A model generated the notes under the pieces. The model saw nothing but the letters and a program-made list of their open reading frames with translations, searched no databases and was not told where the DNA came from. 64,000 nucleotides of DNA from Nitrospira sp. (GTDB taxonomy: Bacteria > Nitrospirota > Nitrospiria > Nitrospirales > Nitrospiraceae). Shown here piece after piece: positions 1-64,000 of this stretch (the first letter of the stretch is position 1; the number at the start of each line of letters is the position of its first letter). The stretch is from positions 127,485 through 191,484 of the forward strand of contig SWDM01000018.1 of the NCBI GenBank assembly GCA_005116835.1, read 5' to 3'. Both the position numbers and the translations under genes were made by a program.

Positions 1-124
1 GACCCTAGATGAAATTTAAGCTTGCGGGGCAAAACTGGGACAAAGAAGCAGGATTGTGACTCCGCATATCTGAGAGTTTCTTCTTCGGTGCGTGTCCCTC
101 CGCTTATGTGCAATAATGTTGGTT

Positions 125-1936
125 ATGGTTCTGAAACGTTGGCTGGTGGGCGATCCACTTAAGAGCACTCAGGCCGCACATCAACGGCTCTCCAAAACCA
201 TCGCCCTCGCGATCTTTTCCTCGAACGCGATTTCTTCCGTCGCCTATGCCACGGAGGAGATCTTGCTCGTGCTTGTTCTTGCGGGAACCGCCGCCATTGC
301 CTGGTCCATTCCCGTCAGCTTTGCGATTCTGTTTCTCATCGTCATCCTGACCATTTCCTATCGTCAAATCATCTATGAATACCCGGATGGCGGTGGAGCC
401 TATGTTGTCGCCCGCAATAACTTTGGGGAACAGCCGGCGCTGATCGGCGCGGCGGCGTTGATGATCGACTATGTCCTCACAGTTGCCGTCAGCGTGGCCG
501 CGGGCATCGCAGCCCTAACCTCAGCTGTACCGAGTTTATTCGAATATCGTGTAGCCCTTGGGCTCGCTGCCATCATCTTCATGGTCGTCATCAATCTGCG
601 CGGCGTGCGTGAGTCGGGGACTTTCTTCGCCTTCCCCACCTACTTTGGGGTCGGCATCATCGGAATCATGGTGGGGATCGGAAGCGTCCAGACCTTCTTT
701 GGGCAAGCTGCCTCGTTGCCGCCGATTAACCCGACTACGGTCGAAGAACTGACACTCTTCCTCATCCTTCGCACCTTCGCCGCAGGCTGTACAGCCGTGA
801 CCGGGATGGAAGTGGTCTCGAACAGCGTAAAAGCTTTTCGCCCGCCGGAGTCCCGAAATGCCTCGGCCACCATGCTGCATATGTCGCTGATTCTGACTGC
901 ATTATTTATGGGAATCACCTTCCTGGCCTACCACGCTGGGATCCAGCCCAAAACGGATGAGACCGTCATTTCTCAATTGGCACGGCTCACCTTTGGCACG
1001 GGAGCCCTGTACTACTCGCTCCAGATTGGGACGATGCTGCTATTAGTCCTTGCCGCCAATAGCGCCTTTGCGGCCTTCCCCCAGCTCGCTTCGATCCTGG
1101 CCCGAGACGGGTACATGCCCCGCCAGATGGCGACTTTCGGCGACCGTCTGGTGTTCTCGAACGGGATTGTCGTCTTAGGGGTTATCGCTTGTTTTCTCCT
1201 GATCCTCTTTCACGGCGACACACATGCTCTGATTCCGCTCTATGCCATCGGCGTGTTCATCTCCTTTACACTGTCTCAAGCCGGCATGGTGCGCCAGTGG
1301 ATAACCAAGAAGGGATCCCATTGGCGAGCGAAACTGATCGTCAACGGCGTAGGCGCCGTCACAACCGGCATCGCCCTCATCATCATTGCCACGACTAAGT
1401 TTACACAGGGCGCCTGGATCGTCTTTCTCCTTATTTCCATACTGGTCTCGATGTTCCGTTCGATCCGCTCGCACTATAAAGCCGTTGCCGAACAGATCTC
1501 GCTCACGCGTGATCACCGCCCTCCCCTGCCACGACGCAATATCGTCGTGATTCCCATCAACGGCGTCAATAAAGCAGTCATTCGAGCGGTCGATTATGCG
1601 CGCAGCCGCCCCGGCGAGATTCATGCCGTGATGGTGGATGTGGACCCACAATCCACGGCACGCATACAAATCCAGTGGGCTCAATGGGGTTGTGGTGTCA
1701 ATTTGATCGCTCTCCCCTCTCCCTACCGCTCCGTCCTAAAATCCTTGCTCGACTACATCGAGAAAATTCTGGAAAAAGAGCCCGACATCTGGGTAACCGT
1801 CGTCATCCCGGAGATTCTGCCCGCCCATTGGTGGCAGAGCATCTTGCACAACCAACGGGCGCTGCTCCTCAAGACCGCGCTCCTGTTCACAGAGCGCGTT
1901 ATCCTGACCGACGTCCCCTTCCACCTGAAGAGGTGA
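125..1936 (+). CDS. KimA-like APC-superfamily transporter
   Basis: Polytopic membrane protein of about 603 residues with some 12 hydrophobic segments followed by a ~150-residue soluble C-terminal domain. The N-terminal block (GDPLKS, SSNAISSVAYATEE, then YRQIIYEYPDGGGAYVV) closely follows the potassium transporter KimA/YdaO of Bacillus, whose family is known for K+ uptake. Substrate is therefore inferred as K+, but a generic amino-acid permease cannot be excluded. The frame is open from a GTG at 92; I prefer the ATG at 125 because KimA proteins begin at the equivalent Met. None of the candidate starts has a strong ribosome binding site. The next gene follows after 38 bp on the same strand. 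Confidence 0.8.
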   Translation: MVLKRWLVGDPLKSTQAAHQRLSKTIALAIFSSNAISSVAYATEEILLVLVLAGTAAIAWSIPVSFAILFLIVILTISYRQIIYEYPDGGGAYVVARNNFGEQPALIGAAALMIDYVLTVAVSVAAGIAALTSAVPSLFEYRVALGLAAIIFMVVINLRGVRESGTFFAFPTYFGVGIIGIMVGIGSVQTFFGQAASLPPINPTTVEELTLFLILRTFAAGCTAVTGMEVVSNSVKAFRPPESRNASATMLHMSLILTALFMGITFLAYHAGIQPKTDETVISQLARLTFGTGALYYSLQIGTMLLLVLAANSAFAAFPQLASILARDGYMPRQMATFGDRLVFSNGIVVLGVIACFLLILFHGDTHALIPLYAIGVFISFTLSQAGMVRQWITKKGSHWRAKLIVNGVGAVTTGIALIIIATTKFTQGAWIVFLLISILVSMFRSIRSHYKAVAEQISLTRDHRPPLPRRNIVVIPINGVNKAVIRAVDYARSRPGEIHAVMVDVDPQSTARIQIQWAQWGCGVNLIALPSPYRSVLKSLLDYIEKILEKEPDIWVTVVIPEILPAHWWQSILHNQRALLLKTALLFTERVILTDVPFHLKR

Positions 1937-1938
1937 CC

Positions 1939-1971
1939 GTGAAGCGTGAAGCGTTAAGCGTGAAACGCACG
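1939..1971. repeat. GTGAAGCG word repeat between two genes
   Basis: Three near-identical 7-8 bp words (GTGAAGC, GTGAAGC, GTGAAAC, separated by a degenerate TTAAGC) lie head to tail in the 38-bp spacer. The same word recurs, often as both strands of a hairpin, near 53.87, 57.39-57.48 and 58.01 kb. Confidence 0.6.
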
Positions 1972-1974
1972 AGC

Positions 1975-3000
1975 ATGTATCGGAGCCCCGGTCTGATCCT
2001 GTTCACTACTTGCCTCGTCCTCGCAGCCCTCCCTGCACAAGCTTTCAAGATCGTCGAGCCGGCGGAAGGGGCGAAACTGACATCGGGCGCCGCTGTCACA
2101 GCGCGTGTGGACCTGGGCAGAGATTCCAACATCGTCCAAGTCCGCTACTATTGGTATAACGAGCAGGATGACACGCTGGTCGAACAGGAAGATGCCACTG
2201 CCATGGGATCGATCGTTGCCCCGGCAGCCTTGATAGGGTTATCCGACCATCATCCAGCCTTTGGCGGCCAGCTGTTGGTCCCGAAGGACGGAATCGGGCC
2301 AATGCGATTGTTGGCAGTAGCCGAAATCTCACGGGGACGATTGGAGAAAAGATCCGTCTTCCATGAAATTGTGGTAACGGTCGAGCCCACCGCCACCCTC
2401 AGCGCCATCGACTTCGAGACAGATAAACCCTTACAACTCGGGCGCGCCGGTCAATCCTCCGCCTTCGGCCACGTCGATTCGATGGGGAAAATCTTCCAGT
2501 TGCCCGTGGTGGGAGAGTTCAGCGATGGCGTGACCCGCCGAATTAGCTCGCTGGCCAGCGGAACCAGTTACAAGTCCTCCAGTGAGAAGGTCATCACGGT
2601 GTTGCAGGATGGCCTTCTCCAGATCGTCGGCAACGGCAAGACCGCGCTCACCGTTACCAACCGCGGCAAACAGGCTCAGCTCGATGTGGATGTGAATGTA
2701 AACGACGAGCCCAATGAACCACCGGTGGCAGCCGCTGGATCGAACCAGACCGTGAAGGCTGGGTCGAAGGTGAAGTTGAGCGGATTGAAAAGCCGCGATG
2801 CCGAAGGTGAAGCACTCTACTATTCGTGGAGTCAGGTACGAGGCAGCAAGATCGCCCTTTTGGATGTGGATAACGCCGAACCATCGTTTCTCGCGCCGAT
2901 CGTATCGGAGAAACGGACGTACCGGTTTAAGCTGCGGGTGACGGATAAGAAGGGGGCGGATAGTGTGCCGGCCTACGTGGACGTGACAGTGGAACCGTAA
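1975..3000 (+). CDS. secreted protein with C-terminal PKD-like domain
   Basis: A 341-residue exported protein. Residues 1-23 form a signal peptide (LVLAALPAQA-FK). The last ~95 residues start NEPPVAAAG and contain SGLKSRDAEGEALYYSW and a closing YRFKLRVTDKKGADS stretch, which is the pattern of PKD/immunoglobulin-like domains used in surface and periplasmic proteins. The middle part is beta-rich with no recognised domain. The start is the ATG before the signal peptide; the upstream open frame reads through the GTGAAGCG repeat and is unlikely to be translated. Role unknown; co-orientation with the transporter may only reflect spacing. Confidence 0.75.
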   Translation: MYRSPGLILFTTCLVLAALPAQAFKIVEPAEGAKLTSGAAVTARVDLGRDSNIVQVRYYWYNEQDDTLVEQEDATAMGSIVAPAALIGLSDHHPAFGGQLLVPKDGIGPMRLLAVAEISRGRLEKRSVFHEIVVTVEPTATLSAIDFETDKPLQLGRAGQSSAFGHVDSMGKIFQLPVVGEFSDGVTRRISSLASGTSYKSSSEKVITVLQDGLLQIVGNGKTALTVTNRGKQAQLDVDVNVNDEPNEPPVAAAGSNQTVKAGSKVKLSGLKSRDAEGEALYYSWSQVRGSKIALLDVDNAEPSFLAPIVSEKRTYRFKLRVTDKKGADSVPAYVDVTVEP

Positions 3001-3499
3001 GGCGCAGGAGCGACTGGGACGCTCTCCTTGCTCGCGCAACGCGCGGCCTCAGAAGGCCCTCGTTGGACGCGCGCAGTGGAAGATCAATCAGCCCCCATCC
3101 CTTAGAGAGATAACGAGCAAGCTTGGAGGGATCATGTATATCGTTCGATGCGCTCAGTAAAGGGCAGCCTCGGCCACTCCCTTTAAGAGAGGCATGAAAA
3201 CCGAAAACCCTGGTTGGACGCGCGCAGTTGAGAGTATCCCAGCCGCTCCTACCCATGGCCCGCTAGATCAACCCATCCATACGGCGGCACACTTAAAAGA
3301 AGAGTGTGGTGAAGCAGGGAGAATTCTGACCTGGCCTTGCTGGATGGCCTTTTTGAGCAGCCTCACACTGATCCCTCTTTTCGTTGCAGAGAGAGAGCAG
3401 CCTCTGGAGCTCGTCAACAAGTGGAACGTCCAATTACAAGTTCCTGCTGACTCAGGTTGCTCGCGTGGCGCGAAAAGTTTTCTCGATGAATTTCATGAG
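3001..3499. other. gene-poor spacer with 16-bp direct repeats
   Basis: No gene with credible codon use is seen. The 16-mer GTTGGACGCGCGCAGT occurs twice (3062-3077 and 3213-3228), and each copy carries GTTGGAC, which fits the GTTRRRY core of an integron recombination site. A 122-residue open frame at 3194-3562 runs into the attC site below and has no recognisable protein character. Confidence 0.4.
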
Positions 3500-3564
3500 G
3501 CCGAACGCTCCGCTCAGGCGCGGCCCGCGGAAACGGGCGCGTCGGCTGCAGCGGCTCGTTAGGC
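3500..3564 (-). repeat. attC recombination site (integron cassette end)
   Basis: A 65-bp imperfect palindrome begins GCCGAAC and ends with a perfect GTTAGGC core (3558-3564). Inside, AACGCTCCGCT pairs with AGCGGCTCGTT and CCCG with CGGG, giving the stem with bulges typical of 59-base elements. It sits 7 bp beyond the stop codon of the minus-strand dioxygenase gene, exactly where a cassette carries its attC. Confidence 0.75.
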
Positions 3565-3571
3565 GCACCTT

Positions 3572-4243
3572 CTACAAGCCTCTGGCGAGCACAATGTCAA
3601 AAACCCCGCGTCGAAGCCTGCCGTCCTGCTCTAAATCGATAGCCAAGGATTGCTTGTGGCCGGCCCAGGGGTCCTTGGCGATGAAGGGGTCACCCTTGAA
3701 ATAGAGCTGCATCGTGAGCGGGATGTGCAGCGATTCGATCACACGGAAGTGAATGTGGGCGGGTCGCATCAATCCCGCGTATTTCTCCAGCCCCGGCAGA
3801 TTCGGCGGGACCGGATAACGGCCCGGCACAATCGTCTCAATCTGGTACCGGCCTTTTTCATCCGTATACAGCATCCCCCGCAAGTGGAAGGTAGTGGCCT
3901 CGGTGAAGTTGCCAGGCTTGCTCGTGTCGTATAGGCCAGCGTTGTTCGCTTGCCACATCTCGATCAGCGCCCCAGGCAACGGTGTACGGCAGTCTGAACT
4001 GAATACAGTGCCGGTCAGAATTAGCCTGTCACCGGGCTCGTCAGGTCCCGCCAGCTGACTCCGAAACGGCGCGCCGAACCGATAGAACGGACCAACTATC
4101 TCTGGCTCGGTGAGGCGACAGACTTGGTTGGCGGCAAAAGCGGGCCCCCCCAGAAGCGCGCCCCCAACGATCACTGCGCTCCGGTGCAAGAACGTTCGCC
4201 GTGATAGAGCCAACGTCATCTTTGGAATCAGATCCTTGCTCAT
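3572..4243 (-). CDS. Tat-exported intradiol ring-cleavage dioxygenase
   Basis: A 223-residue protein related to the protocatechuate 3,4-dioxygenase beta subunit and catechol 1,2-dioxygenases, Fe(III) enzymes that cleave catechols between the hydroxyls. All four iron ligands are visible: Y105 (NNAGLYD), Y143 (PGRYP), H163 and H165 (RPAHIHF). Residues 14-18 (SRRTF) plus a hydrophobic run to ~37 form a twin-arginine signal, so it should fold in the cytoplasm and act outside it. AAGGAGG 7 nt upstream fixes the ATG at 4243. A canonical attC follows the stop and a diverged attC-like element lies 49 bp upstream, so this looks like a mobile gene cassette. The substrate cannot be read from sequence. 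Confidence 0.88.
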   Translation of the reverse strand: MSKDLIPKMTLALSRRTFLHRSAVIVGGALLGGPAFAANQVCRLTEPEIVGPFYRFGAPFRSQLAGPDEPGDRLILTGTVFSSDCRTPLPGALIEMWQANNAGLYDTSKPGNFTEATTFHLRGMLYTDEKGRYQIETIVPGRYPVPPNLPGLEKYAGLMRPAHIHFRVIESLHIPLTMQLYFKGDPFIAKDPWAGHKQSLAIDLEQDGRLRRGVFDIVLARGL

Positions 4244-4291
4244 GTTTGCCTCCTTTTTGGGTATTCGCACCCGCTGTAGACAAAATCACAG

Positions 4292-4360
4292 GCCTAACAA
4301 TGTTTGGACAGACTGTATAATCCGGTTAAGGCAGGCTGTCCACTTCTGCCTAAATCGGCG
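4292..4360 (-). repeat. diverged attC-like element
   Basis: On the plus strand it opens with GCCTAAC (the complement of GTTAGGC), then AATGTTTGGACAG and an inverted GGACAG/CTGTCC pair. An element of the same layout (SCTAACAATGTTT, short stem, CCAYTTYT, CTAA) lies at 63221-63275. It marks the upstream edge of the dioxygenase cassette. Confidence 0.5.
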
Positions 4361-4389
4361 GGTAAGCACCGAATCCCCGCCCTAACCCG

Positions 4390-4457
4390 TTGGAGCAAGG
4401 CAAGTTCTGCTCCAATGCCGCTTTCAGGTCGTCGTCTTATGCAGTCTGTATAAGACG
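4390..4457. repeat. two short palindromes beside the integrase remnant
   Basis: TTGGAGCA (4390-4397) pairs with TGCTCCAA (4408-4415), and CGTCTTAT (4433-4440) pairs perfectly with ATAAGACG (4450-4457). CAGTCTGTATAAGACGGTTCA here resembles CAGACTGTATAATCCGGTTAA inside the upstream attC-like element, so the block may be further decayed recombination sites. Confidence 0.45.
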
Positions 4458-4459
4458 GT

Positions 4460-4579
4460 TCACAGGCCATCGATCGGACTCTTCACCCCGTGGCCGCCTT
4501 TGTTCAAAACGTGTGTGTACATCATGGTGGTGCTGACGTCCTTGTGACCGAGCAGTTCTTGAATTATCCGGATGTCGAG
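4460..4579 (-). pseudogene. intI: 3' remnant of an IntI-type integron integrase
   Basis: Reading the minus strand gives [20 protein letters not shown] followed by [19 protein letters not shown] and a stop. This is the C-terminal end of integron tyrosine recombinases: it holds the [10 protein letters not shown] box, the catalytic Tyr (MMYTH), and the GGxGVxSPxD tail that IntI proteins have and XerC/XerD lack. Homology stops abruptly at about 4579, where a palindrome begins, so only the last ~35 codons remain and the protein cannot be functional. It lies on the same strand as the dioxygenase cassette, the inverted-integrase arrangement reported for some integrons such as that of Treponema denticola. 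Confidence 0.85.
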
Positions 4580-4582
4580 AGG

Positions 4583-4605
4583 GAAACGGTGCCTGGAACC
4601 GTTTC
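4583..4605. repeat. palindrome at the break of the integrase remnant
   Basis: GAAACGGT and ACCGTTTC form perfect 8-bp arms around GCCTGGA. The element starts where integrase homology ends and stops just before the next small reading frame, so it may mark the rearrangement that removed the rest of intI. Confidence 0.6.
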
Positions 4606-4607
4606 TC

Positions 4608-4805
4608 TCATTGACCTGTCTCATTCAGATACGCGTCATGTGCAGCACTGATGTCGCTGAATCCGCTTGAACCGATGCCGGCAAGCGACAGCAGAAGTTT
4701 TTTCTGACGAGCAATCATTCTCCGCATCGCAGGTGTTTGCGATAAAGATTGCCGCCTCCGTTTGCGGAGAGACGACCTACCTTTCTTGGGGACGGGTCTC
4801 AGCAT
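4608..4805 (-). CDS. small basic protein, possible remnant
   Basis: A 65-residue frame from an ATG at 4805 (or a TTG at 4841). The N-terminal half is strongly basic ([14 protein letters not shown]) and the C-terminal half, [16 protein letters not shown] then [11 protein letters not shown], resembles the tail of small antitoxin-like proteins that precede PIN toxins. No ribosome binding site and no toxin gene are seen. It may be a fragment left in the integron region; I do not recognise a function. Confidence 0.3.
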
Positions 4806-4959
4806 GATCGTAAGGATAGCGTAGCGGCCTTGGCAGAACAATGGACGGTGAAGACTTCTCGCTCAAACATTGCACAGTCTCACGGACCCGTAGGTCATGC
4901 GAGCAGTGCGGAGTTCGTCGACATGGCGCGGGTTAGTTTGAATAGTTTGTTTCAAGGGT

Positions 4960-4988
4960 TTGCCCTCACGAGTTCTTCCCCCTATACT
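4960..4988 (+). promoter_or_regulatory. sigma-70-type promoter for the RHH/Doc pair
   Basis: TTGCCC (4960-4965) and TATACT (4983-4988) are 17 bp apart and end 43 bp before the antitoxin ATG. Confidence 0.5.
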
Positions 4989-5031
4989 TACCCCATCACA
5001 AGATGCAGCATCCTAAGCGAAGGAGCCGATC

Positions 5032-5229
5032 ATGGCAACGCTCACAATCTCTCTCTCAGATGAAGAAATGCGGCGGTTGGAAGCGCTAGGGAAGCGCGAG
5101 GGCTTGACCGTCGAACAGATGGTCCGACTCGGTATCAATGACTTTATTGGCCAGCCAGATGATGCTTTCCATGCCGCTGCCAAGCGTGTGATGGAGAAGA
5201 ACGCCGAGCTCTACCGCCGCCTATCGTGA
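5032..5229 (+). CDS. ribbon-helix-helix antitoxin of a Doc-type toxin
   Basis: A 65-residue protein starting MATLTISLSDEEMRRLEALG. A short N-terminal beta strand followed by two helices (residues ~8-40) fits the CopG/ribbon-helix-helix DNA-binding fold; the C-terminal helix (AAAKRVMEKNAELYRRL) would wrap the toxin. GAAGGAG lies 7 nt before the ATG. Its stop overlaps the start of doc by 4 nt, so the two are translationally coupled. Expected to neutralise Doc and repress the shared promoter. Classical Doc partners are Phd proteins; pairing with an RHH protein is a known variant. Confidence 0.8.
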   Translation: MATLTISLSDEEMRRLEALGKREGLTVEQMVRLGINDFIGQPDDAFHAAAKRVMEKNAELYRRLS

Positions 5230-5618
5230 CTCGATATCTCACCTTTGCTGAAGTCTTAGAGCTTCACCAATCCGTCCTGGAGCGGTGGGGTGGTGCCGGC
5301 GGAATCCGAGACATCAACATCCTTGAGTCTGCCCTTGCCCAACCTCGCCAAAGTTTCGGTGAAGCGGATCTCTACCCAGACCTTGCTTCCCAAGCTGCGG
5401 CGCTCTGTTTTTCTCTCGTTCTTAATCACCCCTTCATAGACGGCAACAAGCGTATCGGACATGCCGCGATGGAAGTCTTTCTGATGGTGAACGGGCAGGA
5501 GCTCCGTGCGTCGGTGGATGACCAAGAACGCACCATACTTGACCTGGCAGCAGGTCAGCTCTCACGCGACGCCTTCTTAGAAGGGGTCAATCAGCACACT
5601 GCCCCTGTCAAACAGTAA
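5226..5618 (+). CDS. doc: Doc toxin, Fic family
   Basis: A 130-residue Fic-fold protein. HPFIDGNKR at residues 68-76 is the Doc/Fic active-site loop (HxFx[D/N]GNKR). Doc proteins phosphorylate elongation factor Tu and stop translation. The length and the N-terminal LTFAEVLELHQSVLERWGG are typical of the family. The GTG start overlaps the antitoxin stop (GTGA). Lying next to an integron remnant, the pair could have arrived as a stabilising cassette, but no attC follows it, so this is only inference. Confidence 0.9.
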   Translation: MTRYLTFAEVLELHQSVLERWGGAGGIRDINILESALAQPRQSFGEADLYPDLASQAAALCFSLVLNHPFIDGNKRIGHAAMEVFLMVNGQELRASVDDQERTILDLAAGQLSRDAFLEGVNQHTAPVKQ

Positions 5619-5631
5619 CCCCGCAACCTGC

Positions 5632-7251
5632 TCACACCTTACTCAGCCGCACCGGCCCGTAGGTTTCTCTGGCTTGCCGAAGCTCCTTCACGTGTTTGCG
5701 GAGGGCTGGGCCGAATTGGGAGGCGAGGACTGATTTTCTGTGGGGCGCGATGTTCTGCTCGACCTGCGCGATCGCTTCTGCCAACTGCTTGACCAGCCGC
5801 TGACCCGAACCGGTAAGCCACTTGAGATGCCAGCTGGCATACTCCAAATCCTGGATCGAATAGCGGACGGATTCTACTTCTTCAAGACAGCGGAACCTGG
5901 CTCGTTGCAGATCGCGTTGGGTTAGGCCTGCCCGTTTCCATCGAGCCGATCCACCCAGTCCGGATGCCCAGGTTGAGAGTCGTTCAAAGAGCATCGCACC
6001 CATCGTAAAGGTAAAGGTTGCATGCAGAATGCCTCTGAGGGGACGCAGGCTGCGGCGCCAGGGAGAAAAGAATATCTGCTGATTATGGTCGCCGTGATAC
6101 ATCACATGCTTGCGGAGCAGAAGATTCAAATGGTGATGGCTGTTTTCATGAATGAGATCGTCGACCAGATCGAGATTGTCCCTGTCGAAGCAGTTGATGA
6201 AGGAAAGCCCCGGCCTGTGCCGGTAGCTGAAACTGACCACGCCCTTGGCCTTGAGCGGGATGATTCGAGAAGTCAGAAGCGCGAGCACTTCATGTCCTTC
6301 CGGCCAGGCTTCTTTCACGATTGTCCGGGCTTGCCCGATCCGAGCAATCTGTGTAGCCGATGTAGCAACCACGCTTTGAGGCTGGCGATCCTTCCCATAG
6401 ACAAGCGTCGGCCCGACTGTGAGGACTACGGATCGAGTCTCTGCTGCCACAACCGGAGGCCGGAGCATCCAGCCCCACTCCAGCAAGTCGCCTTTCCGCT
6501 CGCATAGAGGCATCACGGTTCGCCCGATCTTTAGAGACAGTGCTCGTGGCTGGATGAGCATCGCTGCCTGGCCGGAGGATTTCTTGAGGGCCCGCTTCAC
6601 CGACGGAGGGGCCTCGTAGGTAGCGCCTTCCAGCCCTATCGCTATCGATCCGGACTGCTCTGCCCGTTCAACATTGTGGCCGAGTTGAACCTCGACATCC
6701 CAGGATGGAATTTTGCGCGAGGCGCACCAGAGCATCGGAAGTCCCGATACGAGATAGAGCGACTCCTGTGTCAGTTCCTGTGCAAGGCGGGCACAGAGTT
6801 CGTTCAACCGCCGTTCAAGTCCCGATGCCTGTGAAAGTCCGCGCGGGAATAGATCGTCCAGATAACTGTTCTCGAAGAACTTCTCTTCGCACTCGGCAAA
6901 CAACTGCACCGCAAATTCACGTGGACTCCGTTCCTCTCGAATTTGTTTCAAGAGGTCGATGAAATAGACCAAGTCATTCACCGCTTCGATCCAGCCGACC
7001 ACTTTCCAATGGGCAAAGGCATCCCGCTCGAGCGCTTGCCCAAGAAACCGAAAGTAGGCCACGGGCAAGGTCAACGATTTTGAGACTTCTGCATATTGGC
7101 CTTCTAAGTCCAGACAGAGATCGCCCAATAGGCGCTTCATCGACAGACGAAACTCTTCCTGAAGACAAGCCAACATCGGTGCATCGAGTAACGGCATGGA
7201 GAAGCCACACTCCAGGTTGAAGGGGCCAGAGTACCGGAGGACGGGATGCAC
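5632..7251 (-). CDS. HExxH protein of the peptide beta-hydroxylase type
   Basis: A 539-residue protein whose only clear signature is H368-E-N-S-H372, within DLIHENSHHHLNLLL. This matches the HExxH domain first noticed in peptide-modification loci (TIGR04267) and now described as 2-oxoglutarate-dependent peptide beta-hydroxylases. Two more His follow at 373-374. N-terminal ~170 residues are helical and C-terminal ~140 are helical with FTFTMGAMLFERL. No radical-SAM enzyme, protease or obvious precursor peptide is adjacent. The frame starts at a GTG (7251); an ATG at 7197 is possible; neither has a good ribosome binding site. Stop is 14 bp from the convergent doc gene. Confidence 0.65.
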   Translation of the reverse strand: MHPVLRYSGPFNLECGFSMPLLDAPMLACLQEEFRLSMKRLLGDLCLDLEGQYAEVSKSLTLPVAYFRFLGQALERDAFAHWKVVGWIEAVNDLVYFIDLLKQIREERSPREFAVQLFAECEEKFFENSYLDDLFPRGLSQASGLERRLNELCARLAQELTQESLYLVSGLPMLWCASRKIPSWDVEVQLGHNVERAEQSGSIAIGLEGATYEAPPSVKRALKKSSGQAAMLIQPRALSLKIGRTVMPLCERKGDLLEWGWMLRPPVVAAETRSVVLTVGPTLVYGKDRQPQSVVATSATQIARIGQARTIVKEAWPEGHEVLALLTSRIIPLKAKGVVSFSYRHRPGLSFINCFDRDNLDLVDDLIHENSHHHLNLLLRKHVMYHGDHNQQIFFSPWRRSLRPLRGILHATFTFTMGAMLFERLSTWASGLGGSARWKRAGLTQRDLQRARFRCLEEVESVRYSIQDLEYASWHLKWLTGSGQRLVKQLAEAIAQVEQNIAPHRKSVLASQFGPALRKHVKELRQARETYGPVRLSKV

Positions 7252-7266
7252 TGCAAGAAGAGCAAG

Positions 7267-7448
7267 GAGTCTGTCCGAGTAATCCTTCGTTGCGAGGCAA
7301 AGGAGCTGTTGGTAGATGCTAGGACGCAGGCTCGAAAAAACCGGAGGCGTATTCGCTGGAATACGTTGAGGATTTTTTCTGGCCGAGAACGACGCAGATA
7401 CCTCCAGATCGTTTGCCGCAGTAGAATGGCATTACTCGGACAGACTCC
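7267..7448. repeat. 182-bp element bounded by 18-bp perfect inverted repeats
   Basis: GGAGTCTGTCCGAGTAAT (7267-7284) and its exact complement (7431-7448) flank 146 bp that hold a second, imperfect palindrome (CTCGAAAAAACCGGAG against ATTTTTTCTGGCCGAG). There is no credible reading frame inside. It resembles a miniature inverted-repeat element lying just upstream of the HExxH gene. Confidence 0.6.
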
Positions 7449-7526
7449 TAGCAGGCTACATTCGCGCCCCTGGGTAACGCGGGCATATTGACAGTTTCAG
7501 TGGAAGTGAGAAGAAGTTACGAGAGT

Positions 7527-8219
7527 TTAGCGGGTGAGAGTGCCGATTTTTTTCTGGGATCTGTATATGGCTTTCTTCGGCAGGTAGCCCAGTTCATCAA
7601 GGCGCAGTTCTTTGACATGTTGCATCACATGTTCGCTGAGATCTGTCCGCACGGATGCTTCCCCCGGCGATGTAGAACCTTGTGCCAGCGTGAATGGCAA
7701 TTCATCCTTCCAGAGCAGATGGCCATCGCGATTCATCAAGTAGAGATAGAGGCGACGTGTCCCCTCGGCTTTCCTTCCCCAGTCGCTTGGGTGGGAAGGG
7801 GACTCAGCAGCGACGCGACTGACAAGCACCGTATCGACACCCAGTTTCCGCGTAACCTCTTTGGCGAGGGCACTGCGATCTGCATCGTCGGCTTTCCCCA
7901 AGCTTGAATCGGACGCGGCAACTCCGCTCGCAACACTCACGGGTGTTTCGACTCGCAACGCCGTTTCTTCGTGCAACAGGGCCGCAAGCCGCGCGCCCAT
8001 TTCCGGATCACCCTCAACCGGAAGAACTGCCACGCTTGTCACCTTCGGATTGGAAAGAGCAGCATTCGATTGATCCTGTTTTGCTACCCATGACTGTTCA
8101 AACGGCTCAAAGTTACTCTTGCTGCTGCTCATCGTATCCACGACCACCGCTGCAACCCAGGCTCCTGCGAGGCAACCCTGGAGCAAAAAGGATCCGGTCA
8201 CAACCAGACTGATCGTCAT
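7527..8219 (-). CDS. lipoprotein of unknown function
   Basis: About 230 residues from the ATG at 8219. A hydrophobic leader ends in a lipobox LLQGC (Cys16), so the mature protein should be lipid-anchored. Residues ~60-190 contain TSVAVLPVEGDPEMGARL and an alternating alpha/beta pattern like the small periplasmic domains of GNA1162/LptE-like lipoproteins, but I cannot assign a family. The frame continues upstream to 8345; those 42 extra residues would push the lipobox too far from the N-terminus. Confidence 0.65.
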   Translation of the reverse strand: MTISLVVTGSFLLQGCLAGAWVAAVVVDTMSSSKSNFEPFEQSWVAKQDQSNAALSNPKVTSVAVLPVEGDPEMGARLAALLHEETALRVETPVSVASGVAASDSSLGKADDADRSALAKEVTRKLGVDTVLVSRVAAESPSHPSDWGRKAEGTRRLYLYLMNRDGHLLWKDELPFTLAQGSTSPGEASVRTDLSEHVMQHVKELRLDELGYLPKKAIYRSQKKIGTLTR

Positions 8220-8530
8220 AACAGAAGCCCAATCCAGCTGTTTGCCGGCTCGCACCACCCCAAGATCGGATATTTTTTCCATAGCGTCGTGATTCATAAA
8301 GGGATATTTCAGCAAAAGGAGTGCCTTACTGGACGAGATTTGCACAGCATATCCAACCTGTCGAGTTATTTACGGTTATCGTTAGGCCAGTGAGCTTTGG
8401 TCTTATCTGCCAGCCGGACAGAGGCCTAATACCCACAGTTGGATGAACAAGATTGAACGGGATAGAGAAGAACGGATGGGACTGAGGCAGAACTGAAACC
8501 CCTCTTGAACCGATCTTGATGTCACAGCAA

Positions 8531-8576
8531 GGGATCGGTGCTCGTCGGCATTAAATGGCCGACTGACACCAATCCC
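8531..8576 (-). terminator. long imperfect hairpin downstream of the zinc-ribbon gene
   Basis: GGGATCGGTG and GTCGGC on one side pair with GCCGAC, CACC and ATCCC on the other. It lies 16 bp past the minus-strand stop at 8592. It lacks a clear U-tract, so termination is a guess. Confidence 0.35.
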
Positions 8577-8591
8577 GGTTAGGCCGTCGCA

Positions 8592-8807
8592 TTATGCGAC
8601 GCGACGGAGCCGCGGCACAGCAGTTTTTCTCTCGAGTACTTGTGTAGCTCCTGACCCTTGGATCATACGATGTTTCTGAATGATCGGATCGACGATGTTC
8701 CCACAAGACACACATCTCCATCCCTTCATCCACATCGGAATACTGCTTTCCCTGATATCGATCAAATTATCGGCCACCATAAACCCGTGACATCTTACAC
8801 ACTGCAT
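8592..8807 (-). CDS. small zinc-ribbon protein
   Basis: A 71-residue protein. Two CxxC knuckles, C3-x2-C6 (MQCVRC) and C32-x2-C35 (RCVSC), separated by 25 residues, are a zinc ribbon; the rest is basic. GAGGGGGG lies 6 nt before the ATG at 8807, which also puts the first Cys pair at the N-terminus. It could bind nucleic acid or a protein partner; nothing in the context decides. It stands alone between two spacers. Confidence 0.75.
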   Translation of the reverse strand: MQCVRCHGFMVADNLIDIRESSIPMWMKGWRCVSCGNIVDPIIQKHRMIQGSGATQVLERKTAVPRLRRVA

Positions 8808-9108
8808 AGCCCCCCCTCTCGTTAATCCTGGAGCCCGCAACCAGGACGCCACGCCCAATCACATTTTAAGCCTAGCAGACCTGCGGCCAACCGCTTGCCT
8901 GTCTAAGAGAGCAATCGCGATGCCACGGGTGTCGTCGCGACTGCTTGCGTGTTTTCGCAGTGAATCGTAGAGTGCAGAGGAACAGCATTCGGCCTAAATC
9001 CCCTTCTAGGATTAGGTGTCACACATTGGCCCCACACGGCAAAAATGATCTGGTTTCGAGCCATCGTCAAAATGGGGGATCTCCCCTGTGTCCGGTGAGA
9101 GGTAAATT
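8808..9108. other. spacer without a recognised feature
   Basis: Divergent spacer between the zinc-ribbon gene and rqcH. I see no gene, tRNA or convincing promoter. GAGAGG just upstream of 9109 is the ribosome binding site of rqcH. Confidence 0.5.
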
Positions 9109-10554
9109 GTGGCACTAACCGTGACGGAAATTGCGAGGGTGACGGATGAATGTGCCCCGGTCTTGTCCACTGGCTGGATTCAAAAAATTTACCAACCGAC
9201 TGACCGGACTGTCGTACTGGAGATTCGCGCACCTGGGAAGACGCTCCGGCTCCTCATATCATGCCACCCGGAAACTGCCCGGCTTCACCTCACGACTACA
9301 GCCTTTCAGAATCCCCCGACACCACCACCCTTCTGTCAATTTCTCCGCGCCCATCTGCAAGGAGGCCGCATCAACCATGTCGAACAGATGCATGGAGACC
9401 GGATCGTTCGAATTTTACTGACTGCCAAGGATGGCCCTTGCAGTTTGGTCGCAGAGCTGACCGGGAAAACAACCAACCTCCTCGTACTCGATGAAGCCAA
9501 CCGAATTCGACGAGATCTGAACGGGACGAAGGATCGCATCGGACAACTGTACGTTCCTCCCCCACAGCAACTACAAGAACGAGAGGCCTCGGACCAGACG
9601 CGATTCAACCCAAACATCTCAGAATCGCCATACCCTCTGTCGGCTGCCATCGAAGCCCATTACCGCACGACGGAAGGCGTCTCCGTCGTCGATGCTGTGC
9701 GGAACGCCAGGGCAGCAATGCTGAGAAAAGCCATTAAGAAGCTCCGCCGCCGCATTGAAGCTTGGCACGAAGACCTCGCAAAGGCGGAGAAGTACAAGCA
9801 CTACGATCGCTATGGCGAATTGATCAAGGCGAACCTGGGAACCATCCGCAGGGGCCAAAGCGAGGTAGCAGTAGTGGATTACTTCGATGAGGAGCTTCCC
9901 ACCCTGACAATCCCACTCGACCAGGCCAAAACACCCCAAGGAAATATGGACGACTATTTCCGAAAGCACCGGAAGCACCTGGCTGCGGAACGGGAACTAC
10001 ATCCGCGAATTGAGGAAGGACAGAAGGAACTGGAGACTCTGCGCCAAGAAATGACTGCTATTGAACAGGGAGCCTGGCAGCAGCCGGCTATGCCCCATCC
10101 TAGTGCCCGCCCACGAGGCCTCGCACGGACAGGCAAAACCAAACATCTTCCTGAACAACACCACGGTCCGTTCCGCCGATTCACCTCATCAGATGGTCTG
10201 ACAATTTATGTCGGCAGAAATGCGCGGGAGAACGACGAGTTGACCTTCGGCCTCGCCAAAAGCGATGACCTCTGGCTACATGCCCGCGGCACGCCCGGCT
10301 CACATGTCGTGGTGCGTTTGGAAAAAGGAAGCGACCCACCACCTGAGACGATACTGGACGCAGCCATCCTGGCGCTGCTCTATAGCGACTTGAAGAAAAG
10401 CGGCAAGGGCGACGTCATCTATACAAGACGCAAGTGGGTCAAGAAGGCCAAGGGTCAGGCGCCAGGGGCGGTAATCGTCACTCAGGAAAAGTCGCTGCAT
10501 ATGAGTCTGGAAAAGACACGGCTGGAAGCGCTCAAGGCCCGATCAATTCAATAG
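9109..10554 (+). CDS. rqcH: NFACT-domain ribosome quality control factor RqcH
   Basis: A 481-residue NFACT protein, the bacterial homologue of eukaryotic Rqc2/NEMF. These bind obstructed 50S subunits and add poly-alanine tails to stalled peptides. NFACT-N spans residues 1-~180 and includes D97-R98 (HGDRIVR), the Asp-Arg pair needed for tRNA-Ala handling in Bacillus RqcH. A coiled coil covers ~200-330 and the NFACT-R RNA-binding domain ~360-470 (YVGRNARENDELTF, DLWLHARGTPGSH). GTG start with GAGAGG upstream. It is somewhat shorter than firmicute members (~570) but all domains are present. Confidence 0.9.
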   Translation: MALTVTEIARVTDECAPVLSTGWIQKIYQPTDRTVVLEIRAPGKTLRLLISCHPETARLHLTTTAFQNPPTPPPFCQFLRAHLQGGRINHVEQMHGDRIVRILLTAKDGPCSLVAELTGKTTNLLVLDEANRIRRDLNGTKDRIGQLYVPPPQQLQEREASDQTRFNPNISESPYPLSAAIEAHYRTTEGVSVVDAVRNARAAMLRKAIKKLRRRIEAWHEDLAKAEKYKHYDRYGELIKANLGTIRRGQSEVAVVDYFDEELPTLTIPLDQAKTPQGNMDDYFRKHRKHLAAERELHPRIEEGQKELETLRQEMTAIEQGAWQQPAMPHPSARPRGLARTGKTKHLPEQHHGPFRRFTSSDGLTIYVGRNARENDELTFGLAKSDDLWLHARGTPGSHVVVRLEKGSDPPPETILDAAILALLYSDLKKSGKGDVIYTRRKWVKKAKGQAPGAVIVTQEKSLHMSLEKTRLEALKARSIQ

Positions 10555-10598
10555 TAACGGTTCGAACCCTCCGCTGACTTTTCCTGCGCCACCCAGGC

Positions 10599-12656
10599 AT
10601 GTTACAGTGCCCACATATGGGCACTCTCTCCTCACAGATCGACTCGTTACGAATCATCAGTGCTCTGATCGCCTGCAAGGGTCTCCAGGAGTTCGATCAC
10701 ACATTGACTCAGGAGCTACTCAAGACGTTGAAGAGCGACCTCGTGGGCTTCTACCTCTATAGCGAGACGGCGAAAGCCTTCGCCCCTGTCTCAGATTTAC
10801 TGACGAATCCGGACTCTCCCGGCTATCTCATCGGACAACTGCCGACTGAAGGGACCATAAAAGAAGCGGTAGTCCAACGTGGCCAAGCACTCTTGGAACA
10901 CGATTTAGCCAGTTCGTCCTGGGCTGAAGCGGTCGTCCTAAAAACCGCTCCTTTCCACACCGCTTCGGTTCTGGCTGCCCCATTAACCCTGGCGCCTCAG
11001 ACAGAGAATCGACCCCCTCGTACAATCGCGATTATCACTACTATTGCCATCGGCAGAACCCACGCCTTTACCGAGGAGGACCGCCTATTTCTCGAATCCC
11101 TCGGCACTCAGTTGGGACCGGTCCTTCAAAATGTCCTCGCATCGGAAGAACGCGACGCGCTCATGGCGATCAACAGCCAAGTTGTGGTCGGCACAATGAC
11201 CACCGATCAACTCATGCCGGTCGTACGCAACATGCTGCACCACGTCGTGAAACAAGACATGACGGGACTGGTGCGGTTCGTTCAGTCTCCGCAGGGGCCG
11301 TGGTTCGACATTGTCTATCGCGAAGGCGCCGAGATCGATCTCGCACAGCTCCGGCAATTTCCTTTTGAACGGATGGCTCCAGCTGAAATGATGATCACAG
11401 GGAAACCGCTCCTTATCACAGGCCATAACCACACACGTTTCCCGGAACGTTTCTATATCGAATCCGTCGGCATTCTTTCCTGCATACTCTGCCCCTTGAT
11501 CCTGCGAGGGACCCCCTATGGATTCTTGGCAATCGGCAGCAAGCGGCGCAATGCCTTTTCTGAGCGGGATCTCGCCTTCGCCGAGCAGATCGGGTTTCAC
11601 CTATCGCAAGCCATTACAAATTTCACCGCCTACGAGGAGATTCGATCGCTGAAAGAGCAACTCGAGCAGGAAAACGTCTACCTGCGCGATGAGATGAAAT
11701 CCTCGGTCGACTTCAAAACCCTGGTCGGTGAAAGCCCCGCCTTGCAGAAAACATTGAAGATGATCGAACAGGTTGCGCCGACCGATTCGACGGTGCTCAT
11801 CACGGGGGAAACCGGCACGGGGAAAGAACTGGTCGCTCAGGCCATTCACCATCTCTCGCCACGGAAAGAAAAACCCTTGATCACGGTAAACTGCGCCGCG
11901 CTGCCCCCGACTTTGATCGAGTCCGAACTCTTCGGCCATGAAAAGGGGGCCTTTACGAATGCGACGGCAAGAAAATTTGGCCGATTCGAGCTCGCGAATG
12001 GAGGCACAATCTTTCTGGATGAAATCGGCGAACTGCCGCTCGATCTTCAAGCGAAATTTCTGCGGGTACTCGAATCGCAAGAGCTTCAGCGAGTCGGCGG
12101 CACACAGACCATCAAGCTCAATGTCCGTGTACTCGCGGCGACCAACGTCGATGTGGCGCTAGCCGTCAAGAAGGGCCTCTTTCGGTCTGATCTTTTTTAC
12201 AGGCTGAACGTCTTCCCTGTTCGTATTCCCCCGCTCCGAGAGCGCCGTGACGATATCCTGGTCCTAGCGCGACATTTCGTAAAAAAATACAGCGAACGCC
12301 TTCGAAAGACCATCACGCGCATCAGTAGCGGCACATTGAAAGCCCTCTCATCGTATGACTGGCCCGGTAACGTCCGGGAGCTCGAGCACCTGATCGAACG
12401 AGCCGTGATCGTCAGCCAAGGGCCGGTACTGACCGTCGAGGAATTAGACCCGCATGCTCAACTTGATCGAGAGAATCCCACCCCGCGGACATTGGCCGAC
12501 GCTGAACGTGCCCATATCATCGAGACCCTCAAGCAGACCAATTGGGTTCTTGCCGGTACGCACGGAGCAGCAGCCCGCCTTGAAATGAAACGTTCAACCC
12601 TGCAACATCGGATGAAGAAACTCGGCATTCGTCGTCCAACCCTCCGCGCAAAATAG
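10599..12656 (+). CDS. sigma-54-dependent transcriptional activator with GAF sensor
   Basis: A 685-residue bacterial enhancer-binding protein of FhlA-like layout. Two GAF-type sensory modules cover ~30-360 (including [22 protein letters not shown]). The AAA+ domain (~370-600) has Walker [10 protein letters not shown] near 402, the sigma-54 contact loop as GAFTNA near 449 (usually GAFTGA), and Walker [11 protein letters not shown] near 470. A Fis-type helix-turn-helix is at ~640-680. Start is the ATG at 10599; another ATG at 10617 is in frame. A palindrome overlaps the first codons and recurs twice beyond the stop, before the exporter operon, so this protein is the likely regulator of that operon and of itself. 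Confidence 0.92.
10607..10624. promoter_or_regulatory. palindromic operator at the activator start
   Basis: GTGCCCACATATGGGCAC has perfect 7-bp arms around CATA and covers codons 3-9 of the activator gene. Its core TGCCCACATATGGGCA differs at one base from the site at 12659 and at four from the one at 12689. Position over the start suggests negative autoregulation. Confidence 0.65.
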
Positions 12657-12658
12657 TC

Positions 12659-12674
12659 TGCCCACATATCGGCA
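12659..12674. promoter_or_regulatory. upstream activator site 1
   Basis: TGCCCACATATCGGCA, a TGCC-N8-GGCA inverted repeat, 131 bp upstream of the GG of the -24/-12 promoter at 12805. Confidence 0.65.
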
Positions 12675-12688
12675 CTCATCTTCTTCTG

Positions 12689-12704
12689 TGCCAACATCTC
12701 GGCA
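12689..12704. promoter_or_regulatory. upstream activator site 2
   Basis: TGCCAACATCTCGGCA, 30 bp (about three helical turns) from site 1 and 101 bp upstream of the promoter GG. Paired sites at this distance are the normal geometry for enhancer-binding proteins. Confidence 0.65.
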
Positions 12705-12804
12705 GTTCTGAAGATCTGTCGCTCCGTTGTCATCTCACTATACAGGCCACTTTCTCATGTAATATCAACTACCTGTATACAGAGACCATACTGTTCTCCT
12801 GAGC

Positions 12805-12818
12805 GGCACCGTCCCTGC
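12805..12818 (+). promoter_or_regulatory. sigma-54 (-24/-12) promoter of the exporter operon
   Basis: GGCAC at 12805-12809 and TGC at 12816-12818 place the GG and GC doublets exactly 12 bp apart, as sigma-54 requires. Transcription would start near 12830, only a few bases before the ATG at 12834. Confidence 0.7.
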
Positions 12819-12833
12819 TCTATCCTCTGCGTC

Positions 12834-13247
12834 ATGGACCATCGGAATGCTCTTACCCCCGAACATCTGAGCCGTACCATCGAAGACTATTTTGCTGAAC
12901 GCCAGGCCGAACTCCTTCCTTCCGGCGATCGAACGAAAGATGGGAAACGGTTCTCCTGGTGCGGCGATGTGTTGGAATTTCTCACCGACGGGTTAGCCGA
13001 ACGACTCGCTACCAGCGGTATTACATTCTCAAAATCCTTTCCCGGTCCCTTCCGACTCATGGATGAAGAACAACTGACGGGAGGAAATCACATACGACGC
13101 TTCTGGACGATCGCGCTCCACCGGGGCTGTCCCATTGCCCGACTCTGCACCTATTTTTTCCATCGGCATGACCAGGTGCCGCTGCCGCAACCACCCCACG
13201 TCGTGGCCTATCCTCCTGACCATCCGGAACCAGAGGCGGCTGAATGA
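12834..13247 (+). CDS. unknown first protein of the exporter operon
   Basis: A 137-residue soluble protein with no signal peptide or membrane segment. It is fairly acidic at the N-terminus and ends in a Pro/Glu-rich tail (PPDHPEPEAAE). I recognise no family; RRFWTIALHRGCPIARL and YFFHRHDQVP are candidate conserved blocks. Its stop overlaps the permease start by 4 nt (ATGA), so it is made together with the exporter and may be a substrate-processing or accessory factor. The predicted sigma-54 start point leaves almost no leader, so a later start codon is conceivable. Confidence 0.7.
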   Translation: MDHRNALTPEHLSRTIEDYFAERQAELLPSGDRTKDGKRFSWCGDVLEFLTDGLAERLATSGITFSKSFPGPFRLMDEEQLTGGNHIRRFWTIALHRGCPIARLCTYFFHRHDQVPLPQPPHVVAYPPDHPEPEAAE

Positions 13248-14374
13248 ACTACATCGCGCTCAAGATGCTTTTTGGCGATCGCGCCAAGTACCTCATGCTG
13301 TTATGCGGATTGACCTTCGCCGTGATGTTGATCGTCCAGCAGGGCTCTATTTTCTGGGGCCTCATGATCTGGTCCCAATCCAGCATCAGCAATATCAACG
13401 TGCCGATTTGGGTCACCGATCCAGGCATCGCGCAAGTCGATGAAGTCAAACCGATCGCCGGAACCGCGGTCGATCGGGTCCGGAGTGTCCCCGGAGTCGA
13501 ATGGGCTGTGCCGCTCTTCAAAGGTCTGCTGCGGGCCCGTCTCTCGAACGGGGAATACCATCAGATCACCTTGGCCGGGCTGGAATCTTCCAGCCTCATT
13601 GGACGTCCAGCCGAAGTCTTGGAAGGGCGATTCGAAGATATTTTACAGCCGGATGCCGTCGCGCTCGATCAGTGGGCAGTCGAACGGATGGGAGGCCCCG
13701 ACATCATCAAAGTCGGCACCATCTTCGAATTGAATGACAAACTGGCCCGCGTCGTCGCCATCGCCAAAACGCAAAAGAGCTTTACGAATATCCCGGTGGT
13801 CTACACCACTTATGAACGAGCCATCCACTATATGCCAGCCGAGCGCCGAACCCTTTCCTATGTCCTGGCCAAAGCCAAAGACGGAGTCCCTGTCGAAGAA
13901 GTGACGAGGCGCATCCACGAGCAAACAGGTCTAGGCGCGTTTACGGCAGATGAGTTTGGATGGAAAACCATCGGCTGGGTGTTGAAAAACACCGGCATCG
14001 GTATCAACTTCGGCACCACGATTCTCCTGGGGTTCATCGTCGGCATGGCCATATCCGGACAAACCTTTTACCTCTTCACGGTCGAAAACCTCCGTCAGTT
14101 CGGCGCCCTCAAGGCCATGGGCGCGTCGACCTTCACGTTGGCTCGAATGATTCTCTTGCAAGCCTTCACTGTGGGCCTGACCGGCTATGGTGTCGGCATT
14201 GGGCTCGCGACAGTATTTGGGTATCTAACGGCACGGGGAGGAGGATTGCCCTTCGTCGAAACCTGGCAATTACTTCTCCTTGTTCTGGTGGGTCTCTTGG
14301 CCATCTGTACCTTCTCCGCCCTGATCAGCATCGTCAAACTGGCCCGGCTTGAACCGGCGATTGTCTTTCGGTGA
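13244..14374 (+). CDS. FtsX/DevC-type ABC exporter permease
   Basis: A 376-residue inner-membrane protein with the layout of MacB/DevC permeases: one N-terminal membrane helix (~15-40), a large periplasmic domain (~41-255), and three C-terminal helices (~257-280, ~300-325, ~343-368) that form the FtsX domain. The N-terminus MNYIALKMLFGDRAKYLMLL is like DevC. It should work with the ATPase, adaptor and outer-membrane factor that follow, all overlapping by 4 nt or nearly so, as a DevBCA-TolC or MacAB-TolC type pump that uses ATP to push a periplasmic substrate across the outer membrane. Substrate unknown. Confidence 0.88.
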   Translation: MNYIALKMLFGDRAKYLMLLCGLTFAVMLIVQQGSIFWGLMIWSQSSISNINVPIWVTDPGIAQVDEVKPIAGTAVDRVRSVPGVEWAVPLFKGLLRARLSNGEYHQITLAGLESSSLIGRPAEVLEGRFEDILQPDAVALDQWAVERMGGPDIIKVGTIFELNDKLARVVAIAKTQKSFTNIPVVYTTYERAIHYMPAERRTLSYVLAKAKDGVPVEEVTRRIHEQTGLGAFTADEFGWKTIGWVLKNTGIGINFGTTILLGFIVGMAISGQTFYLFTVENLRQFGALKAMGASTFTLARMILLQAFTVGLTGYGVGIGLATVFGYLTARGGGLPFVETWQLLLLVLVGLLAICTFSALISIVKLARLEPAIVFR

Positions 14375-14379
14375 GCAGC

Positions 14380-15099
14380 ATGAACGACCACACAGAACCG
14401 GCTGCTGTCCGTGCGCGCGGCATCGTCAAATCCTTCGGTACCGGCGACACCAAAGTTACGGTGCTCAATGGTATCGATCTCGACATCTATCTGGGCGAGA
14501 TGCTGCTGTTGGTCGGCGAATCGGGCGGGGGAAAGACGACGCTTCTCTCCGCGATAGCCGGCATCCTCGACATCGATGAGGGAGATATCGACGTACTGGG
14601 TGTGCCGCTCAGCGAGTTGCCTGCCGGCAAACGCACGACCTTCCGTGGTCAAACCATGGGCTTTGTCTATCAGCAATTCAATCTGTTGCCCACACTGACT
14701 GCGGTCGAAAACGTGGCAGTGCCGTTGTTGATCCAGAAGATCGGACGCACCGAAGCCTTGCGGCGCGCGCGGGTCATGCTCGACCGTGTCGGCCTCGGTG
14801 ACCGGGCTGAGTTCCTCCCCAAAAACTTGTCCGGTGGACAGCAACAGCGGGTCGCTATCGCCAGGGCTCTGGTCAACGAGCCGCGCCTACTGATCTGCGA
14901 CGAGCCGACCGCCGCGTTGGACGGCCCGAACGGACAAAAGATTATGGAGATCCTCCGCGAAGTAGGGCGCTCGCCCTCTCGCTCTGTCATTGTCGTGACG
15001 CACGATAGCCGTATCTTTCACTTCGGCGACCGCATGGCCCATTTGACGGATGGCCGGATCGTCAGCATCGAACCGATCACGCGCGAGGGAACAGCATGA
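14380..15099 (+). CDS. ABC exporter ATPase (LolD/DevA/MacB type)
   Basis: A ~239-residue nucleotide-binding subunit. Walker A is GESGGGKTTL, the Q-loop lies in VYQQFNLLPTLT, the signature is LSGGQQQR, and Walker B is LLICDEPTAAL; the switch His is in VVTHDSR. QFNLLPTLTAVENV is diagnostic of the LolD/MacB clade. A GTG at 14371 overlapping the permease stop is possible; the ATG at 14380 has GGTGAG at a suitable distance. Partner of the permease directly upstream. Confidence 0.92.
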   Translation: MNDHTEPAAVRARGIVKSFGTGDTKVTVLNGIDLDIYLGEMLLLVGESGGGKTTLLSAIAGILDIDEGDIDVLGVPLSELPAGKRTTFRGQTMGFVYQQFNLLPTLTAVENVAVPLLIQKIGRTEALRRARVMLDRVGLGDRAEFLPKNLSGGQQQRVAIARALVNEPRLLICDEPTAALDGPNGQKIMEILREVGRSPSRSVIVVTHDSRIFHFGDRMAHLTDGRIVSIEPITREGTA

Positions 15100-16088
15100 T
15101 CATCATGAAGCGATTGAGTGTTTGGCTCGCCCTTGCCGGTGTAGGGTTTGCCGCGTGGGTTCTTATCGGAGCCAACAAAACAGAGCCGATGCCCACGCCG
15201 ATCTCGGAACCCCCTCGCTCTCCATACGAACAGACCGTCGCGGCATCCGGCATTATCGAAGCCGTCAATGAGAATGTCCGCATTGCTCCCCCGGTCGCCG
15301 GACTGATTATCAAAATGTTCGTGGCGGTCGGCGATCAGGTTGCGGAACAGGCCCCGCTCTTTCAGCTCGACGATCGGGATCTGCGCGCCCAGTTGCTGAG
15401 TCGAGAGGCGGCCATTCCTCCCCTGCAATCCCAAATCGACGAACAAAAGTACCGGATCGGAGATATCGACACACAATTGCGGCGACTTAAGTCGATACAT
15501 GATGAACGAGCCGTCAGCGACGACGACCTCAAGCGAACCTGGTACGCGCTCGAAATGGCAAAACGCAGCTTGCAGCGCTTCGATGCGAACCTGAAACTGG
15601 CCATCGCCCAACGAGACGAGATCGCGCTCCTGCTCGAACGTCTCACCGTTCGCGCACCGCGCAAGGGCACGATCCTGCAAGTCAACGTTCGGGCGGGAGA
15701 ATACGCGACTCCGGGATCAAGCGAACCGCTCATGCTGCTTGGCGACACTCAGCAGCTACAAGTCCGGGCCGACGTCGATGAAGTGAATGCGCCAATGGTC
15801 GCTCCACAAGCAGCAGGAGTCGCCTCCCTCAAGTCGATGGCCGGCACGAGGATTCCGCTGACGTTCGTCCGTATCGAACCCTATGTCATTCCCAAAAAAT
15901 CGCTGACCGGAGAAAACATCGAACGGGTCGATACCAGAGTGCTCCAGATCATCTACCGGTTCGAACGGCCGCCGTTCCCTGTCTATGCCGGACAACAGGT
16001 CGATGTCTTCATCGAGCGCCGGACTTCAAGCAGCCCCGAACGAAGGGAGCCTCCACCGGTGGATCCGACGGAGCACAAGAAACCATGA
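15096..16088 (+). CDS. periplasmic adaptor (HlyD/MacA family)
   Basis: A 330-residue membrane-fusion protein: an N-terminal anchor (~6-24, VWLALAGVGFAAWVLIG), a split lipoyl domain (~45-85 and ~185-215, PVAGLIIKMFVAVGDQV and APRKGTILQV), a helical hairpin (~95-180) and a beta-barrel region. It links the permease to the outer-membrane factor. GAGGGAAC precedes the ATG, which overlaps the ATPase stop by 4 nt. The C-terminal tail is Pro-rich (RREPPPVDPTE). Confidence 0.9.
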   Translation: MIIMKRLSVWLALAGVGFAAWVLIGANKTEPMPTPISEPPRSPYEQTVAASGIIEAVNENVRIAPPVAGLIIKMFVAVGDQVAEQAPLFQLDDRDLRAQLLSREAAIPPLQSQIDEQKYRIGDIDTQLRRLKSIHDERAVSDDDLKRTWYALEMAKRSLQRFDANLKLAIAQRDEIALLLERLTVRAPRKGTILQVNVRAGEYATPGSSEPLMLLGDTQQLQVRADVDEVNAPMVAPQAAGVASLKSMAGTRIPLTFVRIEPYVIPKKSLTGENIERVDTRVLQIIYRFERPPFPVYAGQQVDVFIERRTSSSPERREPPPVDPTEHKKP

Positions 16089-17563
16089 GCATCATCGCCA
16101 ACAGGTTTGGGGTCATGCTAGCGGCTCTCATCCTCTCATCCTGCGTGCAGGGGAAGGATTACCAACGTCCGCCGGTAGAAATACCTGACGGCTGGTCTCG
16201 TATAGCCAAGGACTCCGATACTTCAAAAACTACAGATCAGCAGCCGGAAGCCGAGTGGTGGAAAGCCTTCAAGAATGAAGAACTCAGCGGTCTGATCGAA
16301 CGGGCCCTGCAACAAAACCACGATGTGAAACGGGCAATCGCCCGAGTCCTTGAAGGGCGAGCCTCAGTCATGTCAGCCGCCGCAGGGCTCTACCCGCAAG
16401 TGAATCTCTCCAGCAGCTACAGCAACATCGCTGTGTCCGAGAACACCTTTGCCGGCTTGGGCCTGGCAACCGGGCAACAACCACGCCCACAGACGTTTGC
16501 CACCCCCGGCACGAACTTCGATCTCTGGAACAGCGCCCTGGATCTCCGTTGGGAAATGGACTTTTGGGGCCGCATTCGGCGTGGACGAGAAGCAGCTATG
16601 GCAGATGCTCAGGCCATCGAACAGGATGCCCGTGCCGTAGCATTGACACTGGTCGGTGACGTCGGGCAATCCTATTTCCGGATCAGGGAACTCGACGAGC
16701 AGCTGGACATCGCACAACGGACCCTGGCCGTCCGGCAAGAATATCTGGAGATCATCAGGAAACGAGCCTCAGTCGGCCTCGCTTCTGAGTTTGACGTGAA
16801 ACGCACGGAGGTATTGGTCGCCGAAGCAGGAGGGCTTATTCCGGACCTGGCAAGAATTCGAGCGGTGGAGTCGCACCGACTGGAGGTGCTCATCGGGATG
16901 TCACCTGGATCGCTCGATCTTCACAGCAAACCCCTCCGTTCCGTCGTCATTCAGCCGAACATTCCTGTCGGGCTCCCCTCTCAGCTGTTGGAACGGCGCC
17001 CGGACATTCTCCAGGCAGAAGCCACGCTCGTGGCATCCAATGCCCGTATCGGCCAAGCTCGCGCCTATTTCTTTCCCACTCTCTCCATCACCGGCCAAGG
17101 CGGCCTGCAGAGTGCCGAGTTCTCCAATTGGTTTACCGGCAACAGCTCGAACTACAGCATCGGTCCGTCGATTATTCTGCCGATCTTCCAGGGAGGGACC
17201 AACCTCGCTCGGTTGGACTCGGCGGAGTCGCGCCATGTGCAGATGCTGGAGAATTACCAACAGACTATTTTGCAAGCATTTCGGGAAGTCGCAGACTTGC
17301 TGACTTCGCTAAGCGCGAGGGCAGAACAGCTTGCGCGACAGCGCGAGCAACTTTCTGCAGCACAGGAAGCCATGCGATTAGCCGACATCCGATACCGCAA
17401 GGGCCTGGTGAATTATTTAGATGTGCTGGATGCACAGCGAACGGCGCTGGGAGCAGAGACCCAATTGGTCCTCACTGAACGCACTCGATTGACAGATATG
17501 GTCAGCCTCTTTAAAGCGCTGGGAGGGGGCTGGACATCGCCGCCCAACAAAAATCCCGCCTGA
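16085..17563 (+). CDS. outer-membrane efflux lipoprotein (NodT/OprM family)
   Basis: A 492-residue TolC-like outer-membrane factor. Lipobox LSSC with Cys20, then the two tandem OEP repeats (~60-270 and ~280-480). Family hallmarks are visible: EWWKAFKNEEL, ERRPDILQAEATLVASNARIGQ (split here by family position ~305-327) and the closing RYRKGLVNYLDVLDAQ. It would give the tunnel through the outer membrane for the exporter encoded just upstream, with which it overlaps by 4 nt. Last gene of the sigma-54 operon; no clear terminator follows. Confidence 0.93.
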   Translation: MSIIANRFGVMLAALILSSCVQGKDYQRPPVEIPDGWSRIAKDSDTSKTTDQQPEAEWWKAFKNEELSGLIERALQQNHDVKRAIARVLEGRASVMSAAAGLYPQVNLSSSYSNIAVSENTFAGLGLATGQQPRPQTFATPGTNFDLWNSALDLRWEMDFWGRIRRGREAAMADAQAIEQDARAVALTLVGDVGQSYFRIRELDEQLDIAQRTLAVRQEYLEIIRKRASVGLASEFDVKRTEVLVAEAGGLIPDLARIRAVESHRLEVLIGMSPGSLDLHSKPLRSVVIQPNIPVGLPSQLLERRPDILQAEATLVASNARIGQARAYFFPTLSITGQGGLQSAEFSNWFTGNSSNYSIGPSIILPIFQGGTNLARLDSAESRHVQMLENYQQTILQAFREVADLLTSLSARAEQLARQREQLSAAQEAMRLADIRYRKGLVNYLDVLDAQRTALGAETQLVLTERTRLTDMVSLFKALGGGWTSPPNKNPA

Positions 17564-17650
17564 TTCTCTCCAAATTCCTGCTGCCAGAAAAAGAGAATTA
17601 CTCGCCATTGAGACGATCCAGTACTATGCTGTCAGAAAGGTAGCTAGACT

Positions 17651-18166
17651 ATGTCGGAACAACAGACCATCATGCCTCGACCCGGGCCTCCGACCATTCT
17701 CGTGGTCGATGATGAGCCGACCATCACGATGCTGTGCAAGATCATTCTTGAGCAGGCAGGATTTTCCGTCATTGGCGCCGAGGGCAGTTCAGAAGCCCTC
17801 AAGATCTGTACGCAACACGAAGGTCCCATCGATCTGATGCTCACAGACCTCATCCTCCCCCCCCCAAGCTTTAGTTTAGTCTCGGAATCTAATCAATTCC
17901 CCCACGTACATGGATACGAACTGGCAAGCCGCGCACTCCAAATTCGAAAAGACATGCGAGCGATCATCATGTCCGGGAATATTCATCAAGACTTGGCAGG
18001 ATACGGAATAGGCCAGGCGAACCTCCCACTCCTTCATAAACCGTTTGAGCCCCAGGCCCTTGTGGCACTCGTGGAGCAAACACTTCGAGCGCCTTTGCCC
18101 TCAATGGAAAGCCTCACCGCAAACCCGTCCAAAGCTGCAGCCGTCGGTGATGGATGGGTTGATTAG
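17651..18166 (+). CDS. single-domain response regulator with loop insertion
   Basis: A 171-residue CheY-like receiver: acid pair D20-D21, phospho-acceptor D66 (LMLTD), Ser108 (IIMSGN) and Lys130 (LLHKP). There is no output domain; residues 145-171 are unstructured. Between D66 and helix 3 lies an insertion of about 15 residues (PPPSFSLVSESNQFPHVHG) where receivers usually have a short MPGxxG loop. The Pro run is encoded by nine consecutive C (17857-17865), a tract prone to slippage. Start chosen at the ATG 14 residues before the first strand. Neighbours give no partner kinase. Confidence 0.85.
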   Translation: MSEQQTIMPRPGPPTILVVDDEPTITMLCKIILEQAGFSVIGAEGSSEALKICTQHEGPIDLMLTDLILPPPSFSLVSESNQFPHVHGYELASRALQIRKDMRAIIMSGNIHQDLAGYGIGQANLPLLHKPFEPQALVALVEQTLRAPLPSMESLTANPSKAAAVGDGWVD

Positions 18167-18317
18167 GGAAACGGACGGGTGTCCTGACATCAACCAGCCG
18201 GCATTGAAAGTCGCCGCTCATCGCCTCCACCCATATCTACTCGATAGACTCGATGAAGACAGGGAACCGTAAACATCACGGGAGCGCCCGGCAGATCTAC
18301 AGACTCGACCAGGCCTC

Positions 18318-18353
18318 AAAAAAAGGGGCTGCTACCGTGACGATAACAGCCCC
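18318..18353 (-). terminator. rho-independent terminator of the RRM gene
   Basis: GGGGCTGCTA (18325-18334) pairs with TAACAGCCCC (18344-18353) with one mismatch, and on the minus strand the stem is followed by seven T (18318-18324). Confidence 0.85.
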
Positions 18354-18375
18354 CCTTCGTATTCGTGATTCCAGA

Positions 18376-18714
18376 CTACCAGCGATCGCGCTTGCCGCCA
18401 CCCCCACCGGCGCCGGAGCCGCCACGACCACCGCCACCAAATCCACCGCCGCCGCCGGTGCGAGGCTCCTGGGGCCGCGCCTCATTCACGGTTAACGTCC
18501 TGCCACCCATTTCCGCGCCGTTCAACGCGGTAATGGCGGCTTGCGCTTCCGCATCCGAAGACATCTCGACGAAGCCGAAGCCGCGTGACTGTCCCGTAAA
18601 TTTGTCCGTGATGATCCTCGCGGAAGCGACGGCGCCATGCCGCCCGAACAGATCGCTCAGCTCTTGCTCGGTCGCCGAATAGGGCAACCCACCGACATAG
18701 ATCTTTGAACCCAT
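18376..18714 (-). CDS. glycine-rich RRM RNA-binding protein
   Basis: A 112-residue protein with one RNA recognition motif: RNP2 KIYVGGLP (residues 3-10) and RNP1 RGFGFVEM (~43-50). After residue ~80 comes a Gly/Arg-rich tail (GGGGGFGGGGRGGSGAGGGG). Such RRM-Gly proteins in bacteria bind single-stranded RNA and are often cold- or stress-responsive. AAGGAGG 8 nt upstream fixes the ATG at 18714; the longer upstream frame is rejected. A strong terminator follows, so it is a single-gene unit. Confidence 0.92.
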   Translation of the reverse strand: MGSKIYVGGLPYSATEQELSDLFGRHGAVASARIITDKFTGQSRGFGFVEMSSDAEAQAAITALNGAEMGGRTLTVNEARPQEPRTGGGGGFGGGGRGGSGAGGGGGKRDRW

Positions 18715-18954
18715 TTGGGGTTCCTCCTTATGAGTATGATGATATTGTCTTGTGCGCGAGGAACGGGGGAAGGAGCTGGCCAAAGGCGCGAAAGAGGCGG
18801 CGACTTGGGTCTGACTTCCGGCGACTTTCTCGAGCAAGGCAACATCGACGCTACAGACCTGTATGCTTCGATTCACCTTATCGCCAGGCCACTGCGACGA
18901 GGCGCGGGCAGGCTATCATAGCCTCATTTAAAATGGCAATCCGAGTGCCGGCGG

Positions 18955-18972
18955 AATGCTGAAAAAGTCCGC
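18955..18972. repeat. solo arm of the GATGCTGAAAAAGTC repeat
   Basis: GAATGCTGAAAAAGTCCG matches the arm of the larger inverted repeats at 48671-48797 and 53792-53917, but no opposing arm is nearby. Confidence 0.5.
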
Positions 18973-19002
18973 GCGCGCGTAGGAGTCTGAGGATCGGTCG
19001 GC

Positions 19003-19794
19003 TTACTCCCCAACGCGAACCAACAGCCCCTGCTCCCGGCAAAACTCGAACATCCAGTGGAAGACAGCGACGACTATGCCTAAAAATACCAGATTTAAGC
19101 CGGTTGCCCAGGCCAGATGAACGATGGGAGAGACAGAGGTACTCAGCACCGCCCGCATACCTTCAAAGACATGGGCTGCCGGGTTCATCCAGGCAATCGC
19201 CTGCAACCACCCGGGGAGCACTTCGATCGGATAGAACACACACGAGATCGGTTGAAACAGGAATACCATGCTCCAAGCCAGGACTTCTGCCTCCTGGCCG
19301 AACCTCATGATGAGTGCTGTGGTCAACACCCCGATAATCCACCCCGCCATCACCAGATTCAACACAAAGGGTATCAACCACAGCCCGATCACGAAGATGT
19401 TATAGGAATAAAACAGGCCCGCGCAGACGACCATGACCACAGAGACGGCCAATACTTTGAACACACTCATCACCATCGTCGCTGCGAGAAACTCGCTCGG
19501 TTTGAGAGGACTGGCGAATAAATTCATGAGGTTTCTCGCCCAGATCTCTTCCAAAAATGAAATGGTAACCCCCTGCTGAGATCGGAACAGTATGTCCCAC
19601 AAGATCAACGCCCCTATAAAGAAGGTCACTCCACCGGGAATCTGGCCTTCAAATTTCGCGAGATAAACCGTAATGAACCCCCAGATAACGAGATCGAGAA
19701 ACGGCCAATAGAAGATCTCCATTATCCTGGGCAAACTGCGCCGGTACAGGTACAGATGCCGCGCCACCAGGGCATAGATTCGATGGAATTTCAT
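19003..19794 (-). CDS. ABC-2 type exporter permease
   Basis: A ~263-residue inner-membrane protein with six hydrophobic segments and the ABC-2 pattern: N-terminal soluble stretch RHLYLYRRSLPRIMEIFYWP, internal EEIWARNLMNLFASPLKP, and PISCVFYPIEVLPGWLQ before the last helices. It pairs with the ATPase encoded 97 bp upstream on the same strand. Start set at the ATG 19794 (MKFHRIY); three further in-frame Met upstream lie in repeat-like sequence. Substrate unknown. Confidence 0.88.
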   Translation of the reverse strand: MKFHRIYALVARHLYLYRRSLPRIMEIFYWPFLDLVIWGFITVYLAKFEGQIPGGVTFFIGALILWDILFRSQQGVTISFLEEIWARNLMNLFASPLKPSEFLAATMVMSVFKVLAVSVVMVVCAGLFYSYNIFVIGLWLIPFVLNLVMAGWIIGVLTTALIMRFGQEAEVLAWSMVFLFQPISCVFYPIEVLPGWLQAIAWMNPAAHVFEGMRAVLSTSVSPIVHLAWATGLNLVFLGIVVAVFHWMFEFCREQGLLVRVGE

Positions 19795-19805
19795 AGAGAT
19801 CAGTC

Positions 19806-19886
19806 TGAAAGTCATCAAGTCGAACGTCATCAAGTCGCCAAGAAGTACGAGGACGTTACGACCTGATGACGTTATGACTTTCGACG
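19806..19886. repeat. GTCATCAAGTC word repeat forming a hairpin
   Basis: GTCATCAAGTCGAAC then CGTCATCAAGTCG on one side face CCTGATGACGTTATGACTTTCGAC on the other. It fills the spacer between permease and ATPase genes and is not related in sequence to the hairpins in the next two spacers. Confidence 0.6.
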
Positions 19887-19891
19887 GTTTT

Positions 19892-20620
19892 CTATTTCTC
19901 TCTGGCCAACTTCACAAACACTTCTTCCAAATCCACCTGCCCAAACCGCGCCGCGATCTCCTGCGCCGTCCCCTCCGCCACAATCTTTCCCCGCTGGAGA
20001 AAAATAATCCGATCAGTCATCTCTTCCATCTCATGCATATTATGCGACGTGTAGAGCACGCTGAGCCCGGACGATCGTCGCTCCTCCTTGAGGAAACTTC
20101 GAATCTTCTGTGCGATATCCGGATCCAGACTCGCGGTCGGTTCATCGAGAAACAGAATCTTCGGTTTGGTCAAAAAAGCCTTGGCCAGACCGAGACGAGT
20201 ACTTTGTCCGGAAGAGAGCTTGCGCGTCACTTTGTAGCGGAACTCTTCCATCTCCAGCCGCTTCACGATGTCATCGATCTGCTCTTGGATATACGAAAGG
20301 CCGTACAATCGCGCAATGACCCAGAGGTTTTCCTCAACTGTAAGCGCCTGCGGCAGCGCGACGTAGGTCGAACAAAAGTTTACTTGCCGCAGAATCTCTT
20401 CTCGATTGGTCGCCAAGTCCAGGTCGAACATTCGAATGGAGCCGGATGTCGGAGTCACCACCCCGAGCAACATCTGAATCGTGGTGGTTTTTCCCGCTCC
20501 ATTCGGGCCCAGCAACCCGAGAATTTCTCCCGGCCCGATGTCGAATGAAATATCATTGACGGCGATGAACTCACCGAACCGTTTCACCAGATGTTGGACT
20601 TGCAGGACGGGTGTGGGCAT
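19892..20620 (-). CDS. ABC-2 exporter ATPase
   Basis: A 242-residue ATPase of the CcmA/DrrA group. Walker A GPNGAGKTTT (~36-45), signature LSSGQSTRL, Walker B ILFLDEPTASL, switch His in YTSHNMHEME. The signature has LSSGQ rather than the more common LSGGQ, which is normal for this clade. It energises the permease downstream; the C-terminal FGQVDLEEVFVKLAREK is the family's usual end. Confidence 0.92.
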   Translation of the reverse strand: MPTPVLQVQHLVKRFGEFIAVNDISFDIGPGEILGLLGPNGAGKTTTIQMLLGVVTPTSGSIRMFDLDLATNREEILRQVNFCSTYVALPQALTVEENLWVIARLYGLSYIQEQIDDIVKRLEMEEFRYKVTRKLSSGQSTRLGLAKAFLTKPKILFLDEPTASLDPDIAQKIRSFLKEERRSSGLSVLYTSHNMHEMEEMTDRIIFLQRGKIVAEGTAQEIAARFGQVDLEEVFVKLAREK

Positions 20621-20639
20621 GAGTGATCAGAGATTTAGC

Positions 20640-20745
20640 AGGATGGTGAGCGCGTGAGCTTACTGGCGAGAGGCAAGTGGCCAGAGGCTAGGGGCAACCA
20701 GAGCGAATATCTTTCCTCGTGCCACTAGCCCCTCGCCTGGCTTGT
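20640..20745. repeat. AGGCTAGGGGC quasi-palindrome between ATPase gene and mobB
   Basis: GGCGAGAGGCAAGTGGCC and AGGCTAGGGGC on one side face GTGCCACTAGCCCCTCGCC on the other. No reading frame. Confidence 0.5.
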
Positions 20746-20751
20746 TGCGCC

Positions 20752-21276
20752 TTAGGCCTCCAGCCCCTGGTCTGCGTGAGACAGCGATCGTGGAAACTGT
20801 TTCATAATCAAATCGGCCACACCGGCAACATCATCCAAACCAAACAACGGTACGGATAGGTCTACAGGCTTGTCCGACACCACTGCGAGCAGCCCTTCAC
20901 GGGAAATAGAAATTTCGCCGATCTCTTCCCGGATGACGACGATCTTCGGATAATTTTCGTGCTTCCACCCTTCGGCAATGATCAGGTCGTAGGAATGATC
21001 GAGAAACCGATCCCGCACTTCTTCGACGCTTATCTGATCCGACACATCGGCAAACATCGCCATGCTTCCCTTGGAGAGGACCATCACACTGCTAGCTCCG
21101 GCGCGCTTGTGGCGCCAGCTGTCTTTCCCTTCCGTATCGAGGTTGAAGCCATGTCCTGCATGTTTCACCGTCGCCACCTTGTAGCCGGCCCGGACCAACT
21201 CAGGAATCACACGCTCTATGAGTGTGGTTTTCCCGCTGTTTGAACGGCCGACAAAGGAGAGAATGGGTATCGCCAT
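20752..21276 (-). CDS. mobB: molybdopterin-guanine dinucleotide biosynthesis protein B
   Basis: A 174-residue P-loop GTPase: GRSNSGKTTL at residues 10-19, then HAGHGFNLDTEGKDSWRH, which is highly characteristic of MobB. It assists MobA in attaching GMP to molybdopterin to make MGD, the cofactor form used by DMSO-reductase family enzymes (in Nitrospira that includes nitrite oxidoreductase). Next to moeA on the same strand, so molybdenum cofactor assembly is consistent. mobA is not in the window. Confidence 0.93.
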   Translation of the reverse strand: MAIPILSFVGRSNSGKTTLIERVIPELVRAGYKVATVKHAGHGFNLDTEGKDSWRHKRAGASSVMVLSKGSMAMFADVSDQISVEEVRDRFLDHSYDLIIAEGWKHENYPKIVVIREEIGEISISREGLLAVVSDKPVDLSVPLFGLDDVAGVADLIMKQFPRSLSHADQGLEA

Positions 21277-21293
21277 GAGTGTAACGAATCAAC

Positions 21294-21358
21294 TGTCAAT
21301 CGTCATTGGTCAAAGGCGATCAGGGACGATTCTTGCCATTGGCCAATGACTACTGACA
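21294..21358. repeat. 20-bp-arm inverted repeat between mobB and moeA
   Basis: TGTCAATCGTCATTGGTCAA (21294-21313) pairs with TTGGCCAATGACTACTGACA (21339-21358) with three mismatches. It may form a stem in the mRNA between the two genes. Confidence 0.65.
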
Positions 21359-21368
21359 TCCTTTTCTT

Positions 21369-22667
21369 CTAACAACAAGACAATCGGTGAGGATCAGTAT
21401 GCCCATGCTCGGAGTGGCTGGCCCAGGCTTCTCCGCTCAGTAATTGCACCGAAACAAGATCCCCCTGATTTACCCGTTCGACTTCGACCGGGATATCAAT
21501 CAGGCAATTGGCCTTCACCATAGAAGTCAAAATCCCGGACCCTTGCGCGCCGGTCGTACGAACCTTGAATATCCCATCTTCCCTTGTGAGCACACCTCGT
21601 AGAAAGTGGCGACGATCGGTCCGTTTGGAAAATTTCTCCTGGAAAATCGCCTGCACGACCGGGCGGCCATAGCTCCGGTGACCGCTCATTTTGAGCATGG
21701 CGGGACGAACCAACTGCTCGAATGTCACCATGGAAGACACAGGATTCCCCGGTAACCCGAAGGCCAGTTTTCCTTGAATCTTGCCGAATGCCAGCGGCTG
21801 CCCAGGCCTGATCGCCAGTTTCCAAAAGTTCATTTCCGCGCCCAGCTCATGAAACACGGCCTTTGTAAAATCGTAGTCGCCCATCGACACACCGCCGGAC
21901 AGCACGAGAATATCCGCCGTCAGGCCCTGCGATATTTTTTCCTTCAACGCAGCAGGGGTATCCCTCGCAATCCCCAGCAACAGGGGAATGCCGCCCGCCT
22001 CCTGTACTGCCGCTGCAATCCCATAGCTGTTGGAATTGATGATTTTTTCATCGCTGAACCGCTCATCCAAATCCGCCAGCTCATCGCCGGTCGAGAGGAT
22101 CGCGACACGGGGACGCTGATAGGCAAAAATAAATGACTTGGCGAGGATCGCCAACATCCCCGCTTCGCCTGGCCGAATCTTAGTTCCTTTTGCAATGATG
22201 CGCTCGCCCTTCTTCACATCTTCGCCTTGAGGCCGAATGTTGGCGCCTTGCTGTTCCGGCTTGAAGACCCGCACGGAATCCGGCGTATGCTCCGTGTCTT
22301 CGACCTTCAACACCGTGTCCGCCCCCTTCGGGAGAGGAGCGCCGGTCATGATCCTGATCGCCTGCCCCGGGCCGACAGACTTTGACGGCATCTGCCCCGC
22401 AGCCACATCTTCGATCACCGTGAGCGTGACCGTTTTCTGAATCGCATGTTCCTGCTTGATATCCTCCCACCGCACGGCAAACCCATCCATCGCGCTATTA
22501 TCCCAGGGTGGATTGTCCCGTTCTGCCACAATATCTTCGCCGAGCACACGGCCAAGGGCATCGAGAATCGAAATCTTTTCCAAGCCCAGCGTCGGCGTGG
22601 ACTCCAAGACGATCCGTTGCGCCTCTTCCAACTGCGTGAGCCCCTCTGTCGCCGATGTCGTTTTCAC
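21369..22667 (-). CDS. moeA: molybdopterin molybdenumtransferase MoeA
   Basis: A 432-residue protein that inserts molybdate into adenylated molybdopterin. Conserved MoeA blocks are all present: PPWDNSAMDGFAV (~53-65), IMTGAPLPKGADTV (~105-118), GGVSMGDYDF (~260-269, the MPT-binding motif) and GLPGNPVSSMVTFE (~315-328). Length is typical (~400-410) with a short C-terminal extension ending SEHGHTDPHRL. Spacing to mrp is only 13 bp, so co-transcription is likely. Confidence 0.95.
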   Translation of the reverse strand: MKTTSATEGLTQLEEAQRIVLESTPTLGLEKISILDALGRVLGEDIVAERDNPPWDNSAMDGFAVRWEDIKQEHAIQKTVTLTVIEDVAAGQMPSKSVGPGQAIRIMTGAPLPKGADTVLKVEDTEHTPDSVRVFKPEQQGANIRPQGEDVKKGERIIAKGTKIRPGEAGMLAILAKSFIFAYQRPRVAILSTGDELADLDERFSDEKIINSNSYGIAAAVQEAGGIPLLLGIARDTPAALKEKISQGLTADILVLSGGVSMGDYDFTKAVFHELGAEMNFWKLAIRPGQPLAFGKIQGKLAFGLPGNPVSSMVTFEQLVRPAMLKMSGHRSYGRPVVQAIFQEKFSKRTDRRHFLRGVLTREDGIFKVRTTGAQGSGILTSMVKANCLIDIPVEVERVNQGDLVSVQLLSGEAWASHSEHGHTDPHRLSCC

Positions 22668-22680
22668 CCTCTCTCCTTCA

Positions 22681-23634
22681 TCAATGGGCCTGCGGAGACG
22701 CGATCTTCACCAGCGATCCGCGCTTCTTGCAGAACGCTTCGACCTTGTTGGCAATGTCGTGATAACACTCGGCCGTCGGTGAATCGGAATTGAACATCGC
22801 AAAGGGTTCTCCGGCATCGGACTGGATCACGACATCGGGATCGAGTGGAATACGTCCGAGGAACGGCACGCCCATATCCGTCGCAGCAGCTTCCCCGCCG
22901 CCCTTCCTGAACACCTCGATATGGTTGTGACAATGGGGACATTCCAGCCCGCTCATATTCTCGATAATCCCGATGATCGGGACTTCGCTGTCCTTACAGA
23001 ACGTGACCGACTTACGGGAATCGAGCAAGGCCACTTCCTGCGGCGTCGTCACAATCACCGCGCCGCTGACATTCCCCAACAAATCGATAGTCGTCACCGA
23101 CTCGTTGCCGGTTCCCGGAGGCAAATCCACAAACAAGAAGTTGAGATCCTGCCATTCGACCCCGCCCAGGAGCTGGTTGATAAATTCATACTTGTACGCA
23201 TCGCGCCAGATGATCGGATCGTCCGAGTTCTGCAACAAGAAGGACATCGAGGCAATTTTGAGGTTATAGGCTTGAAACGGGATGATCCCGCCTGAGCTGC
23301 TGATCTTGAGCTTCTGCCCTTCAGCCCCCACCATCTTTGGAATGTTCGGTCCATGGATGTCCATGTCGCAGATACCGACATGCCATCCTTTGAGCGCGAG
23401 ACTCACGGCAAGGTTCGTCGTACAGGTACTCTTTCCGACCCCACCCTTATTGCTCATGATGAGCACTTTATATTCGATCCGCTCCATTCGTTTGGCCACC
23501 AGCCAACGGCTGTGACCTTCCTTGTCCTTCTGACAGGTCTCGTTCTCGTCGCAAATTGCGCAAGCCCACATGTAGACGCAGGCATCGCTGCCGCCTGAAC
23601 TGGGAGGTTGAATGACGTTCAATTCACGAGCCAT
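22681..23634 (-). CDS. Mrp/NBP35-type Fe-S cluster carrier ATPase
   Basis: A 317-residue SIMIBI-class P-loop protein. N-terminal cysteines in CVYMWACAICDENETC (C19, C25, C28, C34) resemble the ferredoxin-like knuckle of NBP35; deviant Walker A is SNKGGVGKST (~60-69); VDLPPGTGNE is the Mrp signature; CPHC (~230) is the bridging-cluster motif. It loads 4Fe-4S clusters onto client proteins. Location between moeA and tatC suggests service to exported Mo/Fe-S enzymes, which is inference. Confidence 0.92.
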   Translation of the reverse strand: MARELNVIQPPSSGGSDACVYMWACAICDENETCQKDKEGHSRWLVAKRMERIEYKVLIMSNKGGVGKSTCTTNLAVSLALKGWHVGICDMDIHGPNIPKMVGAEGQKLKISSSGGIIPFQAYNLKIASMSFLLQNSDDPIIWRDAYKYEFINQLLGGVEWQDLNFLFVDLPPGTGNESVTTIDLLGNVSGAVIVTTPQEVALLDSRKSVTFCKDSEVPIIGIIENMSGLECPHCHNHIEVFRKGGGEAAATDMGVPFLGRIPLDPDVVIQSDAGEPFAMFNSDSPTAECYHDIANKVEAFCKKRGSLVKIASPQAH

Positions 23635-23681
23635 GTATCTTCCTTCTGTAGCGCGGATTTCATCCGACCTGCGTTATTTCG

Positions 23682-24626
23682 TTATCGGCGTCGATCTGTC
23701 GGCACACCGACGTAGTCGCCCCCGGCGACGTCGGACACTTTCACTGAGGCGTCCTTGCCGGCTCCTGCTCCTGCGGCGGCCATGGCAGGCATACCAGCCC
23801 CCTCCTCCGCCGACTTCTTTTTGTTAAAAAACCCTGCGCTGATGATCCCGACTTCGTAAAAGATATACATGGGCAGGGCCATCAAACATTGATTGAAGGG
23901 ATCCGGCGTGGGTGTAAGGACGGCGGCAAAGATAAATGATCCCAGCAGGGCCCACTTACGATATCGCTTAAGAAAGGGCGCATCGACCCACCCTAGCTTG
24001 GCCATAAGTGTGATGGCAAGCGGAACTTCGAATATCAGCCCGAACACCATTAAAAACCACAGGGCAAACCCGACATATTGCGCAATCGAGATCTGTGGGA
24101 CGAAGCCGGCGTTGACACCATAAGAGACCAAAAAGTTCAGCGCAAAGGGAAGCACGAAGAAAAATGAAAAACTCACCCCTGCGTAAAAGGCCACTGTGCT
24201 CAACAACACAAAGGGCCCGACAAAGCGTCGCTCCTGGGCATGGAGTCCCGGTACGACGAACTGCCAGACTTCGAACAAGAGATAGGGGGTCGCGGCGACG
24301 AGAGCGAAGAGCCCGGCCACCTTCACGTTTTGCCACAACGCTTCAGCCGGCGCGAGAAAGACCAACGGAACCGTCGCCAGATCGGTCGGCACCCACGATA
24401 GGGAGCCAGGCATAAACATGTTCTGGAGGGGAATACGAAGCCACTTGACCAACGTATCGGCGAAGAAAAATGTGGCGACAAACATCACGCCGACGATGAT
24501 CGCCGCGCGCGTCAGCCGGACCTGGAGCTCCACAAGGTGCTCCATCACCGGCATCTTTTTATCTTCCAGCGGCTTAAAGATCGTATCTTGCAGCCACCGG
24601 TTCAGTGAATTCAGGCCGTTGGGCAT
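23682..24626 (-). CDS. tatC: Sec-independent translocase protein TatC
   Basis: A 314-residue membrane protein with six helices. MEHLVELQVRLTRA (~28-41) is the conserved N-terminal TatC motif that binds twin-arginine signals, and FxxAAVLTPTPDPFNQ (~235-250) is the end-of-helix-5 motif. A 45-residue charged/Ala-Gly tail (residues ~270-314) is longer than usual. It moves folded proteins such as the dioxygenase at 3.6-4.2 kb across the inner membrane. tatA/tatB are not in the window. Confidence 0.95.
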   Translation of the reverse strand: MPNGLNSLNRWLQDTIFKPLEDKKMPVMEHLVELQVRLTRAAIIVGVMFVATFFFADTLVKWLRIPLQNMFMPGSLSWVPTDLATVPLVFLAPAEALWQNVKVAGLFALVAATPYLLFEVWQFVVPGLHAQERRFVGPFVLLSTVAFYAGVSFSFFFVLPFALNFLVSYGVNAGFVPQISIAQYVGFALWFLMVFGLIFEVPLAITLMAKLGWVDAPFLKRYRKWALLGSFIFAAVLTPTPDPFNQCLMALPMYIFYEVGIISAGFFNKKKSAEEGAGMPAMAAAGAGAGKDASVKVSDVAGGDYVGVPTDRRR

Positions 24627-24696
24627 ACGATCCGTTCATCCGATGGGTAGCGGCGACCACTCTGAGACCGAGTGGTCGCCGCCAGCGTCGTGTGCG

Positions 24697-26214
24697 CTAC
24701 TTGGGATTGACCGCGACAAACAGGCTATTCCCCTGGCGGCTCAGGAGCAGGACAGCCAACTCGTCTTTTTTCAACTTATGCGAAGCTTTCTGATAGTCGT
24801 CAAGAGTCTTCACGACTTCGTGGTTCACTTCCTGAATCACGTCGCCGCGCTGCAAACCTGCCGCTTCCGCAGGACCACCGCCTTCGACCGACATCACCAC
24901 GACACCCGTCGTCTTCGCCGAGATATTCATTTGGCTCATCGTGGCCGCATCCAACGCCTGCACACGGAGAGAGGCCAAAACATTGTCCGGCAACTTCACC
25001 GTCTCAACCGGTTCCTTCGGCGCTGCCGGCTCCTTTTTCGCCAACATTTCATCCGTCGGTCGCTCCGCCACCTTCACGGAAATGGTCTGTTCCTTGCCGT
25101 CTCGTAACACCTTCACCTGCGCATCCTTACCAACCATGGTGCGCGCAACAAGGTTCCGCAACTGACTCACATTCTGAACTTCTTTCCCGTTGAACGCGAT
25201 CACGACATCGCCTCGCTTCACACCGGCAGCATGGGACGGGCCGTTCTCATTCACATCGCTGATGAGTACGCCTTTGCGCTGTTCCGGAAGCTTGAACGAT
25301 TTGGCCAAGGCCGGGGTGATCTCTTGAATGGCCACACCCATCCAGCCGCGCACAACTTTGCCGGTTTTCTGCAGACTGTCCACGATATCCAAGGCAATAC
25401 TACTGGGAATGGCAAATCCAATCCCCTCCGACCCGCCGGTCCTTGAGAAGATGGCCGTATTGATCCCGATGAGCTCACCACTCAGGTTGACCAGCGCCCC
25501 CCCGGAATTGCCAGGATTTATCGCCGCATCGGTCTGGATAAAGTCTTCATAATCCGCAATGCCGACGTTGCCGCGCCCCAATGCGCTGATGATACCCAGG
25601 GTCACGGTGGAACTCAGGCCAAACGGGCTGCCGACTGCCAGCACCAGGTCGCCGACCTGCAACTTCTCATATTCTGCCCATTTTAATGCTGGAAGATTTT
25701 TCGCCTCGATCTTGACCACAGCCAAATCCGTCTTCGGATCCGTTCCCACCACTTTCGCGCTGAATTCCCGTCGATCGCTGAGCGTGACGGTAATCTGCGT
25801 GGCGCCATCGACCACATGATTGTTCGTCACAATAAATCCGGTGGAATCGAAGATGACACCGGACCCTGCGCTTTGATCGGGACGTCCATGCCCTCCACCA
25901 GGAGGCATCGGCGGAGGAGTCGGGAGTTCACCCCCTGGTCCTTCCTCGCCTGGAGGTCCACCGAACGGGCCGGGAGGCATCGGCCCTCTCCTGCCTCGCC
26001 CTGCGCCTTCCCCACCCCCGGTTACGGCAATATTCACCACCGCCGGCGTGACCTGCTTGACGATTTCTGAAAATCCCTGATTCAGCCCGGCTGAAGCCCC
26101 GGCGGCTAAGGCTGTGGGTTCACTCGGCAGGGCAACAAATGCGAAGGTACTCATGACCAGACCGATACTTGAGACAAGACCTCGGACGTTCCCCCCTTGA
26201 CTCCGCGTGACCAT
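24697..26214 (-). CDS. degP: DegP/HtrA periplasmic serine protease
   Basis: A 505-residue Do-like protease with a signal peptide (to ~40), trypsin-like domain with catalytic H133 (TNNHVV), D163 (KTDLAVV) and S237 (GNSGGAL), and two PDZ domains (~300-380 and ~410-500). Between the first strand and the His, residues ~66-113 are a Gly/Pro-rich insertion ([19 protein letters not shown] and MPPGGGHG) in the region of the regulatory LA loop. GGAGGA supports the ATG at 26214 over the longer frame. Last gene before the convergent spacer; degrades or chaperones misfolded envelope proteins. Confidence 0.94.
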
Positions 26215-26701
26215 AACAGCATTCCTCCACAGGGTTAATCGACTAGATACCAGAGTTGAACGGTACATTGTACACTATCCGTTCCCAGGGCTTCAAAGAC
26301 TAATGACTATTAGCCTCCATTGAACAGGTTGTCCTGGCCGGGGCCTCGGATTCCAATACCCTGATCCAGCAGCTCCGGAGTTTCAATAGCAGCCGTTTCG
26401 ACGTTTGCTCGAACGACACGACCGCAGCGTATCCGGCGCCCCCTCATACATTGGAGACCAAATACGCCGCTCATCTTGCGGCCAAACTGATTGAGCAAAC
26501 GGTGCATCCTCCGTCTCCAAACTGTGCACATTCTTCCTCTACCCCAGACACTATGCTGTTAAGTTGGCTTCTCAACGGCAGACCTGTCAAGACCTCCAGA
26601 CCCTTCTCCCTTGCATTCCAGTCTGTGGCTCGCTAGCATATTATTTCTTGTGGGTTTTGATCTGATGCCACTCTGTATCACCGCAACAAGGCTGGTTTCC
26701 T
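26215..26701. other. spacer with an unassigned open frame
   Basis: Divergent spacer between degP and the glycosyltransferase. On the plus strand 26313-26634 is open and reads LASIEQVVLAGASDSNTLIQ and onward, but it has no ATG/GTG until 26562 and only a weak TTG at 26451. It may be a decayed gene. No tRNA or terminator seen. Confidence 0.35.
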
Positions 26702-27517
26702 GTGGCCTTGCAAGATAACTCTGGCTTCCTCCAGTGGTCGATCATCATTCCAGCCCATAATGAAGCAGGGCGCATTCTTCCCTACCTTCGAAACATCACC
26801 TCCTATATGCAAGGCCGAGGACAGTCCTACGAGATACTCGTGGTTGACGACGGCAGCACCGATGCCACGGCCGTCGTGGTTGAAACCATGGCTTCTTCGA
26901 CCCCCGAGATTCAGTTGCTCCGAGCCCCGCTGCGCCAAGGCAAAGGCGCAGCAGTACGACGCGGGATGAACGCGGCCATCGGACAATTACAGCTATTTAC
27001 CGATGCGGACGGCGCCACTCCGATCCAAGAGCTTGCCCGACTAGAACAGGCCATGGTAAGCGGAGCCGACGTAGCCATAGGCTCGCGCGCACTTGCCTCC
27101 CGGCTGCCTGGCTATTCTGTCCAGGCCCGTTTGCATCGAACCGTTTTGAGCAGCCTGTTCAATTCCCTCATCCGGCAGAAGGGTCTCACCGGAATCAACG
27201 ACACGCAATGCGGATTCAAACTTTTCCGTCAATCTGTCGCGGCAGATCTCTTTACAGTCTCCTCAATCGACGGCTTTGGCTTCGACCTCGAACTGCTCTA
27301 CGTGGCACAACAACGCGGATATCACATTGCCGAAATTCCGGTGAATTGGTCCCATCAGCCAGGCTCAAAGTTTCGCATTGTCAGGGACGGGATCGCGATG
27401 CTGCGTGAATTGACCCTGATCAGACGGAATTGGGCCAAAGGCTATTACGCTTTCCCCCCACCAGCACAAAACATCCGTCCTTCTACAGCCGGTCAAGGCG
27501 CACTTCCCCTGCAATAA
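26702..27517 (+). CDS. family 2 glycosyltransferase (dolichyl-phosphate glucosyltransferase type)
   Basis: A 271-residue GT-A fold enzyme. IIIPAHNEAGRI (~14-25) starts the nucleotide-sugar domain, VVDDGSTDAT (~47-56) binds the uridine, TDADG (~100-104) is the metal-binding DxD, and GFKLFRQ plus FGFDLELLYVAQQRGY are typical of Alg5/DPM1-like enzymes that glycosylate a polyprenyl phosphate. No membrane helix is seen. GTG start. The C-terminal ~25 residues are Pro-rich. It is followed by the pseudo-caspase lipoprotein but the 174-bp gap argues against tight coupling. Confidence 0.88.
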   Translation: MALQDNSGFLQWSIIIPAHNEAGRILPYLRNITSYMQGRGQSYEILVVDDGSTDATAVVVETMASSTPEIQLLRAPLRQGKGAAVRRGMNAAIGQLQLFTDADGATPIQELARLEQAMVSGADVAIGSRALASRLPGYSVQARLHRTVLSSLFNSLIRQKGLTGINDTQCGFKLFRQSVAADLFTVSSIDGFGFDLELLYVAQQRGYHIAEIPVNWSHQPGSKFRIVRDGIAMLRELTLIRRNWAKGYYAFPPPAQNIRPSTAGQGALPLQ

Positions 27518-27691
27518 AGCTCCTCGAAGGTTACCGGACATCTCAACCTCCCTCTGCTCGCAAAATGCTCTCGCGCCCTGCTACATTCAGCCTGATAGTT
27601 CGGCACGATACCGGACGTGAAGTGCCGTCACCAGCACAACACTCGGCCCATGGTCATCGAGCAACACTCAAGAGCCTTATCTCAACGATCC

Positions 27692-29545
27692 ATGATGCAA
27701 TGGACCATTCTCTCGTGTCTCCTCATCACCGCAGCTGGGCTGTGGGGATGCGACAAGCTGACCTCCGCGTTCCACCGAACTCCCTTACCGGACATGGGCC
27801 CGCGTCTGACCGACTCCGTCAGGCTGACTTTCGACCCTGCCTTTAGCAATCTCACCATGCAGTATATCGATGGATGCAACAGCCCCCACGAGCTCAACGT
27901 CGGGGAAGAAGTCGCATCGACCATGATCGATGCGACTTCTCAAACTTTTGCAGCCGTGAGCGTCACCGGCGGAACCGCTCCGCAAGTCCAGCCAGACAAG
28001 GAGATCGTGGTTACGCTTCAACGCTCAGGCCTCAAACTGTGGGCCGACAATGTCTATGACCGCGTGCCGGCAGACCTGACCCTTGAAACCCTCTTGACCT
28101 TCAAGGATGCCGCGGGAAAAGAGCTTGGCCGGCAGACCATTTCCATCGCGCATAACCAACGGCTTATTTTGGAACCGACCCAACGCCGGTGCGATTACGG
28201 CAACATCCGTGAGTTTGTGCATGACGCCGGGATCGCCCTCTCGACACAATTCATCCGCGCCGCCCGTACCCAGTTGGCGGCAACCGGCAGTTCCACTCCC
28301 GCATCGATGGCAACGGAGGCGCTCACTCAGCCAGTTCTACCGGCGTCGACCATGCAGACCAAAGGCGCTCTGTCGGCTCTTACGTTTAAGGCTACCCTGC
28401 TGGACGAGAACAGTAACTTAGTCTTTGAAGGTGGCGAGCGCATTCGGGTACGGATCGATCTCATGAACGGAGGAGACCAGGACCTTCAGGCAGTCACCGC
28501 AACCCTGACGGGAACCGCCTTGTTGCTGACCCAGTTTCCCTCGACTTCCCTTGCGATCGGAGGGCTGCAAGCCAGCCAATCCCGCTCGATCGAATTTGCG
28601 GCAACGTTGCCACAATCCGTCCAACAACAACAGGCCGAAATTCATGTGGCGGTTTCTGGATCGGGAGCCCGTATTCAGCCGCCGCAGCAAACCCTGACTC
28701 TGTTGATCCACCCCGGCGGCATTAGGGCCGACGACGTGGACGAAATCCCTTCAATCGCCGCAGGGTTTCGACAGCCCCACTCCTACTTGATCTCAATTGG
28801 GATCGGTTCTTATCGAGATCAGCATATCCCTTCCCGCAAATTTGCTTCCATAGATGCCGCGACAGTTTCAAGCTACTTCCAATCCCTCGGTGGGTTTCCG
28901 GCATCCAATGTTCAGCTGCTACAAGATTGGAAGGCGACAAGCTCGGACATTGACGAAGTTCTGCTGGATTGGCTGCCATCTCGCATAACCAAGAACGCGG
29001 TGGTCATTGTCTATTTCGCCGGGTTAGCGTCGGTGTCTTCAACGGGAGAGATATTCCTCGTTCCGTACGATGGAACTGCCACGACTGCCTCACGATCTTA
29101 TCCGCTCAAAGACTTGGAGGCAGCGCTGTCTCGGTTAAAACCGAAACAGACGGTGTTTTTATTCGATGGGGTCGTAGTGCGCAGGGGGGCGGAGAATAAA
29201 ACTAAGACCGCTCCTCCCCAATGGAATCCCACCGAGAGCTCGACCCTCCATATCATCGGAAGCAGCGGGATAGGAAGGGGCTTGGAAGACGATCAGCACC
29301 GACATGGCCTCTTCACCTATTATCTGCTGCGGGCCCTGCGCGGCGAGGCCGATACCAATCGGGACGGCGACGTGATGCTCGGAGAAACAGTGGCGTATCT
29401 CAGCCAGAAAGTGCGCTGGGCTTCCAAGACCCACTTGGGCCAGGAACAACGCCCCTTCGCTGTTCCGGCAATCAGTCCGACCGATTCTTCCTTTACTTTG
29501 CTCTTGACCAGGCTCCCCGCAATCCAGAGCACTGATGCCCACTAG
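27692..29545 (+). CDS. lipoprotein with catalytically dead caspase-like domain
   Basis: About 617 residues. Lipobox LWGC with Cys20 after MMQWTILSCLLITAAG sets the start at 27692. Residues ~25-200 are a beta-rich LPP20-like domain, ~215-345 an immunoglobulin-like domain (DENSNLVFEGGERIRVRIDL), and ~360-605 a peptidase C14 fold (YLISIGIGSYRD, NVQLLQDW, VIVYFAG, TVFLFD, HGLFTYYLLRALRG). In active caspases YFAGHG supplies the His and DxCHSG the Cys; here they read YFAGLAS and FDGVVVRR, so both catalytic residues are missing. Probably a binding or scaffold role at the outer membrane; function unknown. Confidence 0.8.
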   Translation: MMQWTILSCLLITAAGLWGCDKLTSAFHRTPLPDMGPRLTDSVRLTFDPAFSNLTMQYIDGCNSPHELNVGEEVASTMIDATSQTFAAVSVTGGTAPQVQPDKEIVVTLQRSGLKLWADNVYDRVPADLTLETLLTFKDAAGKELGRQTISIAHNQRLILEPTQRRCDYGNIREFVHDAGIALSTQFIRAARTQLAATGSSTPASMATEALTQPVLPASTMQTKGALSALTFKATLLDENSNLVFEGGERIRVRIDLMNGGDQDLQAVTATLTGTALLLTQFPSTSLAIGGLQASQSRSIEFAATLPQSVQQQQAEIHVAVSGSGARIQPPQQTLTLLIHPGGIRADDVDEIPSIAAGFRQPHSYLISIGIGSYRDQHIPSRKFASIDAATVSSYFQSLGGFPASNVQLLQDWKATSSDIDEVLLDWLPSRITKNAVVIVYFAGLASVSSTGEIFLVPYDGTATTASRSYPLKDLEAALSRLKPKQTVFLFDGVVVRRGAENKTKTAPPQWNPTESSTLHIIGSSGIGRGLEDDQHRHGLFTYYLLRALRGEADTNRDGDVMLGETVAYLSQKVRWASKTHLGQEQRPFAVPAISPTDSSFTLLLTRLPAIQSTDAH

Positions 29546-29576
29546 CAGGCTGTTGAGAAAGACCGCCAGCAGAAAC

Positions 29577-29642
29577 AACCTGTTATTTGGTTTGTCTTGT
29601 TTATGTGGTTGAACCGGACTAACCAGATGAACCAAATCGACC
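29577..29642. repeat. GGTTTGTTT-type hairpin repeat
   Basis: TTATTTGGTTTGTCTTG then TTTATGTGGTT faces AACCAGATGAACCAAATC and GACCAGATAA. Same word composition and layout as the element at 56684-56753. Confidence 0.6.
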
Positions 29643-29653
29643 AGATAATAGAA

Positions 29654-29682
29654 GAGGGTGGAGGATCGAATCCTCCACCCTC
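29654..29682. terminator. perfect hairpin terminator of the cytochrome c gene
   Basis: GAGGGTGGAGGAT and its exact complement flank CGA. It lies 26 bp beyond the minus-strand cytochrome stop and is followed on that strand by TTCTATTATC. It could also stop the plus-strand lipoprotein transcript. Confidence 0.8.
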
Positions 29683-29708
29683 TCATGAGCCTTGAGGCTG
29701 TGACGAAA

Positions 29709-30155
29709 CTACTCGCCCTTACAGAAGGTCCGCTCGTAGTTGATGATCGTCCAGGCTTCTTCTTCCGAGATAATAGCCGGTGTCAAGGAGATCATGCCTG
29801 TGCCGACACTCCCGTTCTTGATGATCCAGAAGAGCTCGCCATCTTTCCGCTTCTTATGGAATTTGCAGTTCGTGAAATCGCGGGGGCTCGGATTCAGAAC
29901 CTTACCGGCCTCGCCCTGGCCATCCCCATTCTTACCATGGCAATTGAAGCAGGTGCCCTTCCCCTCATACAGTGCCTTTCCTTTGGCAATGTTCTCAGGG
30001 GTTGCAGCAACCGGATTCTTGTTGGCCTTCGCGTCGGACATCTGATCAGCCGGGACACGGGCCTTAAGTGGATCCTTCTCCTCGGCTCCAACCACCGTAG
30101 CCGACAACATCAGCAGCGCTGCGCTGATTCCCAGGAACTTAGCAAAATACCCCAT
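29709..30155 (-). CDS. monohaem cytochrome c
   Basis: A 148-residue exported cytochrome. Signal peptide to ~24 (LLMLSATVVGA-EE). One haem site C69-F-N-C72-H73 and a later Met in GTGMISLTP as the likely distal ligand. The class I fold is extended by an N-terminal segment of ~35 residues (DPLKARVPADQMSDAKANKN). AAGGAGG 9 nt upstream fixes the ATG at 30155. Would act as a small periplasmic electron carrier; the partner complex cannot be told from the neighbours. Confidence 0.9.
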   Translation of the reverse strand: MGYFAKFLGISAALLMLSATVVGAEEKDPLKARVPADQMSDAKANKNPVAATPENIAKGKALYEGKGTCFNCHGKNGDGQGEAGKVLNPSPRDFTNCKFHKKRKDGELFWIIKNGSVGTGMISLTPAIISEEEAWTIINYERTFCKGE

Positions 30156-30638
30156 CAGATTTCCTCCTTTGTGTTTAACCACCGCACGTGAACTCGGCAT
30201 TGGGCCGCTGACGTATGAGGTCCGTATCAAACCGACAAAACGCGGGCGAATATAACAATGGCCTTCTACTCATGTCAAGCAATCCTGAGTGCTCTGATTC
30301 ACTTCCAGTCCTCGAATTTCATCACAACCTAACCTGATACCTATCAAAGCCCGTGCCAGAATATTCATTACGTGAGGGCATACTATTTCATCTAGTTAGA
30401 AGCACGTCTCATTCTTGAAATGGTTGAACCCTCAAAATGGTGGCGCCATTGCGCCTCAGTTCTGCGCCAACGCCACACCTCTTGATGCTCCATCCGGTCC
30501 ATCTGGCTCGTCTCATTCATCTGGTTAGCTTCATTCAACCAATCAGACGAGACAGGCCTGGCTCACTCCTGACCTGCAGGCTATCGAAACCCTGGGGTGT
30601 GAGATGGTTTGAGATGGTTATGGTTACGCTGCAAGCTG
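30156..30638. other. spacer with one hairpin repeat
   Basis: Upstream region of the cytochrome gene, 483 bp without a credible gene. At about 30497-30560, CTGGCTCGTCTCATTC then ATCTGGTT faces AACCAATCAGACGAGACAG, a member of the GGTT-word hairpin family. Confidence 0.5.
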
Positions 30639-31583
30639 CTATCGCTTGATGAGGATATCGCGCGCGACTTTCCCGCTCGGACCGAACGGCTTTTGAGGCT
30701 TGCCATTGAGTTCGGCTTTGACCCCTCCGGCGTTACCGAGCGTGAGAACAAACTGGTCCTGACCTTTCCATGTAGCTTTTTCTCCGGGCCGCAGCAGAGC
30801 CTCTTGGGGACTGCCGCCATCGATTTGAATGACGACCCAACTCAATTCTGTCGCCTCAAGGTCGAGTGCCAACTGTCCCTCTGGCGCTCCAGGTCCTTCA
30901 AGTGAAATTCCTCCCAACGGCCCATCGCTTCCCAGCGATGACGGAGCCGGAACCGTCGGCTTCGACGCAACCGAAGCTGTCGTTATCGGGCTAGGCGCTG
31001 GCTCAGGCGTATCCGCCACGCTCGGTTTGGTTGTCACGACGGGAGGCTCGCTCGGCTTGCCGGTCTTAGAAGCCGTGATGTCCGATGGAACCGATTCAGT
31101 CGGCTGGCTAGGCGTCGGATCCTGAGATTCCTGAACCGGCGGAGTCGTTTTTTTTGGCGCTGAAGCCGGAAGGTCCGAGCTCGAACGATGGACCAGGAGC
31201 GTCGACTGTTCCCGGCTGAGAAGAAAAATGAGCGTGAGAATCGCAATACCGATCGCAATCGCGACCGCCTTTCGATTCGACTGCCGCTTCCGATCCTCTT
31301 CCGCCTGCCTGACTTTCAAGCGCTCCTTTTCGACTTGCTTGTCGTAAAAGGCGCCGGCTGATTGAGTGAATCGGTGGATGGCATCCTCTTCATCGAGCCC
31401 GAGAGACCTGGCATAGGAACGGACAAAGCCCCGAGCAAACACTTGATCGGGCAACTTGGCGAAGTTCCCATCTTCCAACGCCTTCACAAAATCAGTTCGA
31501 ATTCGCGTCTTGGCTGCGACTTCGTCTATCGTGAGCCCTTTGGTCTCCCGCACCTGTTTAAAAAATTCGCCGATCGATTCCAT
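30639..31583 (-). CDS. RodZ-like helix-turn-helix membrane protein
   Basis: A 314-residue protein: an N-terminal Xre-type HTH (~1-70, FFKQVRETKGLTIDEVAAKT then FARGFVRSYARSLGL), a basic linker, one membrane helix (~104-122), a Pro/Ser/Thr-rich periplasmic linker (~130-225), and a C-terminal beta domain (DUF4115-like, ~235-314). This is the layout of RodZ, which ties MreB to the envelope for rod shape; no MreB gene is in view. 11 bp separate it from the TPR lipoprotein upstream. Confidence 0.85.
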   Translation of the reverse strand: MESIGEFFKQVRETKGLTIDEVAAKTRIRTDFVKALEDGNFAKLPDQVFARGFVRSYARSLGLDEEDAIHRFTQSAGAFYDKQVEKERLKVRQAEEDRKRQSNRKAVAIAIGIAILTLIFLLSREQSTLLVHRSSSDLPASAPKKTTPPVQESQDPTPSQPTESVPSDITASKTGKPSEPPVVTTKPSVADTPEPAPSPITTASVASKPTVPAPSSLGSDGPLGGISLEGPGAPEGQLALDLEATELSWVVIQIDGGSPQEALLRPGEKATWKGQDQFVLTLGNAGGVKAELNGKPQKPFGPSGKVARDILIKR

Positions 31584-31593
31584 AGGTGTCTCT

Positions 31594-32283
31594 CTACGGC
31601 TTGAGCCGTGTCAGCAGTTCCTTTGCGGCTGCGGCATACTCGCCGCCCTTATCGAGCGTCATCACCTTGGTCAACGTTTCCCTCGACCGCCGTTCGAACC
31701 CGAGCTTGTAATAGGCGCGCCCCAACTCCAAGTTCAAGAGCGCAGGGGGAACATTGGGGGGATTGATCACCAACGCATCCTCGAAGGCTTCCATCGCGCC
31801 CTGGTAGTCGTTCTCTTGCGCCAACAACCTGCCGAGATGGAATCGCGCCAGATCCGGCGTCGCGTACATGGGATTCGCCAGCGCCTGGCGGAATGCGGCG
31901 ATCGCGTCCCTCCGCCGCCCTTGATTCTCCAAGACCTGGCCTAGATAGGTGTAGGCTTCTGAGTAATTTTCATCGATCTTGGTCGCGGCAATGAATTCTT
32001 CCTCGGCTTGGGGCAACTTCCCCTGTAGCGCCAGAATATGGCCGAGTCCGTATCGCGCGTCCTTGTTATTCGGATCGAGCTTCACGGACTTCTGAAAGGA
32101 CACAAAGGCTTTCTGCTGATCATGCTCCAGACTCGCGAGCCCTTCCTGGTAATACCCTTTCGACTTCTGTGCCAAACCTTCAGATGTGGCGCAGCCAGGC
32201 AACCATCCGATCAGCAGGGTCAATCCAAGCGTCCAAAATGCAAATGGTCGAACCATCGAATCGGCAAAAAGATCCGCTCTCAC
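31594..32283 (-). CDS. TPR lipoprotein
   Basis: A 229-residue protein. A leader ending in lipobox LPGC (Cys31) is followed by about five tetratricopeptide units (~45-225), for example DARYGLGHILALQGKLPQAE and PDLARFHLGRLLAQENDYQG. PilF/NlpI-like scaffolds have this layout. The GTG start overlaps the PfkB stop by 4 nt and has GAGGA upstream; the ATG at 32256 is an alternative. Likely a protein-protein docking factor at the outer membrane. Confidence 0.85.
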   Translation of the reverse strand: MRADLFADSMVRPFAFWTLGLTLLIGWLPGCATSEGLAQKSKGYYQEGLASLEHDQQKAFVSFQKSVKLDPNNKDARYGLGHILALQGKLPQAEEEFIAATKIDENYSEAYTYLGQVLENQGRRRDAIAAFRQALANPMYATPDLARFHLGRLLAQENDYQGAMEAFEDALVINPPNVPPALLNLELGRAYYKLGFERRSRETLTKVMTLDKGGEYAAAAKELLTRLKP

Positions 32284-33194
32284 GAAATGTCCTCGAAATG
32301 AGTCAACTGTTTAAAGGATCGAAACCGTTCCTGAATCTCTTTGTAGTCCAGGATTCGCAATCGGTCAAGACTAAAGGATTCTACAGCAAACGATGCCATG
32401 ACGCTGCCGAAGATAATCGCCTGTTTGAAAGTGTTGACCGAACGGTTGCCGGTGGCCGTCAGATAGCCCAGGAAGCCGCCGGCAAACGTATCCCCCGCGC
32501 CGGTGGGATCGCGCACGTCTTCAAGCGGAAAGGCCGGGGCTCCGAACACCTGTTTCTCGTTGAACATCAAAACCCCGTACTCCCCGCGCTTGATGATGAG
32601 GTGCTTGGGGCCGCGCGCGAGTATTTTCTGGGCAACCTTCACTAGATTCGAATCTTCACCCAGCGCCCGGGCCTCTCCATCGTTCACGATCAGGATATCG
32701 ACCTGCTCCAAGACCCGCCACAACGCCTCTCGCTTGCCGTTGATCCAAAAGTTCATTGTATCGCAGGCGACCAACGGCGGACGCGAAAGCTTTTGCAGTA
32801 CATCCAGCTGGAGCTCCGGATCGATGTTGCCCAAGAACAAGAGATCCGGGGATCTGTAGGCCTCGGGAATTTTCGGCCGAAAGGTTTCGAATACGTTGAG
32901 CTTCGTATCGAGCGTGTGCGCTTCGTTCAACTGATGGGTATATTCCCCTTTCCATCTGAACGTCGCGCCAGGCCTTCGCTCCAACCCGGTCAAATCGATG
33001 TTACGGCTCTTGAGAAAGGCCAGGTGTTGCGCGGGAAAATCCTCCCCCACCACGGCGATGAGATCCACGCTGGTAAAAAAACTGGCAGCGGTTGAGAAAA
33101 ATGTCGCCGAACCTCCAAGCACCTCGCTCACCTCGCCGAACGGTGTTTTCACCGTATCTAACGCAACCGATCCGACGACAAGCAGTTTCCCCAT
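32280..33194 (-). CDS. PfkB-family sugar or nucleoside kinase
   Basis: A 304-residue ribokinase-fold protein. LGGSATFFSTAAS (~27-39) is the first PfkB signature region and DPTGAGDTFAGGFLGYL (~228-244) the second, with the catalytic Asp in GAGD. Sitting 3 bp after mtnP, a kinase of 5-methylthioribose-type or adenosine-type substrates is tempting, but the family is broad and this is inference. Coupled to the next gene by a 4-nt overlap. Confidence 0.88.
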   Translation of the reverse strand: MGKLLVVGSVALDTVKTPFGEVSEVLGGSATFFSTAASFFTSVDLIAVVGEDFPAQHLAFLKSRNIDLTGLERRPGATFRWKGEYTHQLNEAHTLDTKLNVFETFRPKIPEAYRSPDLLFLGNIDPELQLDVLQKLSRPPLVACDTMNFWINGKREALWRVLEQVDILIVNDGEARALGEDSNLVKVAQKILARGPKHLIIKRGEYGVLMFNEKQVFGAPAFPLEDVRDPTGAGDTFAGGFLGYLTATGNRSVNTFKQAIIFGSVMASFAVESFSLDRLRILDYKEIQERFRSFKQLTHFEDIS

Positions 33195-33197
33195 GGC

Positions 33198-34097
33198 TTA
33201 CCGAATTCCTTTCTTCCTCGGAACAACCCGGTCGATCAACAGGCCCAGCTTCCGTCGAAGCGAGGCCGGCATCCGATCCGGCGCCGTAATAATGGCATCC
33301 TGCAACGCGCGGTGACAGCTGCAGACCTTGACGTCAGCCACCGCACCCATCGCCGACCGCAACAATCGCTTCGCCAGCGTGACATTCTGGCGGAGTGTGG
33401 TCAAGATCGCCTCGACGGTAACAGCTTCTTCCGTCTCATGCCAACAGTCATAATCGGTCGCCAAGGCCACCGTGGCATAACAAAGTTCTGCCTCGCGCGC
33501 AAGCTTAGCTTCAGGAAGATTTGTCATCCCGATCACACTGGCGCCCCACTGGCGATACAACCGCGACTCCCCTTTGGTCGAAAACTGCGGCCCTTCAATG
33601 CAGATATAGACACCACCCTGATGCACCGTAGCGCCGGTTGCATGGGCCGCATCCGATAACGCAGAGCCAAGCGAGGCACAGACCGGGTCTCCGAATGCCA
33701 CATGGGCAACGATCCCTCCCTCGAAAAATGTGGACACCCGCCGCTTGGTGAAATCGATAAACTGATCCGGTATCACGACATCGCCTGGCTTGATCGCCTC
33801 CTTCATGCTGCCGACCGCGCTCACGGAAATCACCCGCCGGACACCCAGCGACTTCAGCGCGTAGATATTCGCGCGGTAGTTGATTTCGGAAGGATTGATC
33901 CGATGGCCTCGGCCATGCCGCGAGAGAAATGCGATAGCAACCCCGTCCAATTCGCCAAGTACCAGCTTATCGGAGGGAGACCCGAAGGGGGTCTTGACCG
34001 AAAGTTCTTTGACCTTTCGAAGGCCTTCGATGTCGTAGAGCCCACTGCCGCCGATGATCCCGATGTCTGCCCGCGCTGCATGACTCTGTCGTGTCAT
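33198..34097 (-). CDS. mtnP: S-methyl-5'-thioadenosine phosphorylase
   Basis: A 299-residue purine nucleoside phosphorylase family enzyme that releases adenine and 5-methylthioribose-1-phosphate in methionine salvage. GIIGGSGLYD (~13-22), the phosphate-binding SRHGRGH (~59-65), the base-site CIEGPQFSTKGES and GMTNLPEAKLAREAELCYA, and DYDCWHETEE are diagnostic of MTAP. Its start overlaps miaA by 4 nt. Confidence 0.95.
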   Translation of the reverse strand: MTRQSHAARADIGIIGGSGLYDIEGLRKVKELSVKTPFGSPSDKLVLGELDGVAIAFLSRHGRGHRINPSEINYRANIYALKSLGVRRVISVSAVGSMKEAIKPGDVVIPDQFIDFTKRRVSTFFEGGIVAHVAFGDPVCASLGSALSDAAHATGATVHQGGVYICIEGPQFSTKGESRLYRQWGASVIGMTNLPEAKLAREAELCYATVALATDYDCWHETEEAVTVEAILTTLRQNVTLAKRLLRSAMGAVADVKVCSCHRALQDAIITAPDRMPASLRRKLGLLIDRVVPRKKGIR

Positions 34098-35104
34098 TCC
34101 CTGCCCTCAAGTGTGGTGAGAAATCGATCCACCAGTCCAATCACCCGCGCTGCCGTGTGCTGGACTGTCTCTGACTCCTCGATCATCAACCATTGGATCC
34201 CCGGCTCCTTTCGGAACCAGGTCATTTGCCTCTTGGAAAAATGTCTCGTGTCCCGCTTGAACCGCCGGACCATCTCAGCTCCGTCATACTCGCCGGCTAA
34301 GTGCTCGGCCACCTGCCGGTACCCCAAGCCCTTCATCGCCGCGCTGGTTCGTTGATACCCCTGCGCCAAGAGTTGGCGCGTCTCTTCGATCAACCCGTGA
34401 GCCAGCTGCCAATCGATCCGCTCTTCGATACGACGATAGAGTGCAGCTCGGTCTCGGTTTAAGCCGATGATTAAGGCTGAAAATGATTGCTCGGCAAACC
34501 CATGCTCCTGCTGAAACTCCGACATCCGGCGTCCGGATAACTGGAACACCTCCAAAGCCCGAATCACTTTCGATTCGTCGCGTGGATGCAATCGCGCCGC
34601 GGCCACGGGATCTACTTCCACGAGACGCGAATAAAGACGATCGTACCCTTGGTCCTTCGCCTCACGCCACAGAGCCTCCCGCACATCCGGATCTGCCTGT
34701 GGCGCAGCGCACAAACCATTGAGAAGTGTCCGCACATAAAACCCCGTGCCGCCCACCACCAAGGGAAGGCAGCTGTCTCGATAGAGACGATCGATCTCAT
34801 CGATCGCCTGGCGGCGGTACAACCCCGCATTAAACGATTCGTCAGGATTCACGAGATCGATCAGCCGATGGGGAACCACCTGGCGCTCCTCTCGGCTTGG
34901 CTTATCCGTTCCGACATCCATCCCACGATAGACTTGCCGGGAATCTGCTGTGAGCACCTCGGTGTCGAACACCTTTGCCACCTCAACCGCTACGCGGCTT
35001 TTCCCCACAGCGGTCGGCCCCATAATCACAACCACCGGCTTGTGACAAACCAGCCTTTCAGAAAGACGACGCGTTGCCCTCACTGGAATGGCCATCATAC
35101 CCAT
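34094..35104 (-). CDS. miaA: tRNA dimethylallyltransferase
   Basis: A 336-residue enzyme that adds dimethylallyl to A37 of tRNAs reading UNN codons. P-loop GPTAVGKS (~29-36), DSRQVYRGMDVGTDKP (~54-69), VGGTGFYVRTLLNGL (~113-127) and the insertion domain ending FKRDTRHFSKRQMTWFR are all typical. The frame begins 9 codon positions inside the end of mutL; ATGs at 35098 and 35095 are alternative starts. miaA next to mutL is a widespread order. Confidence 0.96.
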   Translation of the reverse strand: MGMMAIPVRATRRLSERLVCHKPVVVIMGPTAVGKSRVAVEVAKVFDTEVLTADSRQVYRGMDVGTDKPSREERQVVPHRLIDLVNPDESFNAGLYRRQAIDEIDRLYRDSCLPLVVGGTGFYVRTLLNGLCAAPQADPDVREALWREAKDQGYDRLYSRLVEVDPVAAARLHPRDESKVIRALEVFQLSGRRMSEFQQEHGFAEQSFSALIIGLNRDRAALYRRIEERIDWQLAHGLIEETRQLLAQGYQRTSAAMKGLGYRQVAEHLAGEYDGAEMVRRFKRDTRHFSKRQMTWFRKEPGIQWLMIEESETVQHTAARVIGLVDRFLTTLEGRE

Positions 35105-36912
35105 CCCACCCGGCCGAATAGATTGGCCAGCTCATCGGTCGAAAGACGAAACGCCGTACGGCGCCCATGCGGGCAAGTCATAATCAAACCTTCCTGCACC
35201 CAATCGTCGATCAGCTGTTGAATTTCTGGAAGGGCCAAGGCACGTCCGGCTCGCACCGCTCCGTGGCAGGCCAATGAGGCCAGCACCGGTTGAACCCGCA
35301 GTTCCAGAGACGATGAACTGTCCCACTCGGTCAAATCCTCAAGCAGATCCTGCACCAAAACAGCCGCATCCACCTTGCCGAGGCCGACCGGCACCCCGCG
35401 AATCACCACAGCCGTGGCGCCGAACGGTTCAATCAGCAGGCCGAGTTTCTCCAGATCGTCACTACGTTTCAGCAGCACGGCACTTTGCCCTGCCGACAGC
35501 TCGATCGGCTCAGGGATTAACAGTGGCTGCGAGGGGATGTCCCTGGCTTGCCACCCACGCCAGAGCCGCTGAAAAAGCACACGCTCGTGCGCGGTATGCT
35601 GATCGATGACTTGTAGTTCTTCGCCTACTTGCGCCACCAGATACGTCCGAAGGATCTGTCCAAGCGGCAAAATGTCTGGCTTTTCTGGCCGTAGATAGAC
35701 AGACGCTGCCTCGTGGGCAAAGGCCAACTGAGTTCCCTCCACGCTCCCGGATAGCGAGAGCCTGTCTCCACCGTTCGCTAGAAAGTCCTGCCCGCGTGGG
35801 GAGATCGGTGTACTGAATTGAGAGGAAGAGACGGATGAAGTCTGCCGCTTGCCCGCAAGGACGAACTCCTGCCCCGTCTGCGAGAGCCCCAGCACAACCT
35901 TCCGTTCGGAGCCGCTGAGCGTATGGCGGACCGATTGCCGTACCAACTGATGCAACGCTTCTGTTTCCGCAAAGCGGACTTCTTTCTTTGTCGGATGCAC
36001 GTTGACGTCAAGTCGGTTCGATTCGACATCCAGAAAGAGCACGAACGTCGGATGATGTCCTTTGGGAAGAAACGATCCATACCCCTCCTTGACCGCATGA
36101 AAGACGGTCGCATTGCGGATTGGACGCCGATTCACAAACAACTCCTGCGGCGCTTTCGACGCCCGCGCATGGACCGGATCGACCATGACACCGCGGATCG
36201 ACAAGCCCGACGTCCGTCCCCGCACCTCGACAGTCCGATCGAGAAAGGTCTGGCCATACACTTGAAGGATTCGATCTCGATCTGCAGGAACCGGTGGATA
36301 GTTTAGAATGTCCTGACCATTATGGGTGAGCCGGAAATGCACCGACGGCCAGGCGAGACTTGCAAGCTGTACGACATGACTGATATGGGAGAACTCAGTC
36401 GTGGCGGACTTGAGAAACTTCTTTCTGGCCGGTTGATTGAAGAAGAGCTTGGAGACTTCGATCTTGGTACCCGATACGGGAGGCGCGTCCACGATTGAAC
36501 TGCCCGCCCCTGCAACCAGCGTGAGTTGCGATCCCACGGTATCTTCCTTGGCAGCAGTCGCGATCAACACATGCGAGACAGACGCGATGCTCGGTAACGC
36601 CTCGCCGCGAAAACCCATCGTCGTCACAGAGGCGAGGTCCAGATCGGATCGAAGCTTGCTCGTGGCATGACGTTCAAAGGCGCGGGGAAGATCGGCGCGG
36701 TTGATTCCCTCACCGTCATCCGTCACCCGGATGAGAGTCAACCCGCCGTCCTTCACATCGACTGTGATACGCAGCGCTCCCGCATCGAGACTGTTTTCCA
36801 GCAACTCCTTGACGACTGCGGCAGGACGCTCGACAACCTCGCCGGCCGCGATGCGGCTGACGACATCGTCCGGAAGGACATGGATTTTGGCGGAGCAACT
36901 GGCGGCGGGCAT
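35095..36912 (-). CDS. mutL: DNA mismatch repair protein MutL
   Basis: A ~605-residue GHKL ATPase that couples MutS mismatch recognition to strand removal. ATPase motifs IAAGEVVERPAAVVKELLEN, DDGEGI and GFRGEALPSIASV lie in the first 110 residues. The C-terminal domain has the endonuclease set: DQHTAHERVLFQ (usual DQHAxxERxxxE, so Ala is Thr and the last Glu is Gln), ACHGAVRAG, and CPHGRR. CTGGAG supports the ATG at 36912; the upstream 15 codons are not conserved in the family. Confidence 0.95.
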   Translation of the reverse strand: MPAASCSAKIHVLPDDVVSRIAAGEVVERPAAVVKELLENSLDAGALRITVDVKDGGLTLIRVTDDGEGINRADLPRAFERHATSKLRSDLDLASVTTMGFRGEALPSIASVSHVLIATAAKEDTVGSQLTLVAGAGSSIVDAPPVSGTKIEVSKLFFNQPARKKFLKSATTEFSHISHVVQLASLAWPSVHFRLTHNGQDILNYPPVPADRDRILQVYGQTFLDRTVEVRGRTSGLSIRGVMVDPVHARASKAPQELFVNRRPIRNATVFHAVKEGYGSFLPKGHHPTFVLFLDVESNRLDVNVHPTKKEVRFAETEALHQLVRQSVRHTLSGSERKVVLGLSQTGQEFVLAGKRQTSSVSSSQFSTPISPRGQDFLANGGDRLSLSGSVEGTQLAFAHEAASVYLRPEKPDILPLGQILRTYLVAQVGEELQVIDQHTAHERVLFQRLWRGWQARDIPSQPLLIPEPIELSAGQSAVLLKRSDDLEKLGLLIEPFGATAVVIRGVPVGLGKVDAAVLVQDLLEDLTEWDSSSSLELRVQPVLASLACHGAVRAGRALALPEIQQLIDDWVQEGLIMTCPHGRRTAFRLSTDELANLFGRVGWV

Positions 36913-36978
36913 GACGCTAAACTCCAGGGAACGCTGGGAACGAGGGAGCGGCTCCAAACCATCTCACGGAACGTTCGG

Positions 36979-37791
36979 TCATCGAATTTCCGCCAGCCTA
37001 TTCTTGGCCAGCTTTGCCTCATCCGACGTCGGGAACTCTTCGATGACTCGTTTGAGGTTCTTCTTGGACCTGGCAAGATCTCCGGTTTCTCCTGCGGCAA
37101 GCCCCGATTTGAAAAGCGCCGCCGGCACCTTTTCGTTTCCCGGATATTCCGTCGAGAGGTACTCAAACGATTGTATCGCGCGCACATAATCCTTCTGCTG
37201 ATACGAAGACTCTCCCAGCCAGTAGTAGGCATTCGGTGTCAGAGACGTACCGGGAAAGTCTTTCACAAATCGCTGAAAACCCGCCACTGCAAGATCGTAT
37301 TTCCCGTTGAGATAGTCGTTGTATGCCAGATTGAATGCCGACGTCGGAGTAATCGTGGGAGTGCCAGGCATCACTGTCGGTGCATCTCCAGGCTTCTGTG
37401 GCTTCGAAGAGCGAATCGGGTCGGCTTGAGCTGGCTCTGCCTTGGGCAAGGACGGAACGCCCGATACTTCTTCTGACTTGGCCACCCTGGCCTCTAACTT
37501 CTGAACCCGCGCAGACAGTTCATCGAGCTTCGGATCAAACTTGGGCCTGGCAGATTCGTTATCCTTCGCCCGCTCCAGCGATTCAAGCCGACGTTGTAGC
37601 GCATCGAGCCGCTTTTGATCTTGATCCTGAGACTTCGAGACCGTCGCCATGTGATCGCGCATTTCTACAAAATCCGCGTGGTTGGCACATCCGGCGATCC
37701 ACAATAACGCACCTGACATGAGAAGAACCGGCCATCTTGAACCAATATTCTTGCGTAACAAGGTTATAGAGACTCCTTTAGCTGAGATCAT
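36979..37791 (-). CDS. cpoB: Tol-Pal cell division coordinator CpoB
   Basis: A 270-residue periplasmic protein: N-terminal hydrophobic leader with lipobox-like IAGC (~35), a coiled coil (~50-115, QDQKRLDALQRRLESLERAKD), and a C-terminal TPR domain (~145-268) starting AFNLAYNDYLNGKYDLA, the YbgF/CpoB signature. CpoB links Tol-Pal constriction with peptidoglycan synthesis. Here the tol genes precede it by two genes on the same strand. Confidence 0.88.
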   Translation of the reverse strand: MISAKGVSITLLRKNIGSRWPVLLMSGALLWIAGCANHADFVEMRDHMATVSKSQDQDQKRLDALQRRLESLERAKDNESARPKFDPKLDELSARVQKLEARVAKSEEVSGVPSLPKAEPAQADPIRSSKPQKPGDAPTVMPGTPTITPTSAFNLAYNDYLNGKYDLAVAGFQRFVKDFPGTSLTPNAYYWLGESSYQQKDYVRAIQSFEYLSTEYPGNEKVPAALFKSGLAAGETGDLARSKKNLKRVIEEFPTSDEAKLAKNRLAEIR

Positions 37792-37918
37792 TTGTCGAAA
37801 CAGCCTCCAACCGGCTCATTCACAACGCACGGCGACTCCCTAGTCTCGATTGCCTGCATCACCGCCGATGCTACTTATCCCCTTCGGCCTGCCCGGAGAA
37901 CGAAACTGCGGACCTGGG

Positions 37919-38881
37919 CTACTGAACCTTTGCGGCCTCAGACGCAATTGCGGATCGCTGGGCAGGCTTCGTGGCGGACTGGCGTGTCGCCCCCTTATCG
38001 CCCCCCCGCCGAGCATCATGCGCGATCCGATCCACGGTTTTGGAGAGGGAGTCTAACCGCCGATCCTGCTCTTCGAAACGGGCCGCAAACTTCTGCGCAA
38101 TAGATTGGACACTCGCGCTGACTTCCCCCAAGTGACCGGTCACTGCCTTGTTCATCTCATTGATATGGGCGGCCGACGTTTTGCTCTCCTGCTCTCCTTG
38201 ACTCACCCTCTCACCCAATCCGGTCAATGATTCCTTGAAGGCCGTAAGGGACTGGTTGAACTGTGCGAATTTCGCCGACAGCTGTTCGGCGCGGGTCTGG
38301 TTATCCGCCGATGCCTTATGCTGCTCCTCCAGACGCGCATCGATACTCTTGGCAAGTCCGCCGTTCGTCCTCTGCACGACCTCGATGATCTCCTTCCGGA
38401 TCGTTTCCATCTGCCGGCTCACATCGTCAAGGCGCGCATTGACATCCAGACGGAGTTGATCGCGGTCCTGTTTATTTTTGAGATCTTGCGCATTGAGGCT
38501 TTCACGCACCTGGTTGTAGCGCACCATGTTATCCGCTTCCAACTTGCCTGCTAACTGTTCGAGCCGCTTGGTTTGCTGCTCAAGTTGCGCGGAACGCAAT
38601 TTGAGATCGTCCTGCTTGGACTGGAGTTCCTGAGACTGGTGCAAGGCCCGCTCCAATTCGCCCCGCAACTGCGGTAACTCCTGCTCGCGAAGCACCGAAA
38701 TCTCCTGACTCTGCCGCGCGCGGGTCTGTGCCGACTCGTCGACCGACTGTTTGATCCGCTGTTGAAGATTCTTCTCCGTCTGCTTGAGATCGGATTGCTG
38801 GGCAACACAGCCGGTCAACGCCAGGGCAGAGACCAGACAGATGGTCGCTCGGACCCCGATTATGTTGGAAGAGTTCGACAT
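37919..38881 (-). CDS. coiled-coil lipoprotein in the Tol-Pal series
   Basis: A 320-residue lipoprotein: lipobox LTGC (Cys25) and then almost continuous heptad repeats to ~290 (rich in Gln, Glu, Leu; e.g. RGELERALHQSQELQSKQDD), ending in a basic tail. It is like an enlarged version of the CpoB coiled coil without the TPRs. It lies between pal and cpoB, so an envelope-spanning or spacer role beside Tol-Pal is likely. I do not recognise a named family. Confidence 0.8.
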   Translation of the reverse strand: MSNSSNIIGVRATICLVSALALTGCVAQQSDLKQTEKNLQQRIKQSVDESAQTRARQSQEISVLREQELPQLRGELERALHQSQELQSKQDDLKLRSAQLEQQTKRLEQLAGKLEADNMVRYNQVRESLNAQDLKNKQDRDQLRLDVNARLDDVSRQMETIRKEIIEVVQRTNGGLAKSIDARLEEQHKASADNQTRAEQLSAKFAQFNQSLTAFKESLTGLGERVSQGEQESKTSAAHINEMNKAVTGHLGEVSASVQSIAQKFAARFEEQDRRLDSLSKTVDRIAHDARRGGDKGATRQSATKPAQRSAIASEAAKVQ

Positions 38882-39006
38882 TGTTGCACCTACCTATGAC
38901 GCAGATCCAAAAAGCCCTCTAGGGGGTATCCGGTGAAGGATGACAGGCCCCCCTACTCTCTCTTCATGGATAAGGAAATTTCATCGTCCCCGCAAAAGTC
39001 AGTCGT

Positions 39007-39678
39007 CTACTTGGCGGTCTTTATGATGATCCGTCCACGTCGGTTCTGCTGATAGCACGCTTCCGTATGTTCATTGCACGATGGCCGCTCTTTCCCGTAT
39101 GACACCACGGAGAGGCGATTGGCCAGGACGCCGAGTTCGACCAGATAGTTGCGGGCCGCTTTTGCCCGCTTTTCGCCAAGTACGAAGTTATACGCTGTGG
39201 TTCCTCGCTCGTCACAATGCCCTTCGACCTTGACCATCGCGTTGGGATTAGACTTCATCCAATCGGCATCAATACTTAACGCTTGACGTCCTTCTTCGGA
39301 AATCGCCCAACTATCGTAAGCGAAGAACACATCCTTCAGGCCTGCCGCAGCGGAAGCAGCCTGCTCGGCCCTGATTTCCTCCATTTGCCGTCCGGAAATG
39401 GTAGAGGAATCCATCTTCGCCTGCCCGGTGCCACCACCCAACCGTTCCTCCGAAGGGTTCTTGTCGAGACCCCGCAGCCCGCCACCGCCGGATTGAACTC
39501 CAGTGTCAGGGAAGGTGCCGACACCGGATTTGGAACTATCTGCTCCCCCCTTGGCTGTCCCTTGGGTAGACTGAGAATCGCCGCCTGATTGTACGGATTT
39601 TGACGCGCAGCCCTGCATGGCGATAAATGCGATGCCCACCACCAGCATCGAACCGCATGTCCAAAAAGTCTTCTTCAT
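39007..39678 (-). CDS. pal: peptidoglycan-associated lipoprotein Pal
   Basis: A 223-residue outer-membrane lipoprotein: lipobox MQGC (~Cys24), a Gly/Ser-rich linker (~30-95), and an OmpA domain (~110-220) with VKVEGHCDERGTTAYN and LGEKRAKAARNYL, the peptidoglycan-binding residues. AAGGAGAATGATAG precedes the ATG. Forms the outer half of the Tol-Pal bridge. Confidence 0.96.
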   Translation of the reverse strand: MKKTFWTCGSMLVVGIAFIAMQGCASKSVQSGGDSQSTQGTAKGGADSSKSGVGTFPDTGVQSGGGGLRGLDKNPSEERLGGGTGQAKMDSSTISGRQMEEIRAEQAASAAAGLKDVFFAYDSWAISEEGRQALSIDADWMKSNPNAMVKVEGHCDERGTTAYNFVLGEKRAKAARNYLVELGVLANRLSVVSYGKERPSCNEHTEACYQQNRRGRIIIKTAK

Positions 39679-39758
39679 CTATCATTCTCCTTTTCCTAGG
39701 TTAGCCGTCCCAATCATTCATTTACCTGTATTCCTACGGAACAGTCAAAGGGTTATCC

Positions 39759-41099
39759 TCACCATGCCGGGGACCAGGAAGGAGCGCTATTGTGCGTGCC
39801 CTGGAAGGTAAGCCGTTCCCTTCCCTTCCCATCGGCGTCGATCATATAGATGTGGCTCTTCCCATCGGCGGTCGAACTGAACGCCAGGTGCCTGCCATCG
39901 GGCGACCAGGAGGGTGAATCGTCCACACCGTGGCCTGTCGTTAATTGCAGTCGCTTCTGTCCATCCGGCGAGATGATACAGAGCTTGTACTCCTTATGCG
40001 TCCGGCATACGTAGGCGATCCAGTTCCCGCGTGGCGACCACACCGGCGCCGCATTGTAATCTCCCTCAAACGTCAGCCGACGCACGTTCGACCCGTCTGA
40101 GCTCATGAGAAATAGCTGCGGTCCACCGCCCCGATCAGACACAAACACCATTTCTCTCCCGTTCGGAGACCAGGAAGGAGAGAGGTCCCCTGACGGATTC
40201 ACCGTCAAACGCTGGATCACTTTCGTCCTGGTATCCAACCGATAGATTTCCGAATTGCCTTCATAACTGGACGCAAACGCGAGGAAGTTTCCATCAGGAG
40301 ACAATGCCGGAGTGATATTCAATCCTCCAAACGAAATCACTGTCCATCGCTTGCCCGTCGCCAACTCGATCATGTCGATATCCTGCGTACTACGGTTGCG
40401 ATAGGCGGTAAAGATGAGGAACCGGCGATCCGGAGACCATTGCGGCATGAGATTCAGAAACCCATCGGCGGTGAGCTGGCGAGCATCGTAACCATCATAA
40501 TCCATCACGAACAACTCGCGAGCAGTCCCCTGTTCAGCCACATAGGCAATCTTCGTCCTTGCAATGCCCGGCTCGCCCGTATACCGAAAGACCAGTTCAT
40601 CGGCAAAGCGGTGCGCCATCTGCCGCACAACTGAGGGCGATCCCGCATAGCGCTTTCCCCCCACGAGTTCGTCGCTGCCGCTGTCATAGACGAAGCCTTC
40701 CATATTCACGTCGGCTTGTTCACCCGAGTTTTTCATCGACGCGGCTCCCCACACCAAGACCGAGACGCCCTTCTCAGCCGCCTGTTTGAAGATGGCCTTG
40801 GAGCCGGCGCCCTTTCCTTGATGAACACCGGCTGCCTGGATCCCAAGACTGGGCAAATCCACCAGATCGAAAACCAAGGACCGCCGCACATCGTTTTTCA
40901 GGACTTCCTCGATCCGCCCCGCCAACCAATCCGGACCTCCCGCATTTTGTATCTCTGCAACACCCAACGAAATCTTTTGGAAGTCGGGCCGCGTCGCTTC
41001 AAGGAATACATCTGCCGCCCCAGACTCGATGATGCCGACAATTCCCACTAGCAGCAATAGGCCTCCAAGCCAGGTCATGATTAGTTTCAGCTGTGTCAT
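39759..41099 (-). CDS. tolB: Tol-Pal translocation protein TolB
   Basis: A 446-residue periplasmic protein: signal peptide, an alpha/beta domain (~35-165) and a six-bladed beta propeller (~180-445) with repeated PxWSPDGR/FLxFxS units. It binds Pal and TolA. Start overlaps the tolA stop by 4 nt. Confidence 0.96.
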   Translation of the reverse strand: MTQLKLIMTWLGGLLLLVGIVGIIESGAADVFLEATRPDFQKISLGVAEIQNAGGPDWLAGRIEEVLKNDVRRSLVFDLVDLPSLGIQAAGVHQGKGAGSKAIFKQAAEKGVSVLVWGAASMKNSGEQADVNMEGFVYDSGSDELVGGKRYAGSPSVVRQMAHRFADELVFRYTGEPGIARTKIAYVAEQGTARELFVMDYDGYDARQLTADGFLNLMPQWSPDRRFLIFTAYRNRSTQDIDMIELATGKRWTVISFGGLNITPALSPDGNFLAFASSYEGNSEIYRLDTRTKVIQRLTVNPSGDLSPSWSPNGREMVFVSDRGGGPQLFLMSSDGSNVRRLTFEGDYNAAPVWSPRGNWIAYVCRTHKEYKLCIISPDGQKRLQLTTGHGVDDSPSWSPDGRHLAFSSTADGKSHIYMIDADGKGRERLTFQGTHNSAPSWSPAW

Positions 41100-42067
41100 C
41101 CGACCGCCTCTCCGACTCGAAATACCATTTCTATATCCTTATAGCCGTCTGCCATATCCGAAGGAAACACCGGCAGTGTTCGCGGCCGCAATACAGCACG
41201 CTGGCCCGCCATATCAAAATAGGCATTTCCCGACGACTGATGCACAACCACGTCTTTAATGATCCCATCCCGTTGAAGTCGAAACTTCACGATCACGGTA
41301 TAGGTTTGTCCCGCCATATCGATCGGAGGCGGCTCCCACTGGCTGCTGATAATAGACTGCACACGAGCCCAGTAGAGATTCGACCCAGTCGAACCAGAAA
41401 TTTTCAGGGTTGTCTCGGGAGTCTTGACCGCTGGAACTTTCACCTCTTGGTGGGGCACCGGCACGACTGGCGCCTCGCTGGGTTTCACCTCTTTCGGAAT
41501 GTCCAGTTTGGCCACAGGCTGAAACTGTTTGATCTTTTTCAGTTCTTCTAAATCACGGTTCAACTCGTCGCTGAGCGTCGGCCGTTTCGGAACTTTTGAA
41601 ACCGGATCTTGCGCCACATCCGGGACAGGCGGAATATCAAGCGCCTTTGCCGCCAGTTGGGGCTGCCCCACAGATTTTGTCGCAGGGCTCAAATCTCCGA
41701 ATTTCGGCGCATCAGGCGGAAGCTGAAGATCCTTCAACATGTCCCGTCTTTTCTCGCCGACCGGAGGTGCGGGAGCGGGGGCGCTACTGGGAACCGCTGC
41801 CTGGGCGGATGGCACAGGCTTTACAGTCTCAGCTTGCTTTACGGGCGTTGGGAAACTGACCAGCGACACTTCCACAGAGGTCAAAGGCCGTTCACCCTTT
41901 TGAGGAAGCCGAACCCCTGCCACCACGAGCAAGACCACCACATGAATGACAAGCGACAGCGCCAGCGTGCGCTTGAGCCGAGTAGACAACTTTGAGCGAT
42001 CGCCCAGATCGAACCAACCATCTGACAGGACCGGCGCCTGGGAGGTCATCACAATCCGCCCCTTCAT
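41096..42067 (-). CDS. tolA: TolA/TonB-type energy transducer
   Basis: A 323-residue protein: one N-terminal membrane helix (~33-52, ALSLVIHVVVLLVVAGV), a Pro/Lys-rich periplasmic linker (~70-225) and a C-terminal TonB/TolA domain (~230-320, WEPPPIDMAGQTYTVIVKF and VVVHQSSGNAYFD). Between tolR and tolB it takes the TolA place; the linker is short compared with E. coli TolA and the C-domain is closer to TonB. Confidence 0.88.
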   Translation of the reverse strand: MKGRIVMTSQAPVLSDGWFDLGDRSKLSTRLKRTLALSLVIHVVVLLVVAGVRLPQKGERPLTSVEVSLVSFPTPVKQAETVKPVPSAQAAVPSSAPAPAPPVGEKRRDMLKDLQLPPDAPKFGDLSPATKSVGQPQLAAKALDIPPVPDVAQDPVSKVPKRPTLSDELNRDLEELKKIKQFQPVAKLDIPKEVKPSEAPVVPVPHQEVKVPAVKTPETTLKISGSTGSNLYWARVQSIISSQWEPPPIDMAGQTYTVIVKFRLQRDGIIKDVVVHQSSGNAYFDMAGQRAVLRPRTLPVFPSDMADGYKDIEMVFRVGEAVG

Positions 42068-42077
42068 GCATATCGCG

Positions 42078-42530
42078 TCAACTTTTCCGTGATGGGAGAC
42101 GAGGAGATTCTGACGCCCCCACGCGTTCCGGCCCGACCGGCTCCGTTACCATCCCGATCTTTTCAATCCCTGCTTTCTTGACGCCGTCCATCACTTGCAC
42201 TACGACGCCGTACGGCACATCGCGATCAGCCCTGAGATACAAGGACACGTCGGGATTATCCCGTTTCAAGAACTTGAGTTTCTGTTCCAGTTGAGCGATT
42301 CCGACCGGATCTTTATCAAGATACAGCCGTTGATCCTTTTCGATTGTGAGTACCGCGCGCATTTCCGGTTTGATCGAATTAGTCGCGGAGGTCGGCAACT
42401 TGATATCCATCCCTCGATAGAGCATCGGGGCGGTGACCATGAAAATCACTAGGAGCACGAGGACCACATCGACCAGGGGGATGACGTTGATCTCCGCCAG
42501 AAATCGGCGATGACGGGATTCAAGGATCAT
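42078..42530 (-). CDS. tolR: TolR/ExbD proton channel subunit
   Basis: A 150-residue protein with one membrane helix (~16-37) carrying the channel Asp in PLVDVVLVLLVIFMVTAPML, and a periplasmic domain ending near 135. Works with TolQ to convert proton flow into motion of TolA. Its start overlaps tolQ by 4 nt. Confidence 0.95.
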   Translation of the reverse strand: MILESRHRRFLAEINVIPLVDVVLVLLVIFMVTAPMLYRGMDIKLPTSATNSIKPEMRAVLTIEKDQRLYLDKDPVGIAQLEQKLKFLKRDNPDVSLYLRADRDVPYGVVVQVMDGVKKAGIEKIGMVTEPVGPERVGASESPRLPSRKS

Positions 42531-43231
42531 CCTTGAACTCCGACCGGAACCGGCTTTGCCTTTGATGCAGTCGTCGGAAGAGCGGCCAGTATCTCGATAG
42601 TGACGGAATCCAAGCGGAAGGCAGTGTTTCGAATTCGTGTCAGGAAATAATTGTACGCAATGACCGCCGGGATCGCGGCGAATAGACCGGCTGCCGTTGC
42701 AATGAGAGCTTCTGCAACGCCGGGAGCGACGGCGGAAATACTGGCAGTCCCTTGAGCGCCGATCTCGCGAAATGCATCGATGATTCCCATGACCGTCCCG
42801 AGCAAGCCGATAAACGGAGTAATGTTTCCTGTCGTGGCAAGGAATGGGAGGTAGGTCTCGAGGCGTGAGAGTTGGCTTTGAGCAAGGTGGGACGCCGTCC
42901 GTTCCACCACATGCCGGTCGACCGGTCCGGAGCCGTGACTACCTCTCCCTTCGACTGACGCTCCCCCCACACGCTCCATGACCCCTTCGAATACACAGGC
43001 GCTGGGGCTCCCTTCGATTCGTCCAGCCTGCCGATAGAGCTCATCGAGGTCTCGGGCCTTCACAAGGAGAGCCAGGAAGCGCTGGTCCTCTAGGTCTGAA
43101 GTTCTGAACACACGCCATTTTGAGAAAATGATGGCCCACGAGATGACTGAAAATATCAAGAGGAGCAAGAGCACGATTTTGGAGACTGAACCGAGAGAGC
43201 CCAGCGTCCCGGTTAACCCTGTTTGGAACAT
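42527..43231 (-). CDS. tolQ: TolQ/ExbB proton channel subunit
   Basis: A 234-residue MotA/TolQ/ExbB protein with three membrane helices (~14-35, ~130-155, ~172-195) and the conserved ATTGNITPFIGLLGTVMGII and GVAEALIATAAGLFAAIPAV blocks. First gene of the tolQRAB-pal series, which continues on the minus strand through cpoB, mutL, miaA, mtnP and beyond with small gaps. Confidence 0.96.
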   Translation of the reverse strand: MFQTGLTGTLGSLGSVSKIVLLLLLIFSVISWAIIFSKWRVFRTSDLEDQRFLALLVKARDLDELYRQAGRIEGSPSACVFEGVMERVGGASVEGRGSHGSGPVDRHVVERTASHLAQSQLSRLETYLPFLATTGNITPFIGLLGTVMGIIDAFREIGAQGTASISAVAPGVAEALIATAAGLFAAIPAVIAYNYFLTRIRNTAFRLDSVTIEILAALPTTASKAKPVPVGVQG

Positions 43232-43500
43232 GCGACAATCACCTTTCCCGCCCTCGGTAGATCACTGAGGAAGTCGTTGCTCTCACACGTAAAACCCCGA
43301 CGGCTCTTCACTGATCAGTTACGTGGCTGCTCAAGCTGCCGGCTCCCCAGCTTCGTCGAGTACCAGCAAAGGATGCTCCCTGAAGTATCGTTTTCCATGA
43401 AGAAACGGGTGAATTTCCACTGCACACAACAACTTAATCTACTTCCAGTTAGAAAATAGTCACTGTTCTGCTTACAGAGTCTAGCAAATTCAGGGGAAAT

Positions 43501-43577
43501 TGGCGGGGCCGACGGGATTTGAACCCGCGACCTCCAGATTGACAATCTGGCGTCCTAACCAGCTGAACGACGGCCCC
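43501..43577 (-). tRNA. tRNA-Asp(GTC)
   Basis: Cloverleaf with acceptor GGGGCCG/CGGCCCC, anticodon stem CCAGA/TCTGG around TTGTCAA (anticodon GTC), T-loop GGTTCAAATCC, and an encoded CCA (43501-43503). Confidence 0.97.
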
Positions 43578-43700
43578 TCTAACACAATTTATAGCGGAAG
43601 ATCTGAGTGACAAGACTATATCTAGCGGTTGGTCCCGTCTACAATTTCATCATTTTCGTTCAACAGTCCATTCCGCTTCCAGGGAACCTGTTCTTGGTCC

Positions 43701-43776
43701 TGGTAGGCGGAACAGGGATCGAACCTGTGACCTCTGCCTTGTAAGGGCAGCGCTCTCCCAACTGAGCTATCCGCCC
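43701..43776 (-). tRNA. tRNA-Val(TAC)
   Basis: Acceptor GGGCGGA/TCCGCCT (first pair G-U), anticodon stem CTGCC/GGCAG around CTTACAA (anticodon TAC), T-loop GGTTCGATCCC, encoded CCA (43701-43703). Confidence 0.97.
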
Positions 43777-43884
43777 GATTTCCTTAGCAACGTGGCCGGA
43801 TGCTACCAAGTCCACCTGCCCATGTCAACCGAATCTCGCACTCTTCCTGCTCAATTCGCTCGTTCACTGTTCCGTTCAAATAGA

Positions 43885-44817
43885 TCATTTTCCTTCAGCC
43901 GCTTTTTTTTCTTTCACAGCTCCCGCCATCCGAGGAAAATATTTGTCATGCACCAGCTTCAAGCGTCCCCGCTCAATATGCGTATAGATCTGCGTCGTCG
44001 CGATATCCGTATGGCCAAGCATGACCTGAACGGACCGAAGATCGGCGCCACCCTCGAGCAGATGCGTCGCAAACGAATGCCGGAGCATATGTGGCGAAAT
44101 AACTTGCGCAATTCCCGCTCGCTGAGCACGGCGCTGCAATAGCTTCCAAAATGCTTGCCGCGTCAACGGCCCACCCCGCCTCGACACGAACAGAAACCGT
44201 GAAGCCCGCCTCTTGAGGAGCTGTGGCCTTGCCTCCGTTACATACAGCTGCAACAACTGTCGGGACTCCTCTCCCATCGGCACGAGGCGCTGCTTCGCCC
44301 CCTTGCCTGTCACCCGGAGATACCCGACATCGAGGTTCACCTGCGCGACTTCAGCCATCACCAGCTCGGAGACCCGAAGCCCCGTCGCGTAGAGCAACTC
44401 CACCATCGCGCGGTCACGCAAATCTTCCGGAGTCGGGACTGGCCCCAGGCTTAACAATGAGCTAATATCTTGCTTCGACAACGTTTTGGGCAGTCGAACG
44501 CCTCGCGATATCGGCGCCAGCCCAATGGTTGGATTCTCCTCAATCAGCTGTTCCCGCATGAGATACCGAAACCATCCACGAATCGTCGAGAGACAGCGTA
44601 AAGAAGAGGCGCGAGACAGCCGTGCCTTGCGCATCGACTGGAGAAATCCCGTCAATACTTCAGAGATAAGAGGCCCCTGGGCCGCCACACCGGCTCGATC
44701 CATGTAGGTATGAAATTTACTCAGGTCGCGGCGGTAGGCTTCGATCGTATTGACAGAGAGACCGCCTTCCACCCGAAGATGGCTTAAATATCGCTCGGTA
44801 AGCGGATTTAGCAACAT
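43885..44817 (-). CDS. xerD: tyrosine recombinase XerD
   Basis: A ~310-residue site-specific recombinase that resolves chromosome dimers at dif. The SAM-like N-domain spans ~1-95; catalytic residues are visible as R in LYATGLRVSEL, the HxLR box MLRHSFATHLLEGGADLR, LGHTD, and the Tyr in TTQIYTHIE. The IntI-specific insert and tail are absent, so this is the housekeeping enzyme and unrelated to the intI remnant at 4.5 kb. The ATG at 44817 gives the usual XerD N-terminus; the frame is open to a TTG at 44853. Confidence 0.94.
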   Translation of the reverse strand: MLLNPLTERYLSHLRVEGGLSVNTIEAYRRDLSKFHTYMDRAGVAAQGPLISEVLTGFLQSMRKARLSRASSLRCLSTIRGWFRYLMREQLIEENPTIGLAPISRGVRLPKTLSKQDISSLLSLGPVPTPEDLRDRAMVELLYATGLRVSELVMAEVAQVNLDVGYLRVTGKGAKQRLVPMGEESRQLLQLYVTEARPQLLKRRASRFLFVSRRGGPLTRQAFWKLLQRRAQRAGIAQVISPHMLRHSFATHLLEGGADLRSVQVMLGHTDIATTQIYTHIERGRLKLVHDKYFPRMAGAVKEKKAAEGK

Positions 44818-44943
44818 CCGTGCGATGATAGCCAATCGCTCGAATGAACACAACGAAGACTATCGGAGTTTACCTTGACACCCTCACGGAGTTTCCGATA
44901 GTAGTCACAGGAGTCTGACATAGCGTCAGACCATCAGGAGCTC

Positions 44944-46926
44944 ATGGCTCGCCCGTTACTACCTCTGTCTCCACATCGCACATACGTCCCCTTGGCACGC
45001 TGGTGCCATGCGCTGGCGCTCGTCTGCGGCCTACTTTGGCCGATCACCGACCCTGAGTTCAATGCGCCCGTCTTTGCAGAGACAGGACAGGCAAGCCCAG
45101 CAAGTCATCCTCTGCTCAAGCAGGCCAAGCGCCTGATCGACGCAGGCCAGGGAGAAGAAGCCATCACCACACTCCGTCGCTTTCTCGCGACCTCCCCAAA
45201 GCCGGACCTGCTCGATGACACCTATCTGCTCTTCGGCGCAGCCCTGCACAGCACAAAGCAATATCCTGACGCCTTAAAATATTTGCGGCAACTGGAGACC
45301 GAGTTCCCGGAGTCCGAAGTGGCCGAACGAGGCAAATTGATGCAGGCCCGAGTCCATGCAGGGATGGGCAACCTCGATCTGGCCCTGCCGATCCTGACCG
45401 GCTTGCGCAACCTGTCGAAGGATGACAGCACGAAACGCGAAGCCCTGCAGCTGAGCGGCGACTTGTATGCGCAAAAGAAGGATGCGACCCATGCCATACA
45501 GGCCTGGCTCGATGAAGTGACCTTGGGCACCGAGGATCAGGCAGAAGACGTACGGATCCGTATTCGTGATCTCGCCAGCCAGACGTCCGACAAGAAAGCC
45601 CTCGATCAGATCCGGGGCACTTTCCCCCGCAGCTTTCCCGGCGATATCGCCTCCCTCCGACTTATCGATCTCTACATCAGCCGTGGAGAAGAGCACCAGG
45701 CTATCCGGCAAATCCAACAATTTCTTGTCAATTTCCCGACCCACCCGCAGACAGCCAAAACATCTGAACTCCTCGCCTCACTTCAAGCCAAACTACAATC
45801 GAATCAGTTTTTCATCGCTGCGGTTCTGCCGCTTTCAGGAAAACTCGCCTCGTTTGCCGGCGAAGCCCTCAGCGGAATTCAGCTGGCAGTCGAAGCCAAC
45901 AGAGAGCGAGCAGGGAACGCATCGGTCGGTCTTATCGTCAAAGATTTCGAATCCAATTCCGCCTCGTTTCTGGATGATTTCTCCGACTTGCTCAATACCG
46001 ATCGCCCCCTTGCCGTGATCGGCCCGCTCCTGTCGAAAAATCTGCCGGTCATGGCTGAACTCGCCGAACGAGCTCACATCCCTCTGATCACCCCGACAGC
46101 GACCCTCCCCAACGTCAGACGTCTCGGCAGCTATGTATTCAGCACGGCCCTCACCAATGAGCTTCAAGCCAAACGAATCGCAACCTATGCCATCAAAGAA
46201 CAGGGGTTCCGCCGATTCTGCATCCTGCACCCCGACACCGCCTATGGCCGAGAATTGGCCAAACTCTTCGCCCAAGAAGTGCAGCAGCGCGAAGGGGAAG
46301 TGATCGCCATTGAGTCCTATAAAGAAGGTGAAGCGGATGTGAGCGCGCAGCTCAAACGCATGAAGGCGGAGGACCTCAAACGATACGGCCTGTCCGTGCC
46401 GGTCGATCAAACAAAACTGACAGGGAAATTGACCAAGCTGGACAAGAAAATTTTCTATACACCTGGCTTCGATGCCATCTTCATTCCAGGCCGCGCAGCC
46501 GACGCCGGCCTCATTACAGCCCAGCTCAATTTCCACGACATGAAAGTACCGTTCCTGGGCGCAAATGGATGGAACTCACCGGACTTTGCCCGCACGGACG
46601 ATTCCTCCATAGACGGAGCCGTATTTGTCGATGGCTTCTTTGTGGACAGTCCCCTTCCGACCGTGCAGGATTTTGTCGCCCGGTATAAAAAACGCTTCCA
46701 AACCAACCCGACCATCTTTGCAATACAGGGCTACGATGCGGCGAAGTTGGTGCTCGATGCGGTTCGAAAAGGCGCCGCCTCCGGCGAAGCCGTCCAGGAA
46801 CAATTGCTGAACCAGCCGGATCTCTCGACCCTTACGGGGCCGGCAGCATTTGGACCGGACGGAACATTGAATCGTCCGCTCTTCCTGATACAAATCAAAC
46901 GCGGCAAATTTCAACAGGTAAACTAG
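44944..46926 (+). CDS. LpoA-like penicillin-binding protein activator
   Basis: A 660-residue periplasmic protein: signal peptide (to ~44, ending VFAETGQ), TPR-type helical repeats (~50-280) and a periplasmic-binding-protein type I domain (~290-655: AAVLPLSGKLASFAGEAL, AVIGPLLSKNL, TPTATLPNV). This matches LppC/LpoA, which activates PBP1A, or an ABC amino-acid substrate-binding protein; no transporter genes are nearby, which favours the former. Cysteine lipobox is not seen, unlike E. coli LpoA. Confidence 0.8.
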   Translation: MARPLLPLSPHRTYVPLARWCHALALVCGLLWPITDPEFNAPVFAETGQASPASHPLLKQAKRLIDAGQGEEAITTLRRFLATSPKPDLLDDTYLLFGAALHSTKQYPDALKYLRQLETEFPESEVAERGKLMQARVHAGMGNLDLALPILTGLRNLSKDDSTKREALQLSGDLYAQKKDATHAIQAWLDEVTLGTEDQAEDVRIRIRDLASQTSDKKALDQIRGTFPRSFPGDIASLRLIDLYISRGEEHQAIRQIQQFLVNFPTHPQTAKTSELLASLQAKLQSNQFFIAAVLPLSGKLASFAGEALSGIQLAVEANRERAGNASVGLIVKDFESNSASFLDDFSDLLNTDRPLAVIGPLLSKNLPVMAELAERAHIPLITPTATLPNVRRLGSYVFSTALTNELQAKRIATYAIKEQGFRRFCILHPDTAYGRELAKLFAQEVQQREGEVIAIESYKEGEADVSAQLKRMKAEDLKRYGLSVPVDQTKLTGKLTKLDKKIFYTPGFDAIFIPGRAADAGLITAQLNFHDMKVPFLGANGWNSPDFARTDDSSIDGAVFVDGFFVDSPLPTVQDFVARYKKRFQTNPTIFAIQGYDAAKLVLDAVRKGAASGEAVQEQLLNQPDLSTLTGPAAFGPDGTLNRPLFLIQIKRGKFQQVN

Positions 46927-46938
46927 AGCAACCGACGC

Positions 46939-47682
46939 ATGAATTCCCTACCACAAATCCTCCACACGATTTCCTACATGGGGCTCCCGCTCCTCTTTGC
47001 CATGGTCTTGCATGAATACGCCCATGGCTGGGCCGCCAATCGGTGCGGCGACTCGACCGCCAAGCTGCAGGGCCGGCTGACCATGAATCCGCTGGCGCAC
47101 GTCGATCTCTTTGGAACCATCATCCTCCCGCTGATGTGCCTGCTCGTGCCGGGGGGATTTTTTCTCGGCTGGGCTAAACCCGTCCCGGTCGACCCACGTC
47201 TTATGCGCCAACCACGCCGCGACATGGCGCTCGTCGCGGCGGCAGGACCGGCCATGAACCTCGCCCTAGCCGTCGTCAGTGCGCTCCTCTTGGCACTCCT
47301 CCTGTCGATCGATTCCATGCTCAGTGATTACTGGTCCAATTCAGGCGAGAGTTTGTCTCCGGACACATGGCGCCAAATGTTTCTCCTGCCGATCGCCGTG
47401 ATGTTGCGCTACTCCGTCTTGATTAATGTGCTCCTGATGCTGTTCAATCTGCTGCCGCTCCCCCCATTGGATGGCGGGAGAATTCTCACGAGCCTCCTAC
47501 CCGATACCGCGGCAATGGCGCTCAGGCGCGTGGAACCCTACGGCATGTTTATCCTGATGGGGCTAATCATTTTTGACCCCCAGATCCATGTGATCCATAC
47601 CATCACGAGCACTATGACCCGCAGTCTCACGAATTCAATTCTCTCCACCGCCATGGGGCTGGGAGCAGGAGACACACCGTGA
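46939..47682 (+). CDS. site-2 protease family membrane metalloprotease
   Basis: A 247-residue peptidase M50 of the short YwhC/Rip3-less type. HEYAH (residues 25-29) in the first helix and the third zinc ligand in LPLPPLDGG (~172-180) form the active site; about five membrane helices and no PDZ or CBS domain. Cleaves membrane-embedded substrates; physiological target unknown. It overlaps trpS by 4 nt, an arrangement seen widely in bacteria. Confidence 0.92.
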   Translation: MNSLPQILHTISYMGLPLLFAMVLHEYAHGWAANRCGDSTAKLQGRLTMNPLAHVDLFGTIILPLMCLLVPGGFFLGWAKPVPVDPRLMRQPRRDMALVAAAGPAMNLALAVVSALLLALLLSIDSMLSDYWSNSGESLSPDTWRQMFLLPIAVMLRYSVLINVLLMLFNLLPLPPLDGGRILTSLLPDTAAMALRRVEPYGMFILMGLIIFDPQIHVIHTITSTMTRSLTNSILSTAMGLGAGDTP

Positions 47683-48671
47683 CCACCCCCAGAAAAAAAG
47701 TCCTTAGCGGCATGCAGCCAAGCGGGCTGATGCATCTCGGTAACCATCTCGGCGCATTGGAAAACTGGAAGTCCCTCCAAGATCAGTATGAGTGTTACTT
47801 CTTCGTCGCCGATTGGCATGCCCTCTCGACCAACTATGCCGACACAAGCCGTATCCGCGAGTTCTCACGAGAGCTGCTCATCGATTGGCTGGCCGCCGGC
47901 ATCGACCCCGAACGTTCCACGGTGTTCATCCAGTCCCGCATCCCGGAACATGCGGTCTTGCACCTCCTCCTCTCGATGATGACACCCATCTCCTGGTTGG
48001 AACGCAACCCGACCTACAAAGAGAAACAGGAAGAAATTAAGGAGAAGGATCTCAGCACCTACGGGTTCTTAGGCTACCCAGTTCTCCAGGCCGCCGATAT
48101 TTTGTTGTACAAACCAGATTTCGTGCCGGTAGGGAAAGACCAACTCCCACATCTCGAACTCACCAGGGAACTCGCGCGACGATTCAACGATCTCTACAAG
48201 ACACAGGTCTTCCCTGAGCCCAAAGAACATCTGACGAAATTTCCCAAGGTGATGGGCACCGACGGCAGGAAGATGAGTAAGAGCTACGGCAACACGATCA
48301 ACCTGTCAGACTCAGAACCGGTCGTGCGTCAGAAGCTTAAAACCATGGTGACCGATCCGGCACGTGTGCGCCGAAACGATCCGGGCAATCCCGACATCTG
48401 CCCGGTCTACGATTTTCACAAAATCTATTCTCAGCAAGCGACGCAGGAGCAGATCAACAAGGATTGTCGAACCGCCACGATCGGCTGCATCGACTGCAAG
48501 AAACTCGTCGCTGATCGAATCGTCGAGCGCATGACACCGGTATGGGATGCTCGCGGGCGCCTGAGTAAAGATCCTTCATACCTCAATGACATCGTAACAG
48601 AGGGCAGCAACCGGGCCGGCAAAGTGGCAAAAGCGACGTTGCAGGACGTGAACGAGGCGATGAAGATATAG
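47679..48671 (+). CDS. trpS: tryptophan--tRNA ligase
   Basis: A 330-residue class I synthetase. The HIGH-type motif is GLMHLGNHLG (~17-26), the KMSKS loop is GRKMSKSYGN (~200-209). LQAADILLYKPDFVPVGKDQ is the diagnostic TrpS block. Length is family-typical. GTG start overlaps the protease stop. Confidence 0.97.
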   Translation: MTTPRKKVLSGMQPSGLMHLGNHLGALENWKSLQDQYECYFFVADWHALSTNYADTSRIREFSRELLIDWLAAGIDPERSTVFIQSRIPEHAVLHLLLSMMTPISWLERNPTYKEKQEEIKEKDLSTYGFLGYPVLQAADILLYKPDFVPVGKDQLPHLELTRELARRFNDLYKTQVFPEPKEHLTKFPKVMGTDGRKMSKSYGNTINLSDSEPVVRQKLKTMVTDPARVRRNDPGNPDICPVYDFHKIYSQQATQEQINKDCRTATIGCIDCKKLVADRIVERMTPVWDARGRLSKDPSYLNDIVTEGSNRAGKVAKATLQDVNEAMKI

Positions 48672-48797
48672 CCGGATGCTGAAAAAGTCCTCCAGCTTCG
48701 TTCTCAGCTCATCGAAATCCTCAACGTACCCCTGAGGGTACGCCTCCGGGTTCGACTCGCCTGCGGCCTCGCTGGACGAACTTTTTGAGCACCCGGC
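48671..48797. repeat. 127-bp inverted repeat element (GATGCTGAAAAAGTC family)
   Basis: The arms GCCGGATGCTGAAAAAGTCC plus TCCAGC and GCTGGACG plus AACTTTTTGAGCACCCGGC pair with few mismatches; a perfect inner stem CGTACCC/GGGTACG lies at 48725-48742. It starts on the last base of trpS and may also act as its terminator. Related arms occur at 18955, 53792 and 57360. Confidence 0.75.
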
Positions 48798-48969
48798 GGG
48801 AATGTACTCCCGTTGCGCCACTCGATCAGAAATCTGCGGCAGTCCTTCTCGCTAAAAAACCTGACGCCAATCGATCATCAGCAGACAGTTGCAGCCCTAC
48901 ACATATAAGATGTAACAGTACAGTCTTCAGGGACTGCAATGCGGTGATTTAGGCTCTGGGAATCTGAAT

Positions 48970-50394
48970 ATGCAACCCACCTCCCTTCTCATGCCGTTCA
49001 TGAAAGTATTCGCTATGTGTCTGCTCGTGTGCGGACTCGAAGCACTTGCCTCGACTGAAGAGGCAGGTGCAGAAACGTTACCGTCAGTCGAATCAATTTT
49101 GGATGAAACCATCGAGCTGGTCGGGCCCTCCGCGAAGATTGACTATGTGGATAGCCTGCTTGCAGTTGCGATACGTCAAGCAAAAGTACGGTCCTGTGAA
49201 AAGGCCAAAGACCTCTTCAAAGCGGCAGCTGACTTGAATGAGCGGTGGGCTAAGGACCGGACAGACAAATTGCGAATTGAGGCCCACATTGGATTTTTGA
49301 ACGGACTTCTTGAGGCACAACAAAGAGCTGGTTGTGGCGAGGAGATGACGTCTACCGCGGCACGTCTCCGTGTCCTCTATCACGAGGAGCACCGGAGTCA
49401 TCTTGCAGAGAGTGCGGGTAAAGAACTCACCACGGCGCGTCACAATCTTCAGCTTCTGCTAAATCTCGGTAACCTGGACGTTTGGATGGGGAATCTCGAT
49501 GCGGCGCGAGGCATAGCACCGACGATCATCCAGCAAATTCGAGCGGCGAAATGGGCCCCCTCAGCAGTAGAATTTGGAGATGCGGCGGCTTTTCTCGCCC
49601 GAATGGGGCGCGATGACGAAGCGTTGGAGGTCGTGAACCGGTACGATCAATTTTATGAGGCGCGTCAGGAAATTACGGAAAACGTTGACGACAGGTTCTA
49701 CTGGATCTCTCGCGTTGGAAATCTAGCAGAGGTCGCAGCCGCACAAGCGATGGCTGGACATACGGAAGCGGCCAGAGCCACCTTCCGAAGGGCTATTGAG
49801 AAAGCACGGAGCACACCCGTAGCCCGACTTACCAAGCTGTACGGAATGAAAACTCCGGCTGTGCAAAACCGGGCTGAATCGGACGCCATCGGAGAGGGGG
49901 AGGCATTGCAGTCGGCAGGGCTGATGCGAATTGTTTGGCTTGCAACAAGTGTTGGCGAGACCTCCTTGGCATTGGAGGCGTTGGACCTGGCCTCCCCGCT
50001 CGCGAACGAGGCGAGCGGCACAGAGGATTTGATTAAGGCGTTCGCAAGAAAGGGAGAGGTCGAGACTGTGCAGAAACTGCTGGATCGTTTTCGATGCAGC
50101 AGGAGAGCCATCGTGCGTGTGCTGCTGGAGAAGCAGGATTGGGCTGGAGCGCTTGAAGCAGACAAGGTTTATCCAGCAGTATCCTGCTGTAAACGCACCT
50201 GCGATGTGTTCGAGAGCGGTAATATCTCTGGCCTTGGTAAGGCCCGAACGTTTGTGGAGGGTGAAGCACGCGCGCTGGCGTGGGCTCGCAAACAAACGAA
50301 GCACCACAAAAAAGTCTCTGCCTTGCTAGAGATTGTCGATGCTTTACTTGAGCAGAACCAAGCCGCGGCTCCGTCTACTATGCAAAGAAATTGA
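48970..50394 (+). CDS. exported helical-repeat protein of unknown function
   Basis: A 474-residue protein with a signal peptide (cleavage near 26-35) and helical pairs throughout that look like TPRs (ARMGRDDEALEVVNRYDQFY, AQAMAGHTEAARATFRRAIE, WAGALEADKVYPAV). Six Cys, including CC at ~420. Ala/Glu-rich. Base composition is slightly lower in GC than its neighbours. It stands alone after a repeat element. Likely a protein-protein scaffold in the periplasm; nothing more can be said. Confidence 0.75.
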   Translation: MQPTSLLMPFMKVFAMCLLVCGLEALASTEEAGAETLPSVESILDETIELVGPSAKIDYVDSLLAVAIRQAKVRSCEKAKDLFKAAADLNERWAKDRTDKLRIEAHIGFLNGLLEAQQRAGCGEEMTSTAARLRVLYHEEHRSHLAESAGKELTTARHNLQLLLNLGNLDVWMGNLDAARGIAPTIIQQIRAAKWAPSAVEFGDAAAFLARMGRDDEALEVVNRYDQFYEARQEITENVDDRFYWISRVGNLAEVAAAQAMAGHTEAARATFRRAIEKARSTPVARLTKLYGMKTPAVQNRAESDAIGEGEALQSAGLMRIVWLATSVGETSLALEALDLASPLANEASGTEDLIKAFARKGEVETVQKLLDRFRCSRRAIVRVLLEKQDWAGALEADKVYPAVSCCKRTCDVFESGNISGLGKARTFVEGEARALAWARKQTKHHKKVSALLEIVDALLEQNQAAAPSTMQRN

Positions 50395-50467
50395 TGCGGC
50401 GAGCCTAGACGACGTTGCATCCTCAGACTGCTAGGCTTTCCTGCCTTTCCGCACCCGTGCACCATTC

Positions 50468-51094
50468 TCACTGTCTCGCGATCAGATTGATCCACCGCCC
50501 CTTGCGTTCCCTGTTGGTCACCACGTTCAACTCAAGAATTGTCCATCCGGCTCGGCGAACCGCGCGGGCGAGTTCGTCTTTTTTCCAGCGGGCGAAATAA
50601 CGCCCGGGAACCCATCCGTCAGTCACAAGGCGGCTCTTCACACCGTAGGTCACCGTCGCGGCAAAGAGGCCTCCTGGACGAACAAGTCTGTATAGATCTG
50701 CCAGGGTACGGCGCGCTTCCGGTTTCGGAAGATGCATCAGCGAGGCGGCAGCCCAGAGGCCGTCGAACGACATCGCCTGAAAAGGAAGAGTACGGATGTC
50801 GGCGCGGACCAACGGTAACGAAGGATATCGGCGCCGTCCCGCTGAGAGTAACGCGCTGGTCCGATCCAAGCCCACAACGGAATATCCGCGCCGATCGAGA
50901 TCGTCCGCATCCTTGCCTCCCCCACAGCCGAGATCCAACAGCCTCGCATCCTCCGGGAGAGAACGCAGCCATTCAACCAACAACGGTGATCGGCGATGCC
51001 GCCGCTTGTTCCAGCGAGCAAGACAGTCCTTGGCCGACCGTTCGTAGGCATCGATCGTCTGCAACACAAGTTGAGTTGTGTTATCGTGAGCCAT
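50468..51094 (-). CDS. class I SAM-dependent methyltransferase
   Basis: A 208-residue Rossmann-fold methyltransferase: motif I LLDLGCGGGKDADDL (~51-65), the acidic end of strand 2 in VVGLDRTSALLS, and FDGLWAAASLMHLPKPE as motif IV. The fold matches methyltransferases of the UbiE/Tam/TehB type. Start at the ATG 51094 (MAHDNTTQ). Divergent from the small secreted protein next to it. Substrate unknown. Confidence 0.88.
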   Translation of the reverse strand: MAHDNTTQLVLQTIDAYERSAKDCLARWNKRRHRRSPLLVEWLRSLPEDARLLDLGCGGGKDADDLDRRGYSVVGLDRTSALLSAGRRRYPSLPLVRADIRTLPFQAMSFDGLWAAASLMHLPKPEARRTLADLYRLVRPGGLFAATVTYGVKSRLVTDGWVPGRYFARWKKDELARAVRRAGWTILELNVVTNRERKGRWINLIARQ

Positions 51095-51131
51095 GCGCGT
51101 GGAGATCATTCATACCGAGAGTGGGCGAATC

Positions 51132-51428
51132 ATGATCGCTCTCGCCCTGGCATTCATCCTGCTGGGAGCGAGCTGGAGCAGCGCCTGGGCAACAGAGCCT
51201 CCCTGTGACAAGTACCCCATTCTGTTGCAGACAAAATGTACGGCCATCTGGAAATCGCTGTATCAAGAAGATGGCCCCGTCATCGCGCAATTTGGGCTGG
51301 ATCAACTGAAACGGCGAGAAGAAGGAAAAATCACCGCTGAACAGCACCTCGGAGAAAACATGGCCTTCATCAAACAGTCCACCGAGAAACGCCTCGCCCG
51401 GTTGAAAGAACGAATGGCCAAAGAGTAA
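51132..51428 (+). CDS. small exported protein
   Basis: A 98-residue protein with a clear signal peptide (LALAFILLGASWSSAWA-TE). The mature ~80 residues have two Cys (PPCDKYPILLQTKC, probably one disulfide) and a charged amphipathic C-terminal helix (KQSTEKRLARLKERMAKE). No family recognised. The upstream in-frame ATG at 51093 overlaps the divergent methyltransferase and would hide the signal peptide. Confidence 0.65.
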   Translation: MIALALAFILLGASWSSAWATEPPCDKYPILLQTKCTAIWKSLYQEDGPVIAQFGLDQLKRREEGKITAEQHLGENMAFIKQSTEKRLARLKERMAKE

Positions 51429-51436
51429 GGCCCCAC

Positions 51437-51502
51437 ACCAAGTTTGTTTATTTGCTCAGTTCCGTTCAACCTCAATACCAAACGAACCAGAAGAACAAGA
51501 GC
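51437..51502. repeat. degenerate GGTT-word hairpin
   Basis: CAAGTTTGTTTATTTGC with AGTTCCGTT faces AAACGAACCAGAAGAACAAG. Weaker member of the family at 29577 and 56684, in the spacer between two convergent genes. Confidence 0.4.
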
Positions 51503-51520
51503 GGCTGGCCCGTATGCGGG

Positions 51521-52159
51521 CTAGATCCGGATGACCTGATTCGTCGTTTTTTCTACCCCGATTTCGGTCTCCGGCCCATGCCCCGTCACCACAATCGTCG
51601 CATCCGCCAAGGTGTACAGCCGCTCTCGGATGGATTGTTCGATGGCGTCGAAATCTCCACCCCAGAGATCGGTGCGCCCGATACTGCCGCGAAAGAGCGT
51701 GTCGCCGGCCAAGAGAAGATTATCGACGGGAAAATGAAAACTCATAGAGCCGGGGGTGTGGCCTGGGGTATGGAGCGCAATCGCGGAGATCTGGCCGACC
51801 AACAGTTTTTCCTCATCCTTGAGCCAATAGTCCGGCAGCGGCACAGGCACGTACGCCACGCCGAACATCCGGCACTGCAATTCAAGATTCTTCCACAGAT
51901 CAAGATCGTTCTGATGCAGACAGATCGTCGCCCCTGTTGCCTTCTGTATCTCACCGGAGGCGAGAAAATGGTCGAAATGCGCATGGGTGTGGAGAATGTG
52001 CGTGACGGTCAACCCGAGTTGGCGCACTTCGTTGAGAATCCGCTCGTGCGCTCCACCTGGATCCACGACGATAGCCTGCTTCGTCACCGGATCGCCGATG
52101 ATCGAGCAATTGCAGCCAAGGGGCGGGACGGAAAACGTTTTTCTGATAAGCGTCGGCAT
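51521..52159 (-). CDS. MBL-fold hydrolase (glyoxalase II type)
   Basis: A 212-residue metallo-beta-lactamase fold enzyme: HTHAHFDH (~56-63) is the HxHxDH zinc motif; HTPGHTPGSM supplies the next His, AGDTLF the bridging Asp, and TGHGPETEIG the last His. Size and motifs match the YcbL/glyoxalase II-like group, thioesterases acting on S-lactoylglutathione or related substrates. Single gene. Confidence 0.9.
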   Translation of the reverse strand: MPTLIRKTFSVPPLGCNCSIIGDPVTKQAIVVDPGGAHERILNEVRQLGLTVTHILHTHAHFDHFLASGEIQKATGATICLHQNDLDLWKNLELQCRMFGVAYVPVPLPDYWLKDEEKLLVGQISAIALHTPGHTPGSMSFHFPVDNLLLAGDTLFRGSIGRTDLWGGDFDAIEQSIRERLYTLADATIVVTGHGPETEIGVEKTTNQVIRI

Positions 52160-52187
52160 CGTGGACGTATGCTACCGTCCAATCCCA

Positions 52188-52940
52188 TCAAGGCGCAAGC
52201 AGCGGGCCTTCTTCTGTTTCTTCTTGAGCCTGAATGGTCCAAGCGACCTCCGTATCGAACAACGTCCAGCTTCGTCCTTGACGACGACACCACACGAGAA
52301 ATCCCGCTCCAGTGCCGTCTGGGCGAAGGACTTCGACATACAGCAATGCATGATCGTTGCGAGGGCTCCGTGCTACGCGAGAAAAGGCCAGATGGTCCAG
52401 AATCGACGGGGCTTGCCCTGGCCTCGCACGAGCCCTGGGGACAGGCTCCGACGCCTGCGGCGGTGCCTGTCCCGCTACTCCTCTGATAGGGACAGGCGCG
52501 GAAAAGAAGCGCGCCAGTCCCAGCCCGTACGGTGAGAGGGAAACCTCCGGCTCTTCAAGCCTGCCCTCCGTAGTGAACCGGTAGCCGACAGCAAAGTGAA
52601 ATCGTCCTTCGAGCCGGCTTGGTTGCCGGTTGACCGAGATAAAGGCCCGGATCAGGTCTGTCGAGAGTCCGCCAGCGAAATAACCCTGCTCAAGGAAGTT
52701 GTCAATCGGTGGGGGACCTTCCTGATCTGGAGAGAGACGGAACCTGGTCATGCGTTCGATCACGACCAATTGAGTCTCAGAGGTGAGAAACTTACTCGTC
52801 ACGACGTGGTCATACAAAGCATAGTCTTCAGAGGAAATGGCCTCAGCCTGTTGATCCGTTGCCTCTGCTGTTCCCGGCACAGACAGAACAGCTACTGCGA
52901 GAAACAGGTTTATGATCAGGACCATCGAGTGAATCCTCAT
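52188..52940 (-). CDS. exported protein of unknown function
   Basis: A ~250-residue protein from the ATG at 52940. Signal peptide LFLAVAVLSVPGTAEA-TD. Mature part has SSEDYALYDHVVTSKFLTSE, VVIERMTRF, and GRFHFAVGYRFTTEG, a layout I have no family name for, but the sequence ends in a beta-rich domain (EVLRPDGTGAGFLVWCRR). A Pro/Arg-rich loop lies at ~170-190. 28 bp from the MBL gene on the same strand, so they could be co-transcribed. Confidence 0.7.
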   Translation of the reverse strand: MRIHSMVLIINLFLAVAVLSVPGTAEATDQQAEAISSEDYALYDHVVTSKFLTSETQLVVIERMTRFRLSPDQEGPPPIDNFLEQGYFAGGLSTDLIRAFISVNRQPSRLEGRFHFAVGYRFTTEGRLEEPEVSLSPYGLGLARFFSAPVPIRGVAGQAPPQASEPVPRARARPGQAPSILDHLAFSRVARSPRNDHALLYVEVLRPDGTGAGFLVWCRRQGRSWTLFDTEVAWTIQAQEETEEGPLLAP

Positions 52941-53047
52941 CAGACGAGCATAACGTCTGATAGGAAGGACGGTCAATTCATAGAGTCAGACGTGGACAAG
53001 CAGACGCGAAGCATGGATAATCCTGAATTCAAATGGAGGGATCAGCT

Positions 53048-53788
53048 GTGCGCGACAAGATTCAATCAACCCGACGGTGCCTGCCCTTGTGGATCGGAGC
53101 GATCGCCCTTTGTCTCGTGGCCGGCGGATGCAAGCCCGACGACTCACCCTTCAAGGCAGAAAATGAATCGCTTCGAAAGCAACTGGCCAAACAGGAGTCA
53201 GTGGTCAATTCGCTGCAAGACGGCAATAAAGTCATGCACCAACAGATCGATCTGCTGAACCAGGAGTTGCGCGACGCGAAGCAGTCGGCCGAAAGCGCCA
53301 AAGCCGAGGCCAAAACCGCTGCTGAGAATTTGGCGATACAAGCAGCTCAGGCAAAAAAACTGAGTGCCGACGTCCAAAAAACTGCAGCGGCGCAGGCATC
53401 GCAGAGTATCCACATCGAGGAGAAAGGCGCGCAAACTGAAGACATACCGCGCCCCTTGAGCGCGGTCGCCAAAACGGTGGAAGAGTCCCTCAGCCGCAAT
53501 GGATATCACATCAAGGTCAGCATCAAGACCGATCAGAAAGCCGTCTACGTCACGGAGCGAAAAGTGTCTCCCCCTGTCTCGCTCGAAATCGCCGGTTCGC
53601 GAAATCAATATGTGCTGTCGCTTCAGACACTCCCCTCGAACGTCACCAGGCTCAGCGTCAAGGCAGACTTCGAAAAACTGGCCCAGGGCGGACGCATCCT
53701 CAGCGTGAGCGCGGAGGAAGTGGGAGAAATTGAACGGAGCCTTATCAGGGAAATCAACAAAGCCCTGGCCTCCCCAAGCAAAACCTAA
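53048..53788 (+). CDS. coiled-coil lipoprotein
   Basis: A 246-residue protein. GGAGGG 8 nt upstream selects the GTG at 53048 over the ATG at 53033. Lipobox VAGGC (Cys28). A coiled coil follows (~36-120, ENESLRKQLAKQESVVNSLQ, ending in Ala/Lys-rich heptads), then a globular alpha/beta domain (~140-240, YHIKVSIKTDQKAVYVTERK). Looks like an envelope-attached scaffold. No named family. Confidence 0.75.
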   Translation: MRDKIQSTRRCLPLWIGAIALCLVAGGCKPDDSPFKAENESLRKQLAKQESVVNSLQDGNKVMHQQIDLLNQELRDAKQSAESAKAEAKTAAENLAIQAAQAKKLSADVQKTAAAQASQSIHIEEKGAQTEDIPRPLSAVAKTVEESLSRNGYHIKVSIKTDQKAVYVTERKVSPPVSLEIAGSRNQYVLSLQTLPSNVTRLSVKADFEKLAQGGRILSVSAEEVGEIERSLIREINKALASPSKT

Positions 53789-53791
53789 CTG

Positions 53792-53917
53792 GCAGGATGC
53801 TGAAAAAGTCTGCCAGCTTCATTTTCGAAACCCGTGAAGCGTTGTTGGTTTTCGGATTCGGACGTTTCACGCTTCACGTTTCACGTACGACGCGAGCGGC
53901 TATTTTGAGCATCCTGC
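53792..53917. repeat. 126-bp nested inverted repeat
   Basis: Outer arms GCAGGATGCT (53792-53801) and AGCATCCTGC (53908-53917) are perfect and continue imperfectly (GAAAAAGTC against GCTATTTT). Inside sits a GTGAAACG-word hairpin half (CGTTTCACGCTTCACG, TTTCACG). Combines two repeat families of this window. Confidence 0.7.
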
Positions 53918-53981
53918 GAGCACCGCAGCAAAGTTTCCTTTCCTTGGTGCGACGCGAGCCCCGTGCTAGCATTTCCCTCCT

Positions 53982-55544
53982 ATGGCTCTGTCAACCAGCG
54001 TCCACGACCTCCGCACCCTCATTCGCTCTCATCATCCGTTGATTGTCATCGAGACAGTTGAGGAGGAGCGTGTACTGGCATTGCTGCAGTCGGTGGTCGC
54101 CCAAGAACGCATGCCGCTATTTGAGTGGTCTGTTACCAGAGGACTCACCAGGCACGGCGAGGGGCCGGCAATCAGTAAAATAACCGCCACGCCCCTGGCG
54201 GTCCTCCAGCATCTGCAAGGTCTGACCGTAGAGGCAATCTTCTGGCTCAAAGACATGACGCCGCACCTACAGGACTCAGCTGTAGCGAGGCAATTACGTG
54301 AAGTCAGCCACCACTTCGGCCGGTCCCGCACCACCTGCGTACTCACCGGCCATCCGATCGCCCTACCGCTCGATATCGAAAAGATTGCCGTCCATCTCGA
54401 GCTGCAACTGCCGGATCGGAACGAACTGCAAACCATGCTCAAAAACGTATTGGAATCTCTCGGCCCCAGAACATCGCTCCGTCGCCCACGATCGACTACA
54501 GTTGTTCAAAGTATTCTCAGCACCATCGACGATTCCACAGCGGCGAACCGCGGCCCCTCGGTCAACGAGCGCGAGACCATACTCTCCGCCTTGAAAGGGC
54601 TGACACTACACCAGGCCAGGCAAGTCATCACACAATGTGTCGTCGAAGACGGCGCCCTCTCCGCCAATGATGTGCAAAGAATTCTGAAGCGCAAGGTACA
54701 GGCCATTAAGGATGGCGGCCTGCTCGAATACTACCCGCTCGAAGACAACCGGTTCGAGTTAGGCGGATTCGCCAATCTGAAGTCCTGGTTGGAACGGGCA
54801 AAAGTCGGCTTTACCGCGGAAGCCAAGGCGCTCAACCTTACGCCCCCTCGCGGCATCATGTTGGTAGGGGTTCCGGGTTGCGGGAAATCGTTGGCTGCGA
54901 AGGCCATCGCAAAAGAATGGCAACTCCCGCTCTTAAAACTCGACGCAGGCCGGTTGTTCGATAAGTTCGTCGGCGAGTCGGAAAAGAACTTCCGCAAGGC
55001 GATCGAGACCGCTGAGTCGCTTTCTCCCATCGTCCTCTGGATCGATGAAATTGAAAAGGCCATGGCCGCGGGTGGCGGAAGCGGCGAGGCCGATGCAGGG
55101 TTGAGCCGGCGGCTATTCGGGGCGTTTCTCACCTGGCTTCAGGAAAAGAAACAGGAGGTCTTCGTCGTGGCCACGGCCAACAATCTTGCCTTGCTTCCCC
55201 CCGAACTCCTTCGGAAAGGCCGATTCGATGAAATATTTTTCGTGGACCTGCCGGACGACATCGAGCGGGAATCCATCTGGAAGATTCATCTGGGTCTTCG
55301 AAAGCAGGATGTGAAACAGTTCGATCTGATCAAGATCGTCAGCGCCAGCGACGGATTCAGCGGCTCGGAAATCGAACAGGCGGTGGTCGCAGCCCTCTAT
55401 CGCGCACTCCACCAAAAAACACCGCTGACGACCGATCTATTGATTGAAGAATTGACCGCCACTGTGCCACTTTCCGTCACACGGCGTGAAGACATCGATC
55501 AGCTTCGAGAGACAGCCCAGGGCAGATTTGTCAATGTACGGTAA
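53982..55544 (+). CDS. AAA+ ATPase of the Ycf46 type
   Basis: A 520-residue protein. N-terminal ~230 residues are a degenerate ATPase-like domain ([20 protein letters not shown] is the usual start of Ycf46-type proteins). The C-terminal AAA+ domain has Walker A GVPGCGKS (~301-308), Walker [12 protein letters not shown] (~346-356), sensor 1 VVATANN and arginine-finger region [15 protein letters not shown]. Ycf46 proteins occur in cyanobacteria and plastids and have been linked to inorganic carbon use; the role here is open. Overlaps the next gene. Confidence 0.88.
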
Positions 55545-56217
55545 ACCGTTAAGAATCTTCTTCATCATGAGCACAATCGCCCTTGTGACGCTCGTGGGCT
55601 GCGCCACGCAACCGGCAGAACGTCCGCGCGCATCGATATCGAAAGCGCGCCCCTGTTGCGGGACCATCGAGCCGGCGCCAAGTCGAAGCGCAATCGTGAA
55701 GACGGCGGTAAAACTTGTGGGAGCCAAGACGGTTGAGAGCAACGGACGGCGCATCGCTTACGATTGCGCCGGGGTGACCCGTGCAGTGTTTCTCAGACAT
55801 GGAATCGACCTGTACGACAACAGCGAGAGCGATCCTGACGCAAATGGCGTCCGCTTGATCTACGCGCACATGCAGCAACAGGGTACCTTTCACCAGGGAC
55901 CGGTCGCACACCCAGGCGACCTCGTCTTCTTCGACAATACATGGGACTACAACGGGGATGGGCAGGTGAACGACCCTCTGACACATATCGGAATCGTCGA
56001 GCGACAGGAACAGGACGGGACCGTGGTCTTCATCAGCCGCGTGGCAGGCGCCGTCGAACGTTATCGCATGAATCTCAGCCTGCCCCACATCCACAAGACT
56101 GCCGAGGGGCGTGTGCTCAACGACTACATCAGGCGGAAAGGGGTCGGCGACCCAGCCAATGCCGACCATCTCACAGGAGAACTCTTCGCCACATTCGGAA
56201 CAAGGGTGGGACACTAA
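55534..56217 (+). CDS. NlpC/P60-type lipoprotein
   Basis: A 227-residue protein: lipobox LVGC (~Cys23), then a papain-like cell-wall peptidase domain with Cys in YDCAGVTRAV (~85), His in DPLTHIGIVE (~164), preceded by HPGDLVFFDNTWDYNGDG, where the Asp/Asn-rich loop could hold calcium. Would cut peptide stems in peptidoglycan. Start overlaps the ATPase end by 11 nt; its own stop overlaps the next ATG (TAATG), so three genes form a tight unit. Confidence 0.82.
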   Translation: MYGKPLRIFFIMSTIALVTLVGCATQPAERPRASISKARPCCGTIEPAPSRSAIVKTAVKLVGAKTVESNGRRIAYDCAGVTRAVFLRHGIDLYDNSESDPDANGVRLIYAHMQQQGTFHQGPVAHPGDLVFFDNTWDYNGDGQVNDPLTHIGIVERQEQDGTVVFISRVAGAVERYRMNLSLPHIHKTAEGRVLNDYIRRKGVGDPANADHLTGELFATFGTRVGH

Positions 56218-56639
56218 TGCGACGACAGAAGCCTCAATACCAGCGTCAACTTCGCCATCGACTGATAAATCTCCGCCAGGAACTCCAAACAGTGCACCTG
56301 ACGCTCCTTGCTACAGAACAGCACACCTACGAGCACATCTATGGGCGTATCGAAACGACAGAGCAGTTGCTTGAACTGATGTGGAAGGATCCTTGGTTCA
56401 CTTGGCTGCATCCCCTGTCGGACATGTTGGTCAGAATCGATTATCTGCTGAACGACGAGGCCTTCGATATCACGGATGAAAACGTCGAGCACCTGTTTGA
56501 AGAAGCCCGTCTCCTGCTGCACCCGTCGATCGAAGGTGACGGGTTCGAACGCGCCTACTACGAAGCCCTCCAGCGAGCCCCTGATGTGGTGCTCGCCCAC
56601 TTTCATCTCACGCGTACCTTGCTTACAGAAGCGGCGTAG
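56217..56639 (+). CDS. conserved unknown protein, tandem paralog 1
   Basis: A 140-residue soluble, mostly helical protein. It shares with the next gene DPWFTWLHPLS, VRID, and EGDGFERxYYEALQRxPDV, the ends of the proteins matching best. No membrane segment, Cys pair or known motif. Its ATG overlaps the stop of the peptidase lipoprotein. I do not recognise the family. Confidence 0.8.
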   Translation: MRRQKPQYQRQLRHRLINLRQELQTVHLTLLATEQHTYEHIYGRIETTEQLLELMWKDPWFTWLHPLSDMLVRIDYLLNDEAFDITDENVEHLFEEARLLLHPSIEGDGFERAYYEALQRAPDVVLAHFHLTRTLLTEAA

Positions 56640-56683
56640 CTCCATCCAACGCAAGCCCGGTTCGGCTGGTTCGGATGGTTGCT

Positions 56684-56753
56684 TTGGTTTGTTTTGTTTG
56701 TTTGGTTAATTTCGTCCAACCAATATCAACCAGACAAACCAAATAAACCAAAC
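56684..56753. repeat. GGTTTGTTT hairpin with 25-bp arms
   Basis: TTTGGTTTGTTTTGTTTG plus TTTGGTT faces AACCAGACAAACC plus AAATAAACCAAA; about three mismatches over 25 bp. It separates the two paralogs. Same family as 29577-29642. Confidence 0.7.
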
Positions 56754-56886
56754 AGACAGTCTTTTTGCAGTCAGCTACAGTACAAGGATAAATCTGCCGA
56801 TATTCACCCGGTAACAGGGATCGACCTCCTGGCTAAATTTTATTTACAGGGCCACTATTTTAAAAATAACCTGCTAGAATTATTTT

Positions 56887-57318
56887 ATGGCGTCCGTATC
56901 GCAGAAAAATTCAACCGGGAAATCCTCCCTCCTCCGCGAGAAGATTCTCGACATGCGGAGCAGCCTCCTGGGACTTCATAAGGCCCTCATCCTGGCAGAA
57001 CAAGTGACCTACGAGCGCATCAATGGCCGTGTCGAATCGACCAGCGAACTGCTGCAATTGGTATTGAACGATCCTTGGTTTACCTGGCTTCACCCCTTGT
57101 CTCAGCTGGTGGTTCGCATCGATGAAATCTTAGACGACGAGTCCGAGCTCTCGCTGGTTGAGGTCGAGCACTTTCTGATCGAGGCAAGATCTCTCATCCG
57201 TCCTTCGGAGGAAGGAGACGGTTTCGAACGGAGTTACTACGAAGCCCTGCAGAGGGAACCGGACGTCATTTTCGCCCACGTTGAAGTTAAAAAACTCCTG
57301 ACCAAGATCGCCGCATAA
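56887..57318 (+). CDS. conserved unknown protein, tandem paralog 2
   Basis: A 143-residue helical protein clearly homologous to the previous one: DPWFTWLHPLS at ~59-69, then VVRIDEILDDESELS, VEHFLIEAR, EGDGFERSYYEALQREPDV. The first 20 residues differ and are basic/Ser-rich. It is separated from its sibling by a repeat element, so the copies may be expressed separately. Function unknown. Confidence 0.8.
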   Translation: MASVSQKNSTGKSSLLREKILDMRSSLLGLHKALILAEQVTYERINGRVESTSELLQLVLNDPWFTWLHPLSQLVVRIDEILDDESELSLVEVEHFLIEARSLIRPSEEGDGFERSYYEALQREPDVIFAHVEVKKLLTKIAA

Positions 57319-57359
57319 TCCCCCGCGTATTCCGTTTGCGCTTCAGCCCCACATCCCCA

Positions 57360-57572
57360 GCAGTATGCTCAAACTGGCCATTCAGCAATCCGTGAAACGT
57401 TAATCGTTAGACGTGAAAGGTTTCAGGAGAAGATCTCTCTGAGATTCTACGTGTTACGTTTCACGTCTTACCTTTTACGTCCCTTGGGAGTGATGCGAGC
57501 ACGACGCATGGGGGAAGGCGCGCTCAGCGCGCCTGGGGGCGGGTAAGAAAAGCGACTTCTTCAGCATCCTGC
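57360..57572. repeat. nested repeat block filling the spacer before the PilZ gene
   Basis: Outer CAGTATGCTCAAACTGG and CTTCTTCAGCATCCTGC are decayed arms of the GATGCTGAAAAAGTC family. Inside are GTGAAACGTTAATCGTTAG and ACGTGAAAGG facing TTACGTTTCACGTCTTACC, and a perfect GGCGCGC-TCA-GCGCGCC stem (57517-57533). No gene in 57319-57642. Confidence 0.65.
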
Positions 57573-57642
57573 CAATCAAAGAATCAAGTTTTTCTTGCCT
57601 GTACCGATACTTACCGTAGACTCATCTACGGAGATTATAACG

Positions 57643-58008
57643 ATGCAGCCACGCTGTCGCCCGCGAGTGACCGTCGGGTACCCTGCAAGTATCCAAAGCG
57701 ATACCGGAACCGGAGAAGGTGTCTTACTCGACCTTTCCTCCACTGGCTGCCGATTGCGCAGCAACATCATACTAAGTGCGGGGGCCTATCTGGCGCTGCG
57801 AATCGATGTTGCACAGGAACCAGCCCCCCTGGCAGTAGAAGTCTCGGTGGTTCGCTGGTGCAAAGACGGGAACTTCGGAGTGGAATTTCTTCGATACAGT
57901 CAGGGAGACCGTGAACGAGTCACAAATCTTGTCGCGACCTTGCCATCGACAGGAATACCCGCCCAGCCTGCTTACGCAGTATCGACGCTCACCGCCGTTG
58001 CCTCGTGA
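57643..58008 (+). CDS. PilZ-domain protein
   Basis: A 121-residue single-domain protein. The c-di-GMP-binding pattern is visible as RPRVTVGYP (usual RxxxR, here R4/R6 plus the Pro) and LDLSSTGCRL (D/NxSxxG, ~36-45), followed by the beta-barrel ending VEFLRYSQGDRERV. The second Arg of RxxxR appears replaced (Gly), so nucleotide binding is uncertain. CGGAG lies 10 nt before the ATG; an upstream in-frame ATG at 57595 lacks a ribosome binding site. Confidence 0.8.
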   Translation: MQPRCRPRVTVGYPASIQSDTGTGEGVLLDLSSTGCRLRSNIILSAGAYLALRIDVAQEPAPLAVEVSVVRWCKDGNFGVEFLRYSQGDRERVTNLVATLPSTGIPAQPAYAVSTLTAVAS

Positions 58009-58031
58009 AACGTAAAGCGTGAAACGTGGAA
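58005..58031. repeat. GTGAAACG word repeat
   Basis: CGTGAAACGTAAAGCGTGAA and ACGTGG, three copies of the word, overlapping the PilZ stop codon. Confidence 0.6.
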
Positions 58032-58116
58032 TGCCCCGATTCGACATCCGATATTCAGATCTCGACGCATCCGAATGGTTTTCGCGTACTCTTCCTCACC
58101 CTCCCAGAAACACGAA

Positions 58117-58142
58117 ACGGCCGGCCTATAGGGACCGACCGT
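58117..58142. terminator. hairpin between convergent genes
   Basis: ACGGCCGGCC and GGGACCGACCGT form a stem around TATA; on the minus strand it is followed by TTTCGTGTTTCT. Could end transcription from the minus-strand His-rich gene, and from the PilZ side. Confidence 0.45.
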
Positions 58143-58180
58143 CTCATGTGGATTGACTGCTGTTCGCGTAACGTTATCGG

Positions 58181-58585
58181 TTAGTTCTTCTCTTGCTTAT
58201 CGCCGTCTTCGTGCTCATCCTTGTCCCCGTGCTTCTCCCGATCTTTGTGCTTCCCGCGATCACCGTGTTTCCCGCCATCCTCATGCTTGTCCCGATGCTT
58301 GCCCCGGCCCTTATGCTCACCATCTTTCCGGTGCTCTCCGCTCTTGCCTCTCTCGCGATGCTCTTTTTTCATCTTGCCATGCTTCTCTTTATGTCCTTCG
58401 CCCTTGGGTGCTTCCATCGATGGAGCAGGAGCAGTTGCCGGAGCCGGAGCCGGGACCTGAGAGGCCGGTGCTGCCGGTGGGGCTGTCGGAACCGGAGCCG
58501 GAGCCGATTCCGGCACTTGGGCCAAGACACTGGTAAAGGCATACAACACGGCCGCAGCCGTCAAAGAAGCCACTGTTCTGGTCAT
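58181..58585 (-). CDS. exported His/Lys/Glu-rich low-complexity protein
   Basis: A 134-residue protein with a signal peptide (LTAAAVLYAFTSVLA-QV), an Ala/Pro-rich stretch (~24-58), and a C-terminal ~75 residues made almost only of His, Lys, Glu, Asp, Gly and Arg (e.g. GKHGDRGKHKDREKHGDKDE). Some 13 His suggest metal binding in the periplasm, but disorder-type charged linkers look similar. GGGAGGA 6 nt upstream fixes the ATG at 58585. Confidence 0.7.
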   Translation of the reverse strand: MTRTVASLTAAAVLYAFTSVLAQVPESAPAPVPTAPPAAPASQVPAPAPATAPAPSMEAPKGEGHKEKHGKMKKEHRERGKSGEHRKDGEHKGRGKHRDKHEDGGKHGDRGKHKDREKHGDKDEHEDGDKQEKN

Positions 58586-58789
58586 GCAAATCCTCCCTGG
58601 GTTAAGCTCGAGTGATGAGGTGGCACCCACCCCTGCCCTCACCTACGCAAGGCCGATGCCACAGTGAGGGGATAAAAGTTCCTGCGTGTTTAAGAAAACT
58701 GAGGTTACTGACCCGCGGTTCGATAGGTCTGCACAAGTGCTGAGGCGTGATGGGGACAAACCAGCCAGACTGCCTCACCTGCGATCTGG

Positions 58790-59221
58790 CTATAACCGCC
58801 CTTCGTCGAGCTCGATCACATCGGCCCAGACAGAGACCGGAGGGAGAGACGTGACCGGCACCCCGCGCTTCGTCGCCACTTCTTGTAACCGTCCCTGAAA
58901 CCGTTGCCGCGCCGCATCGTCTTTGGGGCCGGAAGTAAGCAGGCCTTGAGACCATTGCGCGATTTCTTGGTCAGACGGTTTTCGACTATTGGCCTTCACC
59001 CAAGCTAACAAGTCTTCATCCGTTCCGCCGGCCAACACCCGCTGCTCGAAGGCCTTCGGATCGATCTGGAGAAAATCGACCAGGTACTTATCAAACCCGA
59101 CCGTGATGTAGTTGTAGTCCTGAATCTTGCCTGCATGCCGCAGACGAATCTTATCGATAAACCTCCCGATGTGGGCGATCCCACCGAGGAGGGCTTTAGG
59201 GCTCCGTGGATAATTCATCAT
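58790..59221 (-). CDS. DUF5069 protein
   Basis: A 143-residue soluble protein starting MMNYPRSPKALLGGIAHIGRF, the conserved start of DUF5069 proteins; DYNYITVGFDKYLVDFLQID and DEDLLAWVKANSRKPSDQEI follow the same family. GGAG 9 nt upstream of the ATG at 59221. Function of the family is not known to me. The codons upstream of 59221 are open but belong to the spacer after the antitoxin. Confidence 0.8.
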   Translation of the reverse strand: MMNYPRSPKALLGGIAHIGRFIDKIRLRHAGKIQDYNYITVGFDKYLVDFLQIDPKAFEQRVLAGGTDEDLLAWVKANSRKPSDQEIAQWSQGLLTSGPKDDAARQRFQGRLQEVATKRGVPVTSLPPVSVWADVIELDEGRL

Positions 59222-59256
59222 CTTAGCTTTCTCCAGACAATTATCGTATTTGATCT

Positions 59257-59460
59257 TCAGGCCTTGCCCGCAGAAACGGTCTTTGTCGCCTTTCGCTTCC
59301 ACGCACCAAAGCGTTTCTCGGCCTCCGCGATCCACGCTTCATCTACGGCTGTAAGCGGTTCGTGCTTCATCTGTACAAGCAGTCGCTCGGCCAACCGTTC
59401 GCGCTCCGTTGCGGGTAACTTCCGCGCCTGTTTCTCGAGAGCCAACGCTCGTGCAGTCAT
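59257..59460 (-). CDS. orphan addiction-module antitoxin
   Basis: A 67-residue helical protein, ALALEKQARKLPATERERLA then ERLLVQM and AVDEAWIAEAEKRFGAWKR, the pattern of the putative addiction module component family (TIGR02574) that normally precedes a RelE/ParE toxin. Start at the ATG 59460 by family length. No toxin gene follows: the next gene is DUF5069 36 bp away. It may be a surviving antitoxin of a lost pair. Confidence 0.7.
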   Translation of the reverse strand: MTARALALEKQARKLPATERERLAERLLVQMKHEPLTAVDEAWIAEAEKRFGAWKRKATKTVSAGKA

Positions 59461-59603
59461 CGCCTTCCTCTCGGTAGGGGAACCTACAGCCTCGGACGAA
59501 AACTCTACAAGGTTTAACCAGTCGTTGCAACGGAAGGACAACCTCCCGTTTATCTATGGTTATGACCCCACTCGGACTCTCCCTTTGTAAAACATTTTCA
59601 ACC

Positions 59604-59653
59604 GCTGGCATGCTGCCGCGCGACCTCACCGGAAGAACGGGAATCCACCGAGG
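59604..59653 (+). repeat. 50-bp repeat, copy 1
   Basis: Matches the copy at 60426-60475 in opposite orientation at 44 of 50 positions; contains GACCTCACCGGAA and CCACCGAGG. This copy is embedded in a larger palindrome, GCTGCCGCG (59612-59620)/CGCGGCAGC (59663-59671) with inner CCTCACC/GGTGAGG. Confidence 0.75.
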
Positions 59654-59761
59654 TGAGGCCAACGCGGCAGCAGGCCCTTGCTCGGAGAGGATGTAGATGG
59701 GCAGAGAAAGCGAATTAGGCTAGAAAAGACTCCCGGTACATTCTCTGTCTCCAAGGTATCG

Positions 59762-59998
59762 TTAACTTGCCCTCTTCATTTCCTCCTTCAATCGCTCGGC
59801 AATCCACATCTTGATAACCGATTGCCTCGTTACCCCAAGACGGCTTGCCTGGGCATCCAGCGACTCGATGATCCAATTGGGAAAATCGACGTTCACGCGC
59901 CTCTGTTCATGCCCAGGGCGACGGGCGTTTGAAAGGACAAGATGAGGTGTGACGTCCTTCCTCTCATCGAACATCTTTTCGAGAACCTTCGCTTTCAT
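59762..59998 (-). CDS. brnA: BrnA-type ribbon-helix-helix antitoxin
   Basis: A 78-residue protein: N-terminal toxin-binding part and a C-terminal RHH domain (~33-75, RRVNVDFPNWIIESLDAQAS then LGVTRQSVIKMWIAERL), the order found in BrnA. It begins inside the end of the upstream brnT reading frame, as in intact BrnTA operons. It should bind operator DNA and neutralise BrnT; its toxin partner is frameshifted here. Confidence 0.85.
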   Translation of the reverse strand: MKAKVLEKMFDERKDVTPHLVLSNARRPGHEQRRVNVDFPNWIIESLDAQASRLGVTRQSVIKMWIAERLKEEMKRAS

Positions 59999-60250
59999 AG
60001 TACAGTTCCCTCTCTGGCTCTCTGGCTCTTCGGACTGAAATCAACCGAATGCGGCCCTTCCGATAGGTAATAAAGGCCGACCATAGCTTTTGACTAAGGG
60101 CTGCAATGAGAACGTATCGAGGTTTGTCTTCTGTTCTCGCTGTGATTTCGAGCCGGCCTCATCCTCCCACAGTTGTTGCGCCTCCAGAAAATCGATTCCA
60201 TGTTTTTCAAGGTTTGCCTTGCTCTTCGAAGTATCAAACTCGAAATTCAT
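59964..60250 (-). pseudogene. brnT: brnT toxin gene with a frameshift
   Basis: The first frame gives MNFEFDTSKSKANLEKHGID and FLEAQQLWEDEAG, a normal BrnT N-terminus. At about 60148 the homology moves to another frame: LEITARTEDKPRYVLIAALS, then FITYRKGRIRLISVRRARE and YYESEG, ending at 59964 inside brnA. One missing base in GCCGGCTCG accounts for it. As written, the first frame ends in an unrelated tail at 60041. BrnT is a RelE-like ribonuclease; here it is probably inactive unless the shift is a sequencing error or is recoded. Confidence 0.8.
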
Positions 60251-60543
60251 CTTGGTATGGAAATTATACCGGCATGGATCCCTCTGTCAATCAAGGAAGG
60301 ATTCGATCGCCCGGACGCGCCTGCCAGCTGCAGTTGCTCGGCCTCTCGGGGCTCCACGCGCCCGTCTCGCTTGGCGTCTTCACAGTTTCGTAACGAGCCT
60401 CCATGAATCATGTGCGCCAGCCGCGCCTCGGTGGGTTCCCGTTTTTCCGGTGAGGTCTCACGGCAGCTTGTCAGCGCTCGGAGCAATCAAGATCCTTGAA
60501 CTCTATTCTTTGCCTGGTGCCAATCTTATATACACATTTGAGG
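60251..60543. other. brnTA upstream region with 50-bp repeat, copy 2
   Basis: No credible gene. Holds the brnTA promoter and, at 60426-60475, the inverted second copy of the 50-bp repeat found at 59604. The two copies bracket brnTA. Confidence 0.6.
60263..60290 (-). promoter_or_regulatory. consensus sigma-70 promoter of brnTA
   Basis: On the minus strand TTGACA (60285-60290) and TATAAT (60263-60268) are both perfect and 16 bp apart; the -10 box ends 12 bp before the brnT ATG, so the leader is very short. Confidence 0.8.
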
Positions 60544-60601
60544 GTTTCACGCTTGAGTTCAGTAGCTGCCATTGGCAGTCGGCTGGAACGAATGGTTAAT
60601 C
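60544..60601 (-). repeat. attC site after the UDG gene
   Basis: Read on the minus strand: TTAACCATTCGTTCCAGCCG, ACTGCCAATGGCAG, CTACTGAACTCAAGCGT. This follows the classic aadA-type attC (AAC-ATTCGTTCAAGCCGAC ... AACTCAAGCGTTAG) over both arms; the last core is GTGAAAC instead of GTTRRRY. It overlaps the UDG stop codon. Confidence 0.75.
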
Positions 60602-61183
60602 GTCCTGTGCGAGTACCTCCGATACTCGGGTTCGCAGGGCAGGAATAAGTTCTTTCTTGAACCAAGGATTGCGCTTCAGCCACAGATTATTGCGTGGGCT
60701 TGGATGGGGCAAGGGAACTGTATGGGGCCAGTGTTTCCTCCATGCCTGAACGGCCTCGGTAACAGATGGAGCTTCGTTCGGAAGGTGGTACGCCTGCGCG
60801 TACTGCCCGATCACGAGCGTAAGGTTGACCTTCTTCAGGCGCGACAGCAACGCCGCTCTCCATGCAGGCGCGCATTCTGGCCGTGGAGGTAGATCTCCAG
60901 ACTTGCCCGTTCCGGGGAAGCAGAACCCCATGGGGAGAATGGCAACTTGCTTGGCATCGTAGAAAACTTCGCGGGAAATACCCAACCACTCGCGTAGTCT
61001 GTCCCCACTTGCATCGTTGAAGGGGACGCCCGTTTCGTGAACCTTTCTGCCAGGTGCTTGACCCACGATCAGGATGCGGGCTGACGGATGCACCTGAACG
61101 ATTGGACGTGGCCCCAGTGGCAGGTGCTCAGCACAAAGCACACAAGCACGGACTTCAGTGAGCAATGATGCGAGGGAGATCAT
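60596..61183 (-). CDS. uracil-DNA glycosylase family protein
   Basis: A 195-residue UDG-superfamily protein. GQAPGRKVHETGVPFNDASG (~41-60) is the uracil/active-site loop and LPHPSPRN (~163-170) the DNA-insertion loop; ACVLCAEHLPLGPRP at ~13-27 has a CxxC. It matches the cassette-associated and proteobacterial group annotated as UDG family proteins of unproven substrate. It is followed immediately by an attC, so it is an integron cassette gene. Confidence 0.85.
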   Translation of the reverse strand: MISLASLLTEVRACVLCAEHLPLGPRPIVQVHPSARILIVGQAPGRKVHETGVPFNDASGDRLREWLGISREVFYDAKQVAILPMGFCFPGTGKSGDLPPRPECAPAWRAALLSRLKKVNLTLVIGQYAQAYHLPNEAPSVTEAVQAWRKHWPHTVPLPHPSPRNNLWLKRNPWFKKELIPALRTRVSEVLAQDD

Positions 61184-61201
61184 TCGAGGCGATCCTGACG
61201 G

Positions 61202-61297
61202 CTAGCGGCCACGCGGAGCACGCGACGTTCCTGCAGCGGAGATCCCTTCAGCAACCTCATGCACATTCGTCCCGGACTGCATGTTTGTAATGGTCAT
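61202..61297 (-). pseudogene. 5' fragment of an MBL-fold hydrolase gene
   Basis: AAGGAGAGTCTG precedes ATG and MTITNMQSGTNVHEVAEGIS, the usual N-terminus of a group of MBL-fold hydrolases, then 11 unrelated residues (AAGTSRAPRGR) and a stop. Only the first ~20 codons of the hydrolase survive, 18 bp upstream of the UDG gene. Could also be expressed as a 31-residue leader peptide. Confidence 0.6.
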
Positions 61298-61347
61298 CAG
61301 ACTCTCCTTGCCGTGGATTGAGTGATAGTGGCATTCACGTGCATATC

Positions 61348-61424
61348 ACCCAACGCTAAAGCTCACCGCCGGGTTTTCCGGAGCGAAGCGGAGGCAGACC
61401 GTCAGGTGAAAAACCTTATTGGGC
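61348..61424 (-). repeat. attC site after the first cupin gene
   Basis: Outer cores ACCCAAC (61348-61354) and ATTGGGC (61418-61424), inner arms TCACC/GGTGA and a CCGGAGCGAAGCGG tip. 77 bp; lies 62 bp beyond the cupin stop. Confidence 0.7.
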
Positions 61425-61486
61425 GCTTATAGCAGAAGACAAGCCGTATTTGCATGACACAAACAAAATTGTTGTGTCGCACCTGT

Positions 61487-61930
61487 TCATGCAGCAACAG
61501 TGACTCCGTTCCGTTTGAGAACCTCCAGTACCTTTGGAATATCTGGGGGGCCAGCAGGGATCTCGTTGTTGATGGCGGTGAACATCTGGGCAGCCAAGGA
61601 ACCTTGCCCGGTGATTTCGAGCATCTGGCCACCGCCCCTTCCATAGCGAAAACCATGCACCGTTCCCCGCGGCACGTGCACCAGGCTGCCGGACATGCAC
61701 ATATGGGCTTCCCCTGCACAGAGAAATTCGATTGTGCCCTTCAGAACATAGAAGGATTCGTCCCAGTCGTGGCTGTGCGGCGGCGGGCCCATTCCTTCGT
61801 CACCCTGCTGCAGAGTAATTCCATAGCATGGCGTCGCGGCATTCGACGCGAGTATGGTCACCTGTGTACCTAACACGCTCAGGGCTGGTTCGTACTGATC
61901 TGGTGTTAAGACAAAGTGTTGGACTGCCAT
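61487..61930 (-). CDS. cupin-domain protein, cytoplasmic
   Basis: A 147-residue single-domain cupin: motif 1 PPPHSHDWDESFYVLKGTIEFL (shown in two halves: PPPHSHDWDES and FYVLKGTIEFL, ~48-70) with the His, His, Glu metal ligands, and motif 2 VHVPRGTVHGFRY (~83-95) with the last His. No signal peptide. Substrate unknown. Flanked by attC sites on both sides, so a gene cassette. Confidence 0.85.
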   Translation of the reverse strand: MAVQHFVLTPDQYEPALSVLGTQVTILASNAATPCYGITLQQGDEGMGPPPHSHDWDESFYVLKGTIEFLCAGEAHMCMSGSLVHVPRGTVHGFRYGRGGGQMLEITGQGSLAAQMFTAINNEIPAGPPDIPKVLEVLKRNGVTVAA

Positions 61931-61971
61931 GATTTCACTCCTTCGATGAAGTGACCGTCTGGTGTCGTGCG

Positions 61972-62020
61972 GCCCAACACCAGCCTCAGCCGCGCCATTA
62001 GTTGAAGCGCGATGTTAGAC
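61972..62020 (-). repeat. attC site after the second cupin gene
   Basis: Perfect cores GCCCAAC (61972-61978) and GTTAGAC (62014-62020), inner CGCGC/GCGCG stem. 49 bp, short for an attC but both cores fit RYYYAAC/GTTRRRY. Confidence 0.65.
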
Positions 62021-62130
62021 GGTCGTCCGAACGTCGCAGCGCCTACCGGAACTACCTCAGTTAGAGCCGAAGCGTAATGCTGCTCATGGTTGCCGTCCTG
62101 TCGCTCGCCACCATACGCAGCATGCAATTC

Positions 62131-62622
62131 CTATTTGCCCTTAACTCTCCTCGTGTCGTCTTCCGAATTCACGAAGGTGACGACAAACGGCGCCTCTCCA
62201 AAGACCTCAATCACATTCCCTGCTCCATGAAGCCCAAAATGGCGCATCTCCGCAGGCACCATAGAGTGGGCTCCGACCTTCAACTCTTTCAACTTGGCAG
62301 CATCGTACTGCTCGCCCTGTGCCATCCAGAAGGAACCCTCCAGTACCGTAATATGTTCGTCGGTCATGTGCCAATGCGGTGGCACGTTGAGCTCTCCTTT
62401 CGTACGGATACGGACCACGTACACACCACCCTTCTTGTCTGGGTCGCCGGAAACAACGGAAATCTCCGAGCCGGGCATGAGCGGCTTCCAGACGAGTTGA
62501 TCTGGCATGACGATGACGTGGCGCGCCGGCGGATTCGTGGCGGCGGGCTTCGCGCCTTGCGCAAGAGCTAAAGCCGGTATGAGCAAAATCCCAACAGACA
62601 AGAGCGTGACCTTGACTCTCAT
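62131..62622 (-). CDS. exported cupin-domain protein
   Basis: A 163-residue protein. Signal peptide LLSVGILLIPALALA-QG; cupin motif 1 PPHWHMTDEHITVLEGSFWM (~77-96) and motif 2 SMVPAEMRHFGLH (~118-130). GGGAGAG upstream sets the ATG at 62622 instead of 62730. Related to DUF4437-type cupins. Periplasmic location with His ligands suggests a metal-dependent binding or dioxygenase-like protein. Cassette gene: attC sites lie on both sides. Confidence 0.85.
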   Translation of the reverse strand: MRVKVTLLSVGILLIPALALAQGAKPAATNPPARHVIVMPDQLVWKPLMPGSEISVVSGDPDKKGGVYVVRIRTKGELNVPPHWHMTDEHITVLEGSFWMAQGEQYDAAKLKELKVGAHSMVPAEMRHFGLHGAGNVIEVFGEAPFVVTFVNSEDDTRRVKGK

Positions 62623-62794
62623 GACCAGAGCTCTCCCTTTTCCCAGCGGTGTCGCAGCCTGAGATAGTGCCGCAGCTCGCGGCGGATAGGTGTGTGGTCG
62701 TTGATTGGCGTGAGCTACCTGTGTGTCCATCTGTCTGTTCCCTTCTTGTCAATGGGGATGATCGCGACTGACCTGGGTTTACCGTGGTTCTTTC

Positions 62795-62875
62795 GCCTAA
62801 CGTCCACCATAACCGGCGTGCAAAAGCAGAGCGAAGCGGCGCTTTTGCACGTCCGAGTTGATTGTGTTGTTAGCC
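62795..62875 (-). repeat. attC site after the DUF1272 gene
   Basis: Cores GCCTAAC (62795-62801) and GTTAGCC (62869-62875), with long inner arms GGCGTGCAAAAG/CTTTTGCACGTCC around AGAGCGAAGCG. 81 bp; 17 bp beyond the DUF1272 stop. Confidence 0.78.
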
Positions 62876-62892
62876 GTGCCCATTGTTGTGGG

Positions 62893-63201
62893 TTACCTCT
62901 TCTCTGGCGGTATTAGTTTGATTTCGGCCGCGAACCGCGCATGAGCTTCAGAATCAACGGGTCTATGTTTGACCTTGGTGCTCGCTGGGTCCTTGCCAAG
63001 ATAGTTATCGCCTTTCCAATTCTTCGATGGTCTGATTGGCCGGGGTACAAAACCTCCACCGCAGTTCGGACAGACGTTTCCCAGGATGGTGTCGACACAA
63101 GTGGCACAGAACGTACATTCATAAGTACAGATGCGCGCCTCAAGTGTATTAGGCGGCAACGGCTTGTTGCAATGCTCACAGGTTGGTCTGAGTTCAAGCA
63201 T
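62893..63201 (-). CDS. DUF1272 zinc-binding protein
   Basis: A 102-residue protein with four CxxC knuckles: CEHC (8-11), CTYECTFCATC (~25-35) and CPNC (~44-47); MLELRPTCEHCNKPLPPN is the DUF1272 start. Zinc binding is clear; the function of the family is unknown. GGAAGGGAGAC precedes the ATG. The C-terminal 40 residues (PIRPSKNWKGDNYL onward) are variable in the family. Flanked by attC-like sites. Confidence 0.88.
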   Translation of the reverse strand: MLELRPTCEHCNKPLPPNTLEARICTYECTFCATCVDTILGNVCPNCGGGFVPRPIRPSKNWKGDNYLGKDPASTKVKHRPVDSEAHARFAAEIKLIPPEKR

Positions 63202-63220
63202 GATGTCTCCCTTCCGTGAC

Positions 63221-63275
63221 GGCTAACAATGTTTAGGCAGATCCATATAAGAACCGGATCTGCCATTTTCTAACT
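63221..63275 (-). repeat. diverged attC-like element upstream of DUF1272
   Basis: GGCTAACAATGTTTA then perfect arms GGCAGATCC (63236-63244)/GGATCTGCC (63256-63264). Same architecture as the element at 4292-4360 beside the integrase remnant, 59 kb away. Confidence 0.55.
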
Positions 63276-63278
63276 GCG

Positions 63279-63566
63279 TCACACACCTTCTATGATCGTG
63301 AACACTATCCCATCATCGACGGTGGTGCAATGAGTGACGGCCCATCGACCATCGATCACGGGCTCTTATGCGGATCGGCATAAGCCGCCAGACCTAGATA
63401 ATCCAGCGAACGGAGAACCTCCATACCACAACACGCAGACGTTGAACGGCCGCTTTTCAATTCGGTGATCGACCGGTTTGGGTCGGATACCGATGGTCGA
63501 AGAACGGCCAGGAGCGGAAGTTCGGCGCCGAGGTCGCACCGCCATAAAGCGGTCCTCAGCCCTGCC
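63279..63566 (-). pseudogene. possible decayed cassette gene
   Basis: Between two attC-like sites the minus strand reads NAAGLRTALWRCDLGAELPL and on to MEVLRSLDYLGLAAYADPHK, stopping at 63356; the next frame continues PVIDGRWAVTHCTTVDDGIV, FTIIEGV and stops at 63279, 4 bp from the element above. One missing base would join them. No ordinary start codon until 63423. I do not recognise the protein. Confidence 0.3.
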
Positions 63567-63567
63567 G

Positions 63568-63639
63568 CATTAACGATAGAGGTGAGCCGCGCGCGGAGGC
63601 CGAAGGCCGGAGTGCGTCGGCTCGACCGCCTGGTTAGGC
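63568..63639 (-). repeat. attC site after the last gene in view
   Basis: Right core GTTAGGC (63633-63639) is perfect, left core CATTAAC one base off. Inner arms GAGCCG/CGGCTC and GGCC/GGCC with bulges. 72 bp; 50 bp beyond the stop at 63690. Confidence 0.72.
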
Positions 63640-63689
63640 GGCGGTCTTGTGGATTGGAGAACGACTTCCATTCAATTGTGCAGCATTGA

Positions 63690-64000
63690 CTAGTACTGAC
63701 CCTTGGTGATGGGAAAGTGCCGATCGGCCCAGGCGGCGAACTGCTCCAGCATGTTGACCGCGATCAGAGTACCGCTGGCGGGCTCGTACAGCGAAAGACC
63801 GCCACCGGATGAAACGCGCGCCGAGAGCACACGGAGCTTCGCCTGCAGCCAACCAACAGAGGACGCGTTGGGGTCGGCTTGCACGGAGGCGAAGTCGTCG
63901 AATAGCGCGGCGTCCACAACGCCAGTGTGCGATAGCCGCATATCCAACCTTTGGTTGTATGTCGTGGCCTTTGCAATGGCTGACTTGAAGCTATTGGACT
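63690..64000 (-). CDS. unknown protein, cut by the window edge
   Basis: Open on the minus strand from the window end to the stop at 63690, at least 102 residues: FKSAIAKATTYNQRLDMRLS, WLQAKLRVLSARVSSGGGLS, LIAVNMLEQFAAWADRHFP. Mixed alpha/beta, no motif known to me. The TTG at 63947 is an internal start only if the upstream part is not coding. It is followed by an attC, so it is probably a cassette gene too. Confidence 0.6.
   Translation of the reverse strand, partial: SNSFKSAIAKATTYNQRLDMRLSHTGVVDAALFDDFASVQADPNASSVGWLQAKLRVLSARVSSGGGLSLYEPASGTLIAVNMLEQFAAWADRHFPITKGQY

Follow-up and report, generated by a model that had tools for sequence, protein, structure and literature searches.

What can a caspase fold be doing in a bacterial lipoprotein whose catalytic residues have both been replaced, and does the replacement belong to a single gene copy or to a whole family? 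The question was raised by a gene at positions 27692–29545 (+ strand) of the window, the whole 64,000-nucleotide stretch of Nitrospira sp. DNA analysed here (contig SWDM01000018.1, positions 127,485 to 191,484 of the forward strand), which an earlier note, made without database searches, had read as a lipid-anchored pseudo-caspase fused to immunoglobulin-like and LPP20-like domains, with a binding or decoy role. The 617-aa product is, close to certainly, a conserved dead caspase, in which the catalytic dyad is gone and the C14 domain is maintained.

The reading frame, its anchor and its domains

The open reading frame runs from an ATG at 27692 to a stop codon at 29543–29545, and orthologues were found in nearly all Nitrospiraceae searched. 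A hydrophobic N-terminus followed by LWGC forms a signal peptide and lipobox ending at Cys20 (27692–27751, + strand), so that the sequence is that of a bacterial lipoprotein, and since Cys20 was invariant after a hydrophobic stretch across 25 diverse orthologues, lipidation is supported. The +2 residue is Asp in the window protein and mostly Glu, Ala or Ser in other orthologues. Asp at this position in E. coli can mean inner-membrane retention; an outer-membrane location, as given in the earlier note, is plausible for the pseudo-caspase by analogy.

The N-terminal domain (residues 39–197; 27806–28282, + strand), modelled alone with AF2, gave a pLDDT of 88, and Foldseek matched the model in the PDB to a minor lipoprotein, LptE, HpaA, PelC and CsgG (E-values 1e-5 to 1e-3). 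The fold predicted for this domain is shared with LptE/HpaA/CsgG-type lipoproteins, with TM-scores of ~0.3–0.5 by query length only, and sequence similarity to them was not detectable. Pfam gave no match in 50 N-terminal domains scanned, and the LPP20 family in particular was found neither in the protein, nor in 60 homologues, nor in those 50 domains; the LPP20 assignment was accordingly dropped for an LptE/HpaA/CsgG-like predicted fold. An Ig-like beta-sandwich follows (residues 228–342; 28373–28717, + strand), recognised from the strands of the AF2 model and from Pfam matches in homologues, where CARDB was matched in 15 and NPCBM_assoc/NEW3 in 8 of 60 sequences, so that the immunoglobulin-like part of the proposed architecture is borne out and its type is CARDB/NEW3. 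One homologue (L076) is without the Ig-like domain, and another (L060) is without most of the 201–226 linker, so that neither the linker nor even the Ig domain is a fixed part of the protein.

The caspase-fold domain occupies residues 363–607 (28778–29512, + strand). Pfam returned a single family for the 617-aa protein, C14 (PF00656; residues 369–588, E = 3.4e-7, 30.6 bits vs a gathering cut-off of 21.4). An AF2 model built on 60 aligned homologues had a mean pLDDT of 87, and its top Foldseek match in the PDB was the MALT1 paracaspase (3v4o_A, E = 9.5e-11, TM-score 0.72 by target length), followed at lower ranks by further caspases and metacaspases. Profile match and predicted fold together place the protein in the caspase superfamily (Peptidase_C14 fold), and the structure prediction suggested in the earlier note came out as a caspase. 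The fold landmarks quoted there were all present in the translation, namely YLISIGIGSYRD (364–375), VIVYFAG (438–444), FLVPYDG (455–461), TVFLFD (487–492) and HGLFTYYLLRALRG (538–551). A single-sequence search against solved structures gave no direct sequence match, and the NCBIfam model caspase_w_EACC1 was rejected at 36.6 bits, far under its cut-off of 140. MALT1 likewise combines caspase and Ig domains and is 16–18% identical, but in its caspase-Ig3 constructs the Ig domain comes after the caspase domain and the protein is an active protease, whereas in the Nitrospira protein the Ig-like domain precedes C14 and the dyad is lost.

A catalytic dyad lost once

Matches at E ≤ 1e-20 were obtained in 144 of 147 Nitrospiraceae genomes, and clear orthologues (E ≤ 1.5e-88) in 133 of 147, a few of these being fragments at contig ends; among the carriers are 'Candidatus Nitrospira defluvii' and N. 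moscoviensis, and orthologues lie at FP929003.1:3323599-3325446 and on NZ_CP011801.1. After removal of exact duplicates, two overlapping collections gave 109 distinct orthologues, some of which may represent one species in two assemblies. The position of the catalytic His is Leu445 in the window protein (29024–29026, + strand), and across the 109 sequences it is Q in 64, L in 34, V in 5, H in 4, and M and S in one each. The position of the catalytic Cys is Val494, preceded by the retained Asp of the DxC motif, Asp492, and by Gly493 (29165–29173, + strand for the three residues); it carries 11 residue types among the orthologues (I, T, M, A, S, V, G, L, N, K and R) and never Cys. Of the 238 C14 columns, that of the Cys position ranks 6th in variability, and its neighbours Asp492 and Gly493 are near-invariant and Val495 is conserved.

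The two sites therefore read YFAG-L445-A and FDG-V494-V, as claimed from the sequence at the outset. The His-Cys dyad of an active orthocaspase is replaced by Leu445 and Val494, and a p20-like domain in which at least one dyad residue is substituted is the mark of a pseudo-orthocaspase. A survey of homologues for the two residues had been proposed in the earlier note, and its outcome differed between them, Cys being absent from all 109 and His being kept in four. A single mutated copy was ruled out by the same absence of Cys, and a decaying pseudogene by the open frames, low dN/dS and wide conservation.

The origin of the loss was placed with a tree of 81 C14 domains (IQ-TREE, 'careful'). In it, 52 dead sequences fell into a single clade (support 100/99) that sits within active homologues of other Nitrospirota classes, and the dyad was thus lost once in this clade, after which the protein diversified. 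The nearest active relatives (L201–L205 and L213) belong to other classes or families of Nitrospirota and carry GHG and DSCFSG motifs. L201–L205 share with the dead family the Ig-C14 order, the pocket Asp residues and, in most of them, the EF-type loop, and differ from it by the intact motifs. Within the dead clade, three subfamilies were supported: that of the window protein, an R/K-S group that includes a paralogue in the same genome (G000:C16:64849-66558), and an H/Q-P group whose members occur in a further family of the order too. The HA/HG/HP proteins L003, L087, L180 and L181 lost the dyad in a second, independent event.

Pseudo-orthocaspases as such, and weak dyad conservation in Nitrospirae, were already known (PMC6426788, PMC3501461). 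The bacterial pseudo-orthocaspases described by Klemencic et al. (2019, PMC6426788), and SyOC of Synechocystis (PMC7889975), likewise have a caspase fold, a substituted dyad, two pocket Asp residues and taxon-wide conservation. Their dyad is replaced by Y-S or Y-N, as against Q/L plus I/T/M/A in the Nitrospira family, which, unlike them, is a lipoprotein with LptE-like and Ig-like domains and an EF-hand-type loop, and has no link to photosynthesis. PMC6426788 makes no mention of Nitrospira. For caspase homologues of Nitrospirae, a dyad conservation of only 57% was given by Asplund-Samuelsson et al. (2012, PMC3501461), where no description of the family, its architecture, single origin or retained sites was found, and the other papers searched likewise did not describe this family, how it is built or that it arose once. 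Earlier discussion of pseudo-orthocaspases has centred on photosynthetic bacteria and on cell death; in Nitrospira, non-photosynthetic and ecologically central oxidisers of nitrite and ammonia, one is a near-universal core gene, and its dyad loss goes back to a single event that was followed by three conserved subfamilies.

Retained acidic pocket residues and EF-hand-type loop

Outside the dyad, acidic residues have been kept. Asp388 (28853–28855, + strand), present in 109 of 109 orthologues, aligns in a profile alignment to solved metacaspases with the DA motif and the S1-pocket Asp (TbMC2 Asp95), and Asp492, the equivalent of TbMC2 Asp211, is D in 106 and E in 3 of 109. In TbMC2, Asp95 and Asp211 form a pocket for basic residues, and the pair is retained in cyanobacterial pseudo-orthocaspases (PMC6426788). 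By sequence, the S1-pocket Asp pair is retained in the window protein too, and the metacaspase alignment backs the assignment of Asp388.

A 12-residue loop, DTNRDGDVMLGE (residues 554–565; 29351–29386, + strand), lies between helices 540–552 and 563–582 of the AF2 model and follows the DxDxDGxxxxxE-type pattern of an EF-hand loop between two helices. In all 109 orthologues, position 1 is Asp, position 3 Asn or Asp, position 5 Asp or Asn, and position 12 Glu, and an alignment of 60 homologues that include the sister subfamilies has just 7 invariant columns, two of which are positions 1 and 12. A profile search against solved structures gave weak matches at this loop only (E-values 0.16–0.69), all to EF-hand or calcium-binding proteins, and the Pfam EF-hand family was not matched in the protein or in the homologues scanned. 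The loop probably binds Ca2+. It is also probably ancestral, since many active relatives carry an EF-type loop, and both it and the pocket Asp residues, inherited from active ancestors, could have been kept for fold stability alone.

A nucleophile position that drifts while pocket and metal-loop residues stay fixed leads to the testable idea of a caspase fold with a role other than cutting, and binding or scaffolding is probably the best reading of the pseudo-caspase, in line with the first half of the role suggested in the earlier note. In the explanation that we favour, the protein is a conserved dead orthocaspase of the order Nitrospirales that, by the tree, descends from active Ig-C14 proteins through one His-Cys loss. 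A lipid on Cys20, expected from the N-terminal sequence, would anchor it in the cell envelope, with the LptE/CsgG-like predicted fold near the membrane and the Ig-like domain as a spacer. The caspase domain would have been kept for its surface, that is for the acidic pocket of Asp388 and Asp492, which in active relatives takes the basic residue of the substrate, and for the EF-hand-type loop at 554–565. The Ca2+-stabilised module would then bind an envelope protein by one of its basic peptide segments, which it would hold or sense without cleavage. This explanation is judged somewhat more probable than its negation; the doubt lies mostly in the binding mechanism, since location, Ca2+ binding, peptide binding and partner are what we infer, and very little of it lies in the identity as a dead caspase.

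Selection, neighbourhood and alternative roles

The C14 domain is under purifying selection, with a dN/dS of ~0.04–0.28 in close orthologue pairs, similar to that of the other domains. It is also an accessory that can be lost, and is dispensable in some lineages, where it has been dropped: three related genomes (G117, G123 and G139) have a closed gene of ~360–440 aa at the HtrA/TatC locus with the N-terminal and Ig parts and without C14 (a fourth, G070, was left out of the count since the gene runs off the contig end), and in another family of the order two homologues of ~370 aa (L223 and L228) are without the C14 domain. These short genes speak for the caspase domain being mainly a structural or evolutionary remnant, with the work done by the LptE-like and Ig-like domains. 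Against this stand the low dN/dS, the 19 invariant columns of C14 and its place as the most conserved domain, with a mean majority frequency of 0.69 vs 0.55 for the N-terminal domain, and a remnant is considered unlikely. The genes L105–L107, like L223 and L228, retain the N-terminal and Ig-like parts and have lost the whole caspase domain, and L105 has a second Ig-only copy that ends just past the start of the C14 domain.

Downstream of the pseudo-caspase gene lies a convergent single-haem cytochrome c gene (29709–30200, − strand; Pfam Cytochrome_CBB3), and at 72 of 89 orthologue loci a cytochrome c gene lies on the other strand no more than 1 kb downstream. Between the two genes is a strong hairpin with a 14-bp stem (29653–29683; −32.8 kcal/mol over a 71-nt stretch, z = −5.7), a probable bidirectional terminator. 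Upstream of orthologues, a divergent carbamoyltransferase gene was found at 54 of 91 loci and a divergent HtrA gene at 27 of 91, and in the window's own genus the upstream gene encodes a glycosyltransferase on the same strand. Comparison of window positions 26702–27692 with L034:1072-5148 showed that the window lacks the divergent genes for a carbamoyltransferase and a membrane protein that most genera have upstream, so that the glycosyltransferase gene comes to lie directly upstream on the same strand. Nine sister loci (L109–L116 and L118) were examined and all adjoin a cluster of cytochrome bd-like oxidase and cytochrome c genes, frequently accompanied by an NxrC-like and a UbiA gene; these loci belong to the R/K-S subfamily, except for L116, a basal N-S relative (dyad NS) from another family of the order. 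N. moscoviensis transcribes clusters of the bd-like/alt-NxrC kind at a high level (PMC6606698), and caspases are not mentioned in the main text of two Nitrospira expression papers.

The sister-type loci, the convergent cytochrome c gene and the high transcription of those clusters would fit a component or assembly factor of respiratory envelope machinery. However, the neighbours are convergent or divergent and share no operon with the gene, cytochrome c genes are abundant in Nitrospira genomes, and synteny of a core gene need not mean common function, and a respiratory role is rated as rather doubtful. Equally doubtful, and the most far-reaching reading considered, is a Nitrospirales-specific radiation of lipid-anchored pseudo-caspases that, gated by Ca2+, would function as peptide sensors or scaffolds in the periplasm, linked to respiratory envelope machinery and with subfamilies serving different cytochrome loci. 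A role in defence was rejected, the pseudo-caspase having no PADLOC match and lying in a housekeeping neighbourhood.

The second half of the suggested role, a decoy, was found to be weakly supported. A dead domain could pair, in a dominant-negative manner, with a secreted, active caspase made by the same cell, or shield its substrates, as cFLIP does with caspase-8, and candidate partners exist in the same genome, where two C14 proteins have an intact dyad (C16:185070 and C4:73945), the second with YFAGHG/DACRD motifs and an apparent signal peptide, beside three dead ones (the window protein, the R-S paralogue and the HA protein at C10:514291). Genome-wide Pfam C14 counts are lower bounds, the scan of this genome having failed to list the window protein itself. 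The complete, single-contig genome G081, which carries an orthologue of the window protein and in which every C14 protein detected above threshold is dead (HP, HN and RS), lowers the likelihood of a decoy directed at a caspase of its own cell; moreover, the orthologue set has low dN/dS and a synteny of its own, not that of a caspase, and the decoy is regarded as distinctly improbable. That the protein is still an enzyme, with another nucleophile or other chemistry, is very improbable, since Ser or Thr in place of the Cys, seen in 35 of 109 orthologues, and an invariant His538 are outweighed by a Cys position that also takes I, V, M, L, A, G and K and by the rarity of His, which leave no conserved catalytic pair at the site.

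Two further observations concern C14 genes beyond the orthologue set. In the second inactivated C14 family (G000:C10:514291-514971, equal to L003/L254, with L087, L180 and L181), GHA is retained and the Cys is replaced by A, G, N or P, and this family is conserved in several Nitrospiraceae genera. At four loci (L184, L185, L194 and L198), the full pseudo-caspase gene is followed immediately by further partial copies or fragments of itself.
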